64,000 nucleotides of DNA from Nocardioides mangrovicus (GTDB lineage Bacteria > Actinomycetota > Actinomycetes > Propionibacteriales > Nocardioidaceae): positions 502,085-566,084 of the forward strand of contig NZ_RDBE01000007.1 in the NCBI RefSeq assembly GCF_003674065.1. Reading direction: 5' to 3'. Numbering within the stretch: position 1 is the first letter of the stretch; the number at the start of each line of letters is the position of its first letter. Positions 1 to 64,000 of this stretch are shown here, piece by piece. Made by a program: the position numbers and the translations under genes. The notes beneath the pieces are model-generated. The model did no database searches. It was not told where the DNA came from and was given only the letters and a program-made list of their open reading frames with translations.

Positions 1-1
1 C

Positions 2-262
2 GACCCGGTCGTGAGCCTGCTGCAGCGTGCGCCGGGGCTGATCGGCCGCGCTGCCACCGCCGTCCCCGGCGCCCTGCAGCCCAAGCCGAAGCGGACGGTG
101 CGGGTGATGGCCTTCGACGCGCAGGGCCGCACGGTGCACGACCTGGCCGGCGACGCCTCGGGCTACCACATGGTCACCGGCGTACGCGAGCACGACGGCC
201 GGGTCTGGCTGGGCAGCCTGGAGGAGGGTGCGGTCGCGGTGATGGACGTTCCGGCCTCGTAA
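2..262 (+). CDS. SMP-30/strictosidine-synthase-like protein, C-terminal fragment
   Basis: Open reading frame running in from the left edge; only the last 86 residues are present, so start and length are unknown. The visible part has a basic Pro/Lys linker, then beta-propeller-like text ([34 protein letters not shown]) ending in a short hydrophobic strand. This blade pattern is typical of the last repeats of SMP-30/gluconolactonase and strictosidine-synthase-like six-bladed propellers, which hydrolyse lactones or related esters. Function cannot be fixed from this piece. The stop codon overlaps the -10 box proposed for dxs. Confidence 0.6.
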
Positions 263-265
263 ACT
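260..265 (+). promoter_or_regulatory. -10 box (TAAACT) of a leaderless dxs promoter
   Basis: TAAACT fits the actinobacterial TANNNT -10 consensus and lies 8 nt before the dxs ATG. No Shine-Dalgarno sequence lies in between, so the transcript probably starts at or next to the A of the start codon. Its TAA is also the stop codon of the upstream gene. No clear -35 box is visible. This is inference from spacing. Confidence 0.5.
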
Positions 266-273
266 CACCTGTC

Positions 274-2181
274 ATGGGTCACCTCGAACGGCTGCGCGGT
301 CCTGCCGACCTGCGGTCCCTCGACCCCGGGGAGCTCGACGAGCTCGCCACCGAGATCCGCGACTTCCTGGTCACCAAGGTCTCGCGCACGGGCGGTCACC
401 TCGGGCCGAACCTCGGCGTCGTGGAGCTCACCATCGCCCTGCACCGGGTCTTCGACTCCCCGCGCGAGCCGATCGTCTTCGACACCGGCCACCAGAGCTA
501 CGTCCACAAGATGCTCACCGGCCGGGCCGACGGCTTCGACCGGCTCAAGCAGGAGGGCGGCCTCTCGGGCTACCCCTCGCGGTCGGAGTCCGAGCACGAC
601 GTCGTGGAGAACCAGCACGCCTCCACCTCGCTCTCCTACGCCGACGGCCTGGCCAAGGCGTTCTCCATCCGCGGCGAGGACCGCACCGTCGTGGCCGTCA
701 TCGGCGACGGGGCGCTGACCGGCGGCATGGCCTGGGAGGCGCTCAACAACATCGCCGCGGGCCAGGACCGGCCGGTGGTCATCGTCGTGAACGACAACGG
801 CCGCTCCTACACCCCGACCGTCGGCGGGCTGGCCGAGCACCTCACCGCGCTGCGCACCAACCCCCGTTACGAGCAGGTGCTCGACGTCGTCAAGACCCGG
901 CTCAACGGCGTCCGCGGCGTCGGCCCGGCGGTCTACGACGCGCTCCACGCGATGAAGAAGGGCATGAAGGACGCCCTGGCCCCGCAAGGACTCTTCGAGG
1001 ACCTCGGGCTGAAGTACGTCGGCCCCGTCGACGGCCACGACCGGGTGGCGCTCGAGCAGGCGCTGCGGCAGGCCAAGCGGTTCGGCGGGCCGGTGATCGT
1101 CCACGCCATCACCCGCAAGGGCTTCGGCTACGACCACGCCGAGCAGCACGAGGAGGACCAGATGCACGGCCCCGGGCCGTTCGACGTCCTCACCGGGGCG
1201 GAGAAGCCCAAGGGCCGGCAGTGGAGCGACGTGTTCGCCGAGGAGATGGTCGCGCTCGGGGCCGAGCGTCCCGACCTGGTCGGCATCACCGCCGCGATGC
1301 TCTACCCGGTCGGCCTCGACCGCTTCGCCGCGGCCTACCCCGACCGGGTCTTCGACGTCGGCATCGCCGAGCAGCACGCCACCACCTCGGCGGCGGGGCT
1401 CGCGCTGGGCGGCCTCCACCCGGTGTTCGCGGTCTACGCGACGTTCCTCAACCGGGCCTTCGACCAGATCCTCATGGACGTCGCGATGCACCGCCTCGGT
1501 GTCACCTTCGTGCTCGACCGCTCCGGCGTCACGGGTCCCGACGGGGCCAGCCACAACGGCATGTGGGACCTGTCCTTCCTGCAGATCGTGCCCGGCCTGC
1601 GGCTGGCCGCCCCACGCGACGCCACCCGGCTGCGCGAGCTGCTGCGCGAGGCGGTCGAGGTCGCCGACGCCCCCACGGTCGTCCGCTATCCCAAGGGCGG
1701 TCCGCCCGTCGACCTCGACGCCGTCGATCGCGTCGGGGGCCTCGACGTGCTGGCCCGCGACGGCGCCCGCGACGTGCTGCTGGTCGGCGTGGGCTCGATG
1801 GCGACCACCGCGGTCGACGTCGGGAAGCGGCTGGTGGCGCAGGGCATCGGCGTCACCGTCGTCGACCCGCGCTGGGTGAAGCCCTACGACGAGGCCGTGG
1901 TGGACCTGGCCCGCGGCCACCGGCTGGTGGTCACCGTCGAGGACAACGGTGTGGCGGGCGGCTGCGGCGCGGCGCTGCTCCAGCTGCTGGCCGAGCGCCG
2001 GGTCGCCACCCCGGTGCGCATCCACGGCATCCCGCAGGAGTTCCTCGACCACGCCTCGCGCGACTCCATCCTCGAGCGGGTGGGCCTGACCCCGCAGACC
2101 ATCGCGCGCCAGGTGGTCGAGGACATCGCGGCGCTGCCGGACCCAGGAGCGTTGACGCCTCCGGTCGGCTCAGACCGCTGA
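274..2181 (+). CDS. dxs: 1-deoxy-D-xylulose-5-phosphate synthase
   Basis: Condenses pyruvate and glyceraldehyde-3-phosphate to DXP, the first step of the MEP isoprenoid pathway; cytosolic, thiamine-diphosphate and Mg dependent. The 635 residues match the usual length (about 620-640). Visible signatures: [13 protein letters not shown] near residue 48, the [15 protein letters not shown] block, the ThDP/Mg motif [16 protein letters not shown] around residues 148-163 with NDNG after it, and the transketolase pyrimidine-domain block [15 protein letters not shown] around 360-375. The C-terminal transketolase domain follows. The ATG at 274 starts right at [16 protein letters not shown], the normal N-terminus of DXS. 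No other MEP gene is nearby. A hairpin lies over the stop codon. Confidence 0.97.
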
Positions 2182-2187
2182 GCCGAC
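2164..2187 (+). terminator. Hairpin over the dxs stop codon
   Basis: Perfect inverted repeat with 10-bp arms (GTCGGCTCAG / CTGAGCCGAC) and a 4-nt loop. The dxs TGA (2179-2181) lies in the 3' arm. No T-tract follows, so it would be a U-less terminator or a 3'-end stabilising stem rather than a classical intrinsic terminator. Confidence 0.55.
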
Positions 2188-2211
2188 GCCGCGAACCTGC
2201 GCGGCGAGCCC

Positions 2212-2247
2212 GGCCGGCGTCACGGCCGGCGTCACGGCCGGCGTCAC
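2212..2247. repeat. 12-bp tandem repeat, three perfect copies
   Basis: GGCCGGCGTCAC occurs three times head-to-tail between dxs and the PAC2 gene, directly upstream of the PAC2 promoter. Each unit contains the palindrome GCCGGC. It is non-coding on the + strand and probably arose by replication slippage. Confidence 0.85.
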
Positions 2248-2267
2248 GACGTCCACCCGGTGAACAC

Positions 2268-2273
2268 TAGGGT
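2268..2273 (+). promoter_or_regulatory. -10 box (TAGGGT) of a leaderless promoter for the PAC2 gene
   Basis: TAGGGT lies 6 nt before the ATG at 2280, the spacing expected if transcription starts at the first base of the start codon. No Shine-Dalgarno sequence fits in the gap. The 12-bp tandem repeats occupy the region where a -35 element would sit. Confidence 0.6.
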
Positions 2274-2279
2274 TGTCCC

Positions 2280-3209
2280 ATGCCGCAGGCCCGTTTCGTG
2301 CACATCGTCGACGAGGTGCCGGAGCTCGGTGCGCTGCCCGTGGGTCCGGTGCTCGTCGTCGGTCTCGACGGGTTCCTCGACGCCGGCAGCGCCTCGGCCC
2401 TGGCCATCACCTACCTGCTCGAGTCCGACGCCGGCCGTGTGGTCGCCAGCCTGGAGGTCGACGAGTTCTACGACTACCGCGCCCGGCGGCCCGCGATGAC
2501 CTTCCACGAGAACCACTACACCGACTACGACGCGCCGCGGCTGGTCGTGAGGCTGCTGCGCGACGCCGCCGGCACGCCCTACCTGCTGCTCACCGGTCCC
2601 GAGCCGGACATCCGCTGGGAGGGCTTCGCCGGCGCGGTCCGCGCGGTCGTCGAGCACTTCGGCGTCCGGCTGATCGCGATGCTGGGCTCGGTGCCGATGG
2701 CGGTGCCGCACACGCGCCCGGTGCAGCTGACCAACCACGCCACCGACGAGTCGCTGCTCGTGCAGCCCAACAGCTGGCGCGGGGAGATCCGGATCCCCTC
2801 CAGCGCTCAGGCCCTGCTGGAGCTGCGGCTGGGGGAGTGGGGCCACCCGGTCCTCGGGTTCGTCGCCCACATCCCGCACTACGTCGCGCAGCTGGGCTAC
2901 CCGCAGGCCTCGGTGGCGCTGCTGGAGTCGATCGGCGGATCGACCGAGCTCACCTGGGACCTGACCGGGCTGCGCGAGGCGGCCGAGCGGCAGGCCGGCG
3001 AGATCGAGCAGCAGATCGCCGACTCCGAGGAGGTGCGCGAGGTCGTGTCCGGCCTGGAGCAGCAGTACGACGCCTTCCACCGCGCGGCCGAGCAGGACCA
3101 GGGTCTGCTCGCCGAGGGCGAACCGCTGCCGTCGGGCGACGAGATCGGCGCCCAGTTCGAGCAGTTCCTCGCCGGCCTCGACGGCGACGAGAAGCGGGAC
3201 GAGAGCTGA
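2280..3209 (+). CDS. PAC2 family protein (proteasome-assembly-chaperone fold)
   Basis: 309 residues of the PAC2 family, which is widespread in actinobacteria and archaea and related in fold to eukaryotic proteasome assembly chaperones. Visible family features: GLDGFLDAGSASALAITYLLE near the N-terminus, VVASLEVDEFYDYRARRP, GPEPDIRWEGF, and IPHYVAQLGYPQASVALLESI. The C-terminal third is charged and helical (REAAERQAGEIEQQIADSEEVREV), probably a coiled coil, with a PSGDEIGAQFEQFLAGLD tail. The exact bacterial role is not established; a link to proteasome function is only by homology. It overlaps tesB by one base (TGATG), so the two are probably translationally coupled. Confidence 0.88.
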   Translation: MPQARFVHIVDEVPELGALPVGPVLVVGLDGFLDAGSASALAITYLLESDAGRVVASLEVDEFYDYRARRPAMTFHENHYTDYDAPRLVVRLLRDAAGTPYLLLTGPEPDIRWEGFAGAVRAVVEHFGVRLIAMLGSVPMAVPHTRPVQLTNHATDESLLVQPNSWRGEIRIPSSAQALLELRLGEWGHPVLGFVAHIPHYVAQLGYPQASVALLESIGGSTELTWDLTGLREAAERQAGEIEQQIADSEEVREVVSGLEQQYDAFHRAAEQDQGLLAEGEPLPSGDEIGAQFEQFLAGLDGDEKRDES

Positions 3210-4072
3210 TGCCGCACTCGGTGGAGGAGCTCGTCGGCCTGCTCGACCTCGAGCGCATCGACGACAACCTGTTCCGCGGCACCCAGCCCGACACCTCGCG
3301 CCAGCGGGTGTTCGGCGGTCAGGTGGCCGCGCAGTCCCTGGTCGCGGCCAGCAGGACCGTCGACGCCGAGCACCACGTGCACTCGCTGCACTCCTACTTC
3401 CTGCGGCCCGGCGATCCGGCGGTGCCGATCGTCTACGACGTCGACGACCTGCGCGACGGCCGCTCCTTCACCACCCGCCGGGTGGCCGCGCGCCAGCACG
3501 GTCAGGAGATCTACTTCCAGACCGTCAGCTACCAGATCGACGAGGACGGGCTCGACCACCAGGACGCGATGCCCGACGTGACGCCGCCCCAGGAGTGCCC
3601 GCAGCTGAGCGACCTGTTCCGCGACCACGCGCCGGAGGCGGCCGAGGAGTGGGACAAGGAGTGGGCCGCGCTCGACATCCGTTGGGCCGGCGACTCCTCC
3701 GAGAGCGGCGGCCTCGCACCCGACCAGCACCCGGCCCGCAACCGGCTGTGGGTGCGGATCAACGGCGAGCTGCCCGACGACCCGACGCTGCACGACGCCG
3801 TCTTCACCTACGCCAGCGACCTGACGTTGCTGGCCGTCTCGCTGGTGCCGCACCGGATCATGATCGGCTCGCCGAAGCTGATGCCGGCCTCGCTGGACCA
3901 CGCGATGTGGTTCCACCGCCGGTTCCGCGCCGACCGGTGGTGGCTCTACGACCAGGTCTCGCCCTCGGCGTCGGGCGCCCGCGGCTTCGCCGTCGCGCGC
4001 GTGTTCACCGAGTCCGGTGTGCTCGGCGCGAGCGTGGCCCAGGAGGGCCTGATCCGGGTCCGCACGCGGTAG
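3209..4072 (+). CDS. tesB: Acyl-CoA thioesterase II
   Basis: Hydrolyses acyl-CoA thioesters to free fatty acid and CoA. The 287 residues form the double hot-dog fold typical of TesB (about 285 aa). Visible blocks: LDLERIDDNLFRGTQPDTSRQRVFGGQVAAQSLVAA (repeat 1 start; conserved VFGGQV), HSLHSYFLRPGDP, RDGRSFTTRRVAARQHG, and in repeat 2 LPDDPTLHDAVFTYASDLTLL, LDHAMWFHRRFRADRWWLYDQVSPSASGARGF. The Asp of YASD and the later Gln/Ser region match the TesB active-site set. The ATG at 3209 is inside the stop of the PAC2 gene. It converges with the SDR gene only 2 bp away; both stop codons sit in one palindrome. Confidence 0.95.
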   Translation: MPHSVEELVGLLDLERIDDNLFRGTQPDTSRQRVFGGQVAAQSLVAASRTVDAEHHVHSLHSYFLRPGDPAVPIVYDVDDLRDGRSFTTRRVAARQHGQEIYFQTVSYQIDEDGLDHQDAMPDVTPPQECPQLSDLFRDHAPEAAEEWDKEWAALDIRWAGDSSESGGLAPDQHPARNRLWVRINGELPDDPTLHDAVFTYASDLTLLAVSLVPHRIMIGSPKLMPASLDHAMWFHRRFRADRWWLYDQVSPSASGARGFAVARVFTESGVLGASVAQEGLIRVRTR

Positions 4073-4082
4073 CGCTACCGCG
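4065..4082. terminator. 18-bp perfect palindrome holding the stop codons of two convergent genes
   Basis: CGCGGTAGCGCTACCGCG reads the same on both strands. The TAG of tesB (4070-4072) and the TAG of the opposing SDR gene (complement of 4075-4077) are mirror images within it. It may act as a bidirectional termination or decay-blocking hairpin for both mRNAs. No U-tract on either side. Confidence 0.5.
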
Positions 4083-4809
4083 CCTCCGGGTCGTCCCCGC
4101 GCGCGGCACGACCACCGTCGACGGGCAGCACCGCGCCGCTCACGAACGAGGCGTCGTCGCTGAGCAGGAACGCGACCGTGCGGGCCACCTCCTCGACCGA
4201 CCCCGCCCGGCCCAGCGGGTGGAGCCGCGCCAGCTGGGAGTCGACGTCGGGATGGACGTCCCGGTAGGCCTGCGAACGGTCGGTGACGATCGAGCCGAGC
4301 GCCACCGCGTTGACCCGGATCCCGTCCGGGCCGTGGTCGACCGCAGCGGCTCGCGTCAGACCTTCGGTGGCCGCCTTGGCCGTGGCGTACGGGAGCGCCC
4401 CTCGCACGGCGCGCTGCGCCTGGTGCGAGGACACGTTCACGATGGCGCCGCCGCGGTCGTGGGCGAGGAAGTGGCTCACGGCCACGCCGGTGCCCACCAC
4501 CGCCAGCCGCAGGTTGGCCTCGATCAGCTCCATCACCTCACCGGCAGGCGACGTCGCCAGGTCGGCGTCGCGGAAGACCGCCGCGTTGTTGACCCAGCCA
4601 GCCAGTGGGCTCAGCTCCTCGGCGGTCCGCGCCGCGCGGCGTGCGTCGTCCTCGTCACCTGCGTCCCCGGTGAGCAGCACCAGGCCCGTGTCGTGCGGAG
4701 GGGGGTCGTCGACGACGTCGAGCACCACCACGTCGCCCTCGGCGCTCAGCCGCTCGGCGATCGCGCGTCCGACGCCCCGAGCTCCACCGGTGACGACGTA
4801 GGAGGCCAT
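4075..4809 (-). CDS. SDR family NAD(P)-dependent oxidoreductase
   Basis: Classical short-chain dehydrogenase/reductase of 244 residues. The cofactor-binding motif VTGGARGVGRAIAERL is at residues 5-20 (TGxxxGxG), the NNAAVF block follows, and the catalytic Ser-Tyr-Lys set is in NVSSHQ...LPYATAKAA. The C-terminus DDASFVSGAVLPVDGG is typical. An acidic residue pair after beta-2 (LDVVDD) suggests a preference for NAD over NADP; this is inference. Substrate unknown. It lies upstream of the htdX-like gene on the same strand in the opposite orientation of transcription order, separated by only 13 bp, so a common transcript htdX-SDR is plausible and would point to lipid metabolism. Confidence 0.9.
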   Translation of the reverse strand: MASYVVTGGARGVGRAIAERLSAEGDVVVLDVVDDPPPHDTGLVLLTGDAGDEDDARRAARTAEELSPLAGWVNNAAVFRDADLATSPAGEVMELIEANLRLAVVGTGVAVSHFLAHDRGGAIVNVSSHQAQRAVRGALPYATAKAATEGLTRAAAVDHGPDGIRVNAVALGSIVTDRSQAYRDVHPDVDSQLARLHPLGRAGSVEEVARTVAFLLSDDASFVSGAVLPVDGGRAARGDDPEAR

Positions 4810-4822
4810 GTCCCCAGTCGTA

Positions 4823-5698
4823 CTACAGGGCGCTCGCCCGGCCCACCAGGTGTGGGGCGCCGTCCTTCGGGCGGGTCAAGGAGAACTCCACGTCGTCGTG
4901 GCCGATCCGGGAGCCGAAGGCGACCTTCGCGGGAAGGAACACCGGCTTCTTGAACTCCGCCACGACGGTGGCGGCCTCCGGGAGCCGGTTGTCGAGCGCG
5001 GCGACCGAACGGGCCAGCGTGCACATTCCGTGGGCGATCTGCTGCTTGAACCCGAAGGCCTTGGCGGTCAGCCCGTAGAGGTGGATCGGGTTGTGGTCGC
5101 CGGAGACCGCGGCGTAGCGGCGGCCGAGGTCGGCCGGCAGCCGCCAGGTGATGGGTCCGGGCGGCACGATCTCGAGCCGGTCGCGCTCGGCGGGGGCCTC
5201 CGGGTCGCCGCGTCCGACCCGCAGGTACTGCGAGGTCGACTCCCACACCGTCTCGCCGTCGGCCCTGACCTCGGTGACCAGGTCGAAGACGGTGCCTTTG
5301 GCGTGCTGGTGCCGGTTCGCGGGCCGCACCGTGACGCCGAGGGTCTCGCCGAGCCGGATCTGTCGGTGCTGGGTGATGGTGTTGGCCAGGTGCACCGACC
5401 CGATCGCCGGGTAGGGGAAGGAGGCGTCGGTCATGATCGCCATCTGCAGGGGGAAGGAGAGCAGGTGCGGGTACGTCAGCGGCAGGTGCTGGCGGGTCGG
5501 GAACTCGCAGACGCGCGCGTACGCGGCGACGTGTGCAGGGTCGACCGCGATGCCCTCGCGCACCAGCGTGAGGTCGGGCAGGTCGCCGCCCTTCTTGGCG
5601 ATCCCGGGAAGCAGGTTCACGCCCGGCAGCACCGGCAGCGCGGCCTTGAGCATCGTCGCCGCGCCCGACGGGTTGTCCTGCACCACCTTCGTCGTCAT
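4823..5698 (-). CDS. htdX: MaoC-like (R)-hydroxyacyl dehydratase, HtdX-like
   Basis: 291 residues with two hot-dog halves, like mycobacterial HtdX (Rv0241c, about 280 aa), which hydrates/dehydrates 3-hydroxyacyl thioesters. The C-terminal half carries the hydratase-2 motif YAAVSGDHNPIHLYGLTAKAFGFKQ followed by IAHGM (residues about 200-230), with catalytic Asp and His. I start at the ATG at 5698 (MTTKVVQDNPSG); a longer in-frame start would overlap the upstream fabG4-like gene. The fabG4-htdX order, with fadA2 divergent, is the same as Rv0242c-Rv0241c/Rv0243 of M. tuberculosis. That supports a role as the dehydratase partner of the neighbouring ketoacyl reductase. Confidence 0.88.
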   Translation of the reverse strand: MTTKVVQDNPSGAATMLKAALPVLPGVNLLPGIAKKGGDLPDLTLVREGIAVDPAHVAAYARVCEFPTRQHLPLTYPHLLSFPLQMAIMTDASFPYPAIGSVHLANTITQHRQIRLGETLGVTVRPANRHQHAKGTVFDLVTEVRADGETVWESTSQYLRVGRGDPEAPAERDRLEIVPPGPITWRLPADLGRRYAAVSGDHNPIHLYGLTAKAFGFKQQIAHGMCTLARSVAALDNRLPEAATVVAEFKKPVFLPAKVAFGSRIGHDDVEFSLTRPKDGAPHLVGRASAL

Positions 5699-5703
5699 CG
5701 TGC

Positions 5704-7038
5704 TCAGGCTCCCAGCATCATCTGGCCGCACACGCGGACGGTGTTGCCGTTCACGGCGGTGGAGCCGGGGGAGGCGTACCAGGCGATGGCCTCGGCCACG
5801 TCCACCGGTTGCCCCGCCTGGCTCATCGCGTTCAGGCGCTGGCCGACCTCGCGGCTGGCGAACGGCATGGCGTCGGTCATCTTGGTCTGGATGAAGCCCG
5901 GGGCCACCGCGTTGATCGTGATGCCTTTCTTCAGCGTGGGCGCGAGCTCGTCGACCCAGCCGATGACGCCGGCCTTGGAGGCGGCGTAGTTGGTCTGACC
6001 GAGGTTGCCGGCGATACCGGCCATGGAGGAGACCCCGATGATGCGCCCGTTGTCCTTGATCAGGTTCTGGGCCAGCAGCTCGGCGGTGATCCGCTCGGGC
6101 GCGATGAGGTTGACCGCCACGACCGAGGCGAAGCGGTCCTCTGCCATGTTGGCCAGCCGCTTGTCGCGGGTGATGCCGGCGTTGTGGACCACGACGTCGA
6201 CCTGGCCGTAGGTGTCCTTGACGTACTGGGCGATGCGCTGCGGGGCGTCGGGGCCGGTGATGTCGAGGGTCAGGCTGTCGCCGTCGAGCTCCTTGGTCAC
6301 CGCCAGCAGCTCGCTGGCGGCCTGCGGGACGTCGATGCCCAGCACCTTCGCACCGTCGCGGTGCAGCACGCGCGCGATCTGCTCGCCGATGCCGCGCGAG
6401 GCGCCGGTGACGATCGCGACCTTGTTCGTCAGCGGCTGCTCGACCGAGGGGACCGGCTTGGCCTTGGTGACGCCCGTGGCGCCGATCCGGACGACCTGGC
6501 CCGAGACGTAGGCGGACTTGGGCGAGAGGTAGAAGGCCAGGGTGCTCTCGAGTGCCTGCTCGGCGCCCTCGGCGACGTAGACCAGCTGCACGGTCGAGCC
6601 GCGGCCGATCTCCTTGCCCAGCGAGCGGGTGAATCCCTCGAGGGCACGCTGGGCCACGCGGTCCTCGCCGGTCAGCTTCTCGGGGATCGCGCCGAGCACC
6701 AGGACGCGGCTGCAGCGGGCGAGGCTGCGCAGCTTGGGGGTGAAGAAGCGCTCGAGCTCCACGAGGTCCTCGGCGGTGCGGATACCGGTGGCGTCGAAGA
6801 CCAGGCCCTTGTAGGTCTGGCCCTCGACCGCCTCGTCGGTGTTGGCGATCTCCAGCTTGTCCAGCGAGGCGGTGAGCTGGTCGACCAGCCGGCCGGCGCC
6901 GCCGGTGACCACGGTGCCGTCGACCAGCGGTGAGCCCGGAGTCCAGCGGTCCAGCTTGACCGGGGCGGGCAGGCCGAGGTTCTTGACCAGCAGCTTGCCG
7001 ATCGGCGTGGTGGTGAAGGCCTGGTAGCGGTCGGTCAT
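5704..7038 (-). CDS. fabG4: High-molecular-weight 3-oxoacyl-[ACP/CoA] reductase, FabG4-like
   Basis: 444 residues, much longer than an ordinary FabG (about 245) and close to mycobacterial FabG4 (454). The N-terminal ~200 residues are the degenerate flavodoxin-like domain (MTDRYQAFTTTPIGKLLVKNLGLP). The C-terminal domain is a full ketoreductase: VTGASRGIGEQIARVL near residue 215, VHNAGITRDKRLANM, the Ser in GVSSMAGIAGNLGQ, and YAASKAGV for Tyr/Lys. It reduces 3-ketoacyl thioesters with NAD(P)H. The ATG at 7038 fits the FabG4 N-terminus; the reading frame upstream to 7191 lacks homology. Only 5 bp separate it from the htdX-like gene, so they are one operon. Confidence 0.92.
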   Translation of the reverse strand: MTDRYQAFTTTPIGKLLVKNLGLPAPVKLDRWTPGSPLVDGTVVTGGAGRLVDQLTASLDKLEIANTDEAVEGQTYKGLVFDATGIRTAEDLVELERFFTPKLRSLARCSRVLVLGAIPEKLTGEDRVAQRALEGFTRSLGKEIGRGSTVQLVYVAEGAEQALESTLAFYLSPKSAYVSGQVVRIGATGVTKAKPVPSVEQPLTNKVAIVTGASRGIGEQIARVLHRDGAKVLGIDVPQAASELLAVTKELDGDSLTLDITGPDAPQRIAQYVKDTYGQVDVVVHNAGITRDKRLANMAEDRFASVVAVNLIAPERITAELLAQNLIKDNGRIIGVSSMAGIAGNLGQTNYAASKAGVIGWVDELAPTLKKGITINAVAPGFIQTKMTDAMPFASREVGQRLNAMSQAGQPVDVAEAIAWYASPGSTAVNGNTVRVCGQMMLGA

Positions 7039-7183
7039 GGCGGGACGCACTCCTGCGAGGTCGGGGTCGCTCAGCGGTAGGTTCGTCGAACGTAACGAGT
7101 GGTGTAACTCAGTGTCCACCTTTCGTGACCTGCCCCTCACGGCGTTCCCTTTCCACCGGGCGCGAGACAGGATGGGAGTCAAC

Positions 7184-7197
7184 CTACCCACGGGTAG
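7184..7197. promoter_or_regulatory. Candidate operator between fabG4-like and fadA2-like genes
   Basis: CTACCC-AC-GGGTAG is an inverted repeat with 6-bp arms and a 2-bp centre, in the middle of the 239-bp divergent region (7039-7277). The size and symmetry fit a TetR-family or FadR-like operator. The TetR gene at 8847-9530 is a possible binder, but nothing in the sequence proves it. Nearby, 7081-7091 (GTTCG-T-CGAAC) is a second small inverted repeat. Confidence 0.4.
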
Positions 7198-7277
7198 CCC
7201 CGGACCGGACCGACCGGCCCCGTCCGGGCCTGCAGCCCGTACGGTGCAGCACAGCCCTCGATGCGCAGGAGGAACCC

Positions 7278-8558
7278 ATGCCCGCAGGCACCCGACGTGT
7301 CGCCGTCCTCGGTGGCAACCGGATCCCGTTCGCCCGCTCCAACACCGTCTACGCCACGGCCAGCAACCAGGAGATGCTGACCGCCGCCATCGACGGCCTG
7401 GTGGCGCGCTACGGCCTCGCGGGGGAGCGACTGGGGGAGGTGGCCGCCGGCGCGGTGCTCAAGCACAGTCGCGACTTCAACCTCACCCGTGAGTCGGTGC
7501 TCGGCTCCCGGCTCGCGCCGACCACCCCGGCCGTCGACCTGCAGCAGGCGTGCGGCACCGGGCTGCAGTCGGCGATCTACATCGCCAACAAGATCGCGCT
7601 GGGGCAGATCGACGCCGGCATCGCCGGCGGCACCGACACCACCTCCGACGCGCCGATCGCGATCGGGGAGAAGCTCCGCCAGATCCTGCTCGAGGCCAAC
7701 CGGGCCAAGACCACGCAGGGCCGGCTGGCCGCCCTGGCCAAGATCCGCCCGCAGTACCTGGTGCCGTCGATCCCGCAGAACGGCGAGCCCCGCACCAAGC
7801 TGTCGATGGGCGAGCACCAGGCGCTGACGACGCTGGAGTGGCAGATCAGCCGCGAGGCCCAGGACGAGCTGGCCGTCGCCTCCCACCAGCACCTCGCCGC
7901 GTCGTACGAGTCCGGCTTCCAAGACGACCTGATCACCGCCTTCGACGGCCTCGAGCGCGACCAGAACCTGCGCGCCGACTCCTCGCTGGAGAAGCTGGCC
8001 AAGCTCAAGCCGGTCTTCGGCAAGGGCGAGGCTGCCACCATGACCGCCGCCAACTCCACACCGCTGACCGACGGTGCCGCCGTCGCGCTCTTGGCCACCG
8101 AGGAGTGGGCCGAGGCGCACGGCATCGCGGTGCGCGCCTGGTTCGTCGACGCCGAGACCGCGGCCGTCGACTACGTGCACGGCGGCGAGGGCCTGCTGAT
8201 GGCGCCGGCGTATGCCGTGCCGCGGTTGCTGGAGCGCAACGGGCTCACGCTGCAGGACTTCGACTTCTACGAGATCCACGAGGCGTTCGCCTCCCAGGTG
8301 CTCTCGACCCTCAAGGCCTGGGAGGACCCGGTGTTCTGCAAGGAGCGCGTGGGCCTCGACGCCCCGCTGGGCTCCATCGACCGCTCCAAGCTGAACGTCA
8401 ACGGCTCCTCGCTGGCCGCCGGTCACCCCTTCGCCGCCACCGGCGCGCGGATCCTGGCCAACCTCGCCAAGCTCCTCGAGCAGAAGGGCTCCGGGCGGGG
8501 CCTGATCTCGATCTGCGCCGCCGGCGGGCAGGGCGTGACCGCGATCCTGGAGCGCTGA
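7278..8558 (+). CDS. fadA2: Acetyl-CoA C-acyltransferase (thiolase), FadA2-like
   Basis: 426-residue thiolase that cleaves or forms 3-ketoacyl-CoA. Active-site residues are visible: nucleophile Cys in LQQACGTGLQ (about residue 92), His in EIHEAFASQV, the C-terminal Cys in ISICAAGGQG, and NVNGSSLAAGHPFAATGAR. The start at 7278 is set by an AGGAGG Shine-Dalgarno sequence 5-10 nt upstream and by the N-terminus TRRVAVLGGNRIPFARSNTVY. Divergent from the fabG4-htdX pair, as fadA2 (Rv0243) is in M. tuberculosis. Length fits the FadI/FadA2 group rather than the ~390-aa PhaA group. The three genes could run a reversible acyl-chain cycle lacking only a reductase or dehydrogenase. Confidence 0.93.
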   Translation: MPAGTRRVAVLGGNRIPFARSNTVYATASNQEMLTAAIDGLVARYGLAGERLGEVAAGAVLKHSRDFNLTRESVLGSRLAPTTPAVDLQQACGTGLQSAIYIANKIALGQIDAGIAGGTDTTSDAPIAIGEKLRQILLEANRAKTTQGRLAALAKIRPQYLVPSIPQNGEPRTKLSMGEHQALTTLEWQISREAQDELAVASHQHLAASYESGFQDDLITAFDGLERDQNLRADSSLEKLAKLKPVFGKGEAATMTAANSTPLTDGAAVALLATEEWAEAHGIAVRAWFVDAETAAVDYVHGGEGLLMAPAYAVPRLLERNGLTLQDFDFYEIHEAFASQVLSTLKAWEDPVFCKERVGLDAPLGSIDRSKLNVNGSSLAAGHPFAATGARILANLAKLLEQKGSGRGLISICAAGGQGVTAILER

Positions 8559-8614
8559 GGCGAGCGCAGCGAGACGTGGCGCTCCCGATCGCAGGACCCG
8601 AAACGACAGCGGCG

Positions 8615-8644
8615 GGGGTTTTGCCGGGCACCCGGCAAAACCCC
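8615..8644. terminator. 14-bp-arm inverted repeat downstream of fadA2
   Basis: GGGGTTTTGCCGGG and its exact complement are separated by only CA. It sits 56 bp past the thiolase stop in the gap between two convergent genes and is the strongest stem in that gap. The T and A runs are within the arms, not after them, so it is a hairpin or bidirectional terminator candidate rather than a textbook intrinsic terminator. Confidence 0.55.
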
Positions 8645-8772
8645 GTGAATTTGTCGCAGATGTCGGGCCGTAGCGCGGGGTTTCGGTAGGTCACTGTCCG
8701 AGATGGGGGATTCGCCAGCACCTGTGCGGTGTCGTCGACGGCGGACGTGAGCTGCTACGGAAGCTGGGCAGG

Positions 8773-8823
8773 CACCACCGACACGTCGGTGGTGAGCGCC
8801 GTCACTCGCCGGTGCACCGGCGA
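8773..8823. terminator. Two adjacent hairpins at the 3' side of the TetR gene
   Basis: First stem 8773-8794: CACCACCGA / TCGGTGGTG with a 4-nt loop. Second 8806-8823: perfect 18-bp palindrome TCGCCGGTGCACCGGCGA. Together with 8615-8644 they fill the 288-bp gap 8559-8846, which shows no credible gene. On the minus strand they follow the TetR stop, so they may end that transcript. Confidence 0.45.
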
Positions 8824-8846
8824 TTTACGGCAACGGCTGCGCCACC

Positions 8847-9530
8847 TCAGCGGGCCAGTGCCAAGGCGCTGCGCACCAGGTGGTCCTTGACCTGCTGAGC
8901 GGAGAGGGGGGCCACCATCGGGACGCCGGGGGCGGCCTCCTTCACCAGCATGCCGACGCGGGCGAGCTGCAGGGCGCCGAGGCCGGTGGCGTAGAGGGTG
9001 TTGGCCACCAGGTCGACGTCGTCGATGGCGAACTCACCGGCGTCGACGCCGGCCCGCAGGGCTGCGCTGAGCACGCTCAGGCAGCCGGCGATGCCGCGCC
9101 CGAGGCGGAACAGGGCGCTCTCGGAGATCTCCTCGAGCAGCTCGGGGCCTGGGCGGCGCATCAGGGTCTGCGCGCAGTCGACGAAGGCCGGGAACTCCAG
9201 CCCGAAGTCGACGAAGGCCTCGGTGATGGCGCGGACGCGACTCACGGGGTCGCCGTCCTCGACGCCGGAGGCGGTGCCGGTCAGCCGGGAGTGGAGGTCG
9301 TCGAGGTAGCCGACGAGGGTGAGCGCGAAGAGCTCCTCCTTGCCGGTGAAGTGCCGGTAGATGATGGCGCGGTTGACCCCGACGGCCCGGGCGACGTCCT
9401 CGATCTGCGCGTCGCGGACCCCGCGCTCGTCGAACAGGGCGCGGGTGGCGGCCAGGATCTCCTGCTCGCGCTTGCGGCGTCGCGCCAGGGCGGCGCTGCG
9501 ACGCCGGTCGGTACTCGCGGGCGTGCTCAC
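8847..9530 (-). CDS. TetR/AcrR family transcriptional regulator
   Basis: 227 residues. The N-terminal DNA-binding domain is clear: RRRKREQEILAATRALFDERG, then the helix-turn-helix DAQIEDVARAVGVNRAIIYRHFTGKEELF (about residues 40-68). The C-terminal ligand domain is mostly helical and hydrophobic (GIAGCLSVLSAALRAGVDAGEF). Ligand unknown. It converges on fadA2 and lies close to the lipid genes, so fatty-acyl-CoA sensing and control of the fabG4/fadA2 divergent promoter is a reasonable guess. The region just upstream (9531-9584) separates it from ligB. Confidence 0.9.
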   Translation of the reverse strand: MSTPASTDRRRSAALARRRKREQEILAATRALFDERGVRDAQIEDVARAVGVNRAIIYRHFTGKEELFALTLVGYLDDLHSRLTGTASGVEDGDPVSRVRAITEAFVDFGLEFPAFVDCAQTLMRRPGPELLEEISESALFRLGRGIAGCLSVLSAALRAGVDAGEFAIDDVDLVANTLYATGLGALQLARVGMLVKEAAPGVPMVAPLSAQQVKDHLVRSALALAR

Positions 9531-9584
9531 GACCTCAGGGTAACGACAGATGTAACGCCGAGTTGCACAGACGTGACACAGACC

Positions 9585-11117
9585 TCAACGGGCCAGATCG
9601 CGCACGGTCTCGATGGTGTCGGCCTCCTCCGCGCGCTTGTCCTCGCGGTAGCCCAGCACGCGCGCGAAACGCAGGGCCAGGCCGCCGGGGTAGCGGGTGG
9701 AGCGTTGCAGGCCGTCGAAGGCGATCTCGACCACCTGGACCGGCTGGACGTGGACGACGTGTCCGTCGCGGTAGGTCTCCAGCGCCAGGAACCGCTCGGT
9801 CTGCCAGGCCAGCATCTCGTCGGTCATCCCCTTGAAGGTCTTGCCCAGCATCACCCAGCCGCCGGTGCTCGGGTCGCGGGCGCCGAGGTGGATGTTGGAG
9901 AGCAGGCCGCGGCGGCGGCCGCTGCCCCACTCGACGGCGAGCACGACCAGGTCGAGGGTGTGGCGCGGCTTCACCTTCACCCAGCCCGAGCCGCGGCGAC
10001 CGGCCTCCCAGCTGCCGTCGAGCGACTTCACCACCACGCCCTCGTGGCCGCGGGCGAGGACCTCGCTCTGCTGGTCGGCCGCCTCCTGCTCGGTGGTGGC
10101 CAGCACGCGGGGCACCACGAAGGCCGGCGGCACCACCGCGGCGAGCACCTCGGCGCGCTCGACGGCCGCGACGTCGATCAGATCGCGGCCGTCGAGGTGC
10201 AGCACGTCGAAGAAGTACGGCGTCATCGCCGCCTCGGTGGCGCCCGGGCCGGACGTCAGGGTCATCGAGCGCGAGGCGGTCTCCTGGAACGCGCGCGGCC
10301 GCCCGGTCTCGTCGACCAGCAGCGCTTCGCCGTCGAGCGCCAGCGAGCTCGCCGGCAGCTCGCGGACGACGCTGACCAGCTCGGGGAAGCGATCGGTCAG
10401 GTCGTCCAGGCTGCGCGACCAGATGCGCACCTCGTCGCCGCTGCGGTGTGCCTGGATCCGGATCCCGTCGAGCTTGCCGTCGACCAGGCACGGCAGCCCT
10501 ACCGACGCCAGGGCCGCGGTGAGGTCGGGCGCGCTGCCCGCGAGCATGGGCTGCACGGGCCGGCCCACCTCCAGGCGCACGTCGCGCAGCGCAGGCTCGC
10601 CGCCGGTGGCCGCCAGCCCGGCCGCCACCGGGGCGGAGCCGGCCAGCATCACGGCCCGCCGGACGACGCCGACCGGGATCTCGAACGCCGCGGCGATGCC
10701 CTCGACCAGGACGCCCTCGAGCGCGCCCGTGCGGATCTCGCCGGTCACCAGGCCGCGCAGCAGCGCCTGCTCGGGCTCGGTGGCGGCGCCGACGAGGTGC
10801 TCCAGCAGCCGGCGACGCTCGCTCTGGGAGCCCGCTCCCGCCACGCCGGCGAGCTCCTCGAACGCGGCGTCGACCTCGCTGACGCCGAGCGAGGCCTCGG
10901 CGGCCGGTGCGGGCAGGTCGGTCAGCGAGCGCCAGCCGACCCCGGTGCGGCGCTGGCGCAGCGACCCCATCAGGTAGGAGGCGACCAGCGGCACCTCGTC
11001 GAGGTCGGCGGCACGCAGCGCCTCGGCGACCGCGGCCGTCTTGGCCTTGCGCGATCGCGTGGCACGCACGGCGTCGAAGGTGGTGACGAGGTCGGCCAGT
11101 CGCATGTCGCCATTCAA
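9585..11117 (-). CDS. ligB: ATP-dependent DNA ligase, LigB-like
   Basis: 510 residues, matching mycobacterial LigB (507 aa). Seals nicks using ATP through a lysyl-AMP intermediate. Visible: helical N-terminal DNA-binding region (residues 1-190), motif I with catalytic Lys in DGKLDGIRIQAHR (about 210-222), motif III region LALDGEALLVDE, YFFDVLHLDG, motif IV EGVVVKSLDGSW, motif V GWVKVKPRHTLDLVV, then the OB domain with ALRFARVLGYREDKRAEEADT at the end. No nuclease or polymerase domain of LigD is fused. ATG at 11117 is used; an in-frame ATG at 11105 is an equally short alternative. Divergent from an AlkA-like glycosylase, making a small DNA-repair pair. Confidence 0.92.
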   Translation of the reverse strand: MNGDMRLADLVTTFDAVRATRSRKAKTAAVAEALRAADLDEVPLVASYLMGSLRQRRTGVGWRSLTDLPAPAAEASLGVSEVDAAFEELAGVAGAGSQSERRRLLEHLVGAATEPEQALLRGLVTGEIRTGALEGVLVEGIAAAFEIPVGVVRRAVMLAGSAPVAAGLAATGGEPALRDVRLEVGRPVQPMLAGSAPDLTAALASVGLPCLVDGKLDGIRIQAHRSGDEVRIWSRSLDDLTDRFPELVSVVRELPASSLALDGEALLVDETGRPRAFQETASRSMTLTSGPGATEAAMTPYFFDVLHLDGRDLIDVAAVERAEVLAAVVPPAFVVPRVLATTEQEAADQQSEVLARGHEGVVVKSLDGSWEAGRRGSGWVKVKPRHTLDLVVLAVEWGSGRRRGLLSNIHLGARDPSTGGWVMLGKTFKGMTDEMLAWQTERFLALETYRDGHVVHVQPVQVVEIAFDGLQRSTRYPGGLALRFARVLGYREDKRAEEADTIETVRDLAR

Positions 11118-11141
11118 ACCGTCGCCACCGACATCTACCGT
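11113..11141 (+). promoter_or_regulatory. Leaderless promoter for the AlkA-like gene
   Basis: TTCAAA (11113-11118) and TACCGT (11136-11141) are separated by 17 bp, an ideal -35/-10 arrangement. The -10 box ends 8 nt before the GTG start at 11150 and there is no Shine-Dalgarno sequence. The -35 overlaps the first codons of ligB on the other strand. Confidence 0.55.
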
Positions 11142-11149
11142 GTCGTGGT

Positions 11150-12070
11150 GTGAGCAGGTTGCCGCAGGTCCGCACCTGGCGGGCCGGCCGGCCGGTGCCG
11201 GTCCGGCAGATCCTCTCGATCCTGCGCAAGGGACCCGGCGACCCGACCTTCCGGACGCCCGGGGCCTCGGTCTGGCGCGGGCTGCGGACGCCGCAGGGCA
11301 CCGCCACGCTGCACGTGCGCACCACCGCCGGCGAGGTGGTGGGGGAGTCGTGGGGCGAGGGAGCCGGCTGGGCGCTGGACCACCTGCCAGCGCTGCTGGG
11401 TGCCGACGACGACGTGTCGGGGTTCGTGCCGCATCACCCCGTGCTCGAGCACGCCTGGCGACGCCACCGCGACTGGCGCGTGACCCGCACCGGCCTGGTG
11501 ATGGAGGCCCTGATGCCGGCGATCATCGAGCAGAAGGTGACCGGGCAGGAGGCCTTCGCCGGCTTCCGTCGCATCGTGCACCGCTTCGGCGAGCGGGCGC
11601 CGGGGCCTGGGGTGGAGGTCGGGTTGTGGGTGCAGCCGGCCGCCGCGACCGTGCGGACCATCCCGTCGTGGGGATGGCTGCGCGCGCACGTCGACCCGGC
11701 CCGGTCGCGTCCGCTGGTGCGCGCGGCGTCCTACGCCTCGAACCTCGAGCGCACCATCGAGCTCGGCGCGGTGGAGGCCGACCGGCGGCTGCGGGCGCTG
11801 CCGGGCATCGGGGCGTGGACCTCGGCCGAGGTGCGGTTCCGCGCGCACGGCGACGCCGACGCGGTGAGCTTCGGCGACTACCACGTCGGCAAGAACATCT
11901 TCTGGGCCCTGACGGGCGAGGCCGTCGACGACGACGAGCGCCTCGCGGAGCTGCTCGAGCCCTGGCGCGGGCACCGCTACCGGGTGCAGCGGCTGGTCGA
12001 GCTGGCCGGGCTCGCACGACCCAGGCACGGCGCGCGCATGGCGCCGCGCACCCACCTGCCCGTCAGGTGA
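11150..12070 (+). CDS. DNA-3-methyladenine glycosylase-like HhH-GPD protein (AlkA-like)
   Basis: 306 residues. The C-terminal half has the HhH-GPD features of AlkA-type base-excision glycosylases: [24 protein letters not shown] (the helix with the conserved Q), the helix-hairpin-helix [20 protein letters not shown], and a catalytic Asp in [11 protein letters not shown]. The N-terminal ~110 residues are AlkA_N-like and divergent. It removes alkylated bases; exact specificity cannot be read off. GTG start with a leaderless promoter. Its last 8 bp overlap the 3' end of the convergent hydrolase gene. Divergent partner: ligB. Confidence 0.87.
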
Positions 12071-12932
12071 GGGCGTCGGCCAGGAGTCCGAAGATCTGGT
12101 CGGTCGCGCCCAGGGTGATCGAGAGGTGGCCCTCGCCCGCGAGCAGGTGAGGGCGCGTGCCCGGCAGGTGCGCGGCGAGCCACTCGCCGTGGGCGAAGGG
12201 GACCATCAGGTCCAGGTCGCCCTGCCAGACGTAGGAGGGCACCCGGACGGCGTCGAGGTCGAAGCCCCACGGGGAGATGAAGGCCAGGTCGTCGTCGAGC
12301 CAGCCGTCGACCCCGTTGCGCAGGCCCTCCCTGAACTGCGCGGCCAGGTCGGCGCCGAAGCTGTCGCTCAGCTCGGCCCGGTCGACGTCGGGCAGCAGGC
12401 TGGCCATGCCGGTGACGATGCCGGGGCCGTCGGTCTGGGCCATCGCGGCGCCCTCGGGCTCGAGGTAGGTGCGCAGCGCGGGCTCGCCTTCGAGCGCCGC
12501 GCCGAACTCCTCGATGTTCTGCTCACCCATGCCGGCCAGGAAGTCCAGCCCGTCGACGCCGTACGGGGCGACACCGGCCAGGCTGGCGACGGCGGCCACG
12601 CGGTCGGGCAGCACCGCGGCGGTGGCCAGGGCGTGCGGTCCGCCCCCCGACCAGCCGGCGCTCACGCAGCGCTCGACGTCGAGGTGGTCCAGCAGCTGGC
12701 GCACGTCGTCGACCACGTCGACGACGCTGCGGCCGGGGTTGCGGTCGGAGGCGCCGTAGCCGGCCCGCGAGTAGCTCACCAGGCGCAGGCCCGCCCGCTC
12801 GGCGGCCTCGACGAAGGCGGTCAGCGGGGTCACCGACCCGGGCGTGCCGTGGTGGTAGAGCAGGACGGCACCCCTGCCGCCGGCATCGTGGTAGTCCAGG
12901 ACACGGCCGTCGGCCAGGCTGAGCTTCGGCAT
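12063..12932 (-). CDS. Alpha/beta hydrolase
   Basis: 289 residues of the alpha/beta-hydrolase fold. Oxyanion motif [13 protein letters not shown] near residue 27 (HG), nucleophile elbow [12 protein letters not shown] around 93-104 (G-W-S-G-G), acid residue in [17 protein letters not shown], and catalytic His in [12 protein letters not shown] near the end. Substrate unknown; the HGTPGS block is frequent in actinobacterial hydrolases of the proline-iminopeptidase/epoxide-hydrolase-like group. Cytosolic, no signal peptide. Convergent 8-bp overlap with the glycosylase gene. Confidence 0.9.
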
Positions 12933-12953
12933 GCGACGAAGCCTAGGGCCGCC

Positions 12954-14213
12954 TCAGGGGATCTGGATGTCCGCCCAGATCAGGTTGTGGTCCGAGGGGT
13001 TGCCGTAGGTGTTGACGACGTTGTGGTAGGCGAAGCTGCCGTTGATGCCGCGCATCATGATGTAGTCGGCGCGCGTGCCCTGGCCCGACGGGTTCGGCGA
13101 CGCGGTCTTGTGACCGTTGAATGTCGAGTAGTTCGCGTTCACCCGCGACAGCGAGGCCTGGGCGTCCCAGAAGCCGTTGCGCACCAGGACCGGCTGCGCC
13201 TGCTCGGCGCTGCCGTAGGGCTCCCGGTTGGAGGTGAAGTCGCCGGCGATGATGGTCGGCATCCCGTCGTTGGGCAGCGCGTTGGCGGTCGCCTGCGCCG
13301 CCGCGCCGGTCTGGGCGTTCGTGCCGCCGTAGTGGACCGAGGTCACCCGGAAGGTCTTCGAGCCGGCTCGCGTCGTGCAGGTGGCCGTGCTCCACCCCGC
13401 CACTAGGCTCGAGGAGCAGGAGGAGAACACGCTGGGGTTGTACAGGATCGCCTCGCTCGCCTCGGGGTTGACGATGCCCCAGCCCAGCGCACTGGCGACC
13501 TGGCGGCCGCCGTCGCCCCGGCTGCCGTTGGTCTCCTGCACGGCGACGATGTTGGCGCCCGACGCGGCGATGTTCTGGGCGTCGGCGCCCCAGTTCTGCG
13601 AGATGCCGTCGAGGTTGTACTGGCCCAGGCGCACCGCGGCGCCGGCGGCCGGGGTGGCGATCTGCGGCCACACCGCGACGTACTTGGACTTGTGGCGCGG
13701 AGCGCGGTCGCGGGAGTTGTCGGCCCACAGGTCCATGAAGACCGGGTTCCCGTAGGCGGGGGAGAGCTGGTAGGCGCCTAGACCGCTGATGTCGAGGGTG
13801 GCGCTGCGCGTGGAGCCCGACAGCCACTTGGGGCCGACGTACGTGGTCGGGCCGGGCCACTTGCCGTAGGGGCCCGAGCTCCACAGCACCGAGTACCGGT
13901 TGGCGCCCTTGGTCTTCGACCAGGTGATCGAGGCCTGGTTGGCGGCGGGACCGGTGACCGCGTGCGGAGACGGGATGCCCAGCTTGCGGTTCTTGATCTT
14001 GGTGTGGTGGTGCTTCTTCTTCTTCTTGTGCTTGCGGTCCGCGTCGGCGTGCACGGCGGCGTGGGCCGCGGCCAGCGCGGTGGCGCGACCGCCGGCGGCC
14101 GGGTCGGCGCCGAGGGAGGAGGCCGCCGTCAGCCCCACCACACCCAGCGAGGCGGACAGCGAGAGCGCCAGCAGACGCACGGTGCGGGTGGTCGGGAATG
14201 TGGGCGCGGACAT
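12954..14213 (-). CDS. Secreted endonuclease/exonuclease/phosphatase-fold protein
   Basis: 419 residues. Signal peptide at the N-terminus (TVRLLALSLSASLGVVGLTAASS), then a striking Lys/His-rich stretch around residues 60-80 (HKKKKKHHH), a fibronectin-III-like segment (ASITWSKTKGANRYSVLWSS...ATLDISGL, about 90-150), and an EEP domain to the C-terminus. EEP motifs seen: GQYNLDGIS (Asn), IVAVQETNGS (Glu), VTSVHYGGTN (His), IIAGDFTSN (Asp/Asn), RADYIMM, and PSDHNLIWADI (Asp-His pair). It should be a metal-dependent phosphoesterase acting outside the cell, perhaps a DNase or a phospho-/sphingomyelinase-like enzyme. A Shine-Dalgarno-like GGAG lies a few bases before the ATG. Confidence 0.88.
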   Translation of the reverse strand: MSAPTFPTTRTVRLLALSLSASLGVVGLTAASSLGADPAAGGRATALAAAHAAVHADADRKHKKKKKHHHTKIKNRKLGIPSPHAVTGPAANQASITWSKTKGANRYSVLWSSGPYGKWPGPTTYVGPKWLSGSTRSATLDISGLGAYQLSPAYGNPVFMDLWADNSRDRAPRHKSKYVAVWPQIATPAAGAAVRLGQYNLDGISQNWGADAQNIAASGANIVAVQETNGSRGDGGRQVASALGWGIVNPEASEAILYNPSVFSSCSSSLVAGWSTATCTTRAGSKTFRVTSVHYGGTNAQTGAAAQATANALPNDGMPTIIAGDFTSNREPYGSAEQAQPVLVRNGFWDAQASLSRVNANYSTFNGHKTASPNPSGQGTRADYIMMRGINGSFAYHNVVNTYGNPSDHNLIWADIQIP

Positions 14214-14372
14214 CGGTAAGCGAGGCTCCCTGGATCGATAACGTCTCTCAACAGACTAAACGGACAAACTGGGCATTGGTTACGTTTGGCGAAGTTCCGG
14301 TCTGGACCGCGGTGCTTCTTGTGTGGGGCGCCGGCGATGGGGAGGATCGGCGCACAGTGGCGAGGAGGCCCC

Positions 14373-16019
14373 ATGCGCAGCACGATGCAAGACGTCCAGC
14401 TCACCCTCGGGTCGGTGCTCAAGCACGGCACGACGGTCCACCGCGACTCCGAGGTGGTCACCGCGACCGCCGACGGCGTCCGCTCGATGAGCTACAACGA
14501 CCTGGGTCGACGCTCCGCGCAGCTGGCCAACGCGCTGCGCTCGCTCGGCGTGGTGGGCGACCAGCGGGTCGGCACCTTCCAGTGGAACAACACCGAGCAC
14601 CTGATGGCCTATCTGGCGGTGCCCTCGATGGGCGCGGTGCTGCACACCCTCAACATCCGGCTCTTCCCCGAACAGCTGGTGTACATCGCCAACCACGCAG
14701 AGGACCAGGTGGTGATCGTCGACGACTCACTGGTGCCGCTGCTGGCCCGGCACGTGGGGGAGTTCGAGACGGTGCACACCGTGCTCGTCGCCGGCCCGGA
14801 GGCTGCCGCCGCCGACCTCGACGCGCTGGGCGCCTCAGGCAAGCAGGTCCTCGTGCTCGACGAGCTGCTCGACTCCCAGGCCGAGGACTTCGACTGGCCC
14901 GACGTGGACGAGCGCGACGCCGCCGCGATGTGCTACACCAGCGGCACCACCGGCAACCCCAAGGGCGTCGTCTACAGCCACCGCTCGGCCTGGCTGCACT
15001 CGGAGATGGTGACGACCGGCAACGTGGCGGGGATGTCCTACCGCGACCGCGTGCTGCCGATCGTGCCGATGTTCCACGCCAACAGCTGGGGACTGTCCTA
15101 CGCCGCGCTGATGAGCGGGGCCTCGCTGTGCATGCCCGACCGCTGGCTGCAGGCCGAGCCCCTGGTCCGGTTCATCCTGGAGTCCCAGCCGACCCTGTCC
15201 GGGGCCGTGCCGACGGTGTGGAACGACGTCCTGGGCTACCTCGACGACCACCCCGAGGTGAAGCTGGACTCGATCCGCAAGATCCTCTGCGGCGGCTCGG
15301 CCGTCCCGGTCTCGCTGCAGAAGGCGCTCGCCGAGCGGCACGACATCACAATCCTGCAGGCGTGGGGCATGACCGAGACCTCGCCGGTGGCCACGGCCGC
15401 CGGCGTGCCCCTCGGAGTCGAGGAGGGCAGCGAGGAGGCGTGGCGCTTCCTGGGCAGCCAGGGCCGGGTGCAGTGCGGGGTCGAGGCCAGGATCACCGCC
15501 GACGACGGCAGCGAGCTGCCCTCCGACGGCGAGGCGGTCGGCGAGGTCGAGGTCCGCGGCCCGTGGGTGACCGCGGGCTATTACGAGTCCGACGACCCCG
15601 AGGTGGCCGCCAAGTTCAACGACGGCTGGCTGCGCACCGGCGACGTCGGCCATCTCGACCCGCTCGGCTACATCACGCTGACCGACCGCGCCAAGGACGT
15701 CATCAAGTCGGGCGGTGAGTGGATCTCCTCGGTCGACCTGGAGAACGCGCTGATGGGTCACCCGGCGGTCAAGGAGGCCGCCGTGATCGGCATCCCCGAC
15801 GAGAAGTGGCAGGAGCGTCCGCTGGCCTCCGTCGTGGTGCGCGAGGGGCAGTCGGTCACGGCCGAGGAGCTGCGCGAGCACCTGCTGCGCGACTTCGCCA
15901 AGTGGCAGCTGCCCGACGCGTGGGCCTTCATCGACGAGGTGCCGCGCACCTCGGTCGGCAAGTTCGACAAGAAGGTAATCCGTAAGTGGTACGCCGACGG
16001 GGAGATCGAGGTCTCCTGA
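14373..16019 (+). CDS. Fatty-acyl-CoA synthetase (AMP-dependent ligase)
   Basis: 548-residue ANL-superfamily ligase that activates a fatty acid to acyl-CoA through an acyl-adenylate. Motifs: CYTSGTTGNPKGVVYSH (P-loop, about 190-206), AWGMTETSPVA, GWLRTGDVGHLDPLGYI, DRAKDVIKSGGEWISSVDLE (hinge and A8), and the A10 Lys in RTSVGKFDKKVIR. The start at 14373 follows a GAGGAGG Shine-Dalgarno sequence by 4 nt; the frame is open further upstream but unlike the family. Chain length cannot be told; similarity is to the medium/long-chain FadD group. Standalone gene between the divergent nuclease and the Lrp regulator. Confidence 0.93.
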   Translation: MRSTMQDVQLTLGSVLKHGTTVHRDSEVVTATADGVRSMSYNDLGRRSAQLANALRSLGVVGDQRVGTFQWNNTEHLMAYLAVPSMGAVLHTLNIRLFPEQLVYIANHAEDQVVIVDDSLVPLLARHVGEFETVHTVLVAGPEAAAADLDALGASGKQVLVLDELLDSQAEDFDWPDVDERDAAAMCYTSGTTGNPKGVVYSHRSAWLHSEMVTTGNVAGMSYRDRVLPIVPMFHANSWGLSYAALMSGASLCMPDRWLQAEPLVRFILESQPTLSGAVPTVWNDVLGYLDDHPEVKLDSIRKILCGGSAVPVSLQKALAERHDITILQAWGMTETSPVATAAGVPLGVEEGSEEAWRFLGSQGRVQCGVEARITADDGSELPSDGEAVGEVEVRGPWVTAGYYESDDPEVAAKFNDGWLRTGDVGHLDPLGYITLTDRAKDVIKSGGEWISSVDLENALMGHPAVKEAAVIGIPDEKWQERPLASVVVREGQSVTAEELREHLLRDFAKWQLPDAWAFIDEVPRTSVGKFDKKVIRKWYADGEIEVS

Positions 16020-16041
16020 ACCCTGGTTCGAACCTGGCGGC

Positions 16042-16518
16042 CTACCGCACGCCCCAGCTGTAGGTCTGCTTGGCCAGTCGCAGGTAGACGAACGTCTCGG
16101 TGGTGCGGACACCGGGGATCGCGCGGATCCGGGTCGAGACGAGGTCGAGCAGCTCCTCGTCCCCGGTGCTGACGACCTCGCACAGCACGTCGTAGGTGCC
16201 GGCCGTCATCACCACGTAGTCGACCTCGTCCATGGCGGCCAGGGCGTCCGCGACCGGCTCGAGCGGACCGTCGACGCGGATGCCCACCATGGCCTGGCGG
16301 CCGAACCCGAGCTGGAGCGGGTCGGTGACGGCGACGATCTGCATGATGCCGGCCTCGGTGAGGCGCTGGACCCGCTGACGGACCGCGGCCTCGGACAGTC
16401 CGACGGCCTTGCCGATCGCGGCGTAGGAGCGGCGACCGTCCTGCTGCAGCTGCTCGATGATCTGCTTGGAGACGTCGTCCAGACCCACCGACGACCTGCT
16501 CGACGTCCGCTCGCTCAT
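16042..16518 (-). CDS. Lrp/AsnC family transcriptional regulator
   Basis: 158 residues. N-terminal winged helix-turn-helix LDDVSKQIIEQLQQDGRRSYAAIGKAVGLSEAAVRQRVQRLTEAGI (residues 12-57) and C-terminal RAM/AsnC ligand domain (VGIRVDGPLEPVADALAAMDEVDYVVMTAGTYDVLCEV). Lrp proteins respond to small amino-acid-like ligands. It is divergent from potDABC, and this arrangement suggests that it controls polyamine uptake. That is context, not proof. Confidence 0.92.
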   Translation of the reverse strand: MSERTSSRSSVGLDDVSKQIIEQLQQDGRRSYAAIGKAVGLSEAAVRQRVQRLTEAGIMQIVAVTDPLQLGFGRQAMVGIRVDGPLEPVADALAAMDEVDYVVMTAGTYDVLCEVVSTGDEELLDLVSTRIRAIPGVRTTETFVYLRLAKQTYSWGVR

Positions 16519-16668
16519 GACGCCTCATGGTCCGTGCCGAGCACAGATTCCGCAACCAGAACGGCCATCCATGTCACGGTTCCGTGGCGGTCGTGTGACA
16601 CCGCAACGGATTCCTTGTCATCGACCCCACCTGATGAGAAGGTGACCGGCACATGGAGGGAGGCCCGT
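16519..16668. promoter_or_regulatory. Divergent lrp/potD control region with an inverted repeat
   Basis: 150 bp between two divergent genes. It holds TGTCAC (16572-16577) and GTGACA (16595-16600), an inverted repeat with a 17-bp spacer, flanked by repeated ATTCC/GGATT-like words. This could be an Lrp site. A GGAGGGAGG Shine-Dalgarno sequence at 16655-16663 serves potD. Confidence 0.35.
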
Positions 16669-17856
16669 GTGGCTGCATCACCCGGTGGAGGCCCGCGGCT
16701 GGGTCGTCGGGCGCTGATCCGCGGCGGTGGACTCGCCGCGTTGGGCATCGGCAGTGTGGCGGTGCTGCCCGCGTTCGGCACACCGTCGGCGGTCCAGGAC
16801 CCCAGGACGTGTCGTGCGCCGGACGTCTCGGCGTCCCAGAAGCGCCTGGTGGTCTCGAACTGGCCGGCCTACATCGACCCGGCCACCAAGAAGACCACCA
16901 GCACGCTGCAGGACTTCGAGAAGGCCACCGGCATCACGGTCTCCTACACCGACGACGTCAGCGACAACGCCGAGTTCTTCGCCAAGGTCCGCAACCAGCT
17001 CGGCAGCTGCCAGGCCGTCAACCGCGACATGATGGTGCTCACCGACTGGATGGCCGCGAAGATGATCGGCCTGGGCTGGGTGCAGCCGCTGGACTCCGCG
17101 AAGGTGCAGAACCTCCACGACAACCTGATCCCGGCGCTGCAGGGCCGCGCCTGGGACAAGAACCGCACCTACTCCGCGCCCTGGCAGAGCGGGCTCACGG
17201 GCATCGCCTACAACGCCAAGCTCACCAAGCCCGTGGGCAGCTTCTCCGAGCTGCTCACTCGCTCCGACCTCAAGGGCAAGATCACGCTGCTCTCGGAGAT
17301 GCGCGACACCATGGGCTTCATGGTGCTGCTGGCGGGCGGCCAGCCGGAGAAGTTCACCTCCCAGCAGTGGGAGAACGGCATCGAGATGCTGCGCAAGTCG
17401 GTCAAGAGCGGCCACGTGCGCGCCTTCACCGGCAACGAGTACATCCAGGACCTCACCGCCGGCAACATCGTCGCCTGCGAGGCCTGGTCCGGCGACGTCA
17501 TCCAGGCCCAGTTCGACAACCCCGACATCAAGTTCGTCAGCCCCGAGGAGGGGCTGATGCTGTGGGCCGACAACATGCTGGTGCCGAACAAGGCCACGCA
17601 CCGCACCAACGCCGAGAAGTGGATCGACTACTACTACGAGCCCGCGGTGGCGGCGAAGCTCGCGGCGTACGTGAACTACATCTGCCCCGTCCAGGGCGCG
17701 CAGCAGGAGATGGAGAAGATCGACAAGACGCTGGTGGACAACCCGCTGATCTTCCCCTCCGAGGACGCGCTGAAGGGGTCCCACGGCTTCATGGCGCTCG
17801 ATGACAAGCAGGAGCAGACGTACGAAGGAGAGTGGTCCGATGTCACAGGTGGCTGA
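16669..17856 (+). CDS. potD: Polyamine ABC transporter substrate-binding protein, PotD-like
   Basis: 395 residues from the GTG at 16669, chosen because GGAGGGAGG lies 5 nt upstream; an upstream ATG (16534) has no ribosome site. The N-terminus has a Tat-like signal (LGRRALIRGGG, then GLAALGIGSVAVLPAFG), so it may be exported folded. The mature part resembles PotD/PotF: LVVSNWPAYIDPATKKT, FEKATGITVSYTDDVSDNAEFFAKV, DMMVLTDWMAAKMIGLGWVQPLD, APWQSGLTGIAYN, EEGLMLWADNMLVPNKA. It would bind spermidine, putrescine or a related cation outside the membrane. The 3' end overlaps potA by 17 bp. Residue-level ligand specificity cannot be judged. Confidence 0.92.
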   Translation: MAASPGGGPRLGRRALIRGGGLAALGIGSVAVLPAFGTPSAVQDPRTCRAPDVSASQKRLVVSNWPAYIDPATKKTTSTLQDFEKATGITVSYTDDVSDNAEFFAKVRNQLGSCQAVNRDMMVLTDWMAAKMIGLGWVQPLDSAKVQNLHDNLIPALQGRAWDKNRTYSAPWQSGLTGIAYNAKLTKPVGSFSELLTRSDLKGKITLLSEMRDTMGFMVLLAGGQPEKFTSQQWENGIEMLRKSVKSGHVRAFTGNEYIQDLTAGNIVACEAWSGDVIQAQFDNPDIKFVSPEEGLMLWADNMLVPNKATHRTNAEKWIDYYYEPAVAAKLAAYVNYICPVQGAQQEMEKIDKTLVDNPLIFPSEDALKGSHGFMALDDKQEQTYEGEWSDVTGG

Positions 17857-19021
17857 GCGCACCGCGCAGCCGGCCCAGACGGGCGACGGCGGCTCGTTCG
17901 ACGGGCTGCGGCTGCGCAGCCTGACCAAGCAGTTCGCGGCCTTCACCGCCGTCGACTCCCTCGACCTCGACGTACCCAGCGGATCCTTCTTCGCGCTGCT
18001 CGGCCCCTCGGGGTGCGGCAAGACCACCACGCTGCGCATGGTGGCCGGCCTGGAGACGCCGACGTCGGGCTCGATGCATCTCGGCGACCGCGACATCACC
18101 TGGGACAAGCCCTACCGGCGACCGGTCAACACCGTGTTCCAGAACTACGCGCTCTTCCCGCACCTCGACATCTTCGAGAACGTCGCCTTTGGGCTGCGCC
18201 GCCGGCGGGGCAAGGACGTCGAGAAGCAGGTGGGCGACATGCTCGAGCTGGTCGAGCTCGACAGCCAGGCGCGCAAGAAGCCGGCGCAGCTCTCCGGCGG
18301 TCAGCAGCAGCGGGTGGCCCTGGCCCGCGCGCTGATCAACCGGCCCGAGGTGCTGCTGCTCGACGAGCCGCTGGGAGCGCTCGACCTCAAGCTGCGGCGC
18401 TCGATGCAGATCGAGATCAAGCGCATCCAGACCGAGGTCGGCCTCACCTTCGTCCACGTCACCCACGACCAGGAGGAGGCCATGACGATGGCCGACACCA
18501 TCGCGGTGATGAACGCCGGGGTGATCGAGCAGATGGGCGCCCCCGGCGACCTCTACGAGAACCCGCGCACCACGTTCGTGGCCAACTTCCTGGGCCAGTC
18601 GAACCTCATCGAGGGCACGCTCAAGGGACGCGACGGCGACCAGGTCGTCGTCGACATGCAGGGCACGCTGGCCACCGTGCCGGCGAGCCGGGCGCACGTC
18701 GACGTCGTCGACAACAACCCGGTCTGGCTGGGCATCCGGCCCGAGAAGGTGCTGCTGGGCGAGAGCGGCGACGCGATCGACGCCCCCGGCAACTCCATCC
18801 CCGGCGGCGTCGTCACCGATGTCAGCTTCGTCGGCGTCAGCACCCAGTACCTGGTGCGGATGCCGTGGGGCCAGGAGCTGCAGGTCTTCGAGCAGAACAC
18901 CGGTCGGCGCCGGCTGTTTCGGCAGGGCGAGCCGGTCGAGGTCTCCTGGCGCCCGGAGTACGCCTTCCTGCTCGACCACAGCCAGGACGCCTCGGCCGGC
19001 GTGGAGGACGACGCGTCGTGA
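17840..19021 (+). CDS. potA: Polyamine ABC transporter ATP-binding protein, PotA-like
   Basis: 393 residues. Walker A GPSGCGKTT near residue 54, Q-loop FQNYALFPH, signature LSGGQQQRVALARAL, Walker B VLLLDEPLGALD, switch His in VTHDQEEA; C-terminal TOBE domain (ANFLGQSNLIEG, LGIRPEKVLL). It hydrolyses ATP on the cytosolic face to drive import. Start at 17840 after GAAGGAG; the gene starts inside potD and ends with GTGA overlapping potB, so the four pot genes form one coupled operon. Confidence 0.95.
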   Translation: MSQVAERTAQPAQTGDGGSFDGLRLRSLTKQFAAFTAVDSLDLDVPSGSFFALLGPSGCGKTTTLRMVAGLETPTSGSMHLGDRDITWDKPYRRPVNTVFQNYALFPHLDIFENVAFGLRRRRGKDVEKQVGDMLELVELDSQARKKPAQLSGGQQQRVALARALINRPEVLLLDEPLGALDLKLRRSMQIEIKRIQTEVGLTFVHVTHDQEEAMTMADTIAVMNAGVIEQMGAPGDLYENPRTTFVANFLGQSNLIEGTLKGRDGDQVVVDMQGTLATVPASRAHVDVVDNNPVWLGIRPEKVLLGESGDAIDAPGNSIPGGVVTDVSFVGVSTQYLVRMPWGQELQVFEQNTGRRRLFRQGEPVEVSWRPEYAFLLDHSQDASAGVEDDAS

Positions 19022-19926
19022 CGGCGACCGCCACGCCGCCGCAGACGCGCTCCGCCGAGCCGCCCGCGGAACCGCCACGCCAGCGGCGGCGGCTCACCGC
19101 GTACTGGCTGCTGCTGCCCGGAGCGCTGTGGCTGGTCGTCTTCTTCGTCATCCCCTTCTACTCCCTGGTCGCCACCAGCCTCTACGACCCCGACGGGTCG
19201 GTGCTGCACGGCTACGACATGACCTGGGCGTTCTCGAACTTCTGGCACGCCCTGCACGACTACTGGGGCCCGCTGCTGCGCTCGCTGTGGTACGGCGCGG
19301 TGGCCACCGCCATCTGCCTGGTGCTCGGCTACGTGCTCGCCTACGCGATCGCGTTCAAGGCCGGGCGCTGGAAGAACCTGATGCTGGTGCTGGTGATCGC
19401 GCCGTTCTTCACCAGCTTCCTGGTGCGCACGCTGTCGTGGAAGCTGCTGCTGCGTGACGACGGGTTCATCGTCAACTCGCTGCAGTTCCTCCACCTCATC
19501 GGCCCCGAGGGTCGGCTGCTGGCCACGCCGGTGGCCGTCATCGCCGGACTGGTCTACAACTTCCTGCCCTTCATGGTGCTGCCGCTGTTCGCCAGCGTCG
19601 ACAAGATCGACCACCGGCTCATCGAGGCCTCCGGCGACCTGTACGCCTCGCCCGTCGTCGGGTTCTTCAAGGTCACGTGGCCGCTCTCGCTGCCCGGGGT
19701 GGTCTCGGGCACGCTGCTGACCTTCATCCCGGCGGTGGGCGACTACATCAACGCCCAGCTGCTGGGCAGCCCGAAGCAACGCATGATCGGCAACGTCATC
19801 CAGGACCTGTTCACCAACGCCAACAACTACCCCGCAGCCGGTGCGCTCTCGGTCATCCTCATGGCGCTGATCTTGGTGATGGTGCTGCTCTACGTCCGCC
19901 GTGCCGGCACCGAGGAGCTGCTCTGA
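19018..19926 (+). CDS. potB: Polyamine ABC transporter permease, PotB-like
   Basis: 302 residues with six predicted membrane segments. The GTG start at 19018 overlaps the potA stop (GTGA). A 35-residue basic/Pro-rich N-terminus precedes the first helix (YWLLLPGALWLVVFFVIPFY). The EAA loop that contacts the ATPase is visible as EASGDLYASPVVGFFKVTWPLS. Typical PotB/ModB-type inner-membrane subunit. Confidence 0.94.
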   Translation: MTATATPPQTRSAEPPAEPPRQRRRLTAYWLLLPGALWLVVFFVIPFYSLVATSLYDPDGSVLHGYDMTWAFSNFWHALHDYWGPLLRSLWYGAVATAICLVLGYVLAYAIAFKAGRWKNLMLVLVIAPFFTSFLVRTLSWKLLLRDDGFIVNSLQFLHLIGPEGRLLATPVAVIAGLVYNFLPFMVLPLFASVDKIDHRLIEASGDLYASPVVGFFKVTWPLSLPGVVSGTLLTFIPAVGDYINAQLLGSPKQRMIGNVIQDLFTNANNYPAAGALSVILMALILVMVLLYVRRAGTEELL

Positions 19927-20723
19927 TGCGGTGGTTGCAGCGCAACGCGGTCCTGCTCGGCGGACTGCTGGTGATCGTCTACATGTTCGTGCCGATCTTC
20001 GTGGTCGTGTTGATGAGCTTCAACAAGCCGCGCAGCAAGCTGATCTACCGCTTCGACGGCTTCACGCTCCAGAACTGGCTGCATCCCTGCCAGAGCCCGA
20101 GCATGTGCTCCGCGGTCGGGCGCAGCATCGAGATCGGGCTGCTGGCCACGATCGTGGCCACGGTGCTCGGCACGCTGATGGCCTTCGCCCTGGTCCGTCA
20201 CCAGTTCCGCGGGCGGACCGTGTCCAACGTGCTGATCTTCCTGCCCATGGCCTCACCGGAGATCGTCATGGGCTCCTCGCTGCTCGCGCTGTTCGTGGCG
20301 GGCGGCTTCGGTGGCCGGCTGGGGTTCTGGACGATCCTGATCGCCCACATCATGTTCTGTCTCTCGTTCGTGGTCGTCACGGTCCGGGCTCGGCTGGCCG
20401 GGCTCGACACCAACCTCGAGCAGGCGGCCATGGACCTCTACGCCACCGAGGCGCAGACGTTCTGGCGGGTGACCTTCCCGCTGGTCTTCCCCGGCATCCT
20501 CGGCGCCGCGCTGCTCTCCTTCTCGCTCAGCTTCGACGACTTCATCATCACCAACCTCAACGCCGGCAACACCACCACGTTCCCGATGTACGTCTGGGGC
20601 GTCGCCCAGCGCGGCGTGCCGATGCAGGTCAACGTCGTGGGCACCGTCATGTTCGTCATCTCGGTCGCGATCGTGGTGGGGGCCGAGCTCAACCGGAGGC
20701 GGCAGGAGCGGGCGCTGGCCTGA
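19926..20723 (+). CDS. potC: Polyamine ABC transporter permease, PotC-like
   Basis: 265 residues, six membrane segments, ATG overlapping the potB stop by one base. First helix VLLGGLLVIVYMFVPIFVVVLMSF; EAA loop QAAMDLYATEAQTFWRVTFPLVFP; the block SFSLSFDDFIITNLNAG is characteristic of PotC. It completes the transporter. The gene ends 14 bp before a convergent VOC gene; no terminator stem is evident there. Confidence 0.94.
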   Translation: MRWLQRNAVLLGGLLVIVYMFVPIFVVVLMSFNKPRSKLIYRFDGFTLQNWLHPCQSPSMCSAVGRSIEIGLLATIVATVLGTLMAFALVRHQFRGRTVSNVLIFLPMASPEIVMGSSLLALFVAGGFGGRLGFWTILIAHIMFCLSFVVVTVRARLAGLDTNLEQAAMDLYATEAQTFWRVTFPLVFPGILGAALLSFSLSFDDFIITNLNAGNTTTFPMYVWGVAQRGVPMQVNVVGTVMFVISVAIVVGAELNRRRQERALA

Positions 20724-20737
20724 GGCCTCGTCCGCGT

Positions 20738-21136
20738 CTACTCCGCGCCCGCGTAGGTGCCGAAGCTCCAGCGATTGCCCTCGTGGTCCTTCACGCTGAA
20801 CCCGCGGGAGCCGTAGTCGGTCTCCTCCATCTCGCGGACGAAGGGGGCGCCGAGCTCGACGGCGCGGGCGTGCACGGCGTCGGGATCGGCGCTGACCACG
20901 TAGCTCGAGGCGCCGCCGACCGCCACCGCGAAGGTGTCGTCGGCCTTGCCGCCCGCGGAGTGCACCATCACGCGGCCGCCCTCGGGCCACAGCATCTCGC
21001 TGTGCATCACGGTGCCCTCGGCCTCGCCGGCGACGCAGATGCCCTCATCGAAGCCGAGTGCGGCGAGCCAGGCGCGCTCGGCGAGTGCGTCCTCGCAGGT
21101 GATGCCGTTCCAGATGTTGCGGTCTTCTCGTGTCAT
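20738..21136 (-). CDS. VOC (glyoxalase/bleomycin-resistance) family protein
   Basis: 132 residues made of two beta-alpha-beta-beta-beta units. Visible: WNGITCEDALAERAWLAALGF, then VMHSEMLWPEGGRVMVHS, and C-terminal RGFSVKDHEGNRWSFGTY, the usual end of the family with the metal-binding Glu position replaced by the R-W-S-F pattern of PhnB-like members. Function unknown. It overlaps the upstream AraC regulator by 4 bp (ATGA), so they form a two-gene operon. Confidence 0.85.
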   Translation of the reverse strand: MTREDRNIWNGITCEDALAERAWLAALGFDEGICVAGEAEGTVMHSEMLWPEGGRVMVHSAGGKADDTFAVAVGGASSYVVSADPDAVHARAVELGAPFVREMEETDYGSRGFSVKDHEGNRWSFGTYAGAE

Positions 21137-21948
21137 GACCGACAGCCTGCGACCTCGGGCCGGTCACGGTCTTGGACGAATACGAGCCGGTCCTCGGCAC
21201 GCCAGCGGGTGGGGGAGAGGCCCACGAAGCCCTGCCAGTCGCGGTTGAGGTGGGCCTGGTCGGCGTAGCCGCACCGGGTGGCGGTCTCGGCGAGCGGGAC
21301 CCCGGCGGCGACCATCCGCCGGGCGCGGTCGAAGCGCACCAGCCGGCCGGCGGTCTTGGGCGAGAGGCCGTACTCGTCCTTGAACCTCTCGCCGAGGTGG
21401 CGCGTGGACCAGCCGACCTGCGCCGCCAGCGCTCCCACGGCCACCGCGCCGCGGGTGCGGTGGATCTCAGTCCAGGCGTGAGCCACCTCCGGCGGTGGCG
21501 CACCGTTCGCCGCGAGGCGTCGCACGAGGGCCTCGACGACGCTGCGGGTCCGCGCGCGCAGGGTCGCGCCGTCGCGGCCGGCGTCGGCCAGGCCGGGGGC
21601 CAGGTCGTCGAGGGCGACGAGTGTCTGGGCGAGCTCGCCGGCAGGTACGCCCAGCAGCGCGCGGGCGCCGGCCGGGGTGAGGTCGACCTGCACGCCGTGC
21701 TGGGAGCCGTCGTGGTGCACCTGCATCGGCGTCGCGAAGAGGCCCGAGGCCAGGGCCGGCCACGCCCGGGACGCAGCGGCGCCGTCGGAGACGACGATCG
21801 GGTCCTCGAGCGGGAGGATGAGCGTGAGGGCCGGACCGGGCATGCCGACGTGCACGCCGGGGGCCAGACCCTCGTAGGCGTACCCGCTGATGCCCGCGAC
21901 CAGGCCGCCAAGCCTGGGATCGGGCGGGGGCACCCAGTGCTCCTGCAC
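21133..21948 (-). CDS. AraC family transcriptional regulator
   Basis: 271 residues. The C-terminal double helix-turn-helix is clear: GAVAVGALAAQVGWSTRHLGERFKDEYGLSPKTAGRLVRFDRARR and then ETATRCGYADQAHLNRDWQGFVGLSPTRW. The N-terminal ~150 residues form a cupin-like sensor typical of the DUF6597/AraC_N type (GMPGPALTLILPLEDP). It is coupled to the VOC gene, which it probably regulates or which supplies a related detoxification step. Confidence 0.9.
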   Translation of the reverse strand: MQEHWVPPPDPRLGGLVAGISGYAYEGLAPGVHVGMPGPALTLILPLEDPIVVSDGAAASRAWPALASGLFATPMQVHHDGSQHGVQVDLTPAGARALLGVPAGELAQTLVALDDLAPGLADAGRDGATLRARTRSVVEALVRRLAANGAPPPEVAHAWTEIHRTRGAVAVGALAAQVGWSTRHLGERFKDEYGLSPKTAGRLVRFDRARRMVAAGVPLAETATRCGYADQAHLNRDWQGFVGLSPTRWRAEDRLVFVQDRDRPEVAGCRS

Positions 21949-21958
21949 CGCTCCACCC

Positions 21959-21964
21959 TAGGGT
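21959..21964 (+). promoter_or_regulatory. -10 box (TAGGGT) upstream of the HAD gene
   Basis: TAGGGT followed 7 nt later by GTG at 21972. This spacing argues for a leaderless transcript and for the second of two in-frame GTG codons (21966 and 21972) as the true start, because the first lies too close to the -10 box to be transcribed. Confidence 0.5.
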
Positions 21965-21971
21965 CGTGGCT

Positions 21972-22556
21972 GTGACCCCATGGCTTCTCGTGGATTACGG
22001 CGAGGTGATCAGCCGCCCGCCCGAGCGACGAATCCGCGATGACCTGGCCGCTCGCATCGGCCTCGAGCCGCAGCTGCTCGCCGACCGGTACTGGGAGCAC
22101 CGGGCCGCCTTCGACGCCGGGCTGTCGTCGACTGAGTACTGGTCGGCCGTGGCCGACCGCGAGCTGGCGCAGGCCGACGTCGCGGACCTCGTGGCCGCCG
22201 ACCGCGACTCCTGGGCGGTGCTCGACCCCGACATGATCGACCTGCTCGACGAGCTGCGGGCCGACGGCGTCCGGCTGGCGCTGCTCTCCAACGCCCCGCA
22301 CTGGCAGGCCGACGCCTTCGACGAGCTGGCCTGGACCTCGGTGTTCGAGCAGAAGTTCGTCAGCGCCCGGCTCGGACTGTCCAAGCCCGACCCGGCGATC
22401 TTCGAGCACGTGCTGGCCGAGCTCGACGTGCCGGCCGGCGACGTCACCTTCGTCGACGACCGTCAGGCCAACGTCGACGGCGCCGCCTCGGTCGGCATCC
22501 GCGCGATCCGTTTCACCGGCGTCGCCGACCTGCGAGCGGCGCTGGACTTCCCATGA
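21972..22556 (+). CDS. HAD family hydrolase, subfamily IA
   Basis: 194 residues. Motif I is LLVDYGEVIS (nucleophile Asp; the second acid is replaced by Gly as in YihX-type members), motif II RLALLSNAP (Ser/Asn), motif III Lys in ARLGLSKPDPAIFEHVL, and motif IV VTFVDDRQANVDGAASVGI. Length and order fit YihX-like sugar- or nucleotide-phosphate phosphatases. Substrate unknown. A hairpin spans the stop codon. An alternative start is GTG 21966. Confidence 0.9.
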   Translation: MTPWLLVDYGEVISRPPERRIRDDLAARIGLEPQLLADRYWEHRAAFDAGLSSTEYWSAVADRELAQADVADLVAADRDSWAVLDPDMIDLLDELRADGVRLALLSNAPHWQADAFDELAWTSVFEQKFVSARLGLSKPDPAIFEHVLAELDVPAGDVTFVDDRQANVDGAASVGIRAIRFTGVADLRAALDFP

Positions 22557-22593
22557 CGAACGGACAGTTCCCACGGTCAGTTCGTCATGGGAA
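22548..22593 (+). terminator. Long-arm inverted repeat over the HAD stop codon
   Basis: TTCCCATGACGAAC (22548-22561) and its exact complement (22580-22593) enclose 18 nt. The TGA of the HAD gene is in the 5' arm. It lies between two convergent genes and may terminate or protect both mRNAs. No T-tract. Confidence 0.55.
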
Positions 22594-22640
22594 CCGTCCG
22601 TCCACCAAGGCACCGTGGTGAACGGACGTCCGGCCGGCGC

Positions 22641-24047
22641 TTAGAGCTGGTCCCAGGCCCGGGTGAGGACGTCGCGCAGGGTGGCCTCGATCTGGTCGAA
22701 GATCGCCTGGTCGGCGATGAGCGGCGGGGACAGCTGGATCACCGGGTCGCCGCGGTCGTCGGCGCGGCAGTACAGGCCGGCCTCGTAGAGCGCGCCGGAC
22801 AGGAAGCCGCGCAGCAGCCGCTCGGACTCCTCGTCGTCGAAGGTCTCCTTGGTCGTCTTGTCCTTGACCAGCTCGATGCCGTAGAAGTAGCCGTCGCCGC
22901 GGACGTCGCCCACGATGGGCAGGTCCAGCAGCTTCTCCAGCGTGGCGCGGAAGTCGCCCTCGGTGGCGCGAACGTGCTCGTTGAGCTGCTCGCGCTCGAA
23001 GATGTCGAGGTTGGCCATCGCCACCGCCGTCGAGACCGGGTGACCGCCGAAGGTGTAGCCGTGGGCGAACATGTTCTCGCCCTTGCTGAACGGCTCGAAG
23101 AGCCGGTCCGTGGCGATCATGGCCCCCAGCGGGGAGTAGCCCGAGGTGAGGCCCTTCGCGCAGGTGATGATGTCGGGCTGGTAGCCGTAGCGCTCCGCGG
23201 CGAACATGGTGCCCAGCCGGCCGAAGGCGCAGATGACCTCGTCGGAGACCAGCAGCACGTCGTACTCGTCGCAGATCTCGCGCACCCGCTGGAAGTAACC
23301 GGGAGGCGGGGGGAAGCAGCCGCCGGAGTTCTGCACCGGCTCCAAGAACACCGCCGCGACGGTCTCGGGGCCCTCGAACTCGATGGCCTCGGCGATCCGG
23401 TCGGCGGCCCAGCGGCCGAACTTCTCCTCATCGTCGGAAGCGCCGGTCTGGAACTGCTCGGGGGCGCGGTAGAAGTTCGTGTTGGGCACCCGGAACGTCG
23501 AGGGCACCAGCGGCTCGAACGGCGCCTTCATGCCCGGCAGCCCGGTGATCGACAGCGCGCCCTGCGGGGTGCCGTGGTAGGCGATGGCCCGGCTGATCAC
23601 CTTGTGCTTGGTGGGCTTGCCGGTGAGCTTGAAGTACTGCTTGGCCAGCTTCCAGGCGCTCTCGACGGCCTCGCCGCCGCCGGTGGTGAAGAAGACCCGG
23701 TTGAGCTCGCCCGGGGCGTACTCGGCGACGCGGGCGGCCAGGTCGATGGCGTTCGGGTGGGCGTAGGACCACAGCGGGAAGAAGGCGAGCTCGGAGGCCT
23801 GCTTGGCTGCCGCCTCGGCCAGCTCGGTGCGGCCGTGGCCGGCCTGCACGACGAACAGGCCGGCCAGGCCGTCGAGGTAGCGGTTGCCGGCGGAGTCCCA
23901 CACGTAGCAGCCGTCGCCGCGCACGATGGTCGGCACGTCGTGGGTGTCGTAGCCGGAGTGCCGGGTGAAGTGCATCCACAGGTGGTCCTTGGCCGCCTGC
24001 TGACGCCAGCTCTCGTCCACGGTGGTGTCGGTCAGGGGTTCTGTCAT
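22641..24047 (-). CDS. Class III omega-aminotransferase (putrescine/GABA/beta-alanine type)
   Basis: 468 residues from the ATG at 24047, which has a GAAGG box 10 nt upstream; the nearer GTG at 24056 has it too close. A PLP-dependent fold-type I enzyme: FFTTGGGEAVESAWKLAKQY, AYHGTPQGALSITG, LLVSDEVICAFGRLGT and the PLP Lys in CAKGLTSGYSPLGAMI (about residue 300). Family members transfer terminal amino groups to pyruvate or 2-oxoglutarate. Divergent from an aldehyde dehydrogenase and near potDABC, so putrescine or another diamine is the likely substrate, giving an aminoaldehyde. Confidence 0.9.
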   Translation of the reverse strand: MTEPLTDTTVDESWRQQAAKDHLWMHFTRHSGYDTHDVPTIVRGDGCYVWDSAGNRYLDGLAGLFVVQAGHGRTELAEAAAKQASELAFFPLWSYAHPNAIDLAARVAEYAPGELNRVFFTTGGGEAVESAWKLAKQYFKLTGKPTKHKVISRAIAYHGTPQGALSITGLPGMKAPFEPLVPSTFRVPNTNFYRAPEQFQTGASDDEEKFGRWAADRIAEAIEFEGPETVAAVFLEPVQNSGGCFPPPPGYFQRVREICDEYDVLLVSDEVICAFGRLGTMFAAERYGYQPDIITCAKGLTSGYSPLGAMIATDRLFEPFSKGENMFAHGYTFGGHPVSTAVAMANLDIFEREQLNEHVRATEGDFRATLEKLLDLPIVGDVRGDGYFYGIELVKDKTTKETFDDEESERLLRGFLSGALYEAGLYCRADDRGDPVIQLSPPLIADQAIFDQIEATLRDVLTRAWDQL

Positions 24048-24201
24048 GGTTCGCACGACCTTCGTCCGGGTGGGATTCGCGGCCAGTCTGCGCCGACCAC
24101 ACGAGCGAACGCAACCGGATCCGGGCGCGTCGGCGCCGGAATCCGAAGAAAAGGTCGAAGATGCCTACCGATTCCGTGCCTGGCGTCGTTAGTCTCCGAC
24201 C
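24048..24201. promoter_or_regulatory. Divergent promoter region, aminotransferase / aldehyde dehydrogenase
   Basis: 154 bp, with a locally AT-richer stretch (GAAGAAAAGGTCGAAGATGCC). On the + strand TAGTCT at 24190-24195 lies 6 nt before the ATG at 24202 and is a good leaderless -10 box. GCGCGTCGGCGC (24124-24135) is a small palindrome near the middle and a possible operator. Confidence 0.45.
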
Positions 24202-25635
24202 ATGGCGGACCTCAGCTTCAGCAACGTCGTCGGCGGGCGCTCGGTGCCCGCGGCCTCCGGCGAGACCTACGACGTGATCGATCCGAGCACCGGGGAGGTC
24301 TACGCCAGTGCGCCGATGTCGGGGGCCGAGGACGTCGACCGGGCCTACACGGCGGCCTCGGAGGCGTTCGAGACCTGGCGCGACACGACGCCCTCGCAGC
24401 GCCAGCAGGCGCTGCTCAAGATCGCCGACGCGCTGGAGTCGCGGGCCCAGGAGTTCGTCGAGGTCGAGTCCCGCGACACCGGCAAGCCGCTGCAGCTGAC
24501 GCTGGAGGAGGAGATCCCGCCGGCGGTCGACCAGATCCGGTTCTTCGCCGGCGCCGCGCGGGTCCTGGAGGGCAAGGCCGGCGGGGAGTACCTGGCCGAC
24601 CACACCTCGTTCATCCGGCGCGAGCCCATCGGCGTCGTCGGCCAGGTGACGCCGTGGAACTACCCGATGATGATGATGGTCTGGAAGATCGCCCCCGCCC
24701 TGGCGGCCGGCAACACCATCGTCCTCAAGCCCAGCGACACCACGCCGGCCTCCTCGACGCTGCTGGCGCAGGTCTGCCAGGAGTTCCTGCCCCCGGGCGT
24801 GCTCAACGTGGTCACCGGCGACCGCGACACCGGCCGCCTGGTGGTCGAGCACCCCACCCCGCAGCTGGTGGCGATCACCGGCTCGGTGCGCGCCGGCATG
24901 CAGGTCGCGGCGTCGGCGGCCAAGGACGTCAAGCGGGTGCACCTCGAGCTGGGCGGCAAGGCGCCGGTCATCGTCTTCGACGACGCCGACGTGGCGGCCG
25001 CCGCCGAGGGCATCGCCACCGCGGGCTACTTCAACGCCGGTCAGGACTGCACCGCCGCCACCCGGGTGCTGGCCGGTCCGGGCGTCCACGACGACTTCGT
25101 GGCGGCCCTGGCCGAGCAGGCGCGGGGTACCCGCACCGGAGGTCCCGACGACGACGACGTGCTCTACGGCCCGCTCAACAACGAGCGCCAGCTCGACCAC
25201 GTCACGGGCCTGGTCGACCGGCTGCCCGACCACGCCGACGTCGCGGCCGGCGGGCACCGCCAGGGCGCCACCGGCTACTTCTACGAGCCCACGGTGCTCT
25301 CGGGGCTGCGGCAGTCCGACGAGCAGATCCAGCACGAGATCTTCGGCCCGGTCATCACCGTGCAGCGGTTCTCCGACGAGGCCCAGGCGCTGGCCTGGGC
25401 CAACGGCGTCGAGTACGGGCTGGCCTCCAGCGTGTGGACCAAGGACCACGGCCGCGCGATGCGGATGGCCCGCAAGCTCGACTTCGGCTGCGTGTGGATC
25501 AACACCCACATCCCGCTGGTCGCCGAGATGCCGCACGGCGGCTTCAAGCACTCCGGCTACGGCAAGGACCTCTCGATGTACGGCCTGGAGGACTACACCC
25601 GGGTCAAGCACGTGATGTCCTACATCGGGGAGTAG
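24202..25635 (+). CDS. Aldehyde dehydrogenase, gamma-aminobutyraldehyde/betaine type
   Basis: 477 residues, NAD(P)-dependent. Visible: VVGQVTPWNYPMMMMVWKIAPALAAGNTIVLKPS (cofactor entry), ITGSVRAGMQVA (Rossmann turn), catalytic Glu in LELGGKAPVIVF, catalytic Cys in NAGQDCTAATRV (about residue 285), and EIFGPVITVQRFSDEAQAL. The NAGQDC block resembles PatD/PuuC-like gamma-aminobutyraldehyde dehydrogenases. With the divergent aminotransferase it would convert putrescine to GABA; gabT at 32118 could take it on to succinate semialdehyde. Leaderless promoter. The saccharopine-dehydrogenase-like gene follows 3 bp after its stop. Confidence 0.92.
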   Translation: MADLSFSNVVGGRSVPAASGETYDVIDPSTGEVYASAPMSGAEDVDRAYTAASEAFETWRDTTPSQRQQALLKIADALESRAQEFVEVESRDTGKPLQLTLEEEIPPAVDQIRFFAGAARVLEGKAGGEYLADHTSFIRREPIGVVGQVTPWNYPMMMMVWKIAPALAAGNTIVLKPSDTTPASSTLLAQVCQEFLPPGVLNVVTGDRDTGRLVVEHPTPQLVAITGSVRAGMQVAASAAKDVKRVHLELGGKAPVIVFDDADVAAAAEGIATAGYFNAGQDCTAATRVLAGPGVHDDFVAALAEQARGTRTGGPDDDDVLYGPLNNERQLDHVTGLVDRLPDHADVAAGGHRQGATGYFYEPTVLSGLRQSDEQIQHEIFGPVITVQRFSDEAQALAWANGVEYGLASSVWTKDHGRAMRMARKLDFGCVWINTHIPLVAEMPHGGFKHSGYGKDLSMYGLEDYTRVKHVMSYIGE

Positions 25636-25638
25636 GCG

Positions 25639-26850
25639 GTGCGGATCCTGTTGGTCGGCGCCGGGGGAGTGGGCTCGGCGTTCACCGCCATCGCCGCGCG
25701 CCGGGACTTCTTCGAGCGCTGCGTGGTCGCCGACTACGACCAGGCCCGCGCCTCCCGCGCGGTCCAGGCGCTGGACGACCCGAGGTTCGTGGCCGCGCAG
25801 GTCGATGCCTCCTCGGCGGAGTCGGTGGCGGCGCTGTGCCAGGCGCACGACGTCACCCATGTGATGAACGCCGTCGACCCGCGCTTCGTCATGAGCATCT
25901 TCGACGGCGCCTTCGCCGCCGGCGCGGACTACCTGGACATGGCGATGAGCCTCTCGCGGCCCCACCCCTCGCTGCCGTACGAGCAGGTCGGCGTGAAGCT
26001 GGGCGACGAGCAGTTCGCGAAGGCCAACCTGTGGGAGGGCGCCGGCCGGCTGGCGCTGGTGGGCATGGGCGTGGAGCCCGGGCTCTCCGACGTCTTCGCC
26101 CGCCACGCCGCGGACCATCTCTTCTCCGAGATCGACGAGCTCGGCACTCGCGACGGCGCGAACCTGGTGGTCGACGGCTACGACTTCGCACCCTCCTTCT
26201 CGATCTGGACCACCATCGAGGAGTGTCTCAACCCGCCGGTCATCTGGGAGAAGGGCCGCGAGTGGTTCACGACCGAGCCGTTCAGCGAACCGGAGGTCTT
26301 CGACTTCCCCGAGGGCATCGGTCCGGTCGAGTGCGTCAACGTCGAGCACGAGGAGGTGCTCCTCATGCCGCGCTGGGTCGACTGCCAGCGCGCCACCTTC
26401 AAGTACGGCCTGGGCGACGAGTTCATCGACGTCCTCAAGACGCTCCACAAGCTCGGCCTCGACCGCACCGACAAGGTCCGGGTGGGCGGTGTGGAGGTCT
26501 CCCCGCGCGACCTCGTGGCCGCCTGCCTGCCCGACCCCGCCGGGCTCGGCGGGCAGATGCACGGCAAGACCTGCGCCGGCCTCTGGGTGACGGGCACGGG
26601 CCGGGACGGCGAGCCGCGCTCGACGTACCTCTACCACGTGGTCGACAACGACTGGTCGATGAAGGAGTACGGCCACCAGTGCGTGGTCTGGCAGACCGCC
26701 GTCAACCCGGTGGTGGCGCTCGAGCTGCTGGCCGCCGGCACCTGGGCCGGCGCCGGCGTGCTCGGCCCGGAGGCGTTCGCCTCCCAGCCGTTCTTGGACC
26801 TGCTGACCGAATACGGGTCACCGTGGGGCGTGCGGGAGCTGGCGGTGTGA
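25639..26850 (+). CDS. Saccharopine-dehydrogenase-family oxidoreductase
   Basis: 403 residues, GTG start. N-terminal Rossmann fold RILLVGAGGVGSAFTAIAARR (residues 2-22), FFERCVVADYDQARASRAV, then THVMNAVDPRFVMSIFDGAFAAGADYLDMAMS, and a C-terminal catalytic domain with PGLSDVFARHAADHLFSEIDELGTRDG. This layout is shared by saccharopine reductase, homospermidine synthase and carboxy(nor)spermidine dehydrogenase. It follows the aldehyde dehydrogenase by 3 bp and lies in a polyamine locus, so an imine-forming or imine-reducing step on a polyamine-derived aldehyde is a reasonable hypothesis. Not assigned to a known reaction. Confidence 0.82.
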   Translation: MRILLVGAGGVGSAFTAIAARRDFFERCVVADYDQARASRAVQALDDPRFVAAQVDASSAESVAALCQAHDVTHVMNAVDPRFVMSIFDGAFAAGADYLDMAMSLSRPHPSLPYEQVGVKLGDEQFAKANLWEGAGRLALVGMGVEPGLSDVFARHAADHLFSEIDELGTRDGANLVVDGYDFAPSFSIWTTIEECLNPPVIWEKGREWFTTEPFSEPEVFDFPEGIGPVECVNVEHEEVLLMPRWVDCQRATFKYGLGDEFIDVLKTLHKLGLDRTDKVRVGGVEVSPRDLVAACLPDPAGLGGQMHGKTCAGLWVTGTGRDGEPRSTYLYHVVDNDWSMKEYGHQCVVWQTAVNPVVALELLAAGTWAGAGVLGPEAFASQPFLDLLTEYGSPWGVRELAV

Positions 26851-26963
26851 GACCCGCCCTACCGGTCGCCTGACGCGCCACTCGGTCATCTGTTCGTGAC
26901 CCGGCTTCGCTAGGTTGCGGGAGACCCGCGAGCGTCAGGACGCCGAGATCGAGGTGGGGGACG

Positions 26964-27806
26964 GTGAGCGAGCAAGCGCAGGTGGACGTCGTCATCCCGT
27001 GCTTCAACGGGGCCGCGACGTTGCGTGCCCAGCTGAGCGCGCTCGCCGAGCAGCAGTCCTCGGTCCCCTTCCGCGTCGTCGTGGCCGACAACGGCTCGAC
27101 CGACGGGTCGGCCGAGGTGGTCGCCGAGTTCGACGACCGCTTCGAGGTGGCCGACGCCTCCGCGCGTCGTGGCATCAACCACGCGCGCAACGCGGGCATC
27201 GCCCACGGAGCCGCGCCGTTGGTGCTGCTGTGCGACGTCGACGACCTGGTGCACCCCGGTTGGGTCGAGGCCTACTGGCGGTGCTTCAGCGACGGCGCCG
27301 AGCTGATGGGCGGCTCGTTGCGGCGGGTCTCGGACCAGGCGGCGCCGCTGGGCGAGTGGCAGCGTGTCCTCAACGACAACCTGGGGTTCCTCCCGTGGGC
27401 CACCGGGGCCAACTGCGGCTTCGCCCGCTCGGTGGTGGGCGCGATCGGCCCGTTCGACGAGAGCTACCGCGGCGGCGGGGACGAGACCGAGTGGTTCTGG
27501 CGGGCTCAGCTCGCCGGGCACCGGTTGGTCTTCGTGGACGACGCCGCCATCGACTACGTACGCCGCCCCACCACCGCGGGTGCCTTCCGCCAGAATCGGG
27601 CGTTCGGCGCCTCTCACGTGCGGCTCTACCGGCAGTTCGGTGCCGCCGGCATGCCACGACCGGGTCTCGCCCCGATCACGCGACTGCTGCCACGCACGGT
27701 GCTGGGCCTGGCCAGGTCGCCCCGCGACCCGGTCCGTCGCCGCGCCCTGGTGGCGCAGCTGGGCCAGTGGGTCGGCCGGGCCGAGGCGCTCCGGCGCGGC
27801 GGCTAG
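26964..27806 (+). CDS. Glycosyltransferase family 2
   Basis: 280 residues, GTG start after GAGGTGGGGG. GT-A fold: VDVVIPCFNGAATLRAQLSAL, VVVADNGSTDGSAEVV, the INHARNAGIAHGAAPLVLLCDVDDLVHPGW block with the DxD (about 85-95), GANCGFARSVVGAIGPFDESYRGGGDETEWFWRA (acceptor side with ED/E pair). No membrane segments, so it acts at the inner face of the membrane. First gene of the polysaccharide region. A TAGGTT box at 26911-26916 may be its -10. Its end overlaps a convergent GT2 gene by 4 bp. Confidence 0.9.
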   Translation: MSEQAQVDVVIPCFNGAATLRAQLSALAEQQSSVPFRVVVADNGSTDGSAEVVAEFDDRFEVADASARRGINHARNAGIAHGAAPLVLLCDVDDLVHPGWVEAYWRCFSDGAELMGGSLRRVSDQAAPLGEWQRVLNDNLGFLPWATGANCGFARSVVGAIGPFDESYRGGGDETEWFWRAQLAGHRLVFVDDAAIDYVRRPTTAGAFRQNRAFGASHVRLYRQFGAAGMPRPGLAPITRLLPRTVLGLARSPRDPVRRRALVAQLGQWVGRAEALRRGG

Positions 27807-28699
27807 CCCTCGGCGCGGCGCAGCGCTCGTCGCACCCCGAGATCGCGCGCCACGTAGGCGGAGGCCAGGAGCTGGGCCTGCAGCCGGTCCTCGCGGCGTC
27901 TGACCGCGGCCCAGGGTGTGCGGAGGGCGATGAGTGCCGCTCGCCGGGCGAGGTCGCCCAGTGCGGGCGGCACGGGGGCGGCCATGCCGCGGCCCGCCCA
28001 GCTGCGGCGCAGGGCGACGTTGCTCCCGCCGTAGCGGTAGCGCTGCTCGAGGAAGTCGCGCACCTTCACCCGCGGCACCCAGTCCAGCTGCACCGAGCGG
28101 TCCACGGCGTACCCGCCGCCCGACTCGATCACCCGCCAGCACAGGTCGGCGTCCCCACCGCTGCGCACCTCGCCGAACCCCTGCACCCGCTCGAGCGCGC
28201 TGCGCCGGATGCCCAGGTTGCAGGTCGGGAAGTAGGGCAGGAACCACGGCTGGTCGACGTAGCCGCGGACGGCGAAGAGCTGCTCGGCGTGAGCGGCTCG
28301 CGCCGGGAGCGTCGGACCGGGCAGGACGTTGATCTCCGAGCCGGCCAGGTCGACGTCGGGTTCGGCGAACAGAGCGGTGAGCGCACCGCACCAGGTGTCG
28401 CGTGGACGGCTCCGTGCGTCCACGAAGAGGTACACGTCCGCCTCGACGCTGCGCCAGGCCCGATTGCGCGCGCCGTAGGGGCCGACGCCGCCGCTGCGGA
28501 CGACGGTCAGGTCGGGCGTGGGGGGCTCGAGCGAGCCGTCGGGGGAGTCGTCGGCCAGCACGATGTGATCGGGCCTGCGGTCCTGGCGGGCCAGGCACTC
28601 GAGTAGGCCCGTCAGGAGCTCGCCGTGCCCGCGGACGGGCACGACGACGGCGACGGTGAGCTCGGACGCGGGCCGGTCGGGCTGGATGGCGGGAGTCAC
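27803..28699 (-). CDS. Glycosyltransferase family 2
   Basis: 298 residues. ELTVAVVVPVRGHGELLTGLLECLARQ, HIVLADDSPDGS, GARNRAWRSVEADVYLFVDARSRP (metal site DAR instead of DxD), then PYFPTCNLGIRRSALERVQGFGEVRSGGDADLCWRV with the catalytic Asp. A basic C-terminal helix region follows and may bind the membrane. The start overlaps the end of the upstream GT4 by 4 bp (ATGA), so it is the last gene of the minus-strand run flippase - acyltransferase - GT4 - GT2. Confidence 0.88.
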   Translation of the reverse strand: MTPAIQPDRPASELTVAVVVPVRGHGELLTGLLECLARQDRRPDHIVLADDSPDGSLEPPTPDLTVVRSGGVGPYGARNRAWRSVEADVYLFVDARSRPRDTWCGALTALFAEPDVDLAGSEINVLPGPTLPARAAHAEQLFAVRGYVDQPWFLPYFPTCNLGIRRSALERVQGFGEVRSGGDADLCWRVIESGGGYAVDRSVQLDWVPRVKVRDFLEQRYRYGGSNVALRRSWAGRGMAAPVPPALGDLARRAALIALRTPWAAVRRREDRLQAQLLASAYVARDLGVRRALRRAEG

Positions 28700-29886
28700 T
28701 CGGCACTGCTCCCGGTAGATCGGGGCCCGCTCGGAGCCGCCACCTCGCGGTAGATGTGCTCCAGGTCGGCGATGGTGGTGGAGATGTCGAAGCGCTCGGC
28801 GACTCGTTCGCGTGCTGCTCGACCCATCTCGGCGAGCTTCTCGCTGTCGCCCAGCATCGAGGTCAGCGCTCGACCGAGCTCGCCGACGTCGGCCTCGGGC
28901 ACGAGGATCCCCGTCCGGCCGTCGAGCACGGCGTCGCGCAGTCCACTGTGGGCGTAGGCCAAGACCGGGCGGCCCGAAGCCTGCGCCTCCAAAGCAACGA
29001 CCGGAAGGCCCTCGCTGTCGCCGCTGGCGGCGGTGCGCGACGGCATGACGACCAGGCGAGCGGCCTTGATCGCCTCCTTGACCACGGAAGTGCCGGCCGT
29101 GCCGACGAACGACACCGAGACTCCCAGCTCCCGAGCCAGCTGCTCGAGATCCTCCCGCAGCGGGCCGTCGCCGATCACCGTCAGTGGCGGGGGCTCGCCG
29201 ATGGTGCTCAGGGCCTGCAGAAGGTCCGCGAGTCCCTTTTTCTCCACCAGCCGCCCGACGAACAGCAGACCGCCGTGGTCAGGCACCGGCGTGGGGTCGA
29301 ACGAGGCCACGTCGATGCCGCAGGGGACGACGGAGATCCTCTGCTCTGGCACCCCCCGCGCCACCAGTGAGTCCTTGATGTGGCTGCTCACCGCGACGAA
29401 GGCGCTGACGTCCTGAGTGAGCAGGGACCAGTCCTCGACCATCTGGGCCTGTGACCCACCGGCCGAGACGAAGTGTGCAAAGTCGACGGTCGCGTCGAAG
29501 CCGTGGAAGGTCGCCACCAGTGGGACCCCGGCCTGAACCGCTCCACCGCGCACCGATGCAGCGTCGGGCCCGAAGTGTGCGTGGAGAACGTCGACGTCGA
29601 GCCTGTGCAGGCGGCGGGCGACCCGCTGGTCCCTCTTGGTCCGTTCGGATGCGCCTCGGAGCCGCAGGGCGGCGGACCGCGCACGGTCCGCTAGTCCCGC
29701 ACCGTCGACGAGGTGGACCGGACGGTCAACGAGCCGAAGACCGTCGGGGACCACCGCGTCGGCCAGGGCGAGCGCGTCGACGTCTCGATAGCGCTCCAGC
29801 TGGTCACGGACGAAGGTCTCCGACGGCGGCAGGAACCTGCTGCGGAAGATCGCCACGCGCGGTTGTCCTCGTTGCGCCGGTCTCAT
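28696..29886 (-). CDS. Glycosyltransferase family 4 (WcaL/AmsK-like)
   Basis: 396 residues, retaining GT-B enzyme. N-terminal domain RVAIFRSRFLPPSETFVRDQLERY (the S-E-T-F block is like WcaL/AmsK colanic-acid transferases) and LHAHFGPDAASV, HGFDATVDF. C-terminal domain: LLFVGRLVEKKGLADLLQAL, VIGDGPLREDLEQL, and the donor motif SEGLPVVALEAQASGRPVLAYAHSG (E-x7-E). I use the ATG at 29886, which overlaps the upstream acyltransferase stop by 4 bp; the longer open frame upstream is out of family. Confidence 0.92.
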   Translation of the reverse strand: MRPAQRGQPRVAIFRSRFLPPSETFVRDQLERYRDVDALALADAVVPDGLRLVDRPVHLVDGAGLADRARSAALRLRGASERTKRDQRVARRLHRLDVDVLHAHFGPDAASVRGGAVQAGVPLVATFHGFDATVDFAHFVSAGGSQAQMVEDWSLLTQDVSAFVAVSSHIKDSLVARGVPEQRISVVPCGIDVASFDPTPVPDHGGLLFVGRLVEKKGLADLLQALSTIGEPPPLTVIGDGPLREDLEQLARELGVSVSFVGTAGTSVVKEAIKAARLVVMPSRTAASGDSEGLPVVALEAQASGRPVLAYAHSGLRDAVLDGRTGILVPEADVGELGRALTSMLGDSEKLAEMGRAARERVAERFDISTTIADLEHIYREVAAPSGPRSTGSSAE

Positions 29887-30416
29887 CGCTCGTCCTCCCG
29901 GTCCAGCCGGGACACGACGCGCGCCGGACGTCCCATGACCATCGTGTGCGGGGGGACGTCGCGGGTGACCAGCGAGCCGGCGGCGACGACTGCTCCCGCG
30001 CCGATGCTGACTCCCGGGAGCACCGATGCCTCGGCGCCGATCCAGGCGCCGGGACCCACGTGGATGGGGCGCACGGAAACGTCGCCCGCGCGGTGCAGTC
30101 CGCCACCGGTCTCGTGTGTGTGGGTGATGAAGCGGGCGAAGGGCCCGATGGCGCAGCTGGCACCGATGGTGGTCTGCTGGTCGATCCAGACGCCGTCGTT
30201 GATGAAGACGTCGTCCTCGAGCTTGCACGGCCCGTACAGCACGCAGTTCGCTCGGATGCGCGCACGGGGGCCGATCACGACCCCGGGTCCGACGAATCGG
30301 GCACTCGGATGAACGACGATGTCGCTGTGGAAGCTCTGGTGGCGGAGCTGGAGCCGCACGCGTGCGCGCCGGATGGGCGCCACGCGGCGTCGCAGCCCGC
30401 GGAGTCGGCGGAGCAT
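29883..30416 (-). CDS. Hexapeptide-repeat acyltransferase
   Basis: 177 residues of left-handed beta-helix: repeated [LIV]-G-x4 units (VVIGPRARIRANCVLYGPCKLEDDVFINDGVW, TIGASCAIGPFARFITHTHETGG, VGPGAWIGAEASVLPGVSIGAGAVVAAGSLV), ending in the usual VTRDVPPHTMVMGRPARVV. The catalytic His is probably in THTHETG. Likely an O-acetyltransferase decorating the exopolysaccharide. Overlaps both neighbours (TGATG with the flippase, ATGA with the GT4). Confidence 0.9.
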   Translation of the reverse strand: MLRRLRGLRRRVAPIRRARVRLQLRHQSFHSDIVVHPSARFVGPGVVIGPRARIRANCVLYGPCKLEDDVFINDGVWIDQQTTIGASCAIGPFARFITHTHETGGGLHRAGDVSVRPIHVGPGAWIGAEASVLPGVSIGAGAVVAAGSLVTRDVPPHTMVMGRPARVVSRLDREDER

Positions 30417-32050
30417 CAGGCGTCAGCTCCCGAGGCCGAGGACCGCGGGCGCACCGCGAGCCAGAACTCGGTGAGCGCCGAGCGCTGCAGGAGGGCGACA
30501 CCACCGACGTACAAGCAGCCGCCGAGCGCCACCTGCAGGGCCAGCACCGCGCCGTTCTCGGCGGAGGCTCCCAGCACGCGCGGCAGCTCGCGCACGCACA
30601 CGAACATCACCGCGCCGACGACCCAGGTGGGCAGCGTGTCGAGGAGCACGCGCGTGGCCCTGACTCCGATGAGCCGGGTGGCGTAGTCCAGGACGGGGAG
30701 CAGCCCGATCCACGAGCTGATGAGCAGACCGGTGCCGACACCCACGGCACCCCAGTGCAGGCCGATGGCCATGGCCGCGACGTTGAAGACGGCGAACGTG
30801 GTGCCGGTCCAGAACTGCCGGCCGGTGGCCTCGTGGGACTGGTAGATCCAGCCGACCGTCGTGGCCAGGCTCTGCGGGATGCCGGCCAGGCACAGCACGA
30901 TCAGGATGGGCACGGTGGGCAGCCACTGGTGGCCCCACAGGAACGGGACCAGACCCGGTGCGACGGCCGCCATACCGGCGAGGATGGGGACAGAGACGAG
31001 GTTGAGGATCCTCACCACCCGGCGGTACGCGGACCCGGCGCGACCCGGTTCGTCGCGCATCGCGGTGAACACCGGGAACATGACCCGGCCGAGCACCTGC
31101 GCGAGCTGGGTGACCGGCAGCAGCATCAGGTTGTAGCCGCGGTTGTAGAAGCCGAGCGAGCCAGCCCCGAGGACCCGCCCGATCATCAGGTTGTCGGCGT
31201 TGCGGCTCCAGTAGTTCACGACGTTGAAGCCCAGCAACGGCCCGGAGTACTTCCAGATCGAGCGCCACGACGAGAGGCTGATGAAGTGTCGCGGGCGCCA
31301 CGGCACCAGCCACCACAGCAGCGCCGAGGTGGCGGCACTGCCGACCACCGGCCCGATCGCCAGCGAGTAGACGCCGACGCCGAGCACCGCCAGCACGATG
31401 ACGGTGCCGAAGTTGAGGACGGCCGCGATGGTCTCGATGACGGCGATCTCCTTGAACCGCAGCGCCCGGGTGAGGACGGCCTGCTGGCACACCCCCAGGT
31501 TCACCAGGAAGGCCAGCCCGACGATGGGGGCGAGCGAGGAGATCACCGGCTGGTGGAAGAAACTGCCGATGAGCGGACCGATGGCCGAGAGCAGCGCGAA
31601 GAACAGCACGCCGGAGATGGCGTTGACCCAGAACACCGTCGCGAAATCGGCCTCGGTGGGCTGGCGCTTGGCGACGAGGACCGAGCTGAGGCCCATCTCG
31701 AAGAGCAGGATGGCGAAGGAGGAGACGACCCCCAGGCTGGCCATCACACCGAACTCGGTCGGTGAGAGGAGGCGGGCCAGCACCAGCCCGGACCCGAACT
31801 GCACGACCTGGATGGCGGCCCGGCCCACCGAGGACCAGGCCACGCCTCGCTTCGTGGCCGCGGCGTGCGACTCGGAGCGGTCGGGATCAGCTGGCAGCTC
31901 CGGTGCTTCCATGACCGGTGCTTCCATGACCGGGGCGTCCGAGACCGGGGCCGTGATGGTCGTCGCGCCCGCCGGCTCGGGATGGAGCGGCGCGGACGTC
32001 GGACGACCACCGGGACGCCCGAGGAAGGGCGGACGAGACGGATCACTCAC
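30416..32050 (-). CDS. Polysaccharide flippase, Wzx/MOP family (WzxC-like)
   Basis: 544 residues with about 12-14 membrane helices beginning near residue 75 (GVAWSSVGRAAIQVVQFGSGLVLARLLSPTEFGVMASLGVVSS). This sequence pattern and length are those of the WzxC-like lipopolysaccharide flippases, which move lipid-linked repeat units across the membrane. Unusual is a ~70-residue hydrophilic, Pro/Ala/Glu-rich N-terminal extension containing a duplicated PVMEA unit. First gene of the minus-strand operon 30416-27803. Confidence 0.93.
   Translation of the reverse strand: MSDPSRPPFLGRPGGRPTSAPLHPEPAGATTITAPVSDAPVMEAPVMEAPELPADPDRSESHAAATKRGVAWSSVGRAAIQVVQFGSGLVLARLLSPTEFGVMASLGVVSSFAILLFEMGLSSVLVAKRQPTEADFATVFWVNAISGVLFFALLSAIGPLIGSFFHQPVISSLAPIVGLAFLVNLGVCQQAVLTRALRFKEIAVIETIAAVLNFGTVIVLAVLGVGVYSLAIGPVVGSAATSALLWWLVPWRPRHFISLSSWRSIWKYSGPLLGFNVVNYWSRNADNLMIGRVLGAGSLGFYNRGYNLMLLPVTQLAQVLGRVMFPVFTAMRDEPGRAGSAYRRVVRILNLVSVPILAGMAAVAPGLVPFLWGHQWLPTVPILIVLCLAGIPQSLATTVGWIYQSHEATGRQFWTGTTFAVFNVAAMAIGLHWGAVGVGTGLLISSWIGLLPVLDYATRLIGVRATRVLLDTLPTWVVGAVMFVCVRELPRVLGASAENGAVLALQVALGGCLYVGGVALLQRSALTEFWLAVRPRSSASGADA
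31901..31930 (-). repeat. 15-bp tandem duplication inside the flippase N-terminus
   Basis: Two perfect copies of CGGTGCTTCCATGAC. In the protein they give PVMEA-PVMEA. In-frame, within the non-membrane N-terminal tail, so length variation here should be tolerated. Confidence 0.85.
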
Positions 32051-32117
32051 GGGCTGCGGGCTCCCCTTCCGTGCGGCGTCGTGAGGAACCCCAGTGTTCC
32101 ACGCCCGCCGACGGCGC

Positions 32118-33464
32118 TCAGACCAGGCCGGTGACGACCTCCTCGAGCACGTCGAGCGCCTCGTCGAGCAGGTGATCGGGCATCACGAGCGGCGGCAGGA
32201 AGCGCAGCACGTTGCCGAAGGTGCCGCAGGTCAGCATCAGCACGCCCTGCTGGTGGCAGCCGGTGGCGATGGCCGAGGTGAGGGCCGCGTCGGGCTCGGT
32301 GGTGCCGGGCCGGACGATCTCGATGGCGATCATCGCGCCTCGGCCACGGACGTCGCCGATGGCGGGCGCCTTGTCGGCCAGGATGCGCAGCCGCTCGGTC
32401 ATGGTGGCCTCGATGGCGCGGGCGCGGGCGTTGAGGTCGAGTTCCTCCATCGTGGCGATCGCGCCGAGGGCCGCCGCGCAGGCCACCGGGTTGCCGCCGT
32501 AGGTGCCGCCCAGGCCGCCACCGTGGACGGCGTCCATCATCTCGGAGCGACCCACGACCGCTGCCAGCGGAAGCCCGCCGGCCACGCCCTTGGCCACCGT
32601 GACCAGGTCGGGCACGACGTCCTCGTGCTCGCTGGCGAACCAGGTGCCGGTGCGGCACATGCCGGACTGGATCTCGTCGGCCACGAAGACGACGCCGTGG
32701 GCGGTGCACCACTCGCTGACGGCCGTGAGGTAACCGGGTGCGGGGACGACGAAGCCGCCCTCGCCGAGCACCGGCTCGATGACGACGCAGGCGACGTTGT
32801 CGGCGCCGACCTGCTTCTCGATCACCTCGATGGTGCGAGCCGCGGCCTCGGGCCCGGTGATCGGCGCCGGCTCGCGGAAGGGGTAGGACATCGGCGCGCG
32901 GTACACCTCGCCGGCGAAGGGCCCGAAGCCCTGCTTGTACGGCATGTTCTTGGCCGTCATCGCCATCGTGAGGTTGGTACGCCCGTGGTAGGCGTGGTCG
33001 ACGACCACCACCGCGTCGCGGCCGGTGTGCACCCGCGCGATCTTCACCGCGTTCTCCACCGCCTCGGCGCCGGAGTTGAACAGCGCGGCCTTCTTGGCGT
33101 GGTCGCCCGGCGTGAGCGCCGCGAGCTTCTCGCAGACCTCCACGTAGCCCTCGTAGGGCGCGACCATGAAGCAGGTGTGGGTGAAGGCGGCGACCTGCTC
33201 GGTGACGCCCTGCACGACGGCGGGCGCGCTGTTGCCGACGCTGGTGACGGCGATGCCGCTGGCCAGGTCGATCAGGCTGTTGCCGTCGACGTCGACCACC
33301 ACGCCGCCGCCCGCCTTCTCGACGTACACCGGCAGCACGCTGCCGACCCCGGCGGCCACCACGGCCTGCCGTCGGGCGTGGATCTCCTGCGACCTCGGCC
33401 CGGGGATCTCGGTGACGATGCGTCGTTCCTGCGGGAGCCCGGGTCCGCCCTCGTGCGTGCTCAT
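32118..33464 (-). CDS. gabT: 4-aminobutyrate aminotransferase
   Basis: 448 residues. Transfers the amino group of GABA to 2-oxoglutarate, giving succinate semialdehyde. Fits GabT: PVYVEKAGGGVVVDVDGNSLIDLASGIAVTSVG, FNSGAEAVENAVKIAR, DHAYHGRTNLTMAMTAK, CVVIEPVLGEGGFVVP, FVADEIQSGMCRTG, PLP Lys in VTVAKGVAGGLPLAAVVG. It lies inside the polysaccharide region but fits the polyamine/GABA pathway begun at 22.6-26.9 kb. No succinate-semialdehyde dehydrogenase is next to it. Confidence 0.95.
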   Translation of the reverse strand: MSTHEGGPGLPQERRIVTEIPGPRSQEIHARRQAVVAAGVGSVLPVYVEKAGGGVVVDVDGNSLIDLASGIAVTSVGNSAPAVVQGVTEQVAAFTHTCFMVAPYEGYVEVCEKLAALTPGDHAKKAALFNSGAEAVENAVKIARVHTGRDAVVVVDHAYHGRTNLTMAMTAKNMPYKQGFGPFAGEVYRAPMSYPFREPAPITGPEAAARTIEVIEKQVGADNVACVVIEPVLGEGGFVVPAPGYLTAVSEWCTAHGVVFVADEIQSGMCRTGTWFASEHEDVVPDLVTVAKGVAGGLPLAAVVGRSEMMDAVHGGGLGGTYGGNPVACAAALGAIATMEELDLNARARAIEATMTERLRILADKAPAIGDVRGRGAMIAIEIVRPGTTEPDAALTSAIATGCHQQGVLMLTCGTFGNVLRFLPPLVMPDHLLDEALDVLEEVVTGLV

Positions 33465-33483
33465 GCGGGGAGCGTAGACCCGC

Positions 33484-34713
33484 TCAGAGCACCGGCCGCA
33501 AGGGCGCGAGGACCACCTCGGCGAACCGCCGGGTGAACCCGCGACCGGCCCAGTCGCCGGCCATCAGCTCGACGGCGTTGGACTCGTCGGTGCGGAACAC
33601 CTCCTCCATGGCCCGGGCCAGCCCGGCGTCGATGAACTCGACGTTCACCTCGTAGTTACCGGTCATGGAGAGCCGGTCGATGTTGGCGGTGCCGATCGTC
33701 GACCACTCACCGTCGACCGTGGCGGTCTTCGCGTGCACCATCGCGTCCTGGTAGCGGAAGATCCGCACCCCGGCGGACAGGAGCTGGCTGAAGTAGCCGC
33801 GGCTGAGCCAGTCGGCGACGACGTGGTTCGAGGTCTGCGGCAGCAGGATCCGCACGTCCACGCCGCGCCGGGCGGCGGCCACCAGCGCCTCGACGAAGTT
33901 CTCGTCGGGGATGAAGTAGGCGTGGGTCATCCAGATGTTGCGGCGCGCGCGGTCGATGGCGTCCAGGTACATCGCCCGGATCGGGAAGCTCCACTGCCGC
34001 GGCAGGTTGCGGTGCACCCGGATGCGCGACTCCCACGCGCTGGCGGTCTCGATCAGCAGCGGCCGCTCGTCGCCGTCGGCCCACCGCCGGCCACGCTGGC
34101 TGTTCCAGAAGTCGGCGAACGCCCGCTTGAGGTCCCACACGCCGGGTCCGGTGATCCGGCAGTGCGTGTCGCGCCACTCCGTGGCGTAGGCCGCGCCCAC
34201 GTTGTAGCCGCCCACGAACGCGGTGTCGTCGTCGACGACGAGGATCTTGCGGTGGTCGCGGCCGTATCGGCGCAGGTCGAAGAACCGTAGGCCCGCGTTG
34301 TAGACGGGGTAGGCCAGCACCCGCAGCGAGGGCGGGAACCGCTTGAACGCCGGCGGGACCACGAGGTTCGCGAACGCGTCGTAGATCGCGTAGACCTCCA
34401 CGCCGCGGTCGGCGGCCCGTGCGAGCGCCGCCTTGAAACTCTCGCCGACCTCGTCGCCCTTCCAGATGTAGGTCTCGAAGAGCACCTGGTGCCGGGCGGC
34501 GTCGATGGCCGCGATCATGTCGTCGTAGAGGTCCTGGCCGTAGGTGTAGGTCGTCACCGTGCCTTCGCCCACCGGCACCTGCTGGGGCTTGGTCACCGGG
34601 AAGGGCTGCGGCTTCTTGCCGCGACGCCGGTAGGAGTCGGTGAGGGTGAGCCCGGCGACGAGCGCCACCTGGATCCCGAGCAGCCCGAGGAGGGCGCGTC
34701 GCAGCACCTGCAT
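33484..34713 (-). CDS. Phospholipase D-like protein, cardiolipin-synthase type
   Basis: 409 residues from the ATG at 34713. One membrane anchor at the N-terminus (ALLGLLGIQVALVAGLTL), then two PLD domains, each with an HKD motif: RDHRKILVVDDDTAFVGGYN and MVHAKTATVDGEWSTIGTANID. Both catalytic His/Lys/Asp sets are intact, with the GGYN and GTANID trailers usual in cardiolipin synthases. Probably joins or exchanges phospholipid head groups at the membrane. In-frame GTG codons at 34755 and 34770 are possible longer starts; none has a good Shine-Dalgarno sequence. Divergent from dinB. Confidence 0.88.
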   Translation of the reverse strand: MQVLRRALLGLLGIQVALVAGLTLTDSYRRRGKKPQPFPVTKPQQVPVGEGTVTTYTYGQDLYDDMIAAIDAARHQVLFETYIWKGDEVGESFKAALARAADRGVEVYAIYDAFANLVVPPAFKRFPPSLRVLAYPVYNAGLRFFDLRRYGRDHRKILVVDDDTAFVGGYNVGAAYATEWRDTHCRITGPGVWDLKRAFADFWNSQRGRRWADGDERPLLIETASAWESRIRVHRNLPRQWSFPIRAMYLDAIDRARRNIWMTHAYFIPDENFVEALVAAARRGVDVRILLPQTSNHVVADWLSRGYFSQLLSAGVRIFRYQDAMVHAKTATVDGEWSTIGTANIDRLSMTGNYEVNVEFIDAGLARAMEEVFRTDESNAVELMAGDWAGRGFTRRFAEVVLAPLRPVL

Positions 34714-34788
34714 GAGGGGGTGGCCGAAGTTGATCAGCGGAGCGGGACGAGCCACGGCACTAGTCAACACTGTGCCGATGATGTGGGC

Positions 34789-35865
34789 ATGACCTCCTGG
34801 GTGCTCCACGTCGACATGGACCAGTTCCTGGCCGCAGTCGAGCTGCTGCGACGCCCGGAGCTGCGGGGCCTGCCCGTGGTGGTGGGCGGTCGCGGCGACC
34901 CCACGGAGCGGGCGGTGGTGTCCACCGCGTCCTACGAGGCGCGCGAGCACGGCATCCGCTCCGGCATGGCGCTGCGGACGGCGCGGAAGCGGTGCCCGGA
35001 GGCGGTCTTCCTGCCTGTGGACCGCCCTGTCTACGAAGCGGCCTCGGCCACGGTGATGGACACGCTCCGGGCACATCCGGGCGCGGTGGTCGAGGTGCTC
35101 GGCTGGGACGAGGCCTTCGTCGGCGTGGCCACCGACGACCTGGAGCGGACGGCCTTCGAGCTGCAGGCCGCCGTGCTGGCCGCGACGTCGCTGCACTGCT
35201 CGGTCGGCATCGGCGACACGAAGGTGCGGGCCAAGATCGCCACCGAGTTCGGCAAGCCGGGCGGCCGGTTCAGGCTCACCCGCGAGAACTGGTTCGAGGT
35301 GATGGGCGAGCGCCCCACCCAGGCGCTGTGGGGCGTCGGGCCGCGGATCGCCGCGCGGCTGGCCGGGCTGGAGATCGCCACGGTGCGCGAGCTGGCGGCA
35401 GCCTCGGACGACGTGCTCGCCGCTGAGTTCGGGCCCGGCACCGGCCCGCATCTGGGTCGGTTGGGGCGCGGGGTGAGCAGCAGCGTCGTCGACGACACGC
35501 CCTGGGTGGCGCGCGCTCATGGGCGAGAGACCACCTACCAGCAGGACCTGGGGACGCCCGAGGAGGTGCGGGCTGCGCTGCTGACGCTGGCCGAGCGGGT
35601 GGTCGAGGACATCCGCGCCGAGGGTCGGCCCTGCCAACGAGTGCACCTCAAGGTGCGGTTCGCGCCCTTCTTCACCTCCACCCGCGTCCGCAAGCTTCCC
35701 GAGCCGACCGACGATCCCGCCGTCGTCGGGGCAGTCGCCTACGCGCTCTACGAGGCGCTCGGCGACGACCGTCCGGTGCGGCTGCTGGGCGTGCGGGCGG
35801 AGATGTCGCCACCGCCGGACGGCTACGACCCCCCGCGCACCCACGGCCGCCGCGGCAGCCCGTGA
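34789..35865 (+). CDS. dinB: DNA polymerase IV (Y-family)
   Basis: 358 residues. Error-prone translesion polymerase. Catalytic motifs: WVLHVDMDQFLAAVE (first Asp and steric-gate region, residues 4-18), SYEAREHGIRSGMALR, and VEVLGWDEAFVGVA (Asp-Glu pair, about 100-110). SVGIGDTKVRAKIATEFGKPGG and the HhH LWGVGPRIAARLAGLEI follow, then the little-finger domain. The length suits the actinobacterial DinB2-like group, and there is no obvious C-terminal beta-clamp motif. ATG at 34789; divergent from the PLD gene. uvrB follows 70 bp downstream. Confidence 0.93.
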   Translation: MTSWVLHVDMDQFLAAVELLRRPELRGLPVVVGGRGDPTERAVVSTASYEAREHGIRSGMALRTARKRCPEAVFLPVDRPVYEAASATVMDTLRAHPGAVVEVLGWDEAFVGVATDDLERTAFELQAAVLAATSLHCSVGIGDTKVRAKIATEFGKPGGRFRLTRENWFEVMGERPTQALWGVGPRIAARLAGLEIATVRELAAASDDVLAAEFGPGTGPHLGRLGRGVSSSVVDDTPWVARAHGRETTYQQDLGTPEEVRAALLTLAERVVEDIRAEGRPCQRVHLKVRFAPFFTSTRVRKLPEPTDDPAVVGAVAYALYEALGDDRPVRLLGVRAEMSPPPDGYDPPRTHGRRGSP

Positions 35866-35923
35866 GAGGCCCGTCCGTGCGACGTCGCCGGCCCGATCGG
35901 GGCGGACTGTCGGTGGGTCCTCG

Positions 35924-35929
35924 TAGGCT
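35924..35929 (+). promoter_or_regulatory. -10 box (TAGGCT) of a leaderless uvrB promoter
   Basis: TAGGCT ends 6 nt before the uvrB ATG (35936), with no ribosome-binding site between. I see no SOS box (GAAC-N4-GTTC type) in the 70-bp gap after dinB. Confidence 0.5.
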
Positions 35930-35935
35930 CGCAGC

Positions 35936-38077
35936 ATGCGTCCCGTCACCGATCTCGAGCGCCGCGTGGCGCCCTTCCACGTCGAGTCGGACTACCAGCC
36001 CTCGGGCGACCAGCCGGCCGCTATCGCCGAGATCGCCAAGCGGATGCAGGGCGGTGAGAAGGACGTCGTCCTGCTCGGTGCCACCGGCACCGGCAAGACC
36101 GCCACGGTGGCGTGGGTGGCGGAGAAGCTGCAGCGGCCGATCCTGGTGATGCAGCCCAACAAGACGCTGGCCGCGCAGTTCGCCAACGAGCTGAGGCAGC
36201 TCTTTCCGAACAACGCGATCGAGTACTTCGTCAGCTACTACGACTACTACCAGCCCGAGGCCTACGTCCCGCAGACCGACACCTACATCGAGAAGGACTC
36301 CTCGATCAACGAGGAGGTGGAGCGGCTGCGGCACTCGGCCACCAACAGCCTGCTCACCCGCCGCGACGTCATCGTCGTCTCCACGGTCTCCTGCATCTAC
36401 GGCCTGGGCACCCCGCAGGAGTACGTCGACCGGATGCTGCGGCTCAAGGTCGGCGACGAGCGCGACCGCGACTCGATCCTGCGCCGGCTGGTGGAGATCC
36501 AGTACACGCGCAACGACCTCTCGTTCACCCGCGGGACGTTCCGGGTGCGCGGCGACACCCTGGAGATCTTCCCGGTCTACGAGGAGCACGCCGTGCGCGT
36601 GGAGTTCTTCGGCGACGAGGTGGAGCGGCTGATGGCGCTGCACCCGGTCACGGGCGAGGTGATCAGCGACGACCAGGAGCTCTACGTCTTCCCCGCCACC
36701 CACTACGTGGCCGGACCCGAGCGCATGGAGCGCGCGATCAAGGGGATCGAGGAGGAGCTGGCCGAGCGGCTCGCCGAGTTCCAGCGCAACGGCCAGCTGC
36801 TGGAGGCCCAGCGGCTGCAGATGCGCACCTCCTACGACATCGAGATGATGCGCCAGGTCGGTTCGTGCTCGGGCATCGAGAACTACTCGATGCACATGGA
36901 CGGCCGGAGTCGAGGGAGCGCTCCGAACACGCTGCTGGACTACTTCCCCGAGGACTTCGTGCTCGTCGTCGACGAGTCGCACGTCGCGGTGCCGCAGATC
37001 GGCGGCATGTACGAGGGCGACATGTCGCGCAAGCGCAACCTGGTCGACCACGGTTTCCGGCTGCCCAGCGCCATGGACAACCGGCCGCTGCGGTGGGAGG
37101 AATTCGTCGACCGCATCGGGCAGACCATCTACCTCTCGGCCACTCCCGGCAACTACGAGATGGCGAAGGTCGGGGGCGAGGACCACGTCGTCGAGCAGAT
37201 CATCCGGCCCACCGGCCTGGTCGACCCCGAGGTCATCGTCAAGCCCACCAAGGGCCAGATCGACGACCTCATCGGCGAGATCAACCTGCGGGTGGAGAAG
37301 AACGAGCGGGTCCTGGTCACGACCCTGACCAAGAAGATGTCCGAGGACCTCACCGATTACCTCCTCGAGGCCGGCGTCCGCACCCGCTACCTGCACTCGG
37401 AGGTCGACACCCTCAAGCGGATCGAGCTGCTGCGCGACCTGCGGCTGGGGGAGTACGACGTCCTGGTCGGCATCAACCTGCTCCGTGAGGGCCTGGACCT
37501 GCCGGAGGTCTCGCTCGTGGCCATCCTCGACGCCGACAAGGAGGGCTTCCTTCGCTCGGACAAGTCGCTGATCCAGACCATCGGCCGCGCGGCCCGCAAC
37601 GTGTCCGGTCAGGTGTTCATGTACGCCGACCAGGTCACGCCGTCGATGGAGTCGGCCATCGACGAGACCAACCGCCGCCGGGAGAAGCAGGTGGCCTACA
37701 ACAAGGCCAACGGCGTCGACCCGCAGCCGCTGCGCAAGAAGATCGCCGACATCACCGAGATGCTGGCGCGCGAGGACGAGACCACCCAGGAGCTGCTCGC
37801 CACCTGGCAGGGCACGGGGGTGCGTGGCGACAAGTCCAAGAAGGCGCCGGTGCCCGGGCTGTCCCGGCTCGAGAGCAAGCGGGAGAAGCAGGACCGGGAG
37901 AACCTCCCCGACCTGGCCGGCCTGCCCAGCTCCGACCTGGCCGAGCTCATCCAGCAGCTCACCGAGCAGATGAAGGCCGCGGCGGCCGAGCTGCAGTTCG
38001 AGGTCGCTGCGCGGCTGCGCGATGAGGTCTCGGAGCTGAAGAAGGAGCTGCGGCAGATGATGGAAGCCACCCGGTAG
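35936..38077 (+). CDS. uvrB: Excinuclease ABC subunit B
   Basis: 713 residues; the damage-verification helicase of nucleotide excision repair, acting with UvrA and UvrC (neither is in this window). Walker [11 protein letters not shown] near residue 45, the DNA-clamping beta-hairpin [38 protein letters not shown] (DEAD-like box), helicase motif [14 protein letters not shown], and the C-terminal UVR coiled coil ([26 protein letters not shown]). Full length. A MmcQ/YjbR gene starts 8 bp after its stop. Confidence 0.98.
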
Positions 38078-38084
38078 GCACGGG

Positions 38085-38444
38085 GTGGACGCCGCCGAGC
38101 TCCTCGAACACTGCCTGGCCAAGCCCGGAGCCTGGTCGGACCACCCCTTCGACCCGGTGTGGCCGGTGGTGAAGGTCGCGCCGGCGGGCAAGATCTTCTG
38201 CTTCGTCAACGAGCACAGCTGCGGGGTGAAGGCCGGTCCCGACCGCGAGGTCGCCGACGTGTGGCTGGATCGCTATCCCCACCACGCCTCCTCGATGCCC
38301 TACCTCGGCGGCCGCGGCTGGAACCAGCTGGTGATCGACGCCGGTATCCCCGCCGACGAGATCCGATCCGCGGTCGACGACTCGTACCTGATCGTGGTGG
38401 GCAAGCTGCCGAGGACCCAACGACCGAGAGGCTGGAAGCAATGA
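38085..38444 (+). CDS. MmcQ/YjbR family protein
   Basis: 119 residues, GTG start. Family hallmarks: ELLEHCLAKPGAWSDHPFDPVWPVVKVAPAGKIFCFVNEH, VKAGPDREVADVWLDRYP, YLGGRGWNQLVIDAGIPADEIRSAVDDSYLIVVGKLPR. YjbR proteins have a double-wing DNA-binding-like fold, but their function is unproven. It sits 7 bp behind uvrB and its ATGA overlaps the next gene, so it is likely cotranscribed with uvrB. Confidence 0.9.
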   Translation: MDAAELLEHCLAKPGAWSDHPFDPVWPVVKVAPAGKIFCFVNEHSCGVKAGPDREVADVWLDRYPHHASSMPYLGGRGWNQLVIDAGIPADEIRSAVDDSYLIVVGKLPRTQRPRGWKQ

Positions 38445-38881
38445 CCCGAGAGTTCCAGGTGACCTTCGACGCCGCCGACCCCGCCGCCCTCGCCACCTTC
38501 TGGTGCGAGGTCCTCGGCTACCGCCTCCAGCCGCCGCCACCCGGGTTCGACTCCTGGGATGCCGCGCTCGACGCCTGGGGCGTGCCGGCCGAGCACCGCA
38601 ACGACCGCTCCGCGCTGGTGCCGGCGGAGGGCGAGACGGGGCCGCGGCTGTTCATCCAGAAGGTGCCCGAGCCCAAGTCGGCGAAGAACCGGGTGCACCT
38701 CGACGTCCGGGCCGCTCCGGGGCAGACGGGCGCCGAGCGCATGGCCACGCTCCAGACCGAGGCCGATCGGCTGGTCGGGCTGGGGGCGCGGCAGGTGCGC
38801 CGGGTCGACCCCGACGGCGGCCCGGAGCAGGGGTTCATTTGGCTGGAGGACCCGGAGGGCAACGAGTTCTGCCTGGACTGA
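38441..38881 (+). CDS. VOC family protein
   Basis: 146 residues. Begins FQVTFDAADPAALATFWCEVLGYRL, typical of the glyoxalase-like VOC superfamily, and ends FIWLEDPEGNEFCLD (metal-ligand Glu). The centre has LFIQKVPEPKSAKNRVHLDV, the His-x-Asp block of this subgroup. Substrate unknown. Overlaps the YjbR-like gene by 4 bp. Confidence 0.9.
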   Translation: MTREFQVTFDAADPAALATFWCEVLGYRLQPPPPGFDSWDAALDAWGVPAEHRNDRSALVPAEGETGPRLFIQKVPEPKSAKNRVHLDVRAAPGQTGAERMATLQTEADRLVGLGARQVRRVDPDGGPEQGFIWLEDPEGNEFCLD

Positions 38882-38987
38882 GAGGCGCTCGATGGGGCGG
38901 GCGAGCCGCATCTGGGCTGACGCCGGCCACGGATGCCGATAGGTTGCCAGGCGCTCATCCGCCCCCGAGACCAGGACGTGTCCCGTC

Positions 38988-40013
38988 GTGCCTCGCTCGC
39001 ACCTGTTCCGCTCCGCCTCGCCTCTCGTCGTCGCCGTGGTGGTGGCGCCCCTCGTGCTCGGTCAGCTGGCCGACCCGAGCCCGGCCGTGGCCCGTGGCGC
39101 CGGCCCGGCGCGGGTGGTGGCCCACCTGCCCGCCGGCGGGGTCTTCGGACCACGCAGCGCCTGGCGCCTCGACGTGCGTCGCGCACCGCTCGGCCCCGAC
39201 AGTGCGGCCATCGCGGCCACGGTGAGCACGCAGGTCCGCGACCACTGGGGCGGCGTCGCCGCCTTCAACGACGACCTCTTCACGACGGCCACCTACACCG
39301 TTCCCCGCCGGACGCGGCGGATCGACGTGGTCTTCGACGACTGCCAGCACAAGGGCTACCAGCCGACCCAGCTGGTGGGCCGAGGCGGCGCCTTCCGCTC
39401 GGTGCCCATCCCGGCCCGGGCTCGGCCCGCCGGGGGCTCCGACGGCAATCTGGCCGTGTACTCGCCGTCGGCCGACCGACTCTGGGAGCTCTGGAAGGCC
39501 CACCGAGTGAGCGGCCGCTGGCACGCCTGCTGGGGCGGCCGGATCGACCACGCCTCGCGGCAGGCCGGATACTTCGGCCGGGGCACGGGAGTCTCCGCGT
39601 CGGGCGTGGCGCTGTCGGGCGGGATCATCCGCCGCAGCGAGCTGCGTCGCGGCCGGATCGACCACGCGATGAGCCTCTCGGTGACCCAGGCGGCGAACTG
39701 GCGAGTGTTCTCCTACCCCGCCCAGCGCAGCGACGGCTCGGCCGCGGTCGGCACTCGCGGCGCCGTCCCTGAGGGCATCCGGCTGCGCCTGGATCCGCGG
39801 CTGGACCTCGCGTCCCTGCAGCTGACCCGGGTCGGGCGCATCGTCGCCCGAGCTGCGCAGCGCTACGGGTTCATCGTCACCGACCAGGGGGGTGCCGTCG
39901 CGGTCAGCGCCGAGCGCGGCTCGCTGCGCAGCGGCACGAATCCCGCCCAGGTGTTGCGGGCCTTCCCGTGGGACCGGCTGCAGGCGCTGCCGATGGACTA
40001 CGGGCGTCCCTGA
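38988..40013 (+). CDS. Exported protein of unknown function, paralogue of the lipoprotein at 42835
   Basis: 341 residues, GTG start. N-terminal signal peptide (FRSASPLVVAVVVAPLVLGQLADPSPAVA). I do not recognise the mature domain. It shares long identical blocks with 42835-44055: WHACWGGRIDHAS, SYPAQRSDG, PEGIRLRLDP/PEGIRFRLDP, GRIVARAA, YGFIVTD, GGAVAV, and the C-terminal LQALPMDYG. One conserved Cys pair (DDCQ / HACWGG) may form a disulfide. The strong His, Asp and Trp conservation suggests an enzyme or a glycan-binding protein. A -10-like TAGGTT lies at 38940-38945. The 3' end overlaps the convergent GT4 by 16 bp. Confidence 0.85.
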   Translation: MPRSHLFRSASPLVVAVVVAPLVLGQLADPSPAVARGAGPARVVAHLPAGGVFGPRSAWRLDVRRAPLGPDSAAIAATVSTQVRDHWGGVAAFNDDLFTTATYTVPRRTRRIDVVFDDCQHKGYQPTQLVGRGGAFRSVPIPARARPAGGSDGNLAVYSPSADRLWELWKAHRVSGRWHACWGGRIDHASRQAGYFGRGTGVSASGVALSGGIIRRSELRRGRIDHAMSLSVTQAANWRVFSYPAQRSDGSAAVGTRGAVPEGIRLRLDPRLDLASLQLTRVGRIVARAAQRYGFIVTDQGGAVAVSAERGSLRSGTNPAQVLRAFPWDRLQALPMDYGRP

Positions 40014-41098
40014 GCGGCCTGGCGGCAGATCGCGAGCATGCGCGCGAGGTTGCGGTGGGCGTCGAAGCGTCGCTCGGCCAGCTCGCGGGCAGCGGTGCCG
40101 TAGGCGCGGCGTCGGGCTGGATCGGTGAGCAGGGTGCGCAGCGCCGCGGTGAGGGCCTCGACGTCGCCAGGGGGGATGAGGAGCCCGGTCACTCCCTCGA
40201 CGACGGCCTCCGGCACCGCGCCGACGTCGGTGCCGATCGCCGGGACGCCGCACGCGGCCGCTTCGAGGTAGACGATGCCCAGCGCGTCGCCGTGCGTGGG
40301 CATGCAGAAGATATCCGCGCGCTGGAACAGCCGGATCAGCTCCTCGCTGTTGGGGCGCAGCCCTCGATGCACGTGGACCCCCGGAGCGGACTCCACGTCG
40401 GCGCCGGTGACCACGTGCAGCTCGACGCCGGGCAGGCCGAGCCCGGCGAAGGCGCGCAGGAGCTCGGGGCCGCCCTTGCGGACGAAGTCGTTGCCGGCGA
40501 AGAGGACGCGCAGCGGCTCGTCGGGGACGGCGTCGCGGTCGGCCCGCGGCTGCCACACGGTGGTGTCCACGCCAGGCGGGATGACGTGGACCCTGGCGGG
40601 GTCGACGTCGTAGTGCTCGATAAGGCTGGCCCGGGTCCAGTCGCTGAAGGCGATCACGGCGCGGGCTCGCCGCAGCGCACGACGGTTGAGCCACCACTTG
40701 GCCCGCTCGGCGCGGGGAGAGCCGGCGTGGTGGTGGTAGGCCGCGCCGATGCTGTCGTACTGCACGGGCGTGGCGTCCATCGAGATCACCGCCGGGACCC
40801 GGCGCAGCCAGCGGCCGGCCAGGACCGCGCTCACCTGGGTGTGGAAGTAGACCAGGTCGGGGCGCCAGCCGCGGGTCACTCGGCGCAGTCCGAGACGGGC
40901 ACGGGTGCCGGCCCGCACCGTCCAGTTGCTCCACAGCGGCAGGGCTCGCGCGCGTCCGGTGACCTCGAAGGGCACCGGCACCCAGCGGGCATCGATGTCG
41001 TGGCTGCGATCGACCGCGGCGTGCAGGCTCTCGGAGTGGGTGCGGTGACCCAGCGTCTGCTCGACGACGAAGGCGACGCGCAGCGGTGCTTCGCTCAC
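39998..41098 (-). CDS. Glycosyltransferase family 4
   Basis: 366 residues. RVAFVVEQTLGHRTHSESLHAAVDRS at the N-terminus, DLVYFHTQVSAVLAGRWLRRVPAVISMDATP, VIAFSDWTRASLIEHYDVDPARVHVIPPGVDTTVW, then the donor domain LRVLFAGNDFVRKGGPELLRAFAGL and FCMPTHGDALGIVYLEAAACGVPAIGTDVGAVPE (E-x7-E). Retaining GT-B transferase. It follows the initiating sugar transferase by 7 bp on the same strand and probably adds the second or a later sugar to its product. Confidence 0.92.
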   Translation of the reverse strand: MSEAPLRVAFVVEQTLGHRTHSESLHAAVDRSHDIDARWVPVPFEVTGRARALPLWSNWTVRAGTRARLGLRRVTRGWRPDLVYFHTQVSAVLAGRWLRRVPAVISMDATPVQYDSIGAAYHHHAGSPRAERAKWWLNRRALRRARAVIAFSDWTRASLIEHYDVDPARVHVIPPGVDTTVWQPRADRDAVPDEPLRVLFAGNDFVRKGGPELLRAFAGLGLPGVELHVVTGADVESAPGVHVHRGLRPNSEELIRLFQRADIFCMPTHGDALGIVYLEAAACGVPAIGTDVGAVPEAVVEGVTGLLIPPGDVEALTAALRTLLTDPARRRAYGTAARELAERRFDAHRNLARMLAICRQAAQGRP

Positions 41099-41105
41099 CG
41101 GGGCC

Positions 41106-42563
41106 TCAGTAGGCGCCGCGGCTGCTCACCACGGCGCCGACCGTCTTGAGGAGGATGTTGAGGTCCTGGATCATCGACCAGTTGTCGACGTAGTACAGGT
41201 CCAGCCGCACCGCCTCCTCCCAGGAGAGGTCCGAGCGGCCGGAGACCTGCCACAGACCGGTGAGCCCCGGGCGCACGTGGAGTCGCCGGGCAGTGTGGCC
41301 CTCGTAGCGGGACACCTCGCTGGGCAGCGGCGGACGCGGTCCGACCAGGCTCATCTCGCCGCGCAGCACGTTGATCAGCTGCGGTAGCTCGTCGATGGAG
41401 AAGCGGCGCAGCACCCGCCCGGGCCGGGTGACTCGCGGGTCCCGCTTCATCTTGAACAGCACCGAGGTGCTGTCGTCGGTGGTCAGCTCGGTCAGCCGGC
41501 GCTCGGCGTCGGGCACCATGCTGCGGAACTTGAGGCAGGAGAACTCCTCGCCGTGACGTCCCGTGCGGCGCTGGCGGAAGAGCACCGGGCCACCGTCGTG
41601 GAGCTTGACCCAGGCCGCTGAGGCCACCAGCACCGGGCTGAGGACGGCCAGGCAGAAGAGGGCGCCGACGACGTCGAAGGTCCGCTTGCCCCACCGGGAC
41701 GCGTCGGTCCAGGTGGGCGGGGTGACGTGGATCAGCGGCAGCCCGCCGACGGGGCGCATTTTGATCCGCTCGCTGGAGATGTCGGTCATGCTCGGTGCCA
41801 CCACGAACTCGACGTCGCGACCTTCGAGCTCCCAGACCGCCTCGCGGATCTGGCTGGGGGAGGTGTAGGCGCCGGGGGCGAACACGAGCACGTCGACCTC
41901 GTGCTCGGCGATCGCGGCGGCGACGTTGCGGATGGGGCCGACCACCGGCACCCCGGCCTGGGTGAGTCCGTCGTCGCCGTCGGGAGTCAGACAGCCCACG
42001 ACCCGTAGCCCCAGCCAGGGCTGACGCCCCAGCACCCCGCTGATGAGGTCGACGTAGGGCGCGTGGCCCATGATCATGACGCTGCGTCCCAGGGCGCCGC
42101 GACGGCGTGCTGCCTGCAGCAGTCGGCGCAGGGCGAACCGGGCGAGCAGCATCGCGGGGATGCCGACCAGGAACAGGATCGAGAAGAAGCCGCGCGAGAG
42201 CTCGACGTGCAGCAGGTAGGCCCCCACGCCCAGGAGCCCCGCGCTCAGCAGACCGGCGGCCAGCACGATCCGGTACTCCTCGGTACCGACGCCGAAGACG
42301 TCGGCCGCGTAGGCGCCGCGGATCACCAGCATCAGTACCCAGCCCACCGCGACGATCGGCGCCAGGTAGGCCGCGCTCTGGGACAGGTCGGCCGGGCGGG
42401 CGAAGAGGAACGCGCTCGAACGGCCGGCGGTGGCCAGCGCGAGCGAGCCGGCGATGACCAGCAGGTCGAGCACGAGCGCGACGAACGGCACCAACCGGGA
42501 CGCCCGGCTGGGCAGGTCCTGGGTCAGTGCTCCGAGTCGTTCGCGATCAGCGAGTAGCGTCAT
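41106..42563 (-). CDS. Polyprenyl-phosphate sugar-1-phosphate transferase (initiating enzyme, WbaP/CpsE type)
   Basis: 485 residues from the ATG at 42563, which has GGGGAG 5 nt upstream. Four or five N-terminal membrane helices, a CoA-binding-like Rossmann region (VMIMGHAPYVDLISGVLGRQP), then the bacterial sugar transferase domain: KRTFDVVGALFCLAVLSPVL (membrane re-entrant helix), SCLKFRSMVPDAE, RFSIDELPQLINVLRGEMSLVGPRP (catalytic Asp-Glu), and VRPGLTGLWQVSGR. It starts repeat-unit synthesis by moving hexose-1-phosphate (Glc, Gal or similar) to undecaprenyl phosphate. The sugar cannot be told from the sequence. Confidence 0.95.
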   Translation of the reverse strand: MTLLADRERLGALTQDLPSRASRLVPFVALVLDLLVIAGSLALATAGRSSAFLFARPADLSQSAAYLAPIVAVGWVLMLVIRGAYAADVFGVGTEEYRIVLAAGLLSAGLLGVGAYLLHVELSRGFFSILFLVGIPAMLLARFALRRLLQAARRRGALGRSVMIMGHAPYVDLISGVLGRQPWLGLRVVGCLTPDGDDGLTQAGVPVVGPIRNVAAAIAEHEVDVLVFAPGAYTSPSQIREAVWELEGRDVEFVVAPSMTDISSERIKMRPVGGLPLIHVTPPTWTDASRWGKRTFDVVGALFCLAVLSPVLVASAAWVKLHDGGPVLFRQRRTGRHGEEFSCLKFRSMVPDAERRLTELTTDDSTSVLFKMKRDPRVTRPGRVLRRFSIDELPQLINVLRGEMSLVGPRPPLPSEVSRYEGHTARRLHVRPGLTGLWQVSGRSDLSWEEAVRLDLYYVDNWSMIQDLNILLKTVGAVVSSRGAY

Positions 42564-42834
42564 CGTGGCTCCCCGTCCCCGTTCGTGCAGGTCCACCCTC
42601 GCTGCGTCGTCGCTCGCGAGGTCTCCCATCCCCGGTGGCGGCCAACTCACCCGGGACGACCGCCAGATCCCGAGACCTCAACGTAGTGCAGCCGCCGCCA
42701 CGAGGAAACGTCGCCACGGCAGAATCTCGGCGACGAACAGCTGGCTTTCTGATCAAACTTCGCAAATGACCCAGAAGCCGCGCTACCGTTGAGGGGCTCC
42801 GACCCTCATTTGGACTCCAGAACAGGATGTGTCC
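42564..42834. promoter_or_regulatory. Divergent region, sugar transferase / lipoprotein
   Basis: 271 bp without a credible gene. It has an AT-richer patch around 42747-42775 (TTTCTGATCAAACTTCGCAAATGA), a TACCGT box at 42784-42789 that could be the -10 of the lipoprotein gene, and a small stem GAGGG/CCCTC (42791-42807) in its leader. It is the best candidate for the main control region of the polysaccharide locus. GT(C)C-rich leader AGGATGTGTCC resembles that before the paralogue at 38988. Confidence 0.4.
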
Positions 42835-44055
42835 ATGGTCGACGCTCGTCTCGCATCTGGTCGACGGCGACTGCTCCGCACCGGTGTCCTGCTGGCCACC
42901 GGCGCGCTGCTGCTCAGCGCGTGCGGACACAGCGGGCGCTCCTCCGCCGGCTCGTCAGCCTCGCCGAGCGGACCCTCCAGCGCTGCCACCGGCCCGTCCG
43001 GCAGCCCGTCCGGCAGTCAGTCCGGCAGCCCGTCGAGCAGTCCGTCGGGAAGCTCGCCGAGCTCGAGCCCCAGCGCGACCACCTCGGTCTCGCCGCCCGG
43101 CAGCGGACCCAGCCGCGTGCTGCCGTACTCCCCTACGCGGGGGATCTTCAGCGCCCGGAGCGTGTGGCGGCTCAACGTCCGCCACGCACCCCTCAACTCG
43201 CGCAGCGCCGCCATGGTGCGCAACCTCGCCGCCCAGGTCAGCTCGCGCTACAACGGCGTCGCGGCGTTCAACTACAGCCAGTACAACACCAGCGTCTACA
43301 CGGTCCCGGCGACGACTCCGCGCGCCGACGTCGTGTGGGACAACTGCCAGAACAAGAGCTACACCCCCAGCCAGCTCTACAGCGGGCGGGCCCACTTCAA
43401 GAGCGTGCCGATCCCCGCCAACGCCGTGCCCGCCACGGGTGCCGACGGCGAGTTGTCGATCTGGTCGCCGTCGACCGACCAGTTCTGGGAGTTCTGGAAG
43501 GCCAAGCGCGTCAACGGTCAGTGGCACGCCTGCTGGGGCGGCCGGATCGACCACGCCTCGACCAGCGCCGGCTACTTCGCCGACGGCATGGGCGCTTCGG
43601 CCACCGGCCTGGCCGTCGCCGCCGGCAGCATCGGGATCCGCGAGCTGCAGAAGGGCCGCATCACCCATGCGATGAACCTGCTGGTGGTCAACGCCGCTGC
43701 CTACTACCACTACTCCTACCCGGCCCAGCGCAGTGACGGCTGGGATCCCAGCAACAATCCCGACGCCGTGCCCGAGGGCATCCGGTTCCGGCTCGACCCG
43801 CGGGTGAACATCTCTCAGCTGCACCTGACCCGCATCGGGCGCATCGTCGCCCGTGCGGCGAAGACGTACGGCTTCATCGTCACCGACAAGGGCGGCGCGG
43901 TCGCGGTGCAGGCTGAGAGCGGCACCTCCCTGGCCCACGCCCGCGGCCGCAACCCCTGGGGCCGGCTGCTCGGTGGAACCCCGGGCTACGACGTGCTCCG
44001 CAACTTCCCCTGGAAGCGGCTGCAAGCCCTGCCGATGGACTACGGCAAGCCCTGA
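42835..44055 (+). CDS. Lipoprotein of unknown function, paralogue of 38988
   Basis: 406 residues from ATG 42835 (AGGA 7 nt upstream; in-frame GTG 42829 is an alternative). Lipobox LLLSACGHS, so the Cys near residue 30 should carry the lipid. Then ~65 residues of Ser/Pro/Gly linker, and the same domain as 38988-40013 (WHACWGGRIDHAS, YSYPAQRSDG, PEGIRFRLDP, GRIVARAAKTYGFIVTDKGGAVAV, LQALPMDYGKP). The linker should hold the domain away from the membrane at the cell-wall level. Its position between the initiating transferase and Wzz/Wzy suggests a job in polysaccharide export, anchoring or modification. No enzyme family recognised. Confidence 0.85.
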   Translation: MVDARLASGRRRLLRTGVLLATGALLLSACGHSGRSSAGSSASPSGPSSAATGPSGSPSGSQSGSPSSSPSGSSPSSSPSATTSVSPPGSGPSRVLPYSPTRGIFSARSVWRLNVRHAPLNSRSAAMVRNLAAQVSSRYNGVAAFNYSQYNTSVYTVPATTPRADVVWDNCQNKSYTPSQLYSGRAHFKSVPIPANAVPATGADGELSIWSPSTDQFWEFWKAKRVNGQWHACWGGRIDHASTSAGYFADGMGASATGLAVAAGSIGIRELQKGRITHAMNLLVVNAAAYYHYSYPAQRSDGWDPSNNPDAVPEGIRFRLDPRVNISQLHLTRIGRIVARAAKTYGFIVTDKGGAVAVQAESGTSLAHARGRNPWGRLLGGTPGYDVLRNFPWKRLQALPMDYGKP

Positions 44056-44097
44056 GCCGAGCCCTGGTCCGAGCCCTGAGTCGAGCCCTGGTCCGGG
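44050..44097. repeat. 12-bp tandem repeat, four near-identical copies, over the stop codon
   Basis: Units CCCTGAGCCGAG, CCCTGGTCCGAG, CCCTGAGTCGAG and CCCTGGTCCGGG run from the TGA of the lipoprotein gene downstream. The units alternate in a two-step pattern (A-G-C/T then G-T-C), suggesting a 24-bp second-order duplication. The rest of the gap to 44348 holds no gene that I can support. Confidence 0.85.
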
Positions 44098-44348
44098 GTG
44101 AGCCCGCCGCGGGTCAGTCGTGGTCGGCTCGCCGTCAGCCACTGTCGTGCCCGGCCTGGGTGAGGCTGCTGGGACTGCTGTGACGACCGCCTCAACCGAT
44201 CGTGCCGGCTGGACGGGTCCGCGCTACATGGCAGACTCAGTCCTTCCGTCCCCGATCTCGCCGCCCCCGATCTCGTCCGCGTCCTGCTCGCGCAGCGCCC
44301 GCAGCGCCCGCATCGCCGACCAGCCCCCGACCGTTCGGAGCCGCCTTC

Positions 44349-45176
44349 GTGTCCGCCCAAGCCCAACCCGCCCCCGACCGCCGCCGGACCCCGGTCGAGG
44401 CGCTTCTGCGCTGGTGGCCGCTGGCGCTGGTCGCCGCGATCCTCGGTGGCGCGATCGGCTTCTACGCCGCCGAGGTGGGCCCGGTCACCTACACCGCCGA
44501 GGCTCGCGTAGCCGTGGGTGCCGGCGACCTGACCTCGGGCGCCATCGCCGGCTTCCCGCTGGCGGCCGAGCAGCTGGCCTCGAACTACGCCCGCTACGTG
44601 AACGACCAGATGCTCACCGGCGACGACGCCGCAGTGGCGGCCACGCCGATCCCGGAGAGCAACGTCATCCGCATCATCGCCACCTCGGACTCCTCCGCCA
44701 CTGCGCGCAGCAGCGCCCAGCAGGCGGCCGACAAGCTGATCAAGGCGGTCAACGAGTCGTCCAGCACCAGCGGCAAGTCGCTGCTGGACTCCTACCAGGT
44801 CGCGGTCAGCTCGCTGACCCGCGCGCAGCAGTCGCTGACCGCGGCTCAGGCCAAGCTCGACCAGCTCACGGCCGCGCAGGCGAGCGCGGCGGCGATCCGG
44901 GCCGCGCGGGCGCGCGTGGTCAAGGCGACCCAGACCGCCTCGATCGAGGAGGTCCGCAAGGACGCGCTGGCCAGCAAGTACCAGAGCAGTGTCACGTCCT
45001 CGACCTCGAGCAAGCTGGTCATGGTCCAGAAGGCCGTCACCAGCTCCTCCGACCGCAGCTCCCGGCTGCAGCGGTACGCGCTGCTGGGGGTGGTCTCGGG
45101 AGCCGTAGTGGCGCTCTTGGCCGCCAACCTGCTGGAGCGCCTGCGCCGACCTCGCAAGCGGCTTCGTTCGGCGTGA
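44349..45176 (+). CDS. Chain-length determinant protein, Wzz/YveK-like
   Basis: 275 residues from the GTG at 44349 (CGGAG 8 nt upstream). Two membrane segments bracket an extracellular domain: LLRWWPLALVAAILGGAIGFYAA near the start and LLGVVSGAVVALLAANLLERL near the end. The centre has Wzz-like YTAEARVAVG and long helical coiled-coil text (RAQQSLTAAQAKLDQLTAAQASAAAIRAARARV). It sets polymer length together with Wzy. No tyrosine-kinase domain is fused and no separate BY-kinase is seen in the window, which is unusual for a Gram-positive-type system. Confidence 0.85.
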   Translation: MSAQAQPAPDRRRTPVEALLRWWPLALVAAILGGAIGFYAAEVGPVTYTAEARVAVGAGDLTSGAIAGFPLAAEQLASNYARYVNDQMLTGDDAAVAATPIPESNVIRIIATSDSSATARSSAQQAADKLIKAVNESSSTSGKSLLDSYQVAVSSLTRAQQSLTAAQAKLDQLTAAQASAAAIRAARARVVKATQTASIEEVRKDALASKYQSSVTSSTSSKLVMVQKAVTSSSDRSSRLQRYALLGVVSGAVVALLAANLLERLRRPRKRLRSA

Positions 45177-45195
45177 GCGGGGCGGTGGGGTCCCC

Positions 45196-46566
45196 GTGAG
45201 CGCGGTCCGCGTCGAGCGGCAGGGCACAGCCGGGGTGGACCGGGCGGCGACGACGACGCGCCCGCCGCTGGGCGACCTGCTGGGCACGCCGCCGCACGTG
45301 TGGCTCTTCTTAAGCTTCGTGGTCTGCAACGTCTTCTCGGGCCAGTTCGGCCTGCTCGGGATCCCGGCCCCGCCGGACCGCCCGCTGCTCCTGTTCGCGG
45401 TGGTGATGCTGCTGCTCGACCACCGCACCCGGCGGCTGAGGTTGCGCTTCACCCACGCGGTCATGGCGGCGACCGTGCTGTGGATCTTGTGGTCCTGGCT
45501 CTCGACGGGCACGCTGGCCGAGTCCGGCCAGGCCTTCGCGCTGGCCGACCGGGTCGTCGTGCCCTTCGCGATGTTCGTGCTCGGTCCGCTGTTCTTCGAC
45601 ACCGCCGCCTCGCGGATGCTGCTGCTCAAGACGCTGACGCTGATCGGTCTCTACCTGGGCCTTACCGGCATCTTCGAGATCGCCGGCCCGCACGCGCTGG
45701 TCTGGCCGCGCTACATCAGCGACCCCTCGCTGGGGCTGCAACCCGGCCGTGCGCGCGGCCCGTTCCTGGCCTCGGAGCCGATGGGGATGGCGGCAGCGCT
45801 GATCATGGTGACCTCCGGCGCGCTGGTGATGCTGACGCGGCATCGCGGGTGGCAGCTGGCGGCCGGGGTGGCGTGCGCCGCCTGCGCGGCCACCTCCCTG
45901 CTGTGCCTGACCCGCTCGGTGTGGCTCGGTGCCGCGCTCAGCATCGTGCTCTGCTTCGCAGCCGTCCCACTCCTGCGCCGCTGGGCGCCTGTGGCGGCGA
46001 TCGGCGTCGCCGCCGTCGTCGCCGCACTGCTGGCGTTGGTGCCGACACTCTCCTCAGCGATCTCAGGCCGCGCCGATAACGCCCGCTCGGTCTACGACCG
46101 TCTCCTCACCGACCACGCCGCGGTGCGCATCATCGAGGCGAAGCCGATCTTCGGTGTGGGCTGGGGTCGCTTCGTGGACGTGGTCGACCAGTGGGTGCTG
46201 CAGGCCGACACCTACCCGCTGACCAACACCGCGATCGCGGTGCACAACGTGTTCTTGTCGCTGGCCGCAGAGACCGGCGTCCTCGGCGCGGTGCTGTGGG
46301 GGACGGCGATGCTCACCGGGCCCTTCGCCGTCGTGATCTCCCGCCGTGCCCGAACCCGCGAGATGCAGGCCTGGCGGCTCATCGCCGCTTGCGGGATCCT
46401 CGTGTGGATCGGACCGACGCTCCTCAGCCCGAACCCCTACCCGTTCCCGAACAACCTGATCTGGCTGTTCGGCGGTGTTGCCGGCGTCGCCCTGCTGACC
46501 CGTCGCACCGCCGACGCGCCAGATGACCTGGCCGACGCCGAGACCGCGGCGCGCGGCGACGACTGA
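45196..46566 (+). CDS. O-antigen ligase/polymerase family protein (Wzy-like)
   Basis: 456 residues with about 10-12 membrane helices, GTG start 19 bp after wzz. The Wzy_C-type signature is visible: a large extracytoplasmic loop with RIIEAKPIFGVGWGRFVDVV and then AVHNVFLSLAAETGVLGAVLWGTAM, i.e. the G-x-G-W/G...HN...L...E.G pattern of O-antigen ligases and polymerases, also GPFLASEPMGMAAALIM. It most likely polymerises the lipid-linked repeat units outside the membrane. A ligase role cannot be excluded. Confidence 0.9.
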   Translation: MSAVRVERQGTAGVDRAATTTRPPLGDLLGTPPHVWLFLSFVVCNVFSGQFGLLGIPAPPDRPLLLFAVVMLLLDHRTRRLRLRFTHAVMAATVLWILWSWLSTGTLAESGQAFALADRVVVPFAMFVLGPLFFDTAASRMLLLKTLTLIGLYLGLTGIFEIAGPHALVWPRYISDPSLGLQPGRARGPFLASEPMGMAAALIMVTSGALVMLTRHRGWQLAAGVACAACAATSLLCLTRSVWLGAALSIVLCFAAVPLLRRWAPVAAIGVAAVVAALLALVPTLSSAISGRADNARSVYDRLLTDHAAVRIIEAKPIFGVGWGRFVDVVDQWVLQADTYPLTNTAIAVHNVFLSLAAETGVLGAVLWGTAMLTGPFAVVISRRARTREMQAWRLIAACGILVWIGPTLLSPNPYPFPNNLIWLFGGVAGVALLTRRTADAPDDLADAETAARGDD

Positions 46567-46602
46567 GTGGCGGCACCTTCCGCAGCGGTGCGGTGGCCCT
46601 GC

Positions 46603-47463
46603 TCAGGCGCCCTGGCGGGCGCGGCGTCGCTGCAGGAGCATGGCGCCGAGCGTGCGCCAGGTGTGCGGGCGTCGAGCGACCCAGCCGAGGTGATGGGTCA
46701 TCTCGCCGCGGCGCCCGGCACGCTGGGCGGACCGGGCGTCGTCCCAGCGCCGCCGCACGTACACCCGGTCGGCGTCGCGCTGGCTCAGCCATCCACGCTC
46801 GCGCGCGCCCCGGACCACCTGGTCGACGCAGCTGCGCATCAGATCGGTGTCGAGGATGGCCTGCTCGTCGTGCAGCACGTAGGTGAACCCGATCCGCGAC
46901 AGGGCGATGCCCGAGGAGCGCTCGAGCACCCGAACCCACATGTCCAGGTCCTGAGCCCGGCGCAGAGCGCGGAAGCCGCCGGCGCCGAGGAGCGCCTCGC
47001 GGCGCACCATCGTGCCGCTGGTGCACACCAGGTCGCCGGTGAGCACGTCGAACGGGCTCAGCACGCGAGTGGTGGGTAGAGCGTTGCCCATCACCCGACC
47101 CTCGGGTGTGGCGCCCGGGGCGGTGACCAGTGCGTGGTCGCCGGCCGCGGCGAGCAGCTCCTCGAGGTGGTGCGGGAGCCAGGCGTCGTCGGAGTCCAAG
47201 AAGGCCACCCACGGTGTGCTCGCAGCCTCGATGCCGCGGTTGCGCGCCGGACCCGAGCCGCCGTTGACGGCCAGCTCGATCACGGTGGCGCCGTGCTCGC
47301 GCGCTACCGCGACGGTGGCGTCGGTCGAGGCGTCGTCGACGACGATCACCTCTGCCGGAGGCACGGTCTGCGCCGAGATGCTGCGCAGCGCCTCGCCGAT
47401 GAAGGCCTCGCGGTTCATGGCCGGCATGACCACGGTGACCTGGGGTGCTGAGTGGTTCGGCAT
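46603..47463 (-). CDS. Glycosyltransferase family 2
   Basis: 286 residues from the ATG at 47463. QVTVVMPAMNREAFIGEALRSISAQTVPPAEVIVVDDASTDATVAVA, GSGPARNRGIEAASTPWVAFLDSDDAWLP (DxD), TSGTMVRREALLGAGGFRALRRAQDLDMWVRV (catalytic Asp). The C-terminal part is basic and helical. Cytosolic inverting transferase. Transcribed against its neighbours, so it has its own promoter in 47464-47658; TACGAT on the minus strand at 47522-47527 is a possible -10. Confidence 0.92.
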   Translation of the reverse strand: MPNHSAPQVTVVMPAMNREAFIGEALRSISAQTVPPAEVIVVDDASTDATVAVAREHGATVIELAVNGGSGPARNRGIEAASTPWVAFLDSDDAWLPHHLEELLAAAGDHALVTAPGATPEGRVMGNALPTTRVLSPFDVLTGDLVCTSGTMVRREALLGAGGFRALRRAQDLDMWVRVLERSSGIALSRIGFTYVLHDEQAILDTDLMRSCVDQVVRGARERGWLSQRDADRVYVRRRWDDARSAQRAGRRGEMTHHLGWVARRPHTWRTLGAMLLQRRRARQGA

Positions 47464-47658
47464 CGGGATCGGTCGACCTCCCGTCGGGTGGGGAAAAGGG
47501 CGGGGACGCGACTGAGACCCGATCGTATCGACGGGGTGGGCGGGCGCCGGGACCGGTGCGGGCGCGGTTGGGCCGATGCTGTGACGCCCACGCGGGACGT
47601 GTGTCACGATCGTCGTGGCCGGGGGCACAGGGAGCGGAAAGGGCGCGGGAGGTAGTCG

Positions 47659-48207
47659 GTGCGGGCAGTGAGGCGTGCTGCTGCCGTCGTGTTGTATCTC
47701 GCGATCGGGCGTCACCTGCCGTGGTCGCCGCGTCCCGGCGGCCGGATCGCCCGCCGCTTCCGCGCCGCGCTGGCCACGCAGATGCTCGACCGGTGCGGCA
47801 CCGAGGTGAACATCGAGCACGGCGCCTGGTTCGGGTCGGGCCGGGGCATCGAGGTCGGCGACCGCTCCGCCATCGGGATGGACGCCCTGGTCATCGGCCC
47901 GCTCACGCTCGGCGACGACGTCATGATGGGCCCGCGGTGCATGCTCATCGCCGCCAACCACCGGGTCGACTCGACCGCGCTGCCGATGAACCGGCAGGGT
48001 TTCGTGGCCGACCGCCGGATCGTGGTCGAGGACGACGTCTGGATCGGCGCCGGTGTGACGATCGTCGCGGGACGTCGCATCGGCACGGGGAGCATCGTGG
48101 CGGCTGGCTCGGTGGTGACCCGCGACGTAGCGCCGTGGACGGTGGTCGGAGGCAATCCGGCCAGGGAGATCGGCCGGCGCGAAAAAACTCACGAGTCTAT
48201 CGGCTGA
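47659..48207 (+). CDS. Hexapeptide-repeat acyltransferase
   Basis: 182 residues, GTG start after GGGAGGT. Left-handed beta-helix: IEVGDRSAIGMDALVIGPLTLGDDVMMGPRCMLIAANHRVD, IVVEDDVWIGAGVTIVAGRRIGTGSIVAAGSVVTRDVAPWTVVGGNPAREIGRR. His in ANHRVD is the probable catalytic base of this maltose/galactoside acetyltransferase-like class. Likely adds O-acetyl groups to the polysaccharide. The gap 48208-48312 before the next gene has a TAGAGT box at 48266-48271 and otherwise nothing clear. Confidence 0.9.
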   Translation: MRAVRRAAAVVLYLAIGRHLPWSPRPGGRIARRFRAALATQMLDRCGTEVNIEHGAWFGSGRGIEVGDRSAIGMDALVIGPLTLGDDVMMGPRCMLIAANHRVDSTALPMNRQGFVADRRIVVEDDVWIGAGVTIVAGRRIGTGSIVAAGSVVTRDVAPWTVVGGNPAREIGRREKTHESIG

Positions 48208-48312
48208 GCACGCCGTCCGCATCGGGGCGTCATGTTGCAGACACCTCCACGTCACAGGGTTCGGTTAGAGTCGATGATGCCCTTTCCCCGTTCGTGACGA
48301 GGTAGCCCGGTC

Positions 48313-50019
48313 TTGACCGTTGCTGAGGACTTCGCGCCCACGCAGGCGAGTGTCGTCATCCCCGCCCACAACGAGGCCGAGGTGCTGCCTCGGTGTCTCG
48401 AGGCGCTTTACCGCCAACCCGGTATCGGCGCCTGTGACGTCGTGGTGGTGGCCAACGGCTGCACCGACGCGACCGCCGAGGTGGCTCGGCGCTTCCGAGA
48501 CCGACTCCCGCAGCTGCAGGTGGTCGAGCTCGGCGCCGCGGGGAAGGTCGGTGCGCTCAACGCCGGCGACGCGGTGGCCACGGGTTTCCCGCGCATCTAC
48601 CTCGACGCCGACGTCGAGCTCGGCGAGGAGGCGCTGCCCGGGCTCATCGACTCACTCGCCGCCGACGACGCTCGGGTGGCCACGCCGCAGGTGACCTTCG
48701 ACGTACGCGGCTCGAGCCGCGTCGTGCGTTCGTTCTACCGCGTATTCAGCGAGCTGCCCTACGCACGCCGGGGTCTGATCGGCCTGGGCGTCTACGGCGT
48801 CTCGCGCAGCGGCCGGGCACGGTTCGGTGCGTTCCCCGACGTCATCGCCGACGACCTCTTCGTCCAGCGCTGCTTCGACGACCATGAGCGCCACACCAGC
48901 CCGGGCGACTTCACCGTCTACGCGCCACGCACCGTGAGCGACCTGGTGCGCGTGCGCAGCCGTGTCAGCCGGGGCAACGCCCAGATCGCCGAGCACGACG
49001 ACCTCGGTGCCGAGCGGGTCGACACCGCCCACAGCACCGGCGAGTCCGTCGGCGCGCTGCGTCGACGTCTGCTGCGCCGGCCCCACGACGCCGGCGCGGT
49101 GCTGGTCTACGTGGCCGTCACCATGCTCGCGCGGATGGTCGGCCGATGGGGCGACCACGGCACCTGGGCTCGCGATGAGTCCAGCCGCCGGCCGCTTCAC
49201 GAGGTCCAGGACGACTCCTCGAGCCAGAGCGACGCCGCGCGCGAGCCCGGCGCGGTCGACTCGGTGCGCATCGACGGGGTCCCGGTGGCCACCTTGTCCG
49301 AGGACGAGATCGTCGCGCACGTCTTCGCCGCTCTCGACCGCGGCGACGGCGGGCTCATCATGACGCCCAACGTCGACCACATGCGCCAGCTCAGCTCGAT
49401 GCCCGAGCGCGACCAGATCATCGACGACTGCGAGCTGGTCGTCCCCGACGGTATGCCACTGATCTGGGCCAGCCGGATCCAGGGAACGCCGCTGCCAGAA
49501 CGGGTGGCCGGGTCGGACCTGGTGTGGTCGCTGGCCGGCGAGGCCGCCGTGCGCGGCCGCTCGGTGTTCCTGCTCGGCGGCGCCCCCGGGGTCGCCGAGC
49601 GCGCGGGCGAGGCCTTCGAGCGCCTGTGCCCGGGCATGCGACTGGCCGGGGTCAGCGCCCCGCCGCCCGGGTTCGAGCGCGACGAGTGGCAGATGCGGCG
49701 CCTCACCACCGACCTGCGGCGTGCCCAGCCCGACCTGGTGTTCGTCGCCCTCGGGTTCCCTCGGCAGGAGCAGCTGGCCGCCGAGCTCGCCCCGGTCCTG
49801 CCCGGGGCCTGGTTCCTCGGCTGCGGCGGTGCGCTGGACATGGCTTCGGGCGATCGCCAGCGGGCTGCGGGCTGGGTCCAGTGCATCGGTGGGGAGTGGG
49901 TCCACCGGCTCGTGCTCGAACCGCGGCGGCTGGCCCGGCGCTACCTGGTCGACGACGCGCCGTACGCCATCGGCATGCTGAGCCGGGCCGCCGTGCGGCG
50001 GGTGCGCCGCCGGGGCTGA
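48313..50019 (+). CDS. Bifunctional glycosyltransferase: GT2 fused to WecG/TagA/CpsF (GT26)
   Basis: 568 residues, TTG start. Residues ~10-280 are a GT2 domain (ASVVIPAHNEAEVLPRCLEALYRQ, DVVVVANGCTDATAEVA, GKVGALNAGDAV, IYLDADVELGEEAL with DxD, VIADDLFVQRCF). Residues ~315-568 are a WecG/TagA/CpsF domain (IDGVPVATLSEDEIVAHVF, MTPNVDHMRQL, VVPDGMPLIWASRIQGTPLPERVAGSDL, FLLGGAPGVAERAGEAF, VFVALGFPRQEQ, FLGCGGALDMASG). The domains are joined by a short acidic linker around residue 300. Normally these are separate proteins; the fusion predicts two consecutive sugars added by one polypeptide. No frameshift is involved. Confidence 0.92.
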   Translation: MTVAEDFAPTQASVVIPAHNEAEVLPRCLEALYRQPGIGACDVVVVANGCTDATAEVARRFRDRLPQLQVVELGAAGKVGALNAGDAVATGFPRIYLDADVELGEEALPGLIDSLAADDARVATPQVTFDVRGSSRVVRSFYRVFSELPYARRGLIGLGVYGVSRSGRARFGAFPDVIADDLFVQRCFDDHERHTSPGDFTVYAPRTVSDLVRVRSRVSRGNAQIAEHDDLGAERVDTAHSTGESVGALRRRLLRRPHDAGAVLVYVAVTMLARMVGRWGDHGTWARDESSRRPLHEVQDDSSSQSDAAREPGAVDSVRIDGVPVATLSEDEIVAHVFAALDRGDGGLIMTPNVDHMRQLSSMPERDQIIDDCELVVPDGMPLIWASRIQGTPLPERVAGSDLVWSLAGEAAVRGRSVFLLGGAPGVAERAGEAFERLCPGMRLAGVSAPPPGFERDEWQMRRLTTDLRRAQPDLVFVALGFPRQEQLAAELAPVLPGAWFLGCGGALDMASGDRQRAAGWVQCIGGEWVHRLVLEPRRLARRYLVDDAPYAIGMLSRAAVRRVRRRG

Positions 50020-50074
50020 ACCGCCGGCGCACCACCTCCGCCCGATTCTTTCGTCAGCGACGTCAAGGAGCGAC

Positions 50075-51388
50075 ATGCATATCTCCGTCATCGGCTGCGG
50101 CTACCTCGGAGCAGTCCACGCCGCCTGCATGGCCCAGCAGGGTCACACCGTCGTCGGGGTCGACGTCCTGCCCGAGCAGGTCGCGCAGCTCAGCGCCGCG
50201 CGGCCGCCGTTCTTCGAGCCCGGGCTGGAGGAGCTGCTGGGCGAGAGCATGAGCAGCGGGCGGCTGACCTTCACCTCCGACATCGCAGACGTGGCCGGAG
50301 CGCGCGTGCACTTCTTGTGCGTCGGCACGCCGCAGAAGCCCCGCGAGAACGCCGCCGACCTTCGCTACGTGCGCAGTGCCATGGACGCGCTCGTGCCGTT
50401 GCTGCAGCCGGGTGACGTCGTGGTCGGCAAGTCCACCGTGCCGGTCGGCACCGCTGAGGAGCTGGCCGCGCAGGTGCACCAGGCGCAGCCGGGCGCCACC
50501 TTGATGTGGAACCCCGAGTTCCTGCGGGAGGGCCACGCCATCGAGGACACGCTGCGTCCGGACCGCATCGTCTACGGGCTGCCCGAGGGGCCCGCCGGCG
50601 TCGAGGCGGCCGCGGTGCTGGACGAGGTGTACGCCGAGGCGCTGGCCTCCGGCATCTCCAGGCTCACCACCGACCTGGCCACGGCGCAGCTGGTCAAGGT
50701 GGCCGCGAACTCCTTCCTGGCCACGAAGATCTCCTTCATCAACGCGATGGCCGAGCTGTGCGAGGCCACCGGCGCCGACGTGACGATGCTGGCCGACGCC
50801 ATCGGTCACGACGACCGGATCGGGCGCAAGTTCCTCAACGCCGGCCTGGGCTTCGGCGGCGGGTGCCTGCCCAAGGACATCCGGGCGTTCATGGCCCGGG
50901 CGGGCGAGCTGGGCGCCGACCAGGCGCTGACCTTCCTCAGGGAGGTCGACTCGATCAACATGCGTCGTCGCGTGCGCATGGTCGACCTGGCCCGCGAGAT
51001 GTGCGGCGGCTCCATCGTCGGACGACGGGTGGCCGTGCTCGGCGCGTCCTTCAAGCCGCACAGCGACGACGTGCGCGACTCCCCGGCGCTCAGCGTCGCC
51101 GCCCAGATGCAGCTGCAGGGTGCCAAGGTCGTGGTCACCGACCCGCAGGCGATCGACAACGCCCAGAAGCGCTGGCCCGACCTGGCGTTCTCGGCGAGCA
51201 CCGACGGCGCGCTCGAGGGTGCCGAGGTCGTGCTGCTGCTCACCGAGTGGCCCGAATACGTCGGGCTGGACCCGCACGCGCTGACCGACCTGGTGGCAGC
51301 GCCTCGGATCATCGACGGTCGCAACTGCCTCGATCCTCAGCAGTGGCGCGAAGCGGGGTGGACCTACCGTGGTCTCGGACGTCCGTAG
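50075..51388 (+). CDS. ugd: UDP-glucose 6-dehydrogenase family protein
   Basis: 437 residues. Oxidises UDP-glucose to UDP-glucuronate with 2 NAD. Rossmann motif ISVIGCGYLGAVHAACMAQQGH at the N-terminus, FFEPGLEELL, VGKSTVPVGTAEEL, NPEFLREGHAIEDTLRPDRIV, KVAANSFLATKISFINAMAELCE, and the catalytic Cys in LGFGGGCLPKDIRAF (about residue 263). C-terminal domain VAVLGASFKPHSDDVRDSPALSVA. UDP-mannose/GDP-mannose or UDP-HexNAc dehydrogenases are close relatives, so the substrate is inferred. Implies an acidic, uronic-acid-containing polysaccharide. Its last 20 bp overlap the acyltransferase gene. Confidence 0.92.
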   Translation: MHISVIGCGYLGAVHAACMAQQGHTVVGVDVLPEQVAQLSAARPPFFEPGLEELLGESMSSGRLTFTSDIADVAGARVHFLCVGTPQKPRENAADLRYVRSAMDALVPLLQPGDVVVGKSTVPVGTAEELAAQVHQAQPGATLMWNPEFLREGHAIEDTLRPDRIVYGLPEGPAGVEAAAVLDEVYAEALASGISRLTTDLATAQLVKVAANSFLATKISFINAMAELCEATGADVTMLADAIGHDDRIGRKFLNAGLGFGGGCLPKDIRAFMARAGELGADQALTFLREVDSINMRRRVRMVDLAREMCGGSIVGRRVAVLGASFKPHSDDVRDSPALSVAAQMQLQGAKVVVTDPQAIDNAQKRWPDLAFSASTDGALEGAEVVLLLTEWPEYVGLDPHALTDLVAAPRIIDGRNCLDPQQWREAGWTYRGLGRP

Positions 51389-52013
51389 GACCTGGTGGTC
51401 AGGACGCGTGGCCACCCGGCCGCCGTTGGACAAGCGCTCGGTCGACTGGCAGGGCCGCGAGAGCCGGATGTCGCGGGCCGGACGTCACGTCGGGCGCCGC
51501 GCGCGCTGGATGTGGGCGGTGACCGGCAGCGCGGGAGAGGTCACCGGCCGCTGCGAGCTGGGACCTCGCTCGCACGTCTCGGTGACCGCCGGCGGCATGG
51601 TGCGCCTGGGCCGCCGGATCGTGGTCGCCTCCGACTTCGAGGCCTACGTGCAAGGTGAGCTGGTCGTCGGCGACGACGTCTACATCGGCCGGTGGTGCCT
51701 GCTCAGCGCGTTCGAGTCGATCCGCATCGGCAGCCGGGTGCGGCTGGGGGAGCGGGTCAGCATCCACGACGAGAACCACAGCTCCACCGGCGACGACTAC
51801 GTGGCGGCTCCGGTGATCATCGAGGACGGCGCCTGGATCGGCGCGGGCGCGATAGTGCTGCCCGGCGTCCGCATCGGCGAGGGAGCGGTCGTCGGCGCCG
51901 GATCGGTGGTGACCCGCTCGGTCGAGCCGTTCACCGTCGTCGCGGGCGCGCCGGCCCGCCCGGTCGCGACCGACGCCCACGCCGGCACCGATACCGATGT
52001 AGCGCGTCGATGA
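51369..52013 (+). CDS. Hexapeptide-repeat acyltransferase (WcaF-like)
   Basis: 214 residues from GTG 51369, overlapping ugd. After a basic ~60-residue lead, left-handed beta-helix repeats: GELVVGDDVYIGRWCLLSAFESIRIGSRVRLGERVSIHDENHSS, PVIIEDGAWIGAGAIVLPGVRIGEGAVVGAGSVVTRSVEPFTVVAGAPARPV. His in HDENHSS is the likely base. Probably another O-acetyltransferase of the polysaccharide. Several later in-frame GTG/ATG codons (e.g. M at residue 34) could be the true start. Confidence 0.88.
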   Translation: MVSDVRRTWWSGRVATRPPLDKRSVDWQGRESRMSRAGRHVGRRARWMWAVTGSAGEVTGRCELGPRSHVSVTAGGMVRLGRRIVVASDFEAYVQGELVVGDDVYIGRWCLLSAFESIRIGSRVRLGERVSIHDENHSSTGDDYVAAPVIIEDGAWIGAGAIVLPGVRIGEGAVVGAGSVVTRSVEPFTVVAGAPARPVATDAHAGTDTDVARR

Positions 52014-53089
52014 CGGGCCGCGCCGCCGAGGGGCTGCGCGTGTGTGTCTCACCTTCACCCGATGAGCCTCACCTGAACCCGTACCTGACCCAGCTCTACA
52101 ACGCCCTGGCCGCGGCTGGCGCCCCCCCGCGGCCCTTCGAGCGGCGGACCCTGCTCACCGAGCGCCTCGACGTCGTGCACGTGCACTGGCCCGAGCACCT
52201 GGTGCGCTGGGACGAGCGGGTCTGGGTGCGGCTGCTCGACGTCGTGAAGGTGCTGACCGGGCTGACGGTGGCCCGCCGGCGTGGCGCCCGCCTGGTGTGG
52301 ACGGCGCACAACCTGCGACCGCACGAGCGGGCGGGGTCGCCCCTGGTCCGGCTCTTCCTGCGGCAGTTCTGGCGCCGCGTCGACCTCGTCATCGGGCTCA
52401 CCCGCGCCGGGGTGGAGCAGGTCCACCAGGCGCACCCACGGCTGCGTCGGGTGCCGGCACGGGTGGTGCCGCACGGGCACTACCTCGCCTGCTACCCGCC
52501 CGTCGGCGACCGTGCCGCCGCCCGTCGCGCGCTCGGCCTCGACCCGCAGCGACGCGTGCTGCTGCAGTTCGGCATGGTCCGGCGCTACAAGAACGCCGAC
52601 GGCCTGGTCGCCGCCGTGGTTGCCCTGCCGCAGACCGGCCCACAGCTGGTGGTGGCCGGCGCGGTGGTCGAGCCCGACCTCGGCCGGGAGCTCACCGCGG
52701 CGGTGGCCGGACAGACCCGGGTGCAGCTGCGTCCCGGCCGGGTCGAGGACGCGGAGGTCACCACCTTGCACGCGGCGGCCGACGTGGTGGTCTTCCCCTA
52801 CCGTGACGGCGCGCTCAACTCCGGCGCCGCGGTGCTCGCTCTCTCGCTGGGCCGAGCAGTGGTGGTCCGCGACACTGCGGTGATGCGCGAGCTGCGCGAG
52901 GTGGTGGGGGAGCGGTGGGTGCACACCTTCGCCGGCGGTGCGGACGAGGCGGCCGCGGTCGCCGCCGGCTGCGAGCTGCCCGGCGAGGACGAGCGCCCGG
53001 ACCTCTCCGCGCTGGCCTGGCCCGACATCGCCCGCCGTACCCTCGAGGCCTACGCCGACGTGGTGCCGGCCGCCCGCGCGGCGTCGTGA
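52010..53089 (+). CDS. Glycosyltransferase, GT-B fold
   Basis: 359 residues, ATG overlapping the previous stop by ATGA. RVCVSPSPDEPHLNPYLTQLYNALAAAG is the N-terminal nucleotide-fold strand-loop, followed by DVVHVHWPEHLVRWDER, LVWTAHNLRPHE and the donor domain LLQFGMVRRYKNADGLVAAVV, VVVFPYRDGALNSGAAVLALSLGRAVVV. The HVHWPE/AHNLRPHE pair is seen in GumI/ALG1-like beta-mannosyltransferases; the match is only by eye, so the sugar is left open. Coupled by GTGA to the next GT4. Confidence 0.85.
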   Translation: MTGRAAEGLRVCVSPSPDEPHLNPYLTQLYNALAAAGAPPRPFERRTLLTERLDVVHVHWPEHLVRWDERVWVRLLDVVKVLTGLTVARRRGARLVWTAHNLRPHERAGSPLVRLFLRQFWRRVDLVIGLTRAGVEQVHQAHPRLRRVPARVVPHGHYLACYPPVGDRAAARRALGLDPQRRVLLQFGMVRRYKNADGLVAAVVALPQTGPQLVVAGAVVEPDLGRELTAAVAGQTRVQLRPGRVEDAEVTTLHAAADVVVFPYRDGALNSGAAVLALSLGRAVVVRDTAVMRELREVVGERWVHTFAGGADEAAAVAAGCELPGEDERPDLSALAWPDIARRTLEAYADVVPAARAAS

Positions 53090-54375
53090 CCGGCACCGTC
53101 CCCCCCGTCCCTCCCGAGGAGTCGCCGGCCGTGCAGGTCGCCTACCTGGTCAGCCAGTTCCCCGCGATCTCGCACGTGTTCATCGAGCGGGAGGTGGCCG
53201 GGCTGCGCGCCCTCGGCCTCGACGTGCGCACCTTCAGCGTGCGCCCCACGCCGGCCGAGCAGCTGATCAGCGAGTCGATGCGTGCCGACGCCGTGCGCAC
53301 CACCACGCTGCTGGGCGACCGTCGGGCGCTGGTGGCGGCGACCGGCTCGCTCCTGGCCCACGACCCGCGGGCCTACGCGCGGGTGCTGCGGTTGGCGGCC
53401 CGGTCCGGTCCGCGCACCGCCCGCGGCCGGGTCTGGCAGCTGTTCTACCTGACCGAGGCCGTGCGGCTGCACGCGGAGATGAGTCGGGCCGGGGTGCGGC
53501 ACCTGCACGTGCACTTCTCCAACAACGCGGCCGACGTGGCCCGGCTCGTCGTGGCGCTGGGCCGAGCCGTCGACGGGCCCGACGCCGGTTGGCGCTGGAC
53601 GATGACGGTCCACGGCCCGACCGAGTTCGAGGCGGTGGAGCACTTCGACCTGGCCGCCAAGGTCGTCGACGCCGACGCTGTGGCCTGCATCAGCGACTTC
53701 ACCCGCAGCCAGCTGATGCGGCTGGTGCCGACCTCGCACTGGGAGAAGCTCGCGGTGGTGCGGATGAGCGTCGACGCCGACCGGTTCGAGCCGTCGGCGG
53801 TGCGGACCCCGTCAGCGGCCGATGAGGAGCTCCGGATCCTCTCGGTGGGCCGGCTGGTGCCCGAGAAGGGTGCTCCGTTGCTGGTCGATGCCGTCGAGCT
53901 GCTGCGCGAACGGGGCTGGCGACCGCGCCTGCGGCTGGTCGGCGCCGGACCACTGCACGACGAGCTCGCCGCCACCATCGACTCGCGCGGCCTGGGCGAC
54001 TGCGTCGAGCTGACCGGTGCGCTGGGTCAGGACCGGCTGCCCGAGCTCTACGTGTGGGCCGACGTCTTCTGCCTGCCCTCGTTCCAGGAGGGTCTGCCGG
54101 TGGTCCTGATGGAGGCACTGGCCACCGCGACGCCCGTGGTCACCACGGCCATCGCCGGCATCCCTGAGCTGGTCGACGCCGACTGCGGGCGCGTGGTGCC
54201 GGCCGGTCGCGTCGACCTGCTGGCCGAGGCATTGGCCGAGCTGCTCGGCGACGCCGCGTTGCGCGAGCGGCTGGGCGCCGCGGGCCGTCGCCGGGTGCTG
54301 GAGCAGTTCTCACTGCCGGTGACCGCGCGCAGCCAGGCGGCGTTCCTGCGCGCGGTGGAGCCGCGAGCGGGCTGA
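53086..54375 (+). CDS. Glycosyltransferase family 4 (WcaL-like)
   Basis: 429 residues, GTG start overlapping the previous stop. QVAYLVSQFPAISHVFIEREVAGLRALG is the WcaL/AmsK type N-terminus; LHVHFSNNAADVARL, MTVHGPTEFEAVEHFDLAAKV and the C-terminal ILSVGRLVPEKGAPLLVDAVELL, LVGAGPLHDELAATI, CLPSFQEGLPVVLMEALATATPVVTTAIAGIPE (E-x7-E) are clear. Last gene of the + strand run ugd - acyltransferase - GT - GT4. A hairpin spans its stop codon. Confidence 0.93.
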   Translation: MTGTVPPVPPEESPAVQVAYLVSQFPAISHVFIEREVAGLRALGLDVRTFSVRPTPAEQLISESMRADAVRTTTLLGDRRALVAATGSLLAHDPRAYARVLRLAARSGPRTARGRVWQLFYLTEAVRLHAEMSRAGVRHLHVHFSNNAADVARLVVALGRAVDGPDAGWRWTMTVHGPTEFEAVEHFDLAAKVVDADAVACISDFTRSQLMRLVPTSHWEKLAVVRMSVDADRFEPSAVRTPSAADEELRILSVGRLVPEKGAPLLVDAVELLRERGWRPRLRLVGAGPLHDELAATIDSRGLGDCVELTGALGQDRLPELYVWADVFCLPSFQEGLPVVLMEALATATPVVTTAIAGIPELVDADCGRVVPAGRVDLLAEALAELLGDAALRERLGAAGRRRVLEQFSLPVTARSQAAFLRAVEPRAG

Positions 54376-54394
54376 TCGGTTGCCGGCAGCCCGC
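54367..54394 (+). terminator. Hairpin over the stop codon of the last EPS glycosyltransferase
   Basis: GCGGGCTG (54367-54374) and CAGCCCGC (54387-54394) are exact complements around a 12-nt loop that itself contains GCCGG. The TGA (54373-54375) is at the end of the 5' arm. It could end the ugd-GT transcript. Confidence 0.5.
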
Positions 54395-54403
54395 GTCCGT
54401 GCG

Positions 54404-54667
54404 TCAGCCGGCGGCTGGGGCAGACGCGAAGCGGTCGAAGGTCGCCGCGGCGTCCTCGGGCGTGGTGCCGCGCAGCCACAGGGCCGCCAGGGCGTCCCAG
54501 TGGGCGCTGTCGTGGGTCCAGGCCTGCTCGAGCCCGGCCGAGGTGGCCAGGGCGCGCAGCCGGTCGAGGCTCATCGCACCGGAGAAGCGGCGCACGGCCC
54601 ACAGGTCCGCGTAGAACTGGCGGACGCTGGTGGGCACGGGGCCCTGGGTCGTGGCGGCGACGGTCAT
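54404..54667 (-). CDS. Small hypothetical protein
   Basis: 87 residues, soluble, no signal or membrane segment. A TGGAG box lies 5 nt before the ATG on the minus strand, which makes translation plausible. The protein has VRQFYADLWAVRRFSGAMSLDRLRALATSAGL, then a Trp-rich middle (WTHDSAHWDALAALWLRG) and an Ala/Pro tail. I do not recognise a family. Monocistronic between an EPS gene and terC. Confidence 0.55.
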   Translation of the reverse strand: MTVAATTQGPVPTSVRQFYADLWAVRRFSGAMSLDRLRALATSAGLEQAWTHDSAHWDALAALWLRGTTPEDAAATFDRFASAPAAG

Positions 54668-54871
54668 CGATGCTCCAGAAATGGTCGGTATGTCCGATCT
54701 TCACACTCGGCAGGTCGTTCTGCCAGCATCTTCACCGAACGACGCGTCCCAGGCGCGTACATCGGACCGTTCGTGCCCGCACGTCTAGTCCGTTGGGGCT
54801 ATGCGGGCCAGCCGAGGACGCGGTTCGAGGGCCCCGATGAGGCACCGGGCTCGTTCTCGTGGGAGGCTGGT

Positions 54872-54993
54872 CTCCGGTGGAGGGGAGTACTCCCTCGCGG
54901 GTGTGTCGTCACCACGGTCCGTCCCGGACCCGGCACCCCGGCCCGCGCCAGCGGGTGGAGGAGACCTCCGGAGCATCGTCGTCTCCGGAGAGG
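54872..54993 (+). promoter_or_regulatory. Probable yybP-ykoY manganese riboswitch upstream of terC
   Basis: The two conserved halves of the yybP-ykoY aptamer are present: L1 GGAGUA (54884-54889) after AGG, and the L3-side RAGACCU as GAGACCU (54961-54967). P1 would pair UGGAGG (54878-54883) with CCUCCG (54965-54970). Between them, GC-rich sequence can form the P2-P4 stems. Downstream, CTCCGGAG at 54966-54973 can instead pair with an identical self-complementary copy at 54983-54990 that covers most of the GGAGAGG ribosome site (54987-54993). This predicts translational control: Mn binding favours P1 and frees the ribosome site. yybP-ykoY elements are known to control TerC-family genes. Confidence 0.72.
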
Positions 54994-55001
54994 TCTGTGT
55001 C

Positions 55002-55997
55002 ATGGATGTTGCTTCCTGGGTCTGGTGGACCACGCTGGCGGTCACCTCGGCCATCTTGCTGTTCGACGTCGTCGTCATCGGCCGGCGTCCGCACGAGCCG
55101 TCGATGAAGGAGTGCGGCATCGCGCTCGGCGTCTACGTCGGGCTCGCCGTCGCGTTCGGGGTGGGTGTGTGGGCCATCGCCGGCCACCGGTTCGGCACCG
55201 AGTTCTTCGCGGGCTGGCTCACCGAGTACTCGCTCTCGATCGACAACCTGTTCGTGTTCATCATCCTGCTCGGCAAGTTCGCGGTGCCGAAGGAGTACCA
55301 GCAGACGGCGCTGATGGTCGGCATCGTGCTGGCGCTGGTGATGCGGGGCATCTTCATCGCCGTCGGCGCCGCGGCGATCAACGAGTTCTCCTGGGTCTTC
55401 TACCTCTTCGGCCTGTTCCTGCTCTGGACGGCGTTCAAGCTGGCCAAGGAGGGCGCCGAGGACGAGGACGAGGACGACTTCGAGGAGAACCGGCTGGTCA
55501 AGCTGGCCACGCGCCACCTGCCGGCCACCGAGGAGTGGACCACCAACAACATCGTGGCCAAGGTCGGCGGCAAGCGCGTCGTCACGCCGATGTTCTTCGT
55601 CATCCTCGCGCTCGGCACCACCGACCTGCTCTTCGCGCTGGACTCGATCCCGGCGATCTACGGGCTCACCAAGGAGCCCTACCTGGTGCTCACGGCCAAC
55701 ATCTTCGCCCTCATGGGACTGCGGCAGCTCTACTTCCTGATCGGCGGGCTGCTCCAGCGGCTCGTCTACCTCTCCTACGGACTGGCGTTCCTGCTGGCCT
55801 TCATCGGCGTCAAGCTGGTGCTGCACGCGATGCACGAGAACGAGCTGCCGTTCGTCAACGGTGGCGAGCACATCTCCTGGGCGCCCGACATCCCGATCTG
55901 GCTCTCGCTGCTGGTCATCGTGGGCACGCTGGCCGTGACCACCGTGCTCAGCCTGGTGGCCAGCGGCCGCCGCGATCGGGCGGCGGCCCAGAGCTAG
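55002..55997 (+). CDS. TerC family integral membrane protein (Alx-like manganese exporter)
   Basis: 331 residues, about nine membrane helices. Start ATG 55002, 8 nt after GGAGAGG; the frame is open upstream but that stretch is the riboswitch. Family signature: WTTLAVTSAILLFDVVVIGR, TEYSLSIDNLFVFIILLGKFAVP (conserved Asp-Asn), ALVMRGIFIAVGA, a cytosolic acidic loop EDEDEDDFEENRLVKLATRHLP, TDLLFALDSIPAIYGLTKEPYLVLTANIFALMGLRQLYFL (second conserved Asp), AFIGVKLVLHAM. TerC/Alx proteins export or handle Mn2+ and relate to tellurite tolerance. The riboswitch supports Mn2+. Confidence 0.93.
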   Translation: MDVASWVWWTTLAVTSAILLFDVVVIGRRPHEPSMKECGIALGVYVGLAVAFGVGVWAIAGHRFGTEFFAGWLTEYSLSIDNLFVFIILLGKFAVPKEYQQTALMVGIVLALVMRGIFIAVGAAAINEFSWVFYLFGLFLLWTAFKLAKEGAEDEDEDDFEENRLVKLATRHLPATEEWTTNNIVAKVGGKRVVTPMFFVILALGTTDLLFALDSIPAIYGLTKEPYLVLTANIFALMGLRQLYFLIGGLLQRLVYLSYGLAFLLAFIGVKLVLHAMHENELPFVNGGEHISWAPDIPIWLSLLVIVGTLAVTTVLSLVASGRRDRAAAQS

Positions 55998-56020
55998 GGC
56001 AGAGCTAGCGCAGAGCTGGG
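55989..56020. repeat. 11-bp tandem repeat over the terC stop codon
   Basis: CAGAGCTAGGG, CAGAGCTAGCG and CAGAGCTGGG lie head-to-tail; the first contains the terC TAG (55995-55997). The outer GCCCAG/CTGGGC words could also form a weak stem. Third tandem repeat at a gene end in this window. Confidence 0.75.
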
Positions 56021-56041
56021 CCCGATCGGCCCAGGTCCGAC

Positions 56042-57304
56042 TCAGGCGCGCGCGGCCACCTCGGCGTAGAGCGTCTGCAGCCGGTCGACCTTGCGCTCCC
56101 AGTCGTAGCTGCGCTCGATCTCGCGGCGCCCCGCGCGGCCCATCTCCCGGGCCGCGTCGGGGTCGCTCGCCAGCCGCGCCATCGCCGCGGCGAAGCCGGC
56201 GACGACGTGCTCGGCGTCGGTCGGCGGCACCAGCACGCCGGTGCGCCCGTCGTCGAGATAGTCGGCCGGGCCACCCCAGTCGGTGGCCACGACCGGCAGG
56301 GCGGCGGCCATCGCCTCGAGCACGACGGCCCCGCCGCACTCGTAGGTCGACGGCAGCACCAGCGCCACGCAGCCGGCGAGGACATCGGCACTGGCGGCCT
56401 GCGTGAGCCGGCCGTGGAAGACCACGCGCTCGGCCAGACCCAGCTGCTGGCCCAACCGGCGCAGAGCGGGCCCCTCCGGGCCGTCGCCGACGACGTCGAG
56501 GCAGTAGGCCTGCGGGAGCCGGGCGAGCGCCTGCAGCGCCAGGTCGACCCGCTTCCAGTCGACCAGCCGGCCGACGAAGGCGAAGCGGACCGGCTCTGCG
56601 TATTCGCTACGGGGGCCACGGGGCTCGAACAGGTCCAGGTCCACGCCGTTCTCGACCAGGATCTCGCTGGGGACCCGGCGCACGGCCCGCGGCAGCGCCC
56701 GTCGGGTGCGCTCGTTGGCCACCAGCACCATGCCCGCCCGGGCGCGGCCGGGCGCGAGCCGTGCGGCGAGGCCCGAGACCACGCGGAGCCCGGCTCGCAG
56801 CCAGCGCTCCGAGCGGCGGGCGTCGGCGCGGAACCCTGGTGGGTACTCCATGCCGCCGTTCAGGGGGCCGACGACCAGCGGCCCGCCGACCGCGGTCATC
56901 AGCGAGGGGTACTTCGGGGAGACCGGGATCGGCTCGTGCACCACCACGGCCCCCGGCGCCTGGTCTGCCACCCGGCGGACCTCGCGACGCAGGCCCACGG
57001 TGCTCAGCGCGGCCATCACCAGCCACACCGTCAGCGGCTTGACCGCCGCCGGCAGCCGCATCCCCCAGCGGTGGATGCGGCGCGAGGCGGCAGTGTCGCG
57101 GACGAAGTGCACCCGCTCCTCGTCCATCTCGGGCTGGGCCCGCAGGTCCTCACGGTTGCGCTCGTGGGTGACCAGGTGGACGTCGACGCCGCGGCGGCGC
57201 AGCAGCCGGAAGTAGTGCCAGGGGATGATCGCCTCGCCGCCGGCCACGGTGCTGGCGTTGGTCGCGACGATGATCACGCGTGGTGAAGGGCTACTGGCGG
57301 TCAT
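56042..57304 (-). CDS. Glycosyltransferase family 4
   Basis: 420 residues. RVIIVATNASTVAGGEAIIPWHYFRLLRRRGVDVHLVTHERN at the N-terminus, VVVHEPIPVSPKYPSLMTAVGGPLVVGPLNGGMEYPPGFR, then the donor domain FAFVGRLVDWKRVDLALQALARL, VVGDGPEGPALRRLG and LPSTYECGGAVVLEAMAAALPVVATDWGGPADYLDDGRTG (E-x7-E). The VGPLNGGMEYPPGF block is typical of a specific GT4 group in actinobacteria and cyanobacteria. Stands alone on the minus strand; it may decorate the polysaccharide or a glycolipid. Confidence 0.92.
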   Translation of the reverse strand: MTASSPSPRVIIVATNASTVAGGEAIIPWHYFRLLRRRGVDVHLVTHERNREDLRAQPEMDEERVHFVRDTAASRRIHRWGMRLPAAVKPLTVWLVMAALSTVGLRREVRRVADQAPGAVVVHEPIPVSPKYPSLMTAVGGPLVVGPLNGGMEYPPGFRADARRSERWLRAGLRVVSGLAARLAPGRARAGMVLVANERTRRALPRAVRRVPSEILVENGVDLDLFEPRGPRSEYAEPVRFAFVGRLVDWKRVDLALQALARLPQAYCLDVVGDGPEGPALRRLGQQLGLAERVVFHGRLTQAASADVLAGCVALVLPSTYECGGAVVLEAMAAALPVVATDWGGPADYLDDGRTGVLVPPTDAEHVVAGFAAAMARLASDPDAAREMGRAGRREIERSYDWERKVDRLQTLYAEVAARA

Positions 57305-57396
57305 GGGTCGTCTCTCGTCGTGGGTCGAGGCGTCGAAGCCGTCCGCGACGAGCCTAAGGCGCGTACCGTGTCAGCCCACAGCTCACCCGCGCGCAC

Positions 57397-57402
57397 TACT
57401 CT
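57397..57402 (+). promoter_or_regulatory. -10 box (TACTCT) of a leaderless promoter for the FNR gene
   Basis: TACTCT ends 7 nt before the GTG at 57410 and there is no Shine-Dalgarno sequence. This supports GTG 57410 over the longer upstream frame. Confidence 0.5.
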
Positions 57403-57409
57403 CGCTCTC

Positions 57410-58411
57410 GTGAGCGACTCCGTCGTCGAGGCCGACCTGCTCATCGTCGGCGCCGGGCCCGCCGGCCTGTACGGCGCCTACTACGCCGGCTTTCGCGGCT
57501 GGAGCGTGGCCGTGGTCGACTCACTGCCCGAGCTCGGCGGCCAGGTCTCGGCGCTGTACCCGGAGAAGGCGATCCTCGACGTCGCCGGCTTCCCGACCGT
57601 CAAGGGCCGTGAGCTGGTCGAGCAGCTGGTCGAGCAGGCCGGCAGCGCGAACCCGACCTACCTGCTGGACCGGACGGCCACCGGCCTCACCATCGACCAC
57701 GACGACGCCGACCCGGCGGCCGGCGGGGTCACGATGGAGCTCGACGACGGCACGACGGTGCGCGCCAAGGTCGTGGTCATCACCGCCGGCATCGGCAAGT
57801 TCACGCCGCGGCCGCTGCCCGCCGGCGACGGCTGGGAGGGCCGCGGGTTGGTCTTCTTCATCCCCTCCTTCGCCGAGTACGCCGGGCGCGACGTCGTCAT
57901 CGTCGGCGGCGGCGACTCGGCCTTCGACTGGGCCGAGGGGCTGCGTCACGTGGCCGGCTCGGTGACGCTGGTGCACCGTCGCGACCGGTTCCGGGCCCAC
58001 CAGGCCACGGTCGACTCCGTGCTCGCCTCCGACGTCGAGATCATCACCAACGCCCAGGTGAGCGGGCTGGTCGGCGACGGCGTCGTGGAGCACGTCGAGA
58101 TCACCACCCAGGGCGGGGAGGTGACCACCCTCCCCGCGCAGACCGTGGTGGCCGCGCTCGGGTTCGTCGCCGACCTGGGGGCGATGCAGGAGTGGGGCCT
58201 GGACCTCGACCACCGCCACATCCGGGTGGACACCGCGATGCGCACCAACCTGCCGCGGGTCTTCGCCGCCGGCGACATCACCGAGTACGAGGGCAAGGTG
58301 CGGCTGATCGCGGTCGGGTTCGGCGAGGTGGCCACCGCGATCAACAACGCGGCCGTGGTCATCGATCCGGAGGCGCACGTGTTCCCGGGCCACTCCAGCG
58401 AGGGCTCCTGA
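57410..58411 (+). CDS. Ferredoxin/flavodoxin-NADP+ reductase, thioredoxin-reductase-like type
   Basis: 333 residues. FAD motif DLLIVGAGPAGLYGAYYAGFRG (residues 8-29), LPELGGQVSALYPEKAILDVAGFPTVKGREL (hallmark of TrxR-like FNR, as in YumC), NADPH motif VVIVGGGDSAFDWAEGL, second FAD motif VFAAGDITEYEGKVRLIAVGFGEVATAINNA. It lacks the CxxC of thioredoxin reductase, so it passes electrons between NADPH and ferredoxin or flavodoxin. Gene context (glycosyltransferases on both sides) gives no further clue. Confidence 0.93.
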   Translation: MSDSVVEADLLIVGAGPAGLYGAYYAGFRGWSVAVVDSLPELGGQVSALYPEKAILDVAGFPTVKGRELVEQLVEQAGSANPTYLLDRTATGLTIDHDDADPAAGGVTMELDDGTTVRAKVVVITAGIGKFTPRPLPAGDGWEGRGLVFFIPSFAEYAGRDVVIVGGGDSAFDWAEGLRHVAGSVTLVHRRDRFRAHQATVDSVLASDVEIITNAQVSGLVGDGVVEHVEITTQGGEVTTLPAQTVVAALGFVADLGAMQEWGLDLDHRHIRVDTAMRTNLPRVFAAGDITEYEGKVRLIAVGFGEVATAINNAAVVIDPEAHVFPGHSSEGS

Positions 58412-58421
58412 CCGGTCCGGT

Positions 58422-58427
58422 TAGGGT
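58422..58427 (+). promoter_or_regulatory. -10-like box (TAGGGT) before the GT4-toroid operon
   Basis: GTTAGGGT lies 37 nt before the GT4 ATG (58465), which has GGGAGGAG at 58451-58458 as ribosome site. It would give a short 5' leader of about 30 nt. Confidence 0.45.
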
Positions 58428-58464
58428 GGCCTGTACTCGGCGGTAACCAGCGGGAGGAGCGGGG

Positions 58465-59694
58465 ATGCGGGTCGCGCTGCTGTCCTACCGCTCCAAGCCG
58501 CACTGCGGCGGTCAGGGCGTCTACGTCCGGCACCTGAGCCGTGAGCTGGTCGCCCTGGGCCACGAGGTCGAGGTCTTCTCGGGCCAGCCCTACCCCGAGC
58601 TCGATGAGGGCGTGCGGCTGACCGAGGTGCCCAGCCTGGACCTCTACCGCGAGCCCGACCCCTTCCGCGTGCCGCGGCTCTCGGAGTTCCGCGACCTCAC
58701 CGACGTCCGCGAGTTCCTCACCATGTGCACGGCCGGCTTCCCCGAGCCGCGGACGTTCTCGACCCGCGTCACCCGACTGCTGCGCGAGCGGGCCGGGGAG
58801 TTCGACGTCGTGCACGACAACCAGACGCTGGGCTACGGGCTCCTCGACCTCGAGGCCCTGGGGCTGCCGCTGGTGGGGACGATCCACCACCCGATCACCT
58901 TCGACCGGCGCATCGACCTCGCCCAGGCCCCCACGCTGCGCAAGCGGCTGTCGCTGCGCCGCTGGTACGGCTTCTTGCGCATGCAGGTCAGGGTCGCGCG
59001 GCGGCTGCGCCACGTGCTGACGGTCTCGGAGTCCTCGCGCCGCGACATCGCCGCCGACTTCGGCGTCGACCCGCGGCTGATCGAGGTCGTGCCGCTGGGG
59101 GTCGACGAGGTGTTCGTGCCGCCGACCCGGCCCCGCGTGCCCGGACGCATCGTGGCCATGGCCAGCGCCGACGCCCCGATGAAGGGCATCGCCACGCTGC
59201 TCGAGGCGGTGGCCAAGCTGCGCACCGAGCGCGAGGTGGAGCTGGTGCTGGTGACCAAGCCGGCGCGCGGCGGTCGCACCGAGCAGCTGCTCGACGCGCT
59301 GGGGCTGCGCGAGCACGTCACCTTCGTGCACGGCATCAGCGACGAGGAGCTGGTCGAGGTGATGGGGTCGGCCGAGGTGGCCTGCGTGCCCTCGCTCTAC
59401 GAGGGCTTCTCGCTGCCCACCGCCGAGCTGATGGCCTGCGGCACGCCGCTGGTGGTCAGCCGCGCGGGCGCCATCCCCGAGGTGGTGGGCGACGACGGCT
59501 GCGCCGACCTGGTCACCCCCGGCGACGTCGGGGAGCTGGTTGCCGCACTCGCGCTGCTCCTCGACGACCCCGAGCGGCGCGCGCGCATGGGAGCGGCGGG
59601 CCGACGTCGCGCCCAGGAGCGGTTCAGCTGGCGGGCCGTGGCCGCCGCGACCGCGCGGACCTACCAACGAGCAGTGGAGGAGCAGCGTTGCTGA
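58465..59694 (+). CDS. Glycosyltransferase family 4
   Basis: 409 residues. RVALLSYRSKPHCGGQGVYVRHLSRELVALGHEVEVFSGQPYP, VVHDNQTLGYGLLDLEALGLPLVGTIHHP, LTVSESSRRDIAADFGV, VMASADAPMKGIATLLEAVAKL, CVPSLYEGFSLPTAELMACGTPLVVSRAGAIPEVV (E-x7-E). Retaining GT-B transferase. First gene of a tight operon with a methyltransferase, a toroid protein and a GT14-like transferase; the TTG of the next gene lies within its last codons. Confidence 0.94.
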   Translation: MRVALLSYRSKPHCGGQGVYVRHLSRELVALGHEVEVFSGQPYPELDEGVRLTEVPSLDLYREPDPFRVPRLSEFRDLTDVREFLTMCTAGFPEPRTFSTRVTRLLRERAGEFDVVHDNQTLGYGLLDLEALGLPLVGTIHHPITFDRRIDLAQAPTLRKRLSLRRWYGFLRMQVRVARRLRHVLTVSESSRRDIAADFGVDPRLIEVVPLGVDEVFVPPTRPRVPGRIVAMASADAPMKGIATLLEAVAKLRTEREVELVLVTKPARGGRTEQLLDALGLREHVTFVHGISDEELVEVMGSAEVACVPSLYEGFSLPTAELMACGTPLVVSRAGAIPEVVGDDGCADLVTPGDVGELVAALALLLDDPERRARMGAAGRRRAQERFSWRAVAAATARTYQRAVEEQRC

Positions 59695-60431
59695 CCGTCG
59701 ACTTCGACCGGCTGGGCCTGCGCCCGGGGGAGCGGGTGCTCGACATGGGGTGCGGCGCCGGCCGCCATGCCTTCGAGATGTACCGGCGCGGCGCGGACGT
59801 GGTCGCCTTCGACCAGGACGCCGACGAGCTGGCCGGCGTCCTGGAGATCTTCGGCGCCATGAAGGAGCAGGGCGAGGTGCCCGCCGGGGCCGAGGCCGAC
59901 ATCAAGGAGGGTGACGCGCTGGCACTGCCCTTCGCCGACGCCGAGTTCGACCGGGTGGTGGCCGCGGAGATCCTCGAGCACGTGCCGGCCGACCTCACGG
60001 CCATCGCCGAGCTGGCGCGGGTGCTGCGGCCGGGCGGCACGATGGCCGTCACGGTGCCGCGCTGGCTGCCCGAGGTGGTGTGCTGGAAGCTCTCCGAGGC
60101 CTACCACGACACCCCCGGTGGGCACATCCGGATCTACACCGACAAGGAGCTGGTCACCAAGCTCCGCAGCGCCGGGCTGGAGCACACCGGCACGGCCTAC
60201 GCGCACGGCCTGCACGCGCCCTACTGGTGGCTCAAGTGCGCGGTCGGCGTCACCCGCGACGACCATCCGCTGGTCAAGGCGTACCACCAGGTGCTGGTGT
60301 GGGACATCATGCGCGCCCGCGGCTGGAGCACCCTGACCCGCGCGGCGGAGCGGGCGCTGAACCCGGTGATCGGCAAGTCGATGGTGCTCTACCTGCGCAA
60401 GCCCGCTCCCGACGAGCCCGCCGCCCGATGA
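59688..60431 (+). CDS. Class I SAM-dependent methyltransferase
   Basis: 247 residues; TTG at 59688 preceded by GGAGG 7 nt upstream and overlapping the GT4 stop by 7 bp. SAM-binding motif I ERVLDMGCGAGRHAFEMYRRG (about residues 15-35), acidic end of beta-2 VVAFDQDADEL, motif II ALALPFADAEFDRVVAAEILEHV, RVLRPGGTMAVTVPRWLPE. The C-terminal part resembles UbiE/Coq5-type and sugar- or polyketide-O-methyltransferases. Substrate unknown. Coupled by ATGA to the toroid gene. Confidence 0.92.
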   Translation: MLTVDFDRLGLRPGERVLDMGCGAGRHAFEMYRRGADVVAFDQDADELAGVLEIFGAMKEQGEVPAGAEADIKEGDALALPFADAEFDRVVAAEILEHVPADLTAIAELARVLRPGGTMAVTVPRWLPEVVCWKLSEAYHDTPGGHIRIYTDKELVTKLRSAGLEHTGTAYAHGLHAPYWWLKCAVGVTRDDHPLVKAYHQVLVWDIMRARGWSTLTRAAERALNPVIGKSMVLYLRKPAPDEPAAR

Positions 60432-61528
60432 CCGCGCTGCCCGAGGTCCCGGGTGTCCTCAGCGCCGCGGAGGCCCGGCAGAGCGCCCGCGCGATCGCGG
60501 CGATGCAGGAGCCCGACGGCGCGCTGCCGTGGGAGCCCGGCGCGCACACCGACGTGTGGAACCACGTGGAGTCCGCGATGGGACTGCTGGTGGCCGGCGA
60601 GGTGGAGGCGGCCGAGCGCGCCTACGACTGGTGCCTGCGCACCCAGCGCTTCGACGGCTCCTGGCCGATCAAGGTCGTGGCCGGGCACGTCGAGGACGGC
60701 GGTGGCGAGACGAACATGTCGGCCTACCTGGCCGTCGGGGTCTGGCATCACTGGCTGGTGCGCGCGGACCACGCGTTCGCCAGCCGGGCGTGGCCGGCGG
60801 TGCGCCGGGCGCTGGACTGGGTGGTCAGCCTGCAGCTGGACTTCGGGGGCATCGCCTGGTCGCAGGAGTGGGACGAGCAGGGGCCCTCGACCGTGCGGGC
60901 CGCGGCGCTGCTGGCCGGGTCCTCGAGCATCTTCCACGCGCTGCGGGCCGGCGTCGCGCTCGCCGACCTGCTCGGCGACCCGCAGCCGGAGTGGGAGCTG
61001 GCCGGGGGCCGGCTGGGCCACGCGCTGCGCGAGCACCGCGACCGGTTCCTGGACAAGTCCACCTTCGCGATGGACTGGTACTACCCGGTGCTCGGCGGCG
61101 CCGTGCGGGGCGAGGCCGGCTTCGAGCTGCTGGCCGGCCGGTGGGAGGAGCTCGTGGTGCCGGGGCTCGGCGTGCGATGCGTCGACACCAACCCGTGGGT
61201 CACGGTGGCCGAGTCGGCCGAGCTGGTGCTCACCCTCGACGCGCTGGGCGACCGCGGGCGGGCGCTCGAGCTGTTCGCGTCGTTACGTCGGCTGCGCTGC
61301 GACGACGGCGCCTATTGGACCGGTTACGTGTACAACGACGAGGTGGTCTGGCCACGTCAGCGGACCACCTACACCACCGCCGCCGTGCTCCTGGCCGCCG
61401 ACGCGCTGTGCGGGGCCACCCCGGGAGCCGGCATCGTGCGCGGCGAGACGCTCCCGCTGCTGCCCGACCTGCCCTGCTCGGGCTGCACCGAGGTGGTGGG
61501 TCCGCGCACCGAGGAGATCCTCGGATGA
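60428..61528 (+). CDS. Alpha/alpha-toroid (prenyltransferase/terpenoid-cyclase-like) protein
   Basis: 366 residues with a repeating helix-turn-helix pattern like six-hairpin toroids: AIAAMQEPDGALPWEPG, AYDWCLRTQRFDGSWPIKV, VVSLQLDFGGIAWSQEW, SLRRLRCDDGAYWTGYVY. Each contains the QxxDG-x-W type turn of prenyltransferase/squalene-cyclase repeats. It lacks a clear DCTAE/DXDD catalytic motif. Could be a glycosidase- or lyase-like toroid acting on the product of the flanking glycosyltransferases. Conserved ETN, WP and YNDEVVWPRQRTTYTTA stretches look functional. Coupled by ATGA to both neighbours. Confidence 0.75.
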   Translation: MTALPEVPGVLSAAEARQSARAIAAMQEPDGALPWEPGAHTDVWNHVESAMGLLVAGEVEAAERAYDWCLRTQRFDGSWPIKVVAGHVEDGGGETNMSAYLAVGVWHHWLVRADHAFASRAWPAVRRALDWVVSLQLDFGGIAWSQEWDEQGPSTVRAAALLAGSSSIFHALRAGVALADLLGDPQPEWELAGGRLGHALREHRDRFLDKSTFAMDWYYPVLGGAVRGEAGFELLAGRWEELVVPGLGVRCVDTNPWVTVAESAELVLTLDALGDRGRALELFASLRRLRCDDGAYWTGYVYNDEVVWPRQRTTYTTAAVLLAADALCGATPGAGIVRGETLPLLPDLPCSGCTEVVGPRTEEILG

Positions 61529-62409
61529 GCGAGTCCTCCGCGCCGCCGCCCCGGATCACCTACCTGGTGCTGGCCCACCACAAGCCGGCGCAGTTCGGGG
61601 CCCTGGTCCGACGGCTGACGCGGTCCGGCTCCTCGGTGGTGGCCCACATCGACGCCAAGAGCGACGAGGCCCCGTTCCGAGCCGTGGTCGACCCGGCCAG
61701 TACGACGTTCGCCGAGCGTCGCTACCGCATCCGCTGGGCCGGGTTCTCCTCGGTGCTGGCCGAGCTGGGCCTGCTCGCGACGGCCGCCCGGCACCACCCG
61801 GCGGACTACTACGTACTGCTGAGCGGGGTGGACTACCCGATCAGACCCGAGGAGCAGCTGCGCGAGGAGCTGCGCAGCGGGGCGACCTACATGAATTGCT
61901 GGGCGATGCCCAGCGTCGAGCACAACAAGCCGATGTGGCGCCTGGAGAAGTACGTCATCGCCGGCCGGGGCGACCAGGGCCGGGTGGTCGACCTCCTGAA
62001 CCGGCACGTGCTCCCCAGGCTGCCCACGCGCAACGTGAGGCGGGGCCTGGGTGGCCACCGGCCGTTCGGGGGCTCGGTGTGGTGGGCGCTGCCGCACGGG
62101 GTCGCGCAGGACGTGCTCCGGTTCGCCGCCCGGGAGCACCGGTTCGTGCGCTTCTTCCGCTGGGCGCCGTTCAGCGACGAGATGTTCTTCCAGACGGTGG
62201 TGCAGGCGGTCGACGGGCCGCCGCTGCGCCCGGCGATCATGTTCACCGACTGGAGCCGGCCCGAGTTCGGCACCGCCTCGCCGGCGACGCTCTCGGCCGC
62301 CGATGTCGAGCTACTGCGAGCGCAGTCGCAGTTCTTCGCCCGCAAGTTCGACCTCGACCGCGATCCGGAGCTGTTCGACGTCCTCGACCGCGAGCTCCTC
62401 GGTCGCTGA
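61525..62409 (+). CDS. Core-2/I-branching-type beta-1,6-N-acetylglucosaminyltransferase-like protein (GT14)
   Basis: 294 residues. Begins ITYLVLAHHKPAQFGALVRRL, then SSVVAHIDAKSDEAPF, IRWAGFSSVLAELGLLATAARHHPADYYVLLSGVDYPIRP: the conserved HxD and LLSGxDYP blocks of the Branch/GT14 family. GGSVWWALPHGVAQDVLRF and FSDEMFFQTVV carry the conserved acidic (DE) residue. In eukaryotes this family branches mucin glycans with GlcNAc; bacterial members are less studied, some acting as xylosyltransferases. Last gene of the operon starting at 58465. Confidence 0.85.
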   Translation: MSESSAPPPRITYLVLAHHKPAQFGALVRRLTRSGSSVVAHIDAKSDEAPFRAVVDPASTTFAERRYRIRWAGFSSVLAELGLLATAARHHPADYYVLLSGVDYPIRPEEQLREELRSGATYMNCWAMPSVEHNKPMWRLEKYVIAGRGDQGRVVDLLNRHVLPRLPTRNVRRGLGGHRPFGGSVWWALPHGVAQDVLRFAAREHRFVRFFRWAPFSDEMFFQTVVQAVDGPPLRPAIMFTDWSRPEFGTASPATLSAADVELLRAQSQFFARKFDLDRDPELFDVLDRELLGR

Positions 62410-62438
62410 GGCTCGTCCGGACGGGGCCGCCGACGCCG

Positions 62439-63053
62439 TCAGGTCGCGGTGAGCGCCCGCATCGAGCCCACCGTCTCCCGGGGCTCGAAGCCGTCGGCGA
62501 CGGCGCGCAGCCACACGCGGTAGGGCGCCTGGCCCCCGTCGGCCGGGTGCTCGAAGACGTCGTGGATCACCAGCAGCCCGCCCGGCTCGAGCCAGCGTGC
62601 GAAGCCGTCGTAGTCCGCCCGGGCGTGCACCTCGGCGTGGCCGCCGTCGATGAACAGCAGCGAGAGCGGCGTGCGCCAGTGGCGGCTGACGGTCGTGGAG
62701 CGGCCGAGCACCGCCACCACCTCGTCCTCGAGCCCGGCGCGCTCGATGGTGCGGCGGAAGGTGGGCAGGGTGTCCATCCGGCCCGACTCGGCGTCGACCA
62801 GGGACGCGTCGTGGTGCTCCCAGCCGGCCTGGTTCTCCTCCGAGCCGCGGTGGTGGTCGACGGTGAAGACGGTGCCGCCCACCTCGCGGGCCGCCGCACC
62901 GAGGTAGATCGCCGACTTGCCGCAGTAGCTGCCCACCTCGAGCGCGGGTCCGTGCGGCAGCCGCTCGCGGGCCAGCCGGTGCAGGAAGTCTCCCTCGTCC
63001 TCGGGCATGAAGCCCTTGGCCGCACGGGCGTGGGCCAGCAGGTCGTCGGGCAT
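62439..63053 (-). CDS. Class I SAM-dependent methyltransferase (Methyltransf_24-like)
   Basis: 204 residues from ATG 63053 (TGATG overlap with the upstream EI24 gene). ALEVGSYCGKSAIYLGAAAREVGGTVFTVDHHRGSEENQAGW (motif I and beta-2), LSLLFIDGGHAEVHARADYDGFARWLEPGGLLVIHDVFEHP. The FIDGGH-DYD-HD layout is that of CmcI/TylF-like or Methyltransf_24 enzymes, where the acidic residues bind Mg. Possibly acts on a sugar; convergent with the GT14 operon but transcribed from the other side. Confidence 0.88.
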   Translation of the reverse strand: MPDDLLAHARAAKGFMPEDEGDFLHRLARERLPHGPALEVGSYCGKSAIYLGAAAREVGGTVFTVDHHRGSEENQAGWEHHDASLVDAESGRMDTLPTFRRTIERAGLEDEVVAVLGRSTTVSRHWRTPLSLLFIDGGHAEVHARADYDGFARWLEPGGLLVIHDVFEHPADGGQAPYRVWLRAVADGFEPRETVGSMRALTAT

Positions 63054-63781
63054 CACGGCCGGTCCTCCAGCAGCTCGCGAGCGAGGGCCGTCGCCCCGGC
63101 GACGGCGGCCGGCATCCCGGTCACCGCTCCGACCGGCCACAGGAACCAGGCCTGCGTGGTGGTGCCGAAGCCGAGCACGACCCAGCGGCGGCGGCGGATC
63201 AGCTCACGCGAGGCGACCCGGTCCAGGCCGCGCGCCTCCAGCGGCCGGGCCAGCAGCTCGGCGGCGAGCAGTCGACCCGACAGCACCACCCCGAGCACCA
63301 GGCCGACCACGGTCCCCACCACGGGCAGGAAGCCGAGGGCGAAGACCAGGGCGGAGGTGAGGACGCCCAGGCCCATCAGGCGTGCCGCGTCGCCGGCCGA
63401 ACGCCAGAACCCCAGGTCGTGGTCGGGCACCGGGCCGCCGAGCTCGGCCTCGACCGCGCGCCAGATGCGGTCGTAGAAGGGCTCGCCGACGATGAGGGTG
63501 AGGCCGGTGAAGGTGGTGACGGCCAGGAACACCGCGGCGGCCACCACGAGGATCCCGAGCAGGAACCGGACCGGCGTGCGCAGCGACCACTCGTCGGCGA
63601 AGGGCGTGACCCAGCCGGTGAGGTCGCCCACCACCAGCAGCAGGGCCACCAGCAGCGCGAGCACGAGCACCAGCACCACCACCGCCGGCAGCACGCCGAG
63701 CCGCAGCAGCCGCCGGTCGCGGCGGACCAGGTCGGCGCCGCGTCGGAGGAAGGACGCACCGTGCACGAGGTCGGGGAGCAC
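63053..63781 (-). CDS. EI24/CysZ-like membrane protein
   Basis: 242 residues. Four or more hydrophobic helices: LGVLPAVVVLVLVLALLVALLLVVGDL, VRFLLGILVVAAAVFLAVTTFTGLTLIVGEPFYDRIWRAVE, VLTSALVFALGFLPVVGTVVGLVLGVVLSGRLLAAELL. The YDRI segment after the second helix and the FLPVVG loop are family marks of EI24/CysZ. CysZ is a sulfate permease, but the actinobacterial members have no proven substrate. Translation coupled to the methyltransferase gene downstream. Confidence 0.9.
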   Translation of the reverse strand: MLPDLVHGASFLRRGADLVRRDRRLLRLGVLPAVVVLVLVLALLVALLLVVGDLTGWVTPFADEWSLRTPVRFLLGILVVAAAVFLAVTTFTGLTLIVGEPFYDRIWRAVEAELGGPVPDHDLGFWRSAGDAARLMGLGVLTSALVFALGFLPVVGTVVGLVLGVVLSGRLLAAELLARPLEARGLDRVASRELIRRRRWVVLGFGTTTQAWFLWPVGAVTGMPAAVAGATALARELLEDRP

Positions 63782-63802
63782 CGGGCCATCCTCGCCTGCG
63801 CC

Positions 63803-63808
63803 TATCCT
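63803..63808 (+). promoter_or_regulatory. -10 box (TATCCT) of a leaderless promoter
   Basis: TATCCT ends 8 nt before the ATG at 63817 with no ribosome site between. Confidence 0.45.
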
Positions 63809-63816
63809 CGCCCGGT

Positions 63817-64000
63817 ATGGACCTCGCGTTCGTGGGCAAGCTGTGGCACTGGCGCGGGCCGGCGCCGTACCACTTCGTCAGCGTGCCCGAGGACGGCTGC
63901 GAGGAGATCGCGGTGGTCGCGCAGGCGGTGACCTACGGCTGGGGGATGATCCCGGTCGTCGTGACCGTGGGCGGCACCACGTGGAGCACGTCGCTCTGGC
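63817..64000 (+). CDS. DUF1905 domain protein, N-terminal part (cut by window end)
   Basis: First 61 residues only. DLAFVGKLWHWRGPAPYHFVSVPEDGCEEIAVVA, then VTYGWGMIPVVVTVGGTTWSTSLW is the DUF1905 pattern (small beta-barrel, GxWxW and GxxxVxVxIGxTxWxTSLF). Function unknown; family proteins are usually ~100 aa, sometimes fused to YdeI. Right end missing. Confidence 0.85.
   Translation, partial: MDLAFVGKLWHWRGPAPYHFVSVPEDGCEEIAVVAQAVTYGWGMIPVVVTVGGTTWSTSLW

Follow-up and report, generated by a model that had tools for sequence, protein, structure and literature searches.

A terC RNA motif is known from Proteobacteria, where it lies upstream of terC genes and constitutes a separate Rfam family. 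The leader considered here has its closest described relatives in the yybP-ykoY class, of which the E. coli alx and mntP leaders are reported Mn2+ riboswitches (PMC9603457). The mntP leader is a translational Mn-on switch (PMC9603457), whereas the X. oryzae member is transcriptional (PMC6754395). The mntP, L. lactis, and X. oryzae RNAs have in common with the present element an L1/L3 core, an invariant Mn-binding adenosine, and a P1.1 switch helix (PMC6754395). The adenosine, located in L3 loops of the sequence UCA41AUUC in L. lactis and ACA48UACU in X. oryzae, contacts Mn2+ via N7, and in the X. oryzae RNA Mn2+ stabilizes the P1.1 switch helix against strand invasion (PMC6754395). The L. lactis and X. 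oryzae RNAs have four-way junctions in the crystallized form (PMC6754395), whereas the element described here is a three-way junction, and a three-way-junction member of the class has been described in a review (PMC9495176). The leader of the C. glutamicum terC gene cg2157 is likewise actinobacterial, was annotated as yybP-ykoY, and was seen in RNA-seq, but it differs in having been reported with the 2013 RF00080 model at 49 bits (PMC3890552). Corynebacterium and Streptomyces members are also cited in PMC8164766. Throughout the papers searched, Mn riboswitches of high-GC Actinobacteria receive only passing mentions. Three-way-junction, translational, and actinobacterial members were known before, and the element reported here is an unannotated member.

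The window, i.e., the whole 64,000-nucleotide stretch of Nocardioides mangrovicus DNA that was analyzed, carries on its + strand (54877-54970) a terC leader element with the anatomy of a three-way-junction aptamer (P1, L1, P2, P3/L3, and P4). We read this leader as a yybP-ykoY-class Mn2+ riboswitch, similar to that of E. coli alx, which forms a three-way junction and switches translation on, and we put the probability of this reading at roughly 0.88. Four parts of it are directly supported: the structure is conserved, both alternative stems covary, the copies are associated with terC and GDT1 genes, and the element is homologous to that of E. coli alx. The presumed regulated gene, 331 aa long, starts at ATG 55002 (55002-55997; the ORF is also given as 55002-55994). 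An earlier note on this DNA, made from the letters, had called it terC, and this identification held, as the protein matches PF03741 (TerC/Alx; E 3.1e-51) and the NCBIfam model TIGR03718 (R_switched_Alx) at 369.9 bits against a cut-off of 246.4.

Conserved structure of the terC leader

The earlier note had pointed to two conserved aptamer words and to a P1 helix of UGGAGG with CCUCCG, and all of these are present in the window at the places and in the order and spacing that it gave: GGAGTA, preceded by AGG, at 54884-54889, and GAGACCT, preceding CC, at 54961-54967. P1 pairs its 5' strand GGAGG (54879-54883) with 54965-54969, and a U54878-G54970 wobble adds to it. The L1 internal loop between P1 and P2, a feature of the class, consists of GGAGUA (54884-54889), which is near-invariant in the 24 family leaders described below and corresponds to the conserved yybP-ykoY L1 position (PMC6754395), and of GAGA (54961-54964), part of a near-invariant GAGACC. 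Alignment to the covariance model gives P2 as CUCC (54890-54893) paired with GGAG (54957-54960). Within the junction lie the P3 arm with its L3 loop (54898-54940), where the pair list has two-sided changes in 6/9 helix pairs, and the P4 hairpin (54941-54956), with two-sided changes in 5/5 pairs. The L3 motif, UCG-UCACCAC (54906-54915), belongs to a UCG-UCA-NCAC consensus in which the adenosine after UC is invariant in alignment A1 and is followed by four more loop residues; relatives have UCAUCAC. This residue, A54911, is the predicted Mn-contacting adenosine and the predicted counterpart of A41 in L. lactis and A48 in X. oryzae.

One pattern with the same order of elements was found in 24 of the 30 leaders of terC orthologues in the family, namely UGGAGGGGAGUAUUCCUUCGC, then a P3 stem with UCGUCAUCAC, a hairpin, and GGCGGAAGAGACCUCCGGA. 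Alignment A1, which comprises 24 family leaders and was made without structure, yields a consensus of P1, L1, P2, P3/L3, and P4 around a three-way junction, with 94.0% of cells paired and two-sided changes in 15/27 pairs, a result that none of 500 shuffles reaches. Alignment A2 contains 85 sequences, nearly all from named genomes, aligned to the covariance model R1; its counts of 95.4% of cells paired and two-sided changes in 19/27 pairs (0/500 shuffles) lean to the model, having been fitted to it. The covariation score of A2 is 0.444 versus 0.179 for shuffled alignments and at most 0.110 for slid structures. P1 is paired in 98.1% of A2 cells, with two-sided changes in 3/5 pairs, and P2 in 96.5%. 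The near-invariant L1 and the P1 that covaries in A1 and A2 bear out the earlier assignment of both. The three-way junction of P2, P3, and P4 is backed by covariation, and the docking of the L1 and L3 legs is predicted. Because the same ordered elements recur in 24/30 leaders and the derived structure covaries, the pattern is more than chance. Folding of the single sequence would not have revealed it, since the folding energy of the terC leader is not unusual (z = -0.82); the single-sequence minimum free energy was set aside as a guide, the best fold not being the aptamer.

Homology to E. coli alx and the Rfam control

The covariance model R1 was built from 24 Nocardioidaceae terC leaders, including the window sequence and no proteobacterial sequence, so its match to the predicted aptamer (54877-54970; 83.0 bits, E 5.3e-16) is not independent, the window being a training sequence. 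With R1 the E. coli alx leader scores 35.2 bits (E 8.9e-7 in 6.5 kb, which by arithmetic scales with length to about 6e-4 for the whole genome), and the alignment covers P1, L1, L3, P3, and the GAGACCU strand. The alx leader shares with the window element P1, the GGGGAGUA...GAGACC L1, an L3 of UCGUCAU, a short P2-P3 junction, and a terC/alx target, and it differs in a longer P4 and another platform sequence; the window form has a high GC content and a P1 3' strand that would pair straight across the Shine-Dalgarno (SD) sequence. R1 gave no match at E<=10 to E. coli mntP, which has an extra hairpin after L1, and is therefore an alx-type model and not a whole-class model. The detection of alx by R1 makes the element homologous, in sequence and structure, to an established yybP-ykoY member. 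The class named in the earlier note thereby gains the backing of the L1/L3 core, the covariation, and the R1 homology.

Against the class stands the result with the Rfam family RF00080, which did not match the window at its gathering score, nor the local stretch at E<=10. Run on the whole genome, it found nothing at the place of the terC leader; at relaxed E-values it matched none of 15 sibling leaders, and of the Rfam families overall, none matches the terC leader meaningfully. The earlier note had proposed this search and named the lack of a significant hit as refuting. The search did come out negative, but the E. coli leaders, used as a control, take away its force: with Rfam 15 RF00080, mntP reaches 41.6 bits where the cut-off is 45 bits, and alx goes unreported at E<=1. 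Because the same model puts mntP below the cut-off and misses alx, its failure to match here is uninformative; the absence is non-diagnostic and concerns a database criterion, not a structural one. The RF00080 consensus in the printed alignments pairs neither P1 nor P2. As a side observation, it seems that part of the aptamer has gone missing from the Rfam 15 'Manganese' model.

The predicted Shine-Dalgarno-sequestering stem

The P1 3' strand, CCUCC (54965-54969), can pair either with the P1 5' strand or with the SD region, and as the strand common to P1 and to the SD-sequestering stem it would be the switch strand. The word CTCCGGAG occurs twice in the leader, at 54966-54973 and 54983-54990, with a spacer of 9 nt. 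The two CUCCGGAG copies are 100% complementary to each other; the first would act as the anti-SD arm, and the second, which spans the terC ribosome-binding site, is the SD-containing arm in the predicted folds. Beyond an AG bulge, GGUC after copy 2 pairs in these folds with GACC before copy 1, lengthening the stem. The SD itself, GGAGAGG (54987-54993), lies 8 nt 5' of the ATG, and most leaders have a GGAGG equivalent at the same place.

We compared the two arms across 114 terC leaders. Cognate duplexes of the P1-3' arm with the SD arm have a mean energy of -17.8 kcal/mol, versus -15.7 kcal/mol when the arms are permuted among the 114 leaders (0/5000 as low) and -10.4 for composition shuffles. 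With the stem anchored on the SD by the core GGAGG only, pairing beyond the core amounts to 281 versus 247 +/- 8 permuted in unique rows (0/2000), and its third position is A-U in 19, C-G in 18, and U-A in 10. Permutation leaves shared ancestry in place, but the re-pairing, seen as it is in several genera, is difficult to account for in any other way. The re-paired stems include CCUUCGGUC/GACCGAAGG (L045), CCUUCGGCUGA/UCAGCCGAAAGG (L125), CCUCCGAGAC/GUCUCGG-AAGG (L086), and CCUUCGGAG/CUCCGAAGG (L095). A minority of leaders, e.g., L050, L052, L106, and L088, are without a good stem, and the start codon lies anywhere from 23 to about 100 nt beyond the aptamer end. Judged from these comparisons, the P1-3'/SD stem is a conserved, covarying platform, mutually exclusive with P1. 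The earlier note had proposed a check of the paired segments in orthologous leaders, and they prove conserved, both P1 and the SD stem covarying (n=114 for the latter). Its idea that P1 and an SD-hiding stem exclude each other is supported, and a Mn-on translational switch would probably work in this way. Its view of the palindromic duplicate as an unusual platform did not survive. The exact 8-mer pair is present in only 11/114 leaders, so a conserved function of the word was rejected. Other leaders form this stem with non-palindromic arms (e.g., CCUCCGGUC/GACCGGAGG), and the palindrome is an incidental by-product of UCC preceding a GGAG-type SD.

Transcripts probably begin at the aptamer itself, at about 54874-54876 in the window, because TAnnnT motifs in 132 leaders pile up 11-17 nt 5' of the aptamer (44 of the 57 matches in 60 nt). 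A consensus promoter scan of the window found none; relatives that align with the window have TGGGAGGATGG or TGGAACAATGG where it has GAGGCT (54862-54867, + strand), which is therefore a weak, probable -10 box. An alternative pairing of GGUCUCC (54869-54875) with GGAGACC (54960-54966) was set aside because this start leaves most of the former strand untranscribed.

Without Mn2+, the P1 3' strand CCUCCGGAG, with the GA before it, would pair with CUCCGGAGAGGUC and bury the SD. Mn2+ would dock L1 (GGAGUA/GAGA) on L3 (UCACCAC, with A54911), and the docking would stabilize P1 so that the 3' strand is held there, the SD is freed, and the TerC membrane protein is made. Three elements of this account are inferred: that Mn2+ is the ligand, which way the switch goes, and that it acts on translation and not on transcription. 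Computed from the start proposed above, the anti-SD state is favored without ligand (-66.1 versus -59.2 kcal/mol), which fits a default-OFF, Mn-on switch. Since this gap of about 7 kcal/mol to OFF is large for metal binding alone, switching may be kinetic, i.e., co-transcriptional. The predicted ON state leaves the SD incompletely exposed, with GGA at 54987-54989 still paired in some folds.

Distribution, targets, and other readings

R1 at E<=0.01 matches 135/247 genomes of the class and 56/103 genera, whereas RF00080 has nothing above its cut-off in the same 247 genomes; the sub-threshold RF00080 matches in the class fall at R1 matches. Within the genus, 22 of 24 genomes carry the element, and within the phylum 39 of 198, 26 of them outside the class. 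Carriers include Marmoricola, Nocardioides, Mycobacterium, Mycolicibacterium, Saccharopolyspora, Streptomyces, Kitasatospora, Kribbella, Cellulomonas, and Microbacterium, among others. Although the class is thus widespread in actinobacterial genomes, the reference model has no match above its cut-off among those searched. Annotation with a corrected model would cover many genomes and bring new regulon members, one of them a protein of unknown function in which a role in Mn handling could be tested. As a conserved element, the P1-3'/SD stem offers a translational switch that can be tested directly. We found no description of the extent of the current model's misses or of the covarying P1-3'/SD platform, which, coming from an incomplete literature search, is weak evidence that they are new. 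For a wider proposal we see the balance as even: these leaders might form a large, coherent actinobacterial Mn2+ riboswitch sub-type, invisible to Rfam, that is a main translational Mn sensor of Actinomycetes, including mycobacteria and streptomycetes, and that also controls genes with no known link to Mn, such as the Microbacterium protein and the CaCA exchangers below.

Downstream genes were recorded for 120 copies, picked by score or exact pattern, so that the proportions are not an unbiased census: 107 are terC and 4 are GDT1, i.e., 111 of the 118 checkable copies, two ending where the available sequence stops and the remaining seven preceding other genes or none that is clear. Two copies (L063:1487-1601 and L064:1487-1589) precede Na+/Ca2+ exchanger (CaCA) genes (PF01699), one (L121) precedes an amino-acid-permease-like gene under the Pfam cut-off, and one from an uncultured actinobacterium (L112:5327-5416) is followed by a gene that, judged by eye, resembles a tripartite tricarboxylate transporter (TctC-like). 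Downstream of the L057 copy there was no clear gene. Two Microbacterium copies (L129:4619-4712 and L083:7025-7119) precede an uncharacterized gene, MVSFSRLFDLA..., with no Pfam match, which is a candidate new Mn-responsive protein family.

The N. mangrovicus genome holds a second copy (L080:1554-1660, equal to G000:C2:215753-215859) about 90 nt 5' of a GDT1/UPF0016 gene (PF01169), with its SD in a possible hairpin. R1 finds only these two copies in the whole genome and leaves a second TerC gene (G000:C3:253080-253655) and a second GDT1 gene (G000:C19:758785-759336) unmarked. The predicted targets of both copies, terC and GDT1, agree with the control of Mn homeostasis genes that is a feature of the class. 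The UPF0016 protein MneA is a Mn exporter in Vibrio, where terC and mneA are Mn-induced behind yybP-ykoY (PMC13274385). The role of terC here need not be export alone, because B. subtilis TerC proteins are described as metalating exported enzymes (PMC10550928). As a separate observation, the P1 3' strand of the GDT1 copy would instead seem able to pair with CUGGUCGAAGG, an intermediate segment, which raises the possibility of a two-step platform.

The same aptamer fold could have a main physiological ligand or signal other than Mn2+, e.g., Ca2+, Cd2+, or alkaline pH. In E. coli, alx and mntP are responsive not only to Mn but also to alkaline pH (PMC9603457), the S. pneumoniae mgtA member, a three-way junction, has a higher affinity for Ca2+ than for Mn2+ according to a review (PMC9495176), and the two copies before Na+/Ca2+ exchanger genes point the same way; the conserved Mn-contacting adenosine and L1/L3 core nevertheless make such a signal improbable, as does the presence of Mn exporters in the families of both targets in this genome. 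A leader that works via transcription attenuation or Rho access, and not via SD sequestration, would have a precedent in transcriptional yybP-ykoY members such as that of X. oryzae (PMC6754395). Yet no terminator-like site was found in the leader, and in nearly every leader the alternative stem has its end at the SD, with which it covaries, so that we consider this mode quite improbable as well. The ordinary folding energy (z -0.82) and the lack of an RF00080 match would suit a chance resemblance, i.e., a plain ribosome-binding-site hairpin in GC-rich sequence and no riboswitch, but class-wide conservation, compensatory changes, and the fact that the derived model picks up E. coli alx leave that account with next to no credibility.

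Outside the copies counted above, the exact pattern had no match in viral contigs. MAGs labelled Blastococcus and Modestobacter have divergent pairs of elements adjoining terC (L105:1894-2255 and L139:1204-3719), with three copies in the latter.
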